A stretch of DNA of 22,134 nt from Sphingomonas bacterium (GTDB lineage Bacteria > Pseudomonadota > Alphaproteobacteria > Sphingomonadales > Sphingomonadaceae): contig NZ_CAHJWX010000004.1 of NCBI RefSeq assembly GCF_903643065.1, forward strand, positions 1 through 22,134, given 5' to 3'. The notes under the pieces were generated by a model, which did no database searches, was not told the DNA's origin, and saw only the letters and a program-made list of their open reading frames with translations. Of the stretch, positions 1 to 22,134 are shown piece after piece. A program made the position numbers and the translations under genes. Numbering within the stretch: the first letter of the stretch is position 1; each line of letters opens with the position of its first letter.

Positions 1-294
1 CATGAGCGTCAAGCCTAAGTCGATGCCCGAGATCCGGGAGCGTCTCCACCCTGGCGAGCGCAGGGCGATGAGACCCATAGTCAGCCGTTCAGGGCTCCTG
101 TTCGGCTTCCCGACTTCTGCCATTTTGTTAAGATCGGCCTGATGGCTGGTTTTGAGCCGGCCATCGCTACCTCTAGGAACGGCATGGGATGATGGTTAGC
201 TGCCGTTCACGTCTTTTCGGACTAGGCTCCGGGTGCGCTTCCGGTTTTTTTGCGTGACCCAACGCCAGAGCCGAAGGCTTTCCGGCTTGCCACG
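1..294. other. Left edge without a convincing gene
   Basis: An open frame on the plus strand runs from an ATG at position 2 to a TGA at 140-142 (46 residues, rich in Arg, Pro and Ser). It could be the tail of a gene cut by the window edge, but nothing in it is recognisable and no ribosome binding site can be judged. The rest, up to the next gene, shows only the hairpin at 141-165. Confidence 0.3.
141..165. terminator. Hairpin, possible terminator
   Basis: A 9-base stem (GATGGCTGG paired with CCGGCCATC, one G-T wobble) closes a 7-base loop. It begins inside the TGA that ends the short left-edge frame. No T tract follows, so intrinsic termination is only a possibility. Confidence 0.3.
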
Positions 295-609
295 ATGGAG
301 GACGATTTCCGCGCCTCGCTCCTGAAAGCGGCGAAGGCGGCTGCTGTTTCGTCGCCCCCAAACGCCGACATACCCCTGGATCAAACCTCGTTTGTAAAGA
401 GCATAACGCTCAACGCATCAGCGATTTCAGCTCTCGACATGAATCTCGCCGATGTTGCGGCGTCCACCATGCACACGATTGCATCGCCAGACGGAGCGAA
501 GGTGGGATCACGAAAGGTATACGCGGTGATGGCGTTCGTCATCTCGGAATATGGCGCCATTGAGCGGCCGTCGGCAACAGGGCCGAAGCCGAAGAGCAGT
601 TTTTTGTGA
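295..609 (+). CDS. Hypothetical protein, about 104 residues
   Basis: I do not recognise this protein. The frame stays open from a TTG at 250; the first ATG is at 295 and gives 104 residues, and I prefer it although neither start has a clear Shine-Dalgarno sequence. The product looks soluble: an Ala/Lys-rich N-terminal helix, then a mixed alpha/beta-like stretch (KSITLNASAISALDMNL and the following residues), and a short Lys/Pro-rich tail. There is no signal peptide or membrane segment. An overlapping minus-strand frame (381-683) is less protein-like. It lies about 260 bases upstream of the toxin gene on the same strand, but nothing links the two functionally. Confidence 0.42.
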   Translation: MEDDFRASLLKAAKAAAVSSPPNADIPLDQTSFVKSITLNASAISALDMNLADVAASTMHTIASPDGAKVGSRKVYAVMAFVISEYGAIERPSATGPKPKSSFL

Positions 610-822
610 GGCAGATGGTAAAGCCGCCCTCTCCTCTTAGATCCGCGCGATGACCCAAAAGTGACGTTCGCGGCTGCTTCCAAAATCGGATCTTGGCCCT
701 TTAATCATGACAATGTTCCGTTTGCTTTACCACTTCAGAAGGCCTGTCGCAGCGCCGGCAACTTGGTTATGATACGACCCCTGCGCCTCTGAGCTTCGCA
801 GTGGCCGCCGGGCTGCCCGTGA

Positions 823-840
823 TTGGCCTCCTCCGGCCAA
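823..840 (+). promoter_or_regulatory. Inverted repeat upstream of toxin gene, with anti-Shine-Dalgarno loop
   Basis: TTGGCC and GGCCAA form a perfect 6-base inverted repeat around a TCCTCC loop. Within it, CCTCCT (827-832) is exactly complementary to AGGAGG (858-863) in the ribosome binding site of the gene starting at 869. The element could be an operator, or in RNA it could either expose its loop to the Shine-Dalgarno sequence or refold to sequester it. A TATGAT at 768-773 could be the -10 box of a promoter, but its -35 region is poor. Confidence 0.35.
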
Positions 841-868
841 AACGGCTACACTACGAAAGGAGGTGCGA

Positions 869-1810
869 ATGGCCGACGTCATGCACATGGACTTCTCGCA
901 ACGGTTCGGTTTGGTGTGGCGCAAGTCGCTGCCATACATGCCGGGTGATGCGCGCGAACGCCTTGCGGCCATGCTGACGCCCGAGGCGCTGGCCACCATG
1001 GCGGGTGTTGCGGCGATCTGGGCGGGGTCGCACTTCTTCGGCGTTGGCGAAATCATCGATGTCGCGCTGCTGGTCGGTGGCTATGTAGCGATCGGGGCCG
1101 CTGCCAGCCAAGCTGCTCACAAGCTGTACAATGTGGTGACGACTACAAGCCACGCCCGCTCCGACGCCGACCTCGACCGCGCAGCGCGCGAGCTCGCCGA
1201 GGTGGCCGCGCTGGTCGGCATCGAATTCATCCTAGCCATGTTACGAGTGCGCAAGCCCAAGGGAACGTTCGGGTTTTCCTACAAGGGCGAGTTACCGAAA
1301 CCAGGAGTGGCGATCCCGTCCATGCCGCGCGCGGGTCCGTTCAACCGCTACGAATTTGAGATCCACTACACCCGCGGGATGGCGCTTGGACGGGGCGGAA
1401 CCAACGCGCGCAACGTCACAAGGATTGGGCGCGATTGGACGCCGGGCGTCGCTCCGGTCGAAGACGCGGTCCGGGAAGTCCGCAAGGCAACGGAGCACGA
1501 GGTGGTTCACCTATGGCTGAACCGGGCCTTCTCGACGCTTGGGCGGCCAGCTTATTACCTTCGCATGGGCGCGTACAAACGATCGTACATCCTTCGCTAC
1601 CTTGAGGAAGCAATGGCCGAAGCGCGCTCGCAGCACATCGTCCCGCGCCGGGAAGGGGAGGTTGCCTTCTACCGCTTTCCATTCGACCCGACCTATCAGG
1701 TGACGTTGGCCAAGATGGGCGAGGAGTTGCGCGGCATCGTACTCGGTCCGGTCACGGTCGGCGGCATGACATTCCAAGCGGTGCACGGAACGCCCGATGG
1801 CCGTCACTAA
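869..1810 (+). CDS. Polymorphic-toxin-like protein with HExxH metallopeptidase-type C-terminal domain
   Basis: The start ATG follows an excellent Shine-Dalgarno sequence (AAGGAGGT at 857-864), giving 313 residues. The first third has a Gly/Ala-rich hydrophobic stretch (about residues 43-90) like the glycine-zipper segments of bacterial toxins, which could help membrane passage. The C-terminal half carries H210-E-V-V-H214, the zinc-binding HExxH pattern of metallopeptidases. Downstream, YLEEAMAEA (about 244-252) offers a possible third zinc ligand, and the end is beta-rich. From memory, the HExxH plus LRYLEEA pattern and the VTVGGMTF ending resemble C-terminal domains of type VI secretion effectors and other polymorphic toxins. 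No PAAR, Rhs or other delivery domain is attached and there is no classical signal peptide, so any delivery route would have to be supplied elsewhere. The 14-base overlap with the next small gene fits a toxin-immunity pair. Protease activity is inferred; the HExxH match is seen. Confidence 0.72.
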   Translation: MADVMHMDFSQRFGLVWRKSLPYMPGDARERLAAMLTPEALATMAGVAAIWAGSHFFGVGEIIDVALLVGGYVAIGAAASQAAHKLYNVVTTTSHARSDADLDRAARELAEVAALVGIEFILAMLRVRKPKGTFGFSYKGELPKPGVAIPSMPRAGPFNRYEFEIHYTRGMALGRGGTNARNVTRIGRDWTPGVAPVEDAVREVRKATEHEVVHLWLNRAFSTLGRPAYYLRMGAYKRSYILRYLEEAMAEARSQHIVPRREGEVAFYRFPFDPTYQVTLAKMGEELRGIVLGPVTVGGMTFQAVHGTPDGRH

Positions 1811-2078
1811 GGAGAGCGCGGTCGCGGCGGCGCGGGCGTACGCCGCCGGACGCGGCTACCCGGCTTGGCGCGACGGATCGGTCGCAACGCGGCGAGAGAC
1901 GGTGCGCGGCCATAACTGCTGGGTGGTGACGGCCCGTGACGTGCCCGCGCCCGGCGAGCCCGACTGGTTCGACGTGTTCGACGCAGGCCAGTCGTACTTG
2001 GTCGACGTTGCCACCGGCGAGTGCATCGGTGCCGGTAAGACTAATGGGTGGACGCTGTTCGTACCGGTGAAAGACTGA
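1797..2078 (+). CDS. Probable immunity protein, Imm35/YrhB-like
   Basis: A 93-residue soluble protein whose ATG lies inside the end of the toxin gene, overlapping it by 14 bases in another frame, so translation is probably coupled. An N-terminal helix (about residues 5-20) is followed by a small beta-rich domain with a central Trp (HNCWVV), a WFDVFD strand and the YLVDVATGECIG turn. This is the layout I associate with YrhB-domain (Imm35) immunity proteins, which bind and neutralise a cognate toxin in the same cell. The family name is tentative because it rests on pattern resemblance. Its size, position and overlap are the stronger reasons for the immunity call. There is no signal peptide, so it would act in the cytoplasm. 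Confidence 0.68.
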   Translation: MAVTKESAVAAARAYAAGRGYPAWRDGSVATRRETVRGHNCWVVTARDVPAPGEPDWFDVFDAGQSYLVDVATGECIGAGKTNGWTLFVPVKD

Positions 2079-2154
2079 CCCACAACCGGTCACTTAGGGC
2101 GCCTGGGCCGCTCTCCAGCTTCGGACATTGGTTCAGGTTCAGCGAGCCGACCGG

Positions 2155-3246
2155 TCATGCGATATGGAGCGCCGCGAGCAGAGTCAGGCTGATCGCGCCC
2201 AGGCCAAGCAGGGACAGGACCAATGCGGCGGTCACGCGGCCACCAGCTTTGGCGACGACGCGAATGTCTACCCCGAGCCCGAGCGCAGCCATGGAGACGA
2301 CGGTCAGCAGCGTCGCGACCCGGCCGATCGGCGCGATGGAGGCGGTCGGCACCAGACCCAGCGAGCGGCAGGCAACCAACGCCAGGAAGCCGATGATGAA
2401 CCACGGCACCAGATGGGCAAGGTCGAACCGCTTCGTGGCCGGCTCGCCGGCGGCGACCTCGCCATCGGGCACCACCTGCGGTGCAAGCCGCGGTGCCACC
2501 AGCGACAGGGCGAGACAGACCGGCCCGAGCATCAGCACGCGCACCAGCTTCACCAGCGTGCCCATCTGCACCGCCGTGGCGCCGAGCGGCGAGGCCGCCG
2601 CGATCACCTGCGGCACGGCATAGACGGTGAGCCCGGCAAGGGCACCGAAGGCAAGTCCGCTCATGCCGAGCGCGATGCCCAGCAACGGCAGGCCGAGCAC
2701 GACCACCACGCCCAGCACCGCCGTGAAGGCGATCGACGCTGCAACGTCGTCGCTGTCGGCTCCGATCACCGGCGCCACCGCCGCGATGGCAGAGTTGCCG
2801 CAGATCGAGTTGCCGCACGCTATCAGCAGCGCCATCCTGGTCGGCAACCCGAGCAGCCGGCCGATGCCGACGCTGAGCAGGATGGCGCCCGCGACCACGC
2901 CCGCGATGCCGAACAGGAGCGCCGGGCCGGCCGCCAGGATGGTTGCGGCGCTTACCGACGCGCCGAGCAGGACCACGGCCACTTCCAGCAGGTACTTGGC
3001 GCTCAATATGATGCCGTCGTGCCACCGGTCGCCGGGCGTCCAGAGGCTGCGCACGGCCGTGCCGACCAGGATGGCGAGCACTAGCGCCTCAAGCCAAGCC
3101 TTGCCGGCCAGCGCGCGCTCGCCAGCTTCCAGGGCATAGGCTGCCCCGGTCACGGCGAGGCACAGGGCGATGCCGGGCAACACCCGCACGCTCCGATGAA
3201 CGGCCGGTGTCGACGATGATGGGAGATGATGGGCGAGACTGGCCAT
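2155..3246 (-). CDS. YeiH-family putative sulfate exporter (UPF0324)
   Basis: A 363-residue inner-membrane protein with about ten hydrophobic helices. It carries the family's GNSICGNSAIAA signature at residues 144-155, between the early helices, and a second conserved core (GLTVYAVPQVIAA). The length is normal for the family. The ATG at 3246 has a GAAGGA ribosome binding site. YeiH proteins are annotated as putative sulfate exporters, but the substrate is not firmly established. The gene is divergent from a LysR regulator, the usual arrangement for yeiH with its YeiE/CysL-type regulator. It converges with the immunity gene, leaving 76 bases between them. Nothing looks broken. It appears to be an ordinary metabolic gene next to the accessory region. 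Confidence 0.9.
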   Translation of the reverse strand: MASLAHHLPSSSTPAVHRSVRVLPGIALCLAVTGAAYALEAGERALAGKAWLEALVLAILVGTAVRSLWTPGDRWHDGIILSAKYLLEVAVVLLGASVSAATILAAGPALLFGIAGVVAGAILLSVGIGRLLGLPTRMALLIACGNSICGNSAIAAVAPVIGADSDDVAASIAFTAVLGVVVVLGLPLLGIALGMSGLAFGALAGLTVYAVPQVIAAASPLGATAVQMGTLVKLVRVLMLGPVCLALSLVAPRLAPQVVPDGEVAAGEPATKRFDLAHLVPWFIIGFLALVACRSLGLVPTASIAPIGRVATLLTVVSMAALGLGVDIRVVAKAGGRVTAALVLSLLGLGAISLTLLAALHIA

Positions 3247-3353
3247 GACGGGATCCTTCCGCCGCTCGATCTATGCGAACTCGATCGTTCTATCTAACGC
3301 AGCGTTCTTGTCATTCCGATCGGTGATCGTGATCGATCATGCTATGCGGCACC
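3247..3353. promoter_or_regulatory. Divergent control region between yeiH-type and lysR-type genes
   Basis: This 107-base spacer must hold both promoters and the LysR operator. A perfect 11-base palindrome, AACGCAGCGTT, lies at 3296-3306. Clustered GATC/CGATC repeats occupy about 3262-3340. The palindrome is a reasonable candidate core for the regulator site, although it does not follow the strict T-N11-A rule. I could not assign convincing -35/-10 pairs. Confidence 0.45.
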
Positions 3354-4232
3354 ATGACGCTGGAGCAGCTTCGCATCTTCGTCGGCGTCGCCGAGCGAGA
3401 ACATATGACGGCTGCGGCGCGCGCCCTGCACGTGACGCAGTCGGCTGCCTCAGCGGCGATCTCTGCTCTGGAGGAACGGCACGCGATCAAGCTGTTCCAC
3501 CGCGTCGGGCGCGGCATCGCGTTGACGGAAGCCGGAAGGCTGTTCCTGACCGAGGCACGCGGCGTGCTTGCGCGTGCCACGGCGGCGGAGACTGTGCTGG
3601 AGGAGCTGGGCGGGCTCAAGCGCGGCACCTTGCGCGTTGTCGCCAGCCAGACCATCGCCGCTTATTGGCTGCCTCCCATCCTCACTGTCTTCCATGCGCG
3701 CTACCCAGCGCTGAGCGTCAAGCTGGCGATCGGCAACACCGAACAGGCTGCGGCGCGCGTCCGTGACGGCGAAGCCGACCTAGGCATCGTCGAAGGGGAG
3801 GTCGACGACCCGGCGCTGGCTCATTGGCCGATCGGCGAGGATCGACTGCTGCTGGTCGGAGCCGAGCCCTTTGTGGAGGCCCGTATCGGTGCCGCTTGGT
3901 TGCGGCATGCGCGCTGGGTGCAGCGCGAACCCGGATCGGGTACGCGGTCGACGCTCGACGGCTATCTAATGGCGCTTGGTGTCGATCCCGCCAAGCTCGA
4001 CGTGGCGCTCGTGCTGCCTTCCAACGAGAGCGTGCGGACCGCAGTGGAAGCAGGTGCAGGCGTCGCCGTTCTCTCGGCGCTCGTGGTTGCGCCAGCGATC
4101 ATGGCGGGCACGTTGCATGCCGCACCGATCACGTTTGACCCCCGCCCTTTTTTCGGGCTTCGCCACAAGGAACGTTACCGCACCAAGGCCGCCGACGCCT
4201 TGCTGGACCTGATCGGAGCGAAACCCAAGTAA
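3354..4232 (+). CDS. LysR-family transcriptional regulator
   Basis: A 292-residue protein with the standard two-domain layout. A winged helix-turn-helix covers about residues 1-62, with the motif AAARALHVTQSAASAAISAL. A substrate-binding domain runs from about residue 88 (LRVVASQTIAAYWLPP) to the end. I chose the ATG at 3354 because MTLEQLRIFV is the canonical LysR N-terminus; an ATG five codons upstream (3339) is the alternative. It is divergent from the YeiH-type exporter and probably regulates it and itself, as YeiE/CysL-type regulators do. The effector is unknown. All expected elements are intact. Confidence 0.92.
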   Translation: MTLEQLRIFVGVAEREHMTAAARALHVTQSAASAAISALEERHAIKLFHRVGRGIALTEAGRLFLTEARGVLARATAAETVLEELGGLKRGTLRVVASQTIAAYWLPPILTVFHARYPALSVKLAIGNTEQAAARVRDGEADLGIVEGEVDDPALAHWPIGEDRLLLVGAEPFVEARIGAAWLRHARWVQREPGSGTRSTLDGYLMALGVDPAKLDVALVLPSNESVRTAVEAGAGVAVLSALVVAPAIMAGTLHAAPITFDPRPFFGLRHKERYRTKAADALLDLIGAKPK

Positions 4233-4270
4233 CAGTTCAAGCAAGGGAAGACCCACTTACGGCCATTCAC

Positions 4271-4298
4271 GCCGGTTTCGTCGACTTCTGAAACGGGC
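4271..4298 (+). terminator. Hairpin after lysR-type gene, possible terminator
   Basis: GCCGGTTTC pairs with GAAACGGGC (nine positions, one G-G mismatch) around a 10-base loop. It starts 38 bases after the regulator stop codon and is followed by a T-rich but interrupted stretch. It would separate the regulator from the downstream ATPase-nuclease gene. Confidence 0.4.
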
Positions 4299-4429
4299 CG
4301 TTCGTTCATTCTAAGATTCAGCCTAATTCGTCAGGGTTGACCGGAGCGGCTTTGTGTTGGGCGTTGGCCATTCCCGACGATTGGCGCAGCCAGGCGACTC
4401 CGCTACGGCTCTCCGACGAGGAGGTTGAA

Positions 4430-6418
4430 ATGCCGTCGCTTGCCGGAGACATCATCAATCGCGTGCGCCGACTGCCCAAGCCGACGGGCGCGGCCGAGGC
4501 CCTGCAGCCGCTCTTCGAAGCGGTGAGCAACGGTATGCACGCGGTCGACGACGCCGGTGAGCGCCCGTCCGGCATCGGCCGTATCGACATCGACATCACG
4601 CTCGCGGCGTCGCCTGGCGAGCACGAGTTTGTCGTCGCCGATACGGGTGTCGGTCTGGACAATGTTCGGTTCGGAGCCTTCCTGACGACGGACACCGATT
4701 TTAAGAGCAACCGGGGCGGCAAGGGCATTGGGCGGCTGCTGTGGCTGGACGCCTTCAACGCGGTGACCGTCACCAGCACCTACCGTGAGGACGGCAAGCT
4801 GTACCGGCGCCACTTCAAGTTCGCACTCGCTCGCGATGAGCAGATTCAGCAGCACGCGATCGAGGAACTGGCGTCCGGATCGGCGCAGATCGGCACCACG
4901 ATCCGTTTCCGTGGCCTCAGAGGAACTGCCTACCAATCCAAGTTTCCAACCCGGGCCGACACGATCATCCGGCACTTCGGCTCGCACTTCCTCGCCGAGT
5001 TCATTCTCGGCCAATCGCCGCCCGTGACCGTGACGATCGGCGAGCGATCCGTCGCCTTCCCGGGCGCGATCCGGGACCTGCTGGTTGAGGAGCGGGGCGG
5101 CTCGGACATAGCGACCGATGAATTCGGCAACCTGCATGTCGACCACTTCATCTTTAATAAGGCCGCCAGTGCTGACTTCGACGGCAATCACCAGCTGCAC
5201 CTCATCGCCAACGGCCGCACCGTGTCGACGCGCAAGATTGACGGACTGATCGGCCTTGGGCGCTTCGGCGACGACGGCCAATCCGTCTATCACGGCTGCG
5301 TCACGGGCGAGTTCCTGGACGAGCGCGTCAATCAGGAACGCACGAACTTCAACTTTAATGAAGACGTCGCCGACCAGATCACCAAAGTCTGTTCGCGAGC
5401 GGTGTCGGAGCAGGCGATCGGCACCGAGGTGGCGGCATTCGATGCCACACGGCTAGAGACCATGCATTCGTTCCTCAGCGAATATCCCTCCTTCGGCTTC
5501 GCCGCGCCTAGCGAGCTGCTGGAGCGGACGCCGCGCAACGCGGTCAAGGCGGAGCAGTTCGCGGCCGCGCTGATCCCGACGCGGATACGCCGAGACGTCG
5601 ATCGCAACCGTCGCGTTCAGGACGTCGTCGCCAAGCTCGGCTCGGGCGAGGCGCTTTCGGGCAACTTCGCCGAGCTGGTCCGCGCGGCCGCGGACGACGT
5701 GAAGGCCGAGGAGCAGCGGCAGCTGACGGAATACGTGTTGCGCCGCAAGCTGGTCCTGAACGTCATGGACCTGCTCATCGCCCGAGTGCGGGAGGTTGAC
5801 GGAATGCGAGACGCCTTTCACCTGGAAGAGACGCTGCACCAGTTCATCTGCCCGATGCGGGTCAGGGGCGACGATCCGGCGCGCATCGAGGTGTCGGACC
5901 ACGATCTGTGGGTCGTCGACGAGCGGCTTACCTTCGCAAAGTATTTCGCGTCGGACGTCCCCGTCTCTCAACTGGTGGCCGACGTGACCAGCACCGAGCG
6001 GCCCGACGTCCTCGTCTGGGATCGGCTACACGGCCTTGGCATGGACGGTGACGAGCCGCTGAAACGCGTGATGCTGATCGAGTTCAAGAAGCCGGGCCGG
6101 CGCGATTACGACGAGCGCTACTCGCCGATGAATCAAGTTTCGCGCTATCTCACCCAGCTCGTGAACGGCGAGATTGAGGGACTGAACCGGCAACGGGTTC
6201 GGCTGGCGGCCGACTGCGTCTTCTATTGCTACGTCGTAGCCGATATCGTCGGCAATCTGGACGTCCATACGTCGGCCTGGAAGACCACCGCCGACGGTCG
6301 CGGCCGCTGGACCGAGCTCAGCGGCCGATTTCGTGGCTCGATCGAGATCATAGAATGGGCGGACTTGGTGAAGGATGCGCGCGCGCGGAATGCGGCGTTC
6401 ATCGAACTTGCACGTTGA
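4430..6418 (+). CDS. GHKL (Bergerat) ATPase fused to PD-(D/E)XK-like nuclease domain
   Basis: The ATG at 4430 has a strong GAGGAGG at 4418-4424, giving 662 residues; an upstream TTG at 4337 lacks this support. The N-terminal third shows the Bergerat ATP fold: E30-A-V-S-N34 (N box), D71-T-G-V-G75 (G1 box) and N94-R-G-G-K-G-I-G-R102 (lid/G2). These are the motifs of Hsp90, MutL and MORC-type ATPases. Near the C-terminus, R-P-D526-V-L-V-W, then E551-F-K553 and a downstream Q569 give the D...E-x-K pattern of restriction-endonuclease-fold nucleases. ATP-driven conformational change controlling DNA cleavage is the natural reading, and proteins of this build occur in defence neighbourhoods. The activity is inferred, and I know no established name for this exact fusion. 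It stands alone on the plus strand, about 400 bases before the FAD/GAF pair. Confidence 0.8.
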   Translation: MPSLAGDIINRVRRLPKPTGAAEALQPLFEAVSNGMHAVDDAGERPSGIGRIDIDITLAASPGEHEFVVADTGVGLDNVRFGAFLTTDTDFKSNRGGKGIGRLLWLDAFNAVTVTSTYREDGKLYRRHFKFALARDEQIQQHAIEELASGSAQIGTTIRFRGLRGTAYQSKFPTRADTIIRHFGSHFLAEFILGQSPPVTVTIGERSVAFPGAIRDLLVEERGGSDIATDEFGNLHVDHFIFNKAASADFDGNHQLHLIANGRTVSTRKIDGLIGLGRFGDDGQSVYHGCVTGEFLDERVNQERTNFNFNEDVADQITKVCSRAVSEQAIGTEVAAFDATRLETMHSFLSEYPSFGFAAPSELLERTPRNAVKAEQFAAALIPTRIRRDVDRNRRVQDVVAKLGSGEALSGNFAELVRAAADDVKAEEQRQLTEYVLRRKLVLNVMDLLIARVREVDGMRDAFHLEETLHQFICPMRVRGDDPARIEVSDHDLWVVDERLTFAKYFASDVPVSQLVADVTSTERPDVLVWDRLHGLGMDGDEPLKRVMLIEFKKPGRRDYDERYSPMNQVSRYLTQLVNGEIEGLNRQRVRLAADCVFYCYVVADIVGNLDVHTSAWKTTADGRGRWTELSGRFRGSIEIIEWADLVKDARARNAAFIELAR

Positions 6419-6819
6419 ACCGGTGCTCGAACGACGTCTTGAGTCGAGCCACGTTGGACCCGGCGTATGGCTGTGCCCCTCGACGAGCCCGGCGAGCGGG
6501 GTCGTCCTACTCGGCCGATTGTCGCCGCTGCGAAGCTGGCCGACAGCGGAAGCGAGGATAGTGCGCCGGTCGCGAAAAGCACCGCTGGACGGCTCTCGAT
6601 CCGTGCCGCTCATTTCCGATGTAGTCCTGCGTCTCCATACGCGAGCGGGTGTCGCCAAGGCCTGAACGGGTGCGAACGTGATTGCGATCGAGCCGATCAA
6701 GTGATTTGTGGGCGTGGCGTGGACGGGCGGTCGCCGCAGTCGGGAAAGCGGTTCCTGGGATGTCGTCCCCAGCCGCGCGAGAGGCGGGACAGGACCGCCG
6801 GCAACCCCTACCAGAAGGG
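6419..6819. other. Non-coding gap of about 400 bases
   Basis: Several short frames cross this stretch on both strands, but they are Arg/Ser/Pro-rich, have no ribosome binding site and look like high-GC noise. It probably holds the promoter of the FAD/GAF gene pair, although no convincing -35/-10 pair was found. The frame of the next gene stays open back to 6682, so part of this gap could be coding if an upstream start (TTG 6682 or ATG 6760) is used. Confidence 0.4.
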
Positions 6820-8184
6820 ATGCGCATCAATCAGTATTCCTTGACGAGTCGCGCCGAAGCCGAGCGGATTGAGCAGGAGTACTGGATCACGGACGGACTT
6901 TACCTGCTGGGGAGCGTCGCGCAGGGGCTGACCGTTTTCGATCAGCAGGTGCGGGCCCACAACCTCGCCTGGGCGCTCTGGCGTCTTCTGGAGGGCGACG
7001 GGCCCGACAGCGCCCTGCGCGTCGCGATAATCGGCGGCGGCATCGCGGGCCTGACCGTCGCCGCGTGCCTCCTGGCCCGGTCGCGAGGTTTTCACATCAC
7101 GCTGTTCGAGGAGCGCTGGGACCTGTGCCCGCTCCAGCAGGGGTCGGACACCCGGTGGGTCCATCCGCACATCTATCGTTGGCCGGAACACGGCAGCCGC
7201 GCTCCCGACGCGGGTCTGCCCGTGCTGAACTGGACTGAAGGACGGGCGTCCGACGTGGCGCGAGACATCCTCGAGGGCTTCGGCCGATACGCCGACGAGT
7301 ACGGCACCGACAGGCTGGATCTGGTCCTCGGCCTGAGCCACCTACGCATCGACGCGACCGACAGGTCGATCGAATGGATGGGCCGTTCCGGGATTAGGAG
7401 CGGGCCCCATGTCCGCGCGGGCGACGCGGACGGCGCTCGCCGGCCGTTCGACGTCATGGTGCTCGCCACCGGCTTCGGTCTTGAGGAGGGCGTGGCGGAC
7501 GCCGCGGGAGCTAGTTCCTACTGGCGCAACGACCGACTGGGGCAGCCCCAACTGGGCGGCGACAGGCGGACTTACGTGATCTCGGGCCTGGGCGACGGCG
7601 CTCTCGTCGACCTGTGTCGCCTGACCATCGAGCGCTTTCGCCAGGATACCATTCTGTACGAGCTGTTCGAGGATGGGCTCGAGGCGTTCGAGGACGATCT
7701 GCGAACCCTCCTGGACGACGATTTCGGGCGCACGAGACGCAACGTGCATGATCTGTTCGAGCGCGACCTCCCCCTTTCGGCATCGGCGGCGTTAGATCTT
7801 GCCCGGGAACGGCTCCGCGGCCGCTTGCGCAAGGACACCCATGTCGTCCTGCACGCGAGGGGACGCGACAACAACAAATCCATTCGCGACCTGTTCGACG
7901 GACATAGCTCCTTCCTGAACAGAATGCTCCTCTACCTGCTGTACCGATGCGGCGGGTTCGTACTGTCCCTGCGCGAACTGGCGGCGACCACTGCGGAGTT
8001 CGCTGTGCCGCCGGAGAGGGTAGTCGTCCGGCACGGTGCCAGCACGATCGCCTCGATCAACGCGTTGTTCAGCGATCCGCTGGTGATCTCGGAACCGGTG
8101 CAGAGGATTAAGGACGACAAGCTGCAGGCGGCACGACGTGGTTGGCCGCTGGGCGCCTTCCCGAGCCTGGAGGTCGGCGCGTGA
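6820..8184 (+). CDS. Rossmann-type FAD/NAD(P)-binding protein
   Basis: About 454 residues from the ATG at 6820. That start has AGAAGGG directly against it; ATG 6760 and TTG 6682 in the same frame are alternatives, but their extra residues are low-complexity. After an N-terminal helical region of about 65 residues comes the dinucleotide-binding motif I71-G-G-G-I-A-G77. An acidic FEER at about 96-99 sits where the ribose of FAD is bound. VLATGFG (214-220) and a GLGDGA loop (about 256-261) match the later flavoprotein motifs. The roughly 150-residue C-terminal region is mostly helical and matches nothing I know. It could be an oxidoreductase, or a nucleotide-sensing or nucleotide-consuming protein. 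The substrate is unknown. The last codons overlap the start of the next gene (GTGA), so the two products are probably made together and may act together. Confidence 0.7.
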   Translation: MRINQYSLTSRAEAERIEQEYWITDGLYLLGSVAQGLTVFDQQVRAHNLAWALWRLLEGDGPDSALRVAIIGGGIAGLTVAACLLARSRGFHITLFEERWDLCPLQQGSDTRWVHPHIYRWPEHGSRAPDAGLPVLNWTEGRASDVARDILEGFGRYADEYGTDRLDLVLGLSHLRIDATDRSIEWMGRSGIRSGPHVRAGDADGARRPFDVMVLATGFGLEEGVADAAGASSYWRNDRLGQPQLGGDRRTYVISGLGDGALVDLCRLTIERFRQDTILYELFEDGLEAFEDDLRTLLDDDFGRTRRNVHDLFERDLPLSASAALDLARERLRGRLRKDTHVVLHARGRDNNKSIRDLFDGHSSFLNRMLLYLLYRCGGFVLSLRELAATTAEFAVPPERVVVRHGASTIASINALFSDPLVISEPVQRIKDDKLQAARRGWPLGAFPSLEVGA

Positions 8185-8885
8185 CCGCCAAACCGCTCCG
8201 GTACGAGCATCCCGAACCCGTTCCGCCGCCGTCGCAACTGGTTGCCCTGCCGTTCGTCTCGTCGGTCGCCGGCTACCTAGACGTCACCGTGGGCTGCAGC
8301 AGCGTGCGCGTGACGATCCACCGCGTGATGACTCGTGACGGACACGCCTATCTTCAGCAAATCTGCAGCTACGCGGGTGGTAACTTGGATCATTCCAGGG
8401 CGGGTCGGCTCTTTGTCGTCGACGAGGGCATCATCGGTGCGGCCTTTTCGGGGCGGACCATCATGCGGACTCGACGGTATGGCGACGAAGCCGAATGGTG
8501 GACCGACTACCGGGCGGATCGCATAGCGGTCGGCGACAAGCGCCCAGCACCGGCGGAGCCGATCTCCTATCTGGCGGTGCCGTTTCTCGATGCGACCGGC
8601 GATGCGGTGGTGTGCGTCATGTACGCGGAGGCGGGTGGTTTGAACCGCTTCGTCGAGGCCGGTGGACACCTCGATGCGGTGCTGGGGATGAGCGCTGGCT
8701 ACTGTCGCATGCTCGACGGCATGAGCGACCGCCCGCTCCCGCGTGTTCGCAACTACCCGTTGCCGGCGGGCAGACCCGTCGGGGGACCGTCCACGCTCTA
8801 TCCCAACCTACAGGAGCCCGTGCGCGACCGGAAGCCGCCGCGCCTGACCCGTCTGACCTCGTTTAACTTCGCGCTGTCCGCGTGA
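8181..8885 (+). CDS. GAF-like domain protein
   Basis: The GTG at 8181 forms a GTGA overlap with the preceding stop codon and has GGAGG at 8169-8173, giving 234 residues; the frame is open further upstream but without this support. The central part (about residues 30-165) looks like a GAF sensor domain. A leading strand/helix region is followed by DEGIIGAAFSGRTI (81-94), a variable loop with WW, and the paired strands YLAVPFLD (130-137) and DAVVCVMYAE (141-150). GAF domains bind small ligands such as cyclic nucleotides, nucleotides or haem. The last 60 residues are Pro/Arg-rich and probably disordered or partner-binding. No output domain is attached, so it may sense for, or regulate, the coupled FAD-binding protein. 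That role is inferred. Confidence 0.65.
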   Translation: MTAKPLRYEHPEPVPPPSQLVALPFVSSVAGYLDVTVGCSSVRVTIHRVMTRDGHAYLQQICSYAGGNLDHSRAGRLFVVDEGIIGAAFSGRTIMRTRRYGDEAEWWTDYRADRIAVGDKRPAPAEPISYLAVPFLDATGDAVVCVMYAEAGGLNRFVEAGGHLDAVLGMSAGYCRMLDGMSDRPLPRVRNYPLPAGRPVGGPSTLYPNLQEPVRDRKPPRLTRLTSFNFALSA

Positions 8886-8888
8886 CGG

Positions 8889-8904
8889 CGACCGGTCGCG
8901 GTCG
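8889..8904. terminator. Small hairpin between convergent genes
   Basis: CGACCG and CGGTCG form a perfect 6-base stem with a 4-base loop, lying between the ends of the converging genes at 8885 and 8925. It could end transcription in either direction, but there is no T tract. Confidence 0.25.
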
Positions 8905-8924
8905 GTGCCGACGAGCGGTCGCGC

Positions 8925-9185
8925 TCAGCGGACGAAGTTGGGAGCGCCGTCCTTCGCTTCCCAGCTGAGATGGATCCAGCCCCACGGGATGTAGTGCGAG
9001 CGGCCCTCGGCGTCGAAGATCCGGTGGCCGCGGCTCTCGCTGACGTGGAGCTTAAGCGGCTGCTCGATCCGGATCGCGTCACCACCCGCGAACCTGTACT
9101 CGCGCCACCGCTCGCTCGATATGTCGGCGAACGAAAGGTCGCTCTCGTTTATGAAGGTCGGATCGGCCGCGAGGACGTGGGCCAT
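8925..9185 (-). CDS. Small hypothetical protein, 86 residues
   Basis: The ATG at 9185 has a GGAG ribosome binding site six bases upstream and a near-consensus promoter just before it, so the gene is very likely real. The product is soluble, rich in aromatic residues and His, and probably beta-rich: WREYRFAGG, then VSESRGHRIFD, then SHYIPWGWIHLSWEA. I do not recognise the family. It lies 106 bases downstream of the DptH-like gene on the same strand but has its own promoter. It could be a late member of the defence operon, an unrelated gene, or an inhibitor or regulator that needs constant expression. Confidence 0.7.
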   Translation of the reverse strand: MAHVLAADPTFINESDLSFADISSERWREYRFAGGDAIRIEQPLKLHVSESRGHRIFDAEGRSHYIPWGWIHLSWEAKDGAPNFVR

Positions 9186-9211
9186 GTCGGTCTCCTGGTG
9201 GGGGCGGACGG

Positions 9212-9240
9212 ATCATAGACGATCGCGACTCGCGTGTTAA
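9212..9240 (-). promoter_or_regulatory. Near-consensus sigma70-type promoter of the 86-residue gene
   Basis: On the minus strand, TTAACA (9235-9240) and TATGAT (9212-9217) are 17 bases apart. Each differs from the consensus at one position. The predicted transcript starts near 9205, leaving a leader of about 20 bases that contains the GGAG site. This is the best promoter in the window. Confidence 0.65.
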
Positions 9241-9291
9241 TCCTGGGAGCGCTCGCCTCTCCACGCGCCCCGATGCGGTGCGGATCGGCGT

Positions 9292-12200
9292 TCAGGGCGA
9301 GGTTGACCCGGCGAGGGATGAGAGCGAGGCAACCTGGATCCGTCTCGCCCTGCTCGACGGGCGGTCGCGGTAGTAGCCGTCGCCGCGGCCGGCCAGATGC
9401 AGCAGGTTCTGAGCGTCCACCGAGACGTTGGGGGCGTTCCGCTTGGCCTCCTTCATGTCCATGGGCTTGAGCACGAGCCACGTCGCCGCGTTCGCCCGCA
9501 CCTCCTCGCTGAAGTGGTCGCTCATCTGCGAGGCCAAGACCATCCCGAGCCCGAACTTGCGCGCCTCGGTAATCAGCTCATTCAGGATGTTGTCGCTTCG
9601 GTCTCGGTCGCCGCCGCCCATGCTGAGGATCTTGGCCTCGTCGATTATGACGAACAGGCGGAAGCGCTGGTGGTCGTCGGCGGGTTGGACCGGGATGGGT
9701 CCGCGCAGCCGGAGCACGCGGAAGAGCTTGCGCAGCAGCGTCTCCGTCGCGACGAACCGGATGTCGTCGGGGAGCTTGCTGAGGTCCAGCCGCATCGACC
9801 GGGAGAGAAAGTCGTCCACGGAAACGTGCGCCGTCCGCCGGAAGATCGGGTGGTCGAAGAGTTGCTGGACGGCTGCTAGACAGCCCTCGATGGATGCGCG
9901 CTGACCCTTGCGGGCGTCGTCGTCGGCCCAGTGCCCCAGGATGTCCTGGACCACGCCGAAGGTCGGCGCGGGCCTGGTCCAGGTGCCCGGATCCTCGTCC
10001 TCGATGCCCGCCCGGGCGTAGGCCTCCTCGAACGCTTCGCGCAGGATCGCCGACTGGCGATGGCCCAGCGACGGCACGGCCCGCTGGATCATTGCACGGA
10101 GCGAGGCGCGCTGGTCGTAGAGGCCGCTCTCCTCGGCGCTGTGGGCGTCGATCTCCATCGGGTTCAGGCCGACCGTGCTTGCCGAGCCGCTGGACAGCAG
10201 CGTCGATTCTGTGCCGGGGAACGTCACGTCGCCGTGGAAGTCGAACGTGAGGACCGGCACGCCGAACTGGTGGATCGAGGCGCCAAGGACCTTGAGCGTC
10301 TCGGTCTTGCCCGACCCCGAGGCTCCCAGCACGAGCAGGAACCCGTTCGACTGGCGGCCGGGCGCCCATAGGACCGGTCGGCTCGACGCGTGCTCGGAGC
10401 CTAGCGGCACGTCCAGCAGTCCGGCGCTCGGATCGATCGGGATCTCCGGCATCTGTATGTCGGTCCCGGACGCGTCGACCAAGGAGGCGCCCGGGTCGGC
10501 GGGAGGGACCGCGTCGTCGGCGACGGCGGCGTCCGTCGCGGCTTCGGACGACGCCGCCGCATACGGGTCGGCGACGGCGGAATCGGCTTCTTCCACGGCT
10601 TCAGACTGCGATGGCTCCGCGCTCACGCGGCGGAGCATCTCGGGCGCGACCAGCGGCTCGGCCGGTGCGTCGCGGAGCCTGGCGGTCGTCGCCGGGATCT
10701 CGTCCTCGTCGATCCGGTCCCGCGTCGACCTGAGCACCAGCCCCACGTCGGCCGCCGAGAGGGTCTCGACCCTGATCGGGACGCCGCTCGCGGTCGTGAA
10801 CGCGCGGATGACGGTGTCCGCGACCGAGGCGAGCTGGACGTGCACGATGCGGGCGCCGAGGCGTACCGCGATCCGGCCCGCGAACGCGTCCTCCAGCAGG
10901 GCGTGCCAGCGTTCCACGAAGTCCGGCTCGTGATCCTTCAGGAGCGCGGTGTAGAGGTGCTCGCGAAGCACCTCGCGGCGTGGGTGCGCGAGCGGCGACG
11001 TGGTCTCCGCGCTGAACACCTCCGCCAGCGCCTGCAGCGTCGCGAGCACCTGGCCGACGGCGCGCCCGGTGATCACCCCGTCGTTGACGGTGTATGGGAT
11101 CGCCTCGTCGTGCGCCTTGACCTCGAGCACGTCGATGACGAGGCCGCCGTCCTCCTCCCGCAGGCCGAGCAGGTCGGCCTTCTCCTTGGAGTGGTGTCCG
11201 GCGACCAGCCAGCGGGCGGCGGCCGGCGTGTCGAGGCTGACGGACAGGCCGCTCGGCTGCTGGAGGCGGTACCAGCGCATGGCGATCAACTTGCCGAGCG
11301 ATCCCTTGACCTGCTTCTCGTGGCTTGAGCTCGCCAGCCCCAGGATGCCGTTGGGCTCCATCGCGACGAGATCGCGCGCGAGCCGCTCGAGCGTCTCCGT
11401 GCTCGCGAGGAAGTGGGTCCGTCGCAACTGCTCGTCGAGCCGCGCGATGAAGGGCGACAGGTCGTGGGCGAAGGTGGTTATCTGTCGGCTGCGGTCGATG
11501 CGACGGTCGATCACCTCCGCGCCGCCGAGGCGCGGGAGCGGCACGCGATGCGGGTCGGCGAGGACGGTCCACGTCGCGTGCTCGGCGATCGCGTCTAGGC
11601 TCTCCTTCACGTCGCGCACTTGCGGGATGTAGGCTGGGGTCTTCCTCTGGAGCGCGGTGTGGAGGAGCGATGCGGCGGCGAGATAGCCGCCGAAGACGTG
11701 CTCCTCGGCGACCGGCACGACCTGTATCTCCTTGCGGATCCGGTTGAACCGGTATTCGCAGGTGGGCATCCACGGGCTGAGGTCGTGAACCCCGGCCCTG
11801 GCCACGGGCGTGCTGCGCACCTCGAAGGGATCGAAGACGACGGCCAGATGCGCGGGTTCGCCGGCGAGCTCGCGCTGGAGATCGGCGGGGGCCATGATGT
11901 CGGGCGTGATGCTCAGGGAGACCAGTCCCCGCTCCTCGCCTCGCCTCAGCGCCTCGCGGACCACCTCGTTGAGATCGCCGATCTCGTTGGCCCAGCCCCG
12001 CGTGTCGGGATGGGTGTACCTCACGCGGACGTGCAGGCCCCAGTAGCCGGCGACGCCCATGTCCTGGTCGGCCTCCAACCCGTTCAGGAGCGCCTCGACG
12101 AACTTCGTCGGGCGGGGCGGATCCACGAGCAGGACCTGCAGGCCGGCGCGGGCGAACGGGCGGAGCATGGCGAGCCGGTGTGCGACGTCCGCGATGGTGC

Positions 12201-13977
12201 GCACCCCGTCCGGCTCCAGCAGGCCGCGCGGTGCCGCCTTGAACAGCGGCAGCCGCCCGATGGTACCCGCCTGTCCGAGCATTACCGACTGCGCCAGACC
12301 CGTCGTGTGCTGCGGCAGCACCACGATCTGCAGAAGCTGGATCTCGTCGGCGCACGCCTCCTCGACGGTTTGAGCCTCTCGCTCGGACAGGCTCCGGGAC
12401 AGCCCGCGGACGTCGCGCACGATGGTCGCGCTGCGCCAGAGGTACAGCGGGTGGAGCGGCGACATGATCGCCTCCACCGAGTCCTCGCGCCGATAGATGT
12501 AAAGCTCCAGCGCCAGTAGGCCGCTCAGCACGGCTTCCGCCTCGTAGTCGGCGGCGGCGATCATCTCCTGGTAGCAGGCCGACGCGAGCCGAAGCAGTTC
12601 CTCGTAGCTGGCCAGGTACCGCTCGAGCGTCTCCTGGAGGGCCGGCTTGCCCGCGAGGAAGGCGATGGGGGAGATGGCTAGCTCGGACGCGAACGGGAGC
12701 ATTGCCGCGCGCAGGTCGCGCAGGCGCTCGACCTCGGTGACGAGACCGGTCGGCACGATCTCCTCCGCCGCGAAGTCGCGGAGCTGCTTGAGCACGGGTT
12801 CGATGCGCGACGGCGTCCAGCTCTTGAAGGCGGCGATCTCGAGCAGGGCGTCCGGCTTCTCGCTTTCGACCTCGATCAGGCCGCCCCAGTCCTCGGCGGT
12901 GGACCGGGACCGCACCAGGTTCAGGAGGTCGCGGTTGGTTTCGACGACGCTGGCGGCGGTGGCTGATCCGGCCCGCTTCACGTCTTGGTCGGAGATGCGC
13001 ACCTCGTCGTCCAGCGCGGCGGTAGCGATCTGGCTGATTTCGTCGGCGACGTCGGCAAGCTCGTCGTCCCGCCCCTCCATCAGGAGGCGACTCACGGCGC
13101 GTTCGACCTCCTCGCGCGGAGTACCGCCGACACCGGCCTTCGAGCCCGGCTTGATCTTCGCCCGCCAGAGCGTGCCCGCCTCTTCAAGGTCGAGCCCGGA
13201 GAAGTCGCCGTCCTTGGCCGCCTGCCGCATGACGCGCGCCAGCCTCGCCGCGGCGGCGCGTTCGACTCCCTCCAGCCGCCGCCCGTGATCGCGCAGGCGG
13301 GTCCAGTCCTCGTTCGTCGAGCGCTTGAGCTGGTCGACGAAGTCCCGGTTCGCCAGCAGCCGGCGAAGCACCCGCTGGTCGGTCTTCTCGTCCGCGAGAC
13401 GTCCGTCTGGGAGCAGGCCCAGGAAGTGCAGACGACGGGGCGCGAACACCGATCGTTCGATCGGCAGAATGCCCGCGAGCTCGTCCGCGAAGCGGACCAT
13501 GTCGCGAAGCGAGATGCGCAGGCGCGGGTTGCGGCCGAGCACGTCCCAGAGCGTTCGCAGCCAGGCGACCTCCGCCTGCCCCGCCTCTCCCGCGCAGAGC
13601 CTTCGCACCAAGTCCGCCTCCCGGACGTCGCGGAAGTCGCGCAGCGATGCGGCCTTGGAGAGCGGGCGTTCCGCGACGACCGCGATCGTGCGCAGCCGCT
13701 CGTTGCGCCACTTGACCGCGTCCTCCTCCCGCGAGGAGACGAGTGCGCCTCCGGCTCCCCCGGCCGTCGCCCTCGCGACCGCGTCGGCCTGGTCGATCAA
13801 CGCCAGCCTGAGATGCGGTCCGCGCTTGGAGGCGATCGGCCCGGCGGCGGATGCCAAGACGTCGTAGTCGAGCGGCTTCACGTCCCGGACCACGACGCCG
13901 AACTCGCCGCGCTCCGCGGCGTCCTTCAGTTCCTGGACGAGCACCGAGCTGATGCGGGCGGCGACGGGGTCAGACAT
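9292..13977 (-). CDS. DptH-like protein: HerA/FtsK-type ATPase with internal nuclease-like motif
   Basis: A 1,561-residue protein, third gene of the operon; its ATG overlaps the end of gene 2 by 8 bases. The C-terminal 370 residues are a HerA/FtsK-superfamily motor: Walker A G1218-A-S-G-S-G-K-T1225, a conserved LTFDFHGD strand just after it, Walker B F-V-I-I-D1446-E1447, a VLASQ sensor strand near 1476, and Arg residues close to the end. In the middle, D935-L-L-G-L, then L-E952-V-K954, fits the D...E-x-K core of PD-(D/E)XK nucleases. An Ala/Asp/Ser/Pro-rich linker (about 1113-1182) joins the two halves. The N-terminal 900 residues are helical and unrecognised. Size, motor and gene order match DptH, the largest subunit of the DptFGH restriction complex of phosphorothioation systems. 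It probably moves along or cuts foreign DNA. Homology to DptH itself is inferred; the ATPase motifs are clear. Confidence 0.78.
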   Translation of the reverse strand: MSDPVAARISSVLVQELKDAAERGEFGVVVRDVKPLDYDVLASAAGPIASKRGPHLRLALIDQADAVARATAGGAGGALVSSREEDAVKWRNERLRTIAVVAERPLSKAASLRDFRDVREADLVRRLCAGEAGQAEVAWLRTLWDVLGRNPRLRISLRDMVRFADELAGILPIERSVFAPRRLHFLGLLPDGRLADEKTDQRVLRRLLANRDFVDQLKRSTNEDWTRLRDHGRRLEGVERAAAARLARVMRQAAKDGDFSGLDLEEAGTLWRAKIKPGSKAGVGGTPREEVERAVSRLLMEGRDDELADVADEISQIATAALDDEVRISDQDVKRAGSATAASVVETNRDLLNLVRSRSTAEDWGGLIEVESEKPDALLEIAAFKSWTPSRIEPVLKQLRDFAAEEIVPTGLVTEVERLRDLRAAMLPFASELAISPIAFLAGKPALQETLERYLASYEELLRLASACYQEMIAAADYEAEAVLSGLLALELYIYRREDSVEAIMSPLHPLYLWRSATIVRDVRGLSRSLSEREAQTVEEACADEIQLLQIVVLPQHTTGLAQSVMLGQAGTIGRLPLFKAAPRGLLEPDGVRTIADVAHRLAMLRPFARAGLQVLLVDPPRPTKFVEALLNGLEADQDMGVAGYWGLHVRVRYTHPDTRGWANEIGDLNEVVREALRRGEERGLVSLSITPDIMAPADLQRELAGEPAHLAVVFDPFEVRSTPVARAGVHDLSPWMPTCEYRFNRIRKEIQVVPVAEEHVFGGYLAAASLLHTALQRKTPAYIPQVRDVKESLDAIAEHATWTVLADPHRVPLPRLGGAEVIDRRIDRSRQITTFAHDLSPFIARLDEQLRRTHFLASTETLERLARDLVAMEPNGILGLASSSHEKQVKGSLGKLIAMRWYRLQQPSGLSVSLDTPAAARWLVAGHHSKEKADLLGLREEDGGLVIDVLEVKAHDEAIPYTVNDGVITGRAVGQVLATLQALAEVFSAETTSPLAHPRREVLREHLYTALLKDHEPDFVERWHALLEDAFAGRIAVRLGARIVHVQLASVADTVIRAFTTASGVPIRVETLSAADVGLVLRSTRDRIDEDEIPATTARLRDAPAEPLVAPEMLRRVSAEPSQSEAVEEADSAVADPYAAASSEAATDAAVADDAVPPADPGASLVDASGTDIQMPEIPIDPSAGLLDVPLGSEHASSRPVLWAPGRQSNGFLLVLGASGSGKTETLKVLGASIHQFGVPVLTFDFHGDVTFPGTESTLLSSGSASTVGLNPMEIDAHSAEESGLYDQRASLRAMIQRAVPSLGHRQSAILREAFEEAYARAGIEDEDPGTWTRPAPTFGVVQDILGHWADDDARKGQRASIEGCLAAVQQLFDHPIFRRTAHVSVDDFLSRSMRLDLSKLPDDIRFVATETLLRKLFRVLRLRGPIPVQPADDHQRFRLFVIIDEAKILSMGGGDRDRSDNILNELITEARKFGLGMVLASQMSDHFSEEVRANAATWLVLKPMDMKEAKRNAPNVSVDAQNLLHLAGRGDGYYRDRPSSRARRIQVASLSSLAGSTSP

Positions 13978-15463
13978 GCTGCTGGTCGTCCATCATGCCC
14001 ACGACCGCCACACTGTCCGCCAGCCGGCGTGCTAGGCCGAGGGCCTCCAACCGGGACAGCAACCTCTCGCTGTTCTCGGCCAGGCTCGCGCTGTCCACCT
14101 CAGCGCCGGCGGCGGCGAGCAGCGCACCGTCCTCCGGCCGGCCGCCGACGACGATCGACCAGCGGTCGTGAAGGGCATCGAGGAAGTCGCGGTATTCGAG
14201 CTGCCGCCCTGCGGCGTCGAAGGTGCTGACGGCAAGCACCTCGAGCGTCCGGTCGGCCGGCACGAGCCGCTTGTTCGGGTTCTTCTGCTGGGGATAGAGG
14301 AGGCCGCAGCGCACGCCGAACAGGCGCAGGAAGCCGTCGAGGCTGCGGCCGCTCGCCCCGTCGACCCGCTCGACCAGTTGCCTCGGAAGCTCGTCGGCCA
14401 TGCTCCCGCCGGCGTCCGAGATCTCCCCGATCACCTCCGCCAGCACCTTCATGCTCATGGAGCCGCCCTTCTTAGCGGCCTTGTTCCTGGCCAGTTCGGC
14501 GAGCGCGTCGCTCGGCTCCTCGGCCCAACCGCTCCGGGTCTCCGTCAGCAGATCGGACAGGACGTCGGCCATGTACCCGCGACCATCCTCCATCAGCCGC
14601 GTGACCAGGAGCTCGCTCGCCGCGGCGACGGGCGAGAGCCTGGTCCCGCTCGCGTCCAGCAGGAGGATGCGCCGCGGATACTGGGCCCATTCGGCCGCGC
14701 GGGTGCTCGCATGGAAGAAGACGCTGATCGAGGCGAGCGTGACGATGCGCTGGAGGCTGGCGATGGGGTTGGGCCGCGCGTGCCGCTCGTAGGTGCCGAG
14801 ATCGGCCGCCGCGGAGCGCAGGACCTCCGCGATGGCGGAGCTTCCGTTGCCGGCGAGATCCTCGAAGCGCCATTCGATCGGCTTGCGCTCGCGCACGTCG
14901 TCGGCCAGCGGCGCGAGCACGGCGGTCAGGTCGTCGACCGTCGCGAGGTCGCGACCGGGTGCGCTGGTGTCGCGCAGCAGGTCGAGCAGGTGGAGGCGTT
15001 CCCCGGTCGCGCCCGTGCCCGACCACAGCCGATGCACGAATTCGCCCGCGTGGTCGTCGGACGGATCGCCCGTGACCGTCAGCGCGGTGGGCGAGGAGAA
15101 GGAGGATTGGTCGGGCGAGGTGCCGAAGGCGGCGGCGTCGGTCGCCAGGATCGTGCGCAGCAGCGGGAGCACCTTCGTCACCAGGGTGGAGCGCCGCAGA
15201 TCCCGTTCCTCGCCGAGGCGGCCCCAGCGGTCGCGGCTCGCGTCGAGCATCTGCTGGGCGGCGGCGAGACGGGTTTCGGACGACTCCTTGGACGCGGTCG
15301 CCGTCATCAGCATCTTGAGGTCGGACATGCGCCCGACGGTGCCGTGCTCGGCCCTCATGAGCGCGTTTGCGACGTGGACGGGCTTGAGCTTGCCTTCCAT
15401 CATGCCGACGCCGTGCCGCCTTCGCAGCTCCCGTCCGATCACCTCGTGGAGGAATCCTTCCAT
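13970..15463 (-). CDS. Middle subunit of DptFGH-like operon (DptG position)
   Basis: A 497-residue protein between the two ATPase genes. I chose the ATG at 15463 because TAGGA, which includes the stop codon of gene 1, gives a ribosome binding site at the right spacing. The frame is open much further upstream, but only inside gene 1. The product is mainly helical and soluble, with one more hydrophobic stretch in IASLQRIVTLASISVFFHAS (about residues 231-250) followed by the strand RRILLLDASG. There is no Walker motif, metal site or other catalytic signature. Its size and its place between a DptF-like and a DptH-like gene suggest the DptG role, a structural or bridging subunit of a restriction complex. 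This rests on context; I cannot see a sequence signature. It overlaps gene 3 by 8 bases, so the two are probably translationally coupled. Confidence 0.62.
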   Translation of the reverse strand: MEGFLHEVIGRELRRRHGVGMMEGKLKPVHVANALMRAEHGTVGRMSDLKMLMTATASKESSETRLAAAQQMLDASRDRWGRLGEERDLRRSTLVTKVLPLLRTILATDAAAFGTSPDQSSFSSPTALTVTGDPSDDHAGEFVHRLWSGTGATGERLHLLDLLRDTSAPGRDLATVDDLTAVLAPLADDVRERKPIEWRFEDLAGNGSSAIAEVLRSAAADLGTYERHARPNPIASLQRIVTLASISVFFHASTRAAEWAQYPRRILLLDASGTRLSPVAAASELLVTRLMEDGRGYMADVLSDLLTETRSGWAEEPSDALAELARNKAAKKGGSMSMKVLAEVIGEISDAGGSMADELPRQLVERVDGASGRSLDGFLRLFGVRCGLLYPQQKNPNKRLVPADRTLEVLAVSTFDAAGRQLEYRDFLDALHDRWSIVVGGRPEDGALLAAAGAEVDSASLAENSERLLSRLEALGLARRLADSVAVVGMMDDQQHV

Positions 15464-15471
15464 CGTCGTTC

Positions 15472-18400
15472 CTACTCGGCGCTGTCGTAGCGGCGCTGCG
15501 CCAGGTCGACGCGAACCCGCACCTGGAGATCGGATTCGGGATCGAGCATCTCGATCGTGCGCACGTGCGATCCGGCCTCGGCGTGCTGGGCCAGCGAGTC
15601 GTTGAACCGACCGAGCCGGCGCTGGAGATCGTCCGCCGCATCCGCCGCCCCGGCCGACATGAGATGGAGAAGCAGCCGTCGGTCGACCACGAGGTTGGCG
15701 AAGCGCACGTTCTCCGGCGGCGCGAACAGGAGATGGTCGGCGGCCTGGTTCTCGAACGCGGCCCTGAGCGCGGGTGCCAGCCTGGGCTTGAGGAGGGTCA
15801 GGCGCAGGTTCGACACCGTGCGGCCCGACACCATAGCCCGACCCTGCGCGCGCGGGGAGTAGGCCAGGCGCGTCCAGAGGCGCAGATGATCCTGCTGGTT
15901 CCTGTCGGCCTTGTTCCACCAGCCGTTGATGAGCGCGATGAGCCGCCCCGCCCTGAGCTGGCTGCTGAGCGTGGCGTCTTGGAAGCTTGCGAACGCGCGG
16001 TCGGCTTGCGTGGCGTAGCGCAGCCGTCCTTCCGGATGCTCGAAGTACCATCGCCGCTTCAATGCGGTGAAGGCGTCGGTGGCGCGGGCCTCGTCGTGAC
16101 GGCGCATGTCGTCGAGATCCCGCTTCGGTACCGGCGCCAGCTCGTGGCCCGAGAACGCCTCCGGCTCGTAGCGCCCGCGCCACAGGTCCTCGTCGACCCG
16201 CGGCTCGGTCTGCCTCACCGGATCGAGGCCGCCTGCGATCTGCTCGAAGATTGCGCCATTGCCCTCGAATGCGAGCCAGGAATAGTGCGAGGAGTCCGAC
16301 GGACCCTCCGCGACCAGGTCGGCGCAGCGCTTCCCGCCGAAGATGAGGTAGGACACGAAGCCGAGCGCCTCACGAAACGTCGCGCGCAGGCCGCGCTCGC
16401 CGACCCTTTCCAGCAGTTCGACCGTACGCGCCTTCACGCGCTCCGTCCGCAGCATCGTGCGATTCACATGGACTGGGCAGGAGGCGAGCTGCGGGCATCC
16501 CTCGCAGTTCTCGTACCAGACGTCCTCGGTCAGCTTGTCAATGACGCGGCCGACGAGTTCGGGGGCGAGTGTGCGCCGCAGGCTGAGGTCGATCACGATT
16601 GTGGCGCCGGGCTGCGGCGTGAACCTCTCGTCCACCATTTGGTCGACCGGCACGTAGGCGACCATGCCGAGCAGTTGCTGGTTGACCTCGGCCAGCCACG
16701 GCGCCCGTTGCGACTGCTGGCGGATCAGCTCGATCAGCGGGCCTTCGTTGATCGCGATGCAGAACGGCGCCTTGTCGTCCCTCGCCTCGGTCCATGCCGC
16801 GACGATCTCTTCGTGCGACACGGCGCTCGCGTCCACGATCACGCGGGCGTTCGCCGCCTTGAGGTCGCTCTCGAGCAGCCGGATGGTGTGGGTCTTGCCG
16901 TCGCCCGCGTTGCCGGTGATCACGACCGAACCGCCGGCGCGGACGATGCGCCGCACCACGTCGTCCACCCGGGTCCGGACGTTGAGCTCGCGCAGCCGGC
17001 CTATTCTGACGTGGTCGCTGTATGCGCTCTCGTCGCGGTAGAGCTGCCTCACGAACGCCAACTTCTCGTCTTCCACGACCGACGCCATCGGGCGCGTCTC
17101 CCGTCTAGCCAGTTGCAGCAGATCCGGTTGCGCCGAGGCGGCGCGTTCCGGGATGAGGCGTGATACGCGTTCCCTGATCGGCGAGGACGATCCGACCGAG
17201 GCGAGCGCGGGCGTATGGGCGAGCCGGCTCGAAAGCCAGCGCTTGCGCCAGAATGCGACGATCCGTTCCTCGGCCTCCGGTCCGTCGGGCACGCGGAAGT
17301 CGGCTTCGCGATCGACGCCGAGAAGTAGCCGCGTCGAGTTCTTGGCGAGGTCGACGCCATAGACGATCCTACGCGTGCCGTGGTTCAGCACGTTCGAGCG
17401 GCTGAGGCCCAGGGCCGCGAACCCCTCGCGCAACTGCCGAAGCTTGGGACTCTGGCCCTCCCCGAATACGAAGTTCACGTTGCGGTAGCTGCGCTCGCGA
17501 TCGGCCAAGGCCTCGAGCGCGGCCTCTGTCTCGGCGCTGAGGTTCGGCGATCCATAGCCCTCCGAAGAGCCGAGCTCCTCGTACTCGGCGCCGACCTCCT
17601 GTCCGTCGCATGTTCCCGCGGGAAGCCGCACGCGGTTGTACTGCGACGATCGCCCCGGGTAGAGGCTGGACGTGCCCAGGAAGGTCAGCAGCGGAACCTT
17701 GGTCACGGGCCTGCCGGCCATCTGGCTCGCGATTATGCTGTAGGTGTCGGCATAGCGTTCGGCGTAGTCGCGCCGGACCCGCGGGCTGAGCATCAGCAGG
17801 CACGCCAGCTTGCCGCCGAGCAGGTGGTTATAGGGCGGCACGGCTCCGCACACGGTGATCTCCATCATGCTCGTCGCGGAGAACCGCTTCTTAAGCTGTC
17901 GGAGCGCCAGGTTGATCGCCCTTACGCCCTCTTCGGTCTCGAAGAGCGACGCTACCGAGTCGGTTGCGCTGATCGCCTCGTGGATGCCGAGCAGGGTCCG
18001 CACGGTCCGGGCGCGCTTCGCTCGGAACAAGGGCGAACGGGCGAGTTGCTCGAGGTCGACGCCGACCACGTCGTGGACGCGGGCGGTCACCGCGTCGTCC
18101 TCATCGACGTCTCGCAGGCGATCGGTCCGATCGTCGGACGCCTGCTTGTCGATCACGGCGAGCCGGTCGAGCATGTCGCGAGTCACGTGGTCGGGCAGCT
18201 CGGGCGGTACGGGTAGGTCCTGCAGGAAGATCTCGGAATAGTCCTCCCGGATCCTGGCGCGCAACGCCGCCAGCACTTCGCCGTCCGCGACCCGGCCGTC
18301 GGCGATCGCTCGCTTCAGCCCGTCGACGGTCCAGCCGATGGCGTCGTCCCGCGGCCCAAGTTGCATGACCGCGTTGCCCAGCGCGGTTATGCCCATGACC

Positions 18401-19107
18401 GGATGTCCGGGCCGCGCGGAGTCCCGGATCAGGTAGAAGAGGTTCCGGCCGGGCGAGCTGCGGTACCTGGTGGCCCAGGTGTGTCGGAAGTAGCGCCACA
18501 CGTCCATAAGGCGCAGCCCCGTATGGTCGTCCCTGGCGTCGGCGGTCACCGGCTGGAGGTAGGGGCGGCAGGCCCGGGCGAGCGCCTCGTCGCGGGCGGT
18601 GCCCTCCATTTCGGCGGCGATGCGCAGGTCGGCTTCCAGCTTGCGGCCGTCGGCGATCAGGTCCGTGACCGGTCGGGTGCCGGACCCGCGACCAGGGCGT
18701 TCGAGCGCGAGGATGAACTTGCGGGTCGACGGCTCGGCCAACTGGTCGTCGCGACCGAATTCGAGCTGCCGGCGCGCGCTGTCTTTCGAGAGCGGCCCGG
18801 GCGCCCCCGGCCGCACATAGAGCCAGCCTCCGCTCGCCATCGTCTGCCACCCGAGCGAGATCAGGTCGCGCAGAACGAGCGTCGATGCGATCAGCCGCAG
18901 GCCGCCCGGAGCCGCCGGGTCGAGGCGTGCGAGCAGGTCGTCCAGGCCGGTCAGCGCGTCGGGCGAGGACCTGGAACCGACCTCCATCAGGCGTGCGTAG
19001 GCCATCCCTTTGTCATCGAGTTTCGGTGAGAAAAGTCGCCAATTTCCCGTACGGACATCCTCAGACACCGCTTCTGCGTGCCTCTTGGCCTCTAATCTCA
19101 GTAGCAC
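15472..19107 (-). CDS. Fusion of DruA-like (DUF4338) domain with DptF-like P-loop ATPase
   Basis: First gene of the operon, 1,211 residues from the GTG at 19107; an ATG at 19005 would remove 34 residues that look authentic. Residues 1 to about 630 resemble the DUF4338/DruA family of the Druantia anti-phage system: LIRDSARPGHPV and DDAIGW (about 225-260), C420-G-A-V-P-P-Y-N-H-L-L-G-G-K-L434, SIIASQMAGRP (about 457-467) and SSQYN (487-491). Residues from about 670 to the end form an ATPase: Walker A G732-N-A-G-D-G-K-T739, the strand FCIAINEGPL, and a Cys cluster C868-x2-C871-x5-C877 likely to bind zinc, as I recall for DptF proteins. DptF is the small ATPase of the phosphorothioation-dependent DptFGH restriction complex. 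The fusion suggests that the DruA part supplies recognition or DNA/RNA processing while the ATPase joins the complex. The fusion and motifs are seen; the role is inferred. Confidence 0.82.
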   Translation of the reverse strand: MLLRLEAKRHAEAVSEDVRTGNWRLFSPKLDDKGMAYARLMEVGSRSSPDALTGLDDLLARLDPAAPGGLRLIASTLVLRDLISLGWQTMASGGWLYVRPGAPGPLSKDSARRQLEFGRDDQLAEPSTRKFILALERPGRGSGTRPVTDLIADGRKLEADLRIAAEMEGTARDEALARACRPYLQPVTADARDDHTGLRLMDVWRYFRHTWATRYRSSPGRNLFYLIRDSARPGHPVMGITALGNAVMQLGPRDDAIGWTVDGLKRAIADGRVADGEVLAALRARIREDYSEIFLQDLPVPPELPDHVTRDMLDRLAVIDKQASDDRTDRLRDVDEDDAVTARVHDVVGVDLEQLARSPLFRAKRARTVRTLLGIHEAISATDSVASLFETEEGVRAINLALRQLKKRFSATSMMEITVCGAVPPYNHLLGGKLACLLMLSPRVRRDYAERYADTYSIIASQMAGRPVTKVPLLTFLGTSSLYPGRSSQYNRVRLPAGTCDGQEVGAEYEELGSSEGYGSPNLSAETEAALEALADRERSYRNVNFVFGEGQSPKLRQLREGFAALGLSRSNVLNHGTRRIVYGVDLAKNSTRLLLGVDREADFRVPDGPEAEERIVAFWRKRWLSSRLAHTPALASVGSSSPIRERVSRLIPERAASAQPDLLQLARRETRPMASVVEDEKLAFVRQLYRDESAYSDHVRIGRLRELNVRTRVDDVVRRIVRAGGSVVITGNAGDGKTHTIRLLESDLKAANARVIVDASAVSHEEIVAAWTEARDDKAPFCIAINEGPLIELIRQQSQRAPWLAEVNQQLLGMVAYVPVDQMVDERFTPQPGATIVIDLSLRRTLAPELVGRVIDKLTEDVWYENCEGCPQLASCPVHVNRTMLRTERVKARTVELLERVGERGLRATFREALGFVSYLIFGGKRCADLVAEGPSDSSHYSWLAFEGNGAIFEQIAGGLDPVRQTEPRVDEDLWRGRYEPEAFSGHELAPVPKRDLDDMRRHDEARATDAFTALKRRWYFEHPEGRLRYATQADRAFASFQDATLSSQLRAGRLIALINGWWNKADRNQQDHLRLWTRLAYSPRAQGRAMVSGRTVSNLRLTLLKPRLAPALRAAFENQAADHLLFAPPENVRFANLVVDRRLLLHLMSAGAADAADDLQRRLGRFNDSLAQHAEAGSHVRTIEMLDPESDLQVRVRVDLAQRRYDSAE

Positions 19108-19677
19108 CCGCGCTCATGACCCCTATAACTCGACCTGATGAACTCGACGGTGCGTAGCCGGCTCGCCGACGCGCACAGCATGACTGCCCTCCGGATCAAA
19201 GGGCAACCGAAATCTCCGTAGCGTCCAAACCATCGTGCAGCCGCGCCCCCTATCACTTGCCAGCAATCATAAGTCGACGGCATTGCCAGGTCTGAGAGGT
19301 CCGGGCGGATAGGTCGCTCAACCAACCTCGTGCACGTCGCTGAGGTGCGACTAGGCGTCGGCTGCACGATGGCGCTGCCCCTTTTAGCCATCCAGACCTT
19401 CCGGACCAAACGTCCACTTACCCGGTGCAAGCGCTCAAAAGCGGCCGGGCCGTAATCCACCAGGAATCACACGGGAGCAGCCAGTCGCCCATCGCCAGCC
19501 GATCGTATTCCGGGCAGATAAAGGTAATGCGTCCCTTGGGCACGAGCACAGGAAGCGCTGAGGAGCCGGCTTGCCTGCGACCAACCTGCATCAATCACAC
19601 GGTCCGCGATCTGCGCGTCCAATTGCCTTTCGCTCGACCGCTAGTTTTTCGCGGGCAACACAGGCGCACCGCGTTTG
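19108..19677. other. Intergenic stretch of about 570 bases between divergent genes
   Basis: This lies between the first gene of the three-gene operon and the HTH-methyltransferase gene. I found no good promoter for the operon: a TATGAT-like hexamer near 19267-19273 on the minus strand has a poor -35. Frames here are short; the only one with protein-like composition is 19418-19591 on the minus strand. The stretch may hold regulatory sites or a decayed gene. Confidence 0.45.
19418..19591 (-). CDS. Possible small protein, 57 residues
   Basis: A minus-strand frame from ATG 19591 to TAA. The second half has unusually protein-like composition: GRITFICPEYDRL, then GDWLLPCDSWW, with two Cys and several Trp, unlike the Arg/Pro-rich noise around it. 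No Shine-Dalgarno sequence precedes the ATG; GTG codons at 19549 and 19543 are other possible starts. It could be a real small gene ahead of the defence operon or a remnant. I do not recognise it. Confidence 0.25.
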   Translation of the reverse strand: MQVGRRQAGSSALPVLVPKGRITFICPEYDRLAMGDWLLPCDSWWITARPLLSACTG

Positions 19678-19706
19678 TTGACGCCCACTGCAGCCAATCA
19701 TAGATG
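19678..19706 (+). promoter_or_regulatory. Candidate promoter of the HTH-methyltransferase gene
   Basis: TTGACG (five of six consensus bases) at 19678-19683 is followed after 17 bases by TAGATG, a weak -10 box. Transcription would start near 19713, only two bases before the ATG at 19715, so a leaderless message is possible. Confidence 0.4.
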
Positions 19707-19737
19707 TTCAGAATATGACCCCGATTGAGTTCATATA

Positions 19738-20664
19738 TTGCTCGACGAGCTGAAAGCCGCTCGACTGTCAGCTGGTTGGTCGCAACGCACCTTGGCGGAG
19801 CGGATCGGCGTCGACGCCCAGACGATCAAGCGGCTGGAGAACGGGGTAGGGTCGATATCGAACTTGGCCGCAGTGATGACGGCGCTCGACTTCCGCCTGA
19901 CGGGGGTGGCGCCGGGCGTAACACTGCCCGCCCAACTCGGTGCCCGTCGTCGCAGCTTGTCCTTGTCGCTCGATCAGGTCGCGTCTCGCACGGGCCTGTC
20001 GCGTGCGACGATTGCCAGCTTGGAGCGCGGAGGCGGGTCGGTCGCCAGCTTGCTTCGCCTGCTGGCAGTGATCGCGCCGAATGCTCGCCGCCGCGCGCCA
20101 GAGCGTTCCTACTGGGGTCAGGGCGACAAGAACGATCGAGACAGCCGCTTCACTCCGCCCGACTTCCTCGCGAACATCTACGCCGCTTTCGGCGAGATCG
20201 ATCTCGACCCCTGCGCTCACCTGCTGAGCCCCGTGATCGCACATTGTCGCATTCTGCGGAGCGGGGGAGGCAACGGGCTCGTGGACGACTGGTCGGGACG
20301 GCTCGCCTTCGTCAATCCGCCCTTCTCCGAGTTGCTCAAGTGGCTGCGCCGGGCGCACGACCAGTGGCGCGCCGGCAAGGTCGAGACCGTCGTCTGCCTC
20401 GTGCCTGTCCGGACCGATTCCGCCTGGTTCCACGACGTGCTGAGCGCCGACGCCGACATCTACCTGCTGAAGGGCCGCGTCCGCTTCCTGGACTCGCAGG
20501 GCAAGGGGCAGCACACGCCGTTCTCGCTGATGCTGCTGACGCTCGGAGCGAGTGCCGAGCAGAAGGCCGGGTATGAGGCGCTGGTGCCCGGCTTCTGGCT
20601 GGTGCGTGGCACGACGCCGGCGGATCTGCCTTCGAACAGGATTGGCGAAGAGTCGGCCATGTAG
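19738..20664 (+). CDS. Double XRE-type HTH fused to phage-type Dam N6-adenine methyltransferase
   Basis: 308 residues from a TTG at 19738, the only start in this frame after an in-frame TGA at 19726. Residues 1-55 form an XRE-type helix-turn-helix (TLAERIGVDAQTIKRLENG). Residues 66-112 look like a second one (SLDQVASRTGLSRATIASLE). Residues 125-290 match the phage DNA N6-adenine methyltransferase family (PF05869): RFTPPDF, D155-L-D-P-C-A160 in the cofactor region, N193-P-P-F196 as the catalytic NPPF tetrad, and a late RVRFLDSQGKGQHTPFS. It would methylate adenine, and the HTH part may direct it to specific sites or repress its own promoter. It is divergent from the three-gene defence operon and could protect host DNA, control the operon, or be a phage or plasmid remnant. 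The start is odd: an ATG at 19715 in another frame begins MTPIEFIY and would join this frame with a one-base change. Confidence 0.78.
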   Translation: MLDELKAARLSAGWSQRTLAERIGVDAQTIKRLENGVGSISNLAAVMTALDFRLTGVAPGVTLPAQLGARRRSLSLSLDQVASRTGLSRATIASLERGGGSVASLLRLLAVIAPNARRRAPERSYWGQGDKNDRDSRFTPPDFLANIYAAFGEIDLDPCAHLLSPVIAHCRILRSGGGNGLVDDWSGRLAFVNPPFSELLKWLRRAHDQWRAGKVETVVCLVPVRTDSAWFHDVLSADADIYLLKGRVRFLDSQGKGQHTPFSLMLLTLGASAEQKAGYEALVPGFWLVRGTTPADLPSNRIGEESAM

Positions 20665-20665
20665 A

Positions 20666-20698
20666 GCGGCGCCTGCCCCCAGCGAAGGCAGGCGCTGC
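20666..20698 (+). terminator. Strong hairpin terminator after methyltransferase gene
   Basis: A 12-pair stem with one G-T wobble (GCGGCGCCTGCC with GGCAGGCGCTGC) encloses a 9-base loop and starts two bases after the TAG stop. There is no T tract downstream, but the stem is by far the strongest in the window. It could also act on transcripts from the facing minus-strand genes. Confidence 0.6.
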
Positions 20699-20819
20699 AA
20701 TCACATGCTATACTTATCCTACCAGCGGTCCAGATACCGGTCGCCTCGGCAACGCGGTCTCGGGCCTGATTACCGCCACCCGTTGCCGCCGGCTGCGCGA
20801 GAGACGATGGCGGCGTTCA

Positions 20820-21356
20820 TCACTCCTCGCCGGCCCGGGCACGGGCAGCCGCGCGGACCACCTCGGCGGCCGCGCGGGTGAGCCCGTCGCAACGCTCTTC
20901 CCAGCCGTTCCACGGCCGGACCAGCAGCGCGTCGAGCCCGTGCCCCGCGACTTCGACGAACAGGTCGTTGCCGTCGGGGACGAGGTGGAGCGAGCGGTCG
21001 ACCCCGCGCCACAGGCTGAGGTCGGGCACCAGCACCGGGCGACCGAAGGAGGTGCGCAGCGCCACATCGACCAGCACCGGGTCGAGCGTCTCGGGGTGCA
21101 TGCCGCACCGGACCAGCACCACGTCGCGTCGGGTGCGGTCGGCATAGCGGATGAGCGCCTCGTCAAAGCGGCGCTCGGTCACGGGCGTGACGGCGACGAC
21201 CGTGTTCTGGGCGAGGTAGCCGACCGCGCCGGCCGGCAAGCCGTTGTTGCCGCCGAGCGGCTCGGGGTGCGGGGAGGCGAACTCCGCCACGACCAGATCG
21301 CGCAACGCGCGCGTGCTGGAGGACAGCGCGAGCTGCCCGTCGATCATCATGCTCAT
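20820..21356 (-). CDS. Hypothetical protein, 178 residues
   Basis: The ATG at 21356 follows AAGGTGAG at good spacing, giving 178 residues; the frame continues upstream to 21515 without support. I do not recognise the family. It looks like a soluble alpha/beta protein: an N-terminal helix (STRALRDLVVAEFA), a Gly/Asn-rich turn (LGGNNGLPAGAVG), then strands NTVVAVTPV, RRDVVLVRCGM, RPVLVPDLSLW and HLVPDGNDLFVEVAG, ending in an Arg/Ala-rich helix. It sits 136 bases downstream of two small coupled genes on the same strand and may belong with them to a plasmid or integrative-element backbone. That origin is inferred from small unknown genes beside a phage-type methyltransferase. Confidence 0.68.
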   Translation of the reverse strand: MSMMIDGQLALSSSTRALRDLVVAEFASPHPEPLGGNNGLPAGAVGYLAQNTVVAVTPVTERRFDEALIRYADRTRRDVVLVRCGMHPETLDPVLVDVALRTSFGRPVLVPDLSLWRGVDRSLHLVPDGNDLFVEVAGHGLDALLVRPWNGWEERCDGLTRAAAEVVRAAARARAGEE

Positions 21357-21384
21357 CTTGGACTCACCTTGTTCGGTGTGGTCG

Positions 21385-21402
21385 CCGGACCGGTTAGTCC
21401 GG
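21385..21402 (-). promoter_or_regulatory. Hairpin in leader of the 178-residue gene
   Basis: CCGGAC and GTCCGG form a perfect 6-base inverted repeat with a 6-base loop, ending 29 bases before the start codon at 21356. It could be an operator or an RNA hairpin controlling the gene. Nothing further supports either. Confidence 0.3.
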
Positions 21403-21492
21403 GTCAGGCCCTGTCTGTTTTCCTTGCTAATCCAGGGCTTCGCCCCGGCTCCCCTGCTTCCCGCTGCCTTCCGGCGCGGCGCGCTCGGCGCG

Positions 21493-21828
21493 TCAGGGCT
21501 GCCAGCCGGGCACATGGGCGAGCAGGCGCAGCCGCTCGATGCGAGTCAGCGCGCCGCAGGCGACCAGCGGCGCCAGCTCCGCGTCGCTCAGGTGGGTGAG
21601 CCGCGGCTCAACCCCGCGCGGCGTGTCATGGCAGACCAGGCAGGCGACCACATCGCCGACGCTCCAGCCGGTCACGTCCGCGGCGATGACGCGCACGCCT
21701 TCGAACAGCAGGACGCGCGAGGTCGCCTCGTCGAACACGCTGCCGCGCAGCCCGTCAGGGTCGAGCCACAGGCCGCTCACCGAGATCCAGTGCTCCGGTA
21801 GCTCAAGGCGGCGATCGGGGCGGCTCAC
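21493..21828 (-). CDS. Hypothetical protein, 111 residues
   Basis: I chose the GTG at 21828 because it overlaps the TGA of the upstream gene as GTGA, a classic coupled start. The frame is open further upstream, but there the sequence is only the Arg-rich shadow of the neighbour. The product is soluble, with a beta-rich first part (HWISVSGLWLD, VLLFEGVRVIAADVTGW) and a helical end (LSDAELAPLVACGAL). The family is not recognised, and two Cys (CLVC) near the middle have no further metal-site partners. It is made together with the 91-residue membrane-anchored protein, so they may act as a pair. Confidence 0.62.
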   Translation of the reverse strand: MSRPDRRLELPEHWISVSGLWLDPDGLRGSVFDEATSRVLLFEGVRVIAADVTGWSVGDVVACLVCHDTPRGVEPRLTHLSDAELAPLVACGALTRIERLRLLAHVPGWQP

Positions 21829-22100
21829 CGGGCCGCCCCCGCCGCGCAACCGCTCGAGCCGTCGCGCAGCAGATTGACGGCTTCGAGGTAAGCCCAGCGG
21901 TCGAGCGCGTGGGCGGTGTCGGCAACCGTCGGACGGTTGCTGTGCATCGCCGCTGCGGAGCAGGTCCGCGCGACCGCGGCCAGAAAGGCGCGGCCGCGCG
22001 GACCGGCGGGCTGTGGCTGCCACCAGCCGCCGACCACGATGGCGGCAACCAGCCATGCCGCGGTGATGCGGAACACCCAGGGCAGCCTGGAACGGGTCAT
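21825..22100 (-). CDS. Small membrane-anchored or exported protein, 91 residues
   Basis: The ATG at 22100 has GAGGAG eight bases upstream. Residues 2-8 are Arg-rich and residues 9-26 form a hydrophobic segment (VFRITAAWLVAAIVVGGW), so this is a signal anchor or signal peptide. The remaining 65 residues would face the periplasm and contain two Cys and two helices (RAFLAAVARTCSAAA; ADTAHALDRWAYLEAVNLL). Such small anchored proteins are common in conjugation and plasmid backbones, but I cannot name a family. Its stop overlaps the next gene's GTG. The operon may begin outside the window. Confidence 0.62.
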   Translation of the reverse strand: MTRSRLPWVFRITAAWLVAAIVVGGWWQPQPAGPRGRAFLAAVARTCSAAAMHSNRPTVADTAHALDRWAYLEAVNLLRDGSSGCAAGAAR

Positions 22101-22134
22101 CTGTTTTCTCCTCGGCACGATGCCGCGGAGCTCT

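Follow-up and report, generated by a model that had tools for sequence, protein, structure and literature searches.

The locus examined here raises the question of what a DruA domain does in one chain with the ATPase of a second defence family, and whether such a chain is real at all. In the window (the whole stretch of 22,134 nucleotides analysed, from a Sphingomonas bacterium), the gene at 15472..19107 (minus strand, like every feature of the fusion and of the two genes after it) starts with GTG and encodes 1211 residues without an internal stop. The first-pass annotation had read its product as DruA of Druantia type I joined to the DptF-like ATPase of a phosphorothioation restriction cassette. 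Both halves proved to be real, the first giving a DruA profile match and the second a match to SspF, a relative of DptF and DndF, and the family motifs lie at exactly the residues assigned to them (NHLLGGKL 427–434, SSQYN 487–491, GNAGDGKT 732–739 and CEGCPQLASC 868–877). A protein search returned 182 homologues at E ≤ 1e-3; among the matches listed, 114 of 120 cover at least 90% of the query, in a list biased to full-length relatives by the choice of candidates on shared words and length. Of 269 matching stretches in the contig scan the 80 best were retained, giving 78 loci. Among these, one and the same gene pair follows the fusion almost throughout: of 26 intact fused loci (25 on genome contigs plus the window; L012, which is in pieces, and L055, truncated by a contig end, are not counted), DptG lies downstream in 24 and DptH in 25. 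Locus L026 terminates close to a contig edge and L027 has no DptG match. A sequencing or gene-calling error is ruled out by these full-length homologues and by the fused loci of relatives. DruA and DptF do occur as adjoining separate genes in some relatives, the situation in which a joining error had to be considered; the separate genes are a natural alternative layout and no sign of error in the window.

The DruA part (residues 37–651, 17155..18999) aligns with nearly the whole of PADLOC's long DruA1 profile (PDLC00001, E 9.3e-140, profile positions 28–661 of 675), and the Pfam DruA family (PF14236) matches residues 414–596 (E 2.7e-29, 102.7 bits against a cut-off of 27), which together identify a DruA of the Druantia type I kind. 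In the predicted model, residues at about 48–99 (18811..18966) form helices followed by a beta hairpin, and this N-terminal unit was assigned by eye as probably winged-helix-like. The core of the domain (residues about 177–608, with a helical insert, 17284..18579) is predicted to adopt a GNAT acyltransferase fold, with Foldseek E values that are not significant. The acyl-CoA-binding loop of GNAT enzymes carries the signature R/Q-x-x-G-x-G/A. The motif NHLLGGKL (17806..17829) is placed where the GNAT pyrophosphate-binding loop is expected and may correspond to the CoA loop, yet its HLLGGK is unlike the textbook signature. A comparison of 67 DruA proteins (27 fused, 12 split, 24 Druantia-type and four short) revealed a strictly conserved set of polar and basic residues in the GNAT-like core, with 18 of the 44 positions examined identical throughout: R205, W211, G220, R221, G421, P425, G432, K433, T479, Y490, R492, G513, G517, G551, H576, R580, R623 and W624. 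Gly432 and Lys433 of the putative loop, as well as Tyr490 of the SSQYN motif (17635..17649), are therefore unchanged in all 67. The linker between the halves (residues about 657–678, 17074..17139) is a low-confidence stretch of the model, the pLDDT falling below 50 at model residues 638–659.

The second half (15475..17073) comprises a P-loop NTPase, a helical lid and a C-terminal alpha+beta part. The PADLOC profile for SspF (PDLC02795) matches residues 705–947 with E 7.6e-18 and PDLC02796 matches the fusion protein with E 1e-13, whereas the DndF profile reaches only E 0.057, which places this half closer to SspF than to DptF/DndF. The Walker A motif GNAGDGKT (16891..16914) is invariant in an alignment of 45 sequences except for Gly735, which is nearly so. 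At the place of Walker B, in the motif INEG (residues 786–789, 16741..16752), stands Asn787, invariant in the same 45 sequences and also in an alignment of 90, where it is numbered Asn768. The Cys cluster in the lid (16477..16506) is probably a Zn insert; Cys868 is invariant and Cys871 and Cys877 are conserved in at least 90% of the 45 sequences, and the cluster is absent from the conserved positions of the 90-sequence alignment, to which distant relatives had been added.

The DptG/SspG-like gene (13970..15463) begins with an ATG 8 nt past the stop of the fusion gene and its product matches SspG (PDLC02799, E 3.6e-17, in a scan begun at 15490). The end of this gene overlaps by 8 nt with the DptH/DndH-like gene (9292..13977), whose 1561-residue product matches DndH (PDLC02684, E 4.5e-26) and mad8 (E 3.7e-19) and carries HerA_C and DUF87 domains that exceed the Pfam cut-offs. 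A PD-(D/E)xK-type motif extends from Asp935 to Glu952-Val-Lys954 (11116..11175), and this D...E-V-K arrangement is present in 20 of 20 near-complete aligned DptH proteins; the Walker A motif of a HerA-type motor, GASGSGKT, follows at residues 1218–1225 (10303..10326). The window thus contains the three components of a DndFGH/SspFGH module, namely a P-loop protein with Walker A and an Asn at Walker B, an SspG-like protein encoded by the adjoining gene, and an H protein that combines nuclease motif and DNA motor.

Like SspFGH (with SspABCD) and DndFGH (with DndABCDE), the three window proteins are matched by the SspF, SspG and DndH profiles, respectively. The difference from DndFGH with DndABCDE lies in DndC, for which no match was seen in the window's own genome, 72% complete; across 36 DruA-DptF genomes DndC is above the cut-off in five and weaker in two. 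The description of the ATPase as that of a phosphorothioation cassette is upheld for its DptF-like nature and needs correction in two points: the affinity is closer to SspF, and the 72%-complete genome gave no DndC match. Likeness to MADS is seen in DptG, which matches MAD7 (NF047733, E 2.2e-6), and in the mad8 match of DptH, but DptG, with 27 bits against a family cut-off of 410, falls far short of that cut-off. With Druantia type I the locus shares a nearly full-length DruA and, in some relatives, DruB-like, DruD-like and DruE genes adjoining it; in the window DruA is instead partnered by DptFGH, not by the HATPase or other Dru proteins. A PADLOC scan of five window proteins gave no match to DruB, DruC or DruD. 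DruE is absent both from the window and, as a PDLC00013 match at E ≤ 1e-60, from the genome examined (72% complete), and for lack of DruE the window is not assigned to Druantia type I.

The fusion itself is not new, contrary to the first-pass annotation, which knew of no described system containing it. Rakesh, Aravind and Krishnan (2024, PMC10853773) name in their main text a 'GNAT, annotated as DUF4338' as one of the domains fused to the N-terminus of DndF, and their GNAT-DndF agrees with the protein described here in the order of DUF4338 ahead of the DndF P-loop core, in its association with DndG and DndH, in the Asn at Walker B and, for some members, in a lid that carries a Zn insert. That main text also describes the phosphorothioation genes as not essential to the DndFGH module; it mentions neither DruA nor Druantia. 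The DndH motor is there of the HerA/FtsK type, and RuvB goes unmentioned in the text consulted, whereas loci L060 and L028 have AAA+/RuvB-like motors. In the text of the papers and passages searched, no report was found of adjoining separate DruA and DptF genes, of the partner choice described below, or of composites of DruA-DptFGH with DruE.

The operon of DruA-DptF, DptG and DptH is present in Proteobacteria, Verrucomicrobia, Acidobacteria, Lachnospiraceae, Bacteroidota and one cyanobacterium, and Actinomycetota and haloarchaea have the same operon with DruA and DptF as split genes. The partner of DruA across relatives is either DptF, fused or adjoining, or a Druantia-type HATPase. The latter is found in none of 45 DptF-bearing loci, and 32 of the 36 long-DruA loci that lack DptF have it (each locus counted a single time, two pairs being near-copies). 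The two partner ATPases of long DruA are mutually exclusive, and one or other is present in 77 of 81 long-DruA loci. The HATPase profile was built on 24 of the 32 HATPase loci, and all eight later ones agree with it. The GHKL protein of the window (4337–6418) was considered as a Druantia-type HATPase and rejected, since this profile gives no match to it even unfiltered.

Beyond DptFGH, no neighbour family recurs in more than four of the first scan's 39 DptF-linked loci (best 80 of 269 stretches), families having been clustered by BLASTP, which may miss distant relatives. Eight scanned representatives of shared neighbour families comprise an integrase, an ABC transporter, a response regulator, a D5/primase, a VIT/VWA protein, SfsA, a weak SbcC match and one matchless protein, with no methyltransferase among them. 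The HTH-Dam protein beside the operon (19738–20664) was considered as a self-marking methyltransferase and discarded as a general partner, since a tblastn search of the other loci examined turned up no copy of it.

The proposed link between two defence families was strengthened by composite operons in which DruA-DptFGH adjoins DruE. In Bryobacter, DruA-DptF, DptG and DptH are followed by two genes and then by a DruB-like gene (E 1e-4), a 697-residue gene, DruD1 (E 9e-26) and DruE1 (E 0). Composites with DruE are also present in two Rhodospirillales and on haloarchaeal plasmids (L111, DruE1 with E 0; L114, L116 and L117, DruE by homology). In Bryobacter and the Rhodospirillales, near kin of the composite DruE adjoin HATPase-DruA elsewhere. 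Thus, the Rhodospirillales DruE is 66–67% identical over its full length to DruE of the HATPase-DruA loci of Paracoccus and Mesorhizobium, and the DruAs of the same comparison (L060 and L032) share 32% identity; in Bryobacterales the values are 71% for DruE (649 residues) versus 31% for DruA. On these sequence comparisons, a block swap between the two systems is claimed for two lineages only, Rhodospirillales and Bryobacterales. The DruE tree is a quick one with SH-aLRT support only, and its row for L119 has residues in one-third of the columns. The DruA tree, built without L012, L055, L064, L065 (broken, cut or partial) and L066 (DruA cut), has a midpoint root that falls on a very long branch (L057, L059), and we therefore make no claim on which way transfer between Druantia and DptFGH went. 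Linkage to DruE in most loci was rejected, being a minority feature: DruE1 matches at E ≤ 1e-60 occur in 10 of 36 genomes, linked to DruA-DptF in three (G024, G032 and G035) and on a different contig in G021; the remaining six genomes give weaker matches (E 1e-61 to 1e-92), of which none was seen inside a DruA-DptF locus.

The mixing and swapping of blocks of both systems in relatives suggests one shared working part. The reading we favour, with confidence evenly balanced, is that this part is DruA, a putative DNA-directed GNAT enzyme that would work together with an ATPase and would here belong to a DruA-DptFGH restriction complex. The gene would then supply the DruA and DptF subunits of that complex in one chain; DptG and DptH would locate, pull and cut invader DNA, DptF would act as an NTP-controlled switch, and the action of DruA would depend on its dedicated ATPase partner. 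The most likely DruA step would be the transfer of an acyl group to DNA bases, by which self DNA may be marked or invader DNA tagged for the complex. Either DruA-ATPase pair is found beside the same DruE block, and DruA would therefore be the portable core of both systems. A wider proposal, which we regard as rather unlikely, makes DruA a DNA base acyltransferase and unites Druantia type I and DruA-DptFGH in one base-acylation restriction superfamily. Self and invader would then be told apart by acylation instead of methylation or phosphorothioation, the intact DptH nuclease would spare acylated host DNA and, the mark being readable by DruE-type and DptFGH-type machines, the blocks could be swapped and combined.

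Two other roles for the GNAT-like half have to be weighed against an enzyme acting on DNA. It might be a back-up effector, activated by DptF as the sensor of the invader: once DptFGH restriction fails, it would acetylate host proteins or aminoacyl-tRNA and kill the cell. This seems improbable: the 12 aligned split loci have DruA as a gene of its own and Druantia-type loci contain it without DptF, and it would therefore be a core part and not an optional add-on; the winged-helix-like N-terminus and the conserved Arg/Trp set would also point to nucleic acid. The core might, on the other hand, no longer be an enzyme, DruA serving as a DNA- or invader-binding sensor that signals to its partner ATPase. 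The classical CoA-loop signature, which is not clearly retained in the sequence, the non-significant Foldseek values and the ATPase partner in 77 of 81 long-DruA loci agree with such a role, but the 18 positions (of 44 examined) that do not vary between short DruA and the fusion, with Arg, Lys, His, Tyr or Gly at many of them, would be unusual for a mere binder, and a sensor is likewise held to be doubtful.

The favoured reading, DruA as a DNA-directed enzyme shared by both systems, bears on a protein for which no role in Druantia type I is stated in the literature searched. If DruA is the core of both Druantia and a DndFGH-type machine whose nuclease motif is intact, a small complex would allow a direct test of its role, and two separately classified defence families would be combinations of the same blocks. 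It would also suggest one way in which DndFGH-type nucleases might spare host DNA where phosphorothioation genes are lacking.

The window codes on its minus strand (15472–19107) for 1211 uninterrupted residues that join DruA to a DptF-like half in one protein. The PADLOC profile of long DruA aligned almost end to end with residues 37–651 (E 9.3e-140), and Pfam DruA reached 102.7 bits (cut-off 27). The second half, called DptF-like in the first-pass annotation, was recovered through SspF at residues 705–947 (E 7.6e-18), DndF proper giving a weak match (E 0.057), and every motif named in that annotation was located at its residues. A DptG/SspG-like gene (13970–15463, minus) starts 8 bases past the fusion stop codon, and its last 8 bases are also the first 8 of a DptH/DndH-like gene (9292–13977, minus; 1561 aa). 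The genome is 72% complete, in 486 contigs.

Several neighbouring genes were also inspected. Directly past DptH lies a conserved 86-aa ORF (8925–9185, minus), without a match in Pfam, which follows DptH in L004 (76%; L-numbers denote loci with DruA relatives) and a HATPase-type DruA in L061 (57%). On the plus strand, a FAD-binding protein akin to the LmuA N-terminal region (6682–8184; PDLC03858, E 1.2e-66) is overlapped by a 247-aa gene (8142–8885, plus); this pair, perhaps a separate defence cassette, was found again close to DruA in L004, L014 and L046. A 693-aa GHKL-type ATPase (4337–6418, plus) showed only a weak Pfam match and none to the Druantia-type HATPase profile, and a protein with two HTH_3 matches and a Dam domain (19738–20664, plus; PF05869, E 1e-16) was not found in the other loci compared.

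The DruA–DptF fusion is real, and widespread yet rare. At least 90% of the query was covered in 114 of the 120 homologues listed by one protein search (182 in all). Contigs of named genomes yielded 269 stretches with a relative, the best 80 of which were kept and correspond to 78 loci. A check of whether the fusion always precedes the same two genes shows that it nearly does, though not in every locus: among 26 intact fused loci, window included, DptG comes next in 24 and DptH in 25. Seven of 398 genomes of the window's phylum matched at E 1e-20, with the fusion in three (the window's genome, G079 and G044, the last truncated at a contig edge), a long DruA alone in one and a short DruA in three. 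In Nannocystis sp. RBIL2 the DruA–DptF operon is in pieces with other ORFs in between. In BFVD, two giant-virus proteins without assigned function, A0A3G4ZXG3 (Faunusvirus, E 5e-8) and A0A5K0UAJ3 (Yasminevirus, E 2e-7), matched the DruA core model.

The first-pass annotation knew of no described system with this fusion, but it has been published: in the portion available of PMC10853773 (Rakesh, Aravind and Krishnan 2024), DndF is reported with variable N-terminal domains, among them a GNAT 'annotated as DUF4338 in Pfam'. Neither DruA nor Druantia is named in the main text of that paper, and the portion available of a later BREX paper sharing two authors of that group (PMC12839542) mentions neither Druantia nor DUF4338. 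The literature searched yielded no record of the identity with DruA, nor of three features described below: the split arrangement, the exclusion between partners and the composites with DruE.

In a second set of loci DruA (~700 aa) adjoins DptF (~540 aa) as separate genes, and DptG and in most cases DptH come after them. Both genes are whole in seven (L029, L056, L057, L059, L060, L062 and L063), and partial or odd in L064, L065 and L066; DptG was matched in 9/10 and DptH in 7/10, on the opposite strand in L056. The same order occurs on five haloarchaeal plasmids; in L112, DptG and DptH are fragmented. On a 61-row DruA tree fusion and splitting switched several times, with five changes for the fused state, four of them forced by well supported branches. 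A single 977-aa ORF in L065 (9161–12094) matches DptF and DptG, a DptF–DptG fusion instead of DruA–DptF. An extra DptF-like ORF divergent from DruA was seen in L056 and L063 (by clustering) and L064 (by direct match), that of L056 having its own DptG-like and DptH-like genes. At the C-terminus of DptH, the Walker A of the motor reads GVGKT/S in L060, L066, L028, L019, L023 and L055; in L060 and L028 this motor matches AAA and RuvB_N in Pfam, a type not among the HerA/FtsK clades reported for DndH. A phage-type integrase family is common to the DptF-linked loci L008, L009, L014 and L065 (by grouping; the L009 protein was scanned) and L009 also carries a D5/primase gene, so mobile elements may carry some of these systems.

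Long DruA has two alternative ATPase partners. Among 81 loci (each place counted once; near-copy pairs by DruA, L007/L011 and L052/L053; four short DruA proteins, L104, L105, L106 and L110, excluded), a Druantia-type HATPase was found in 0/45 with DptF, absence carrying little weight in some short loci (L064, 3.3 kb), and in 32/36 without DptF, mostly immediately upstream. The HATPase profile was made from 24 of these 32, and the pattern also appears in all eight later-added loci (L092, L093, L109, L118–L121 and L123). Neither partner was seen in L016, where DptG-like and DptH-like matches are present, L017, which stops close to a contig edge, L018 and L034.

Six of the 45 DptF loci, plus L066, are composites with the Druantia type I protein DruE. 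A Bryobacter MAG (L028, L086) carries on one strand fused DruA–DptF, DptG, DptH, two genes, DruB-like (E 1e-4), a 697-aa gene with no match in the profile search, DruD (E 9e-26) and DruE (E 0, residues 1–1817 of 1819). Two Rhodospirillales MAGs (L060, and L066 with DruA truncated by the contig end) show DruA, DptF, DptG, DptH and DruE, with a NERD helicase and a further small gene behind them. On plasmids of Haloplanus sp. GDY1, Natrialbaceae AArc-T1-2 and Halalkaliarchaeum AArc-CO, DruA, DptF, DptG and DptH share one strand, and a gene without assignment, DruD-like (E 1.4e-6) and DruE (E 0) lie on the other (Haloplanus proteins were scanned; the other two were assigned by homology). DruE likewise adjoins the DruA–DptFGH genes in Natribaculum longum; none lies within the stretches examined of Halobaculum litoreum (L112) and Hymenobacter canadensis (L113).

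The Rhodospirillales composite DruE (L087) is 66–67% identical over its full length to those of two loci in which HATPase precedes DruA and no DptFGH was seen, one in Paracoccus versutus (L032) and one in Mesorhizobium sp. CA8 (L040). The genes next to DruE are also alike between L087 and L032 (68% and 50%), whereas DruA of L060 and L032 is just 32% identical. In Bryobacterales, the composite DruE shares 71% identity over 649 aa with that of a HATPase–DruA locus (L119, genome G559; truncated by the end of the stretch analysed), with 42% for DruB-like, 41% for the 697-aa gene and 47% for DruD, while DruA stands at 31%. As DruE is similar and DruA divergent, HATPase–DruA and DruA–DptFGH interchange beside one kind of DruE block in two lineages; three partner switches are required on an 18-row DruE tree. 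No such pair was seen among the haloarchaeal loci compared.

The nucleotide-binding and nuclease motifs are established, as are the operon, the partner exclusion and the block swap. DruA, DptF, DptG and DptH would form one complex, with DptF as a putative switch, DptG/DptH as the probable cutting arm and DruA as a candidate DNA-directed GNAT enzyme. The GNAT-like protein Mom of phage Mu acts on DNA, where it modifies adenine. DndC, a phosphorothioation gene, scored above cut-off in 5/36 DruA–DptF genomes, weaker in 2/36 and not at all in 29/36; of seven comparison genomes with DptF and no DruA, one was above cut-off and one weaker.

That most of these genomes are without DndC while the DptH nuclease motif is intact favours self-marking, in which DruA would label host DNA against its own nuclease. 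So does the finding of no widely shared neighbour that could be a methyltransferase (39 DptF-linked loci; 8 shared-family representatives profile-scanned), as does a phage protein that promotes site-specific methylation to evade type I Druantia, according to the available part of a review (PMC12904381) crediting Ojima et al. 2024. The same part places Druantia under DNA methylation, which disfavours acylation as the mark. Against self-marking speaks the reading of the variable DndF N-terminal domains as co-effectors in the available portion of PMC10853773. With this fusion, DruA's role becomes testable.
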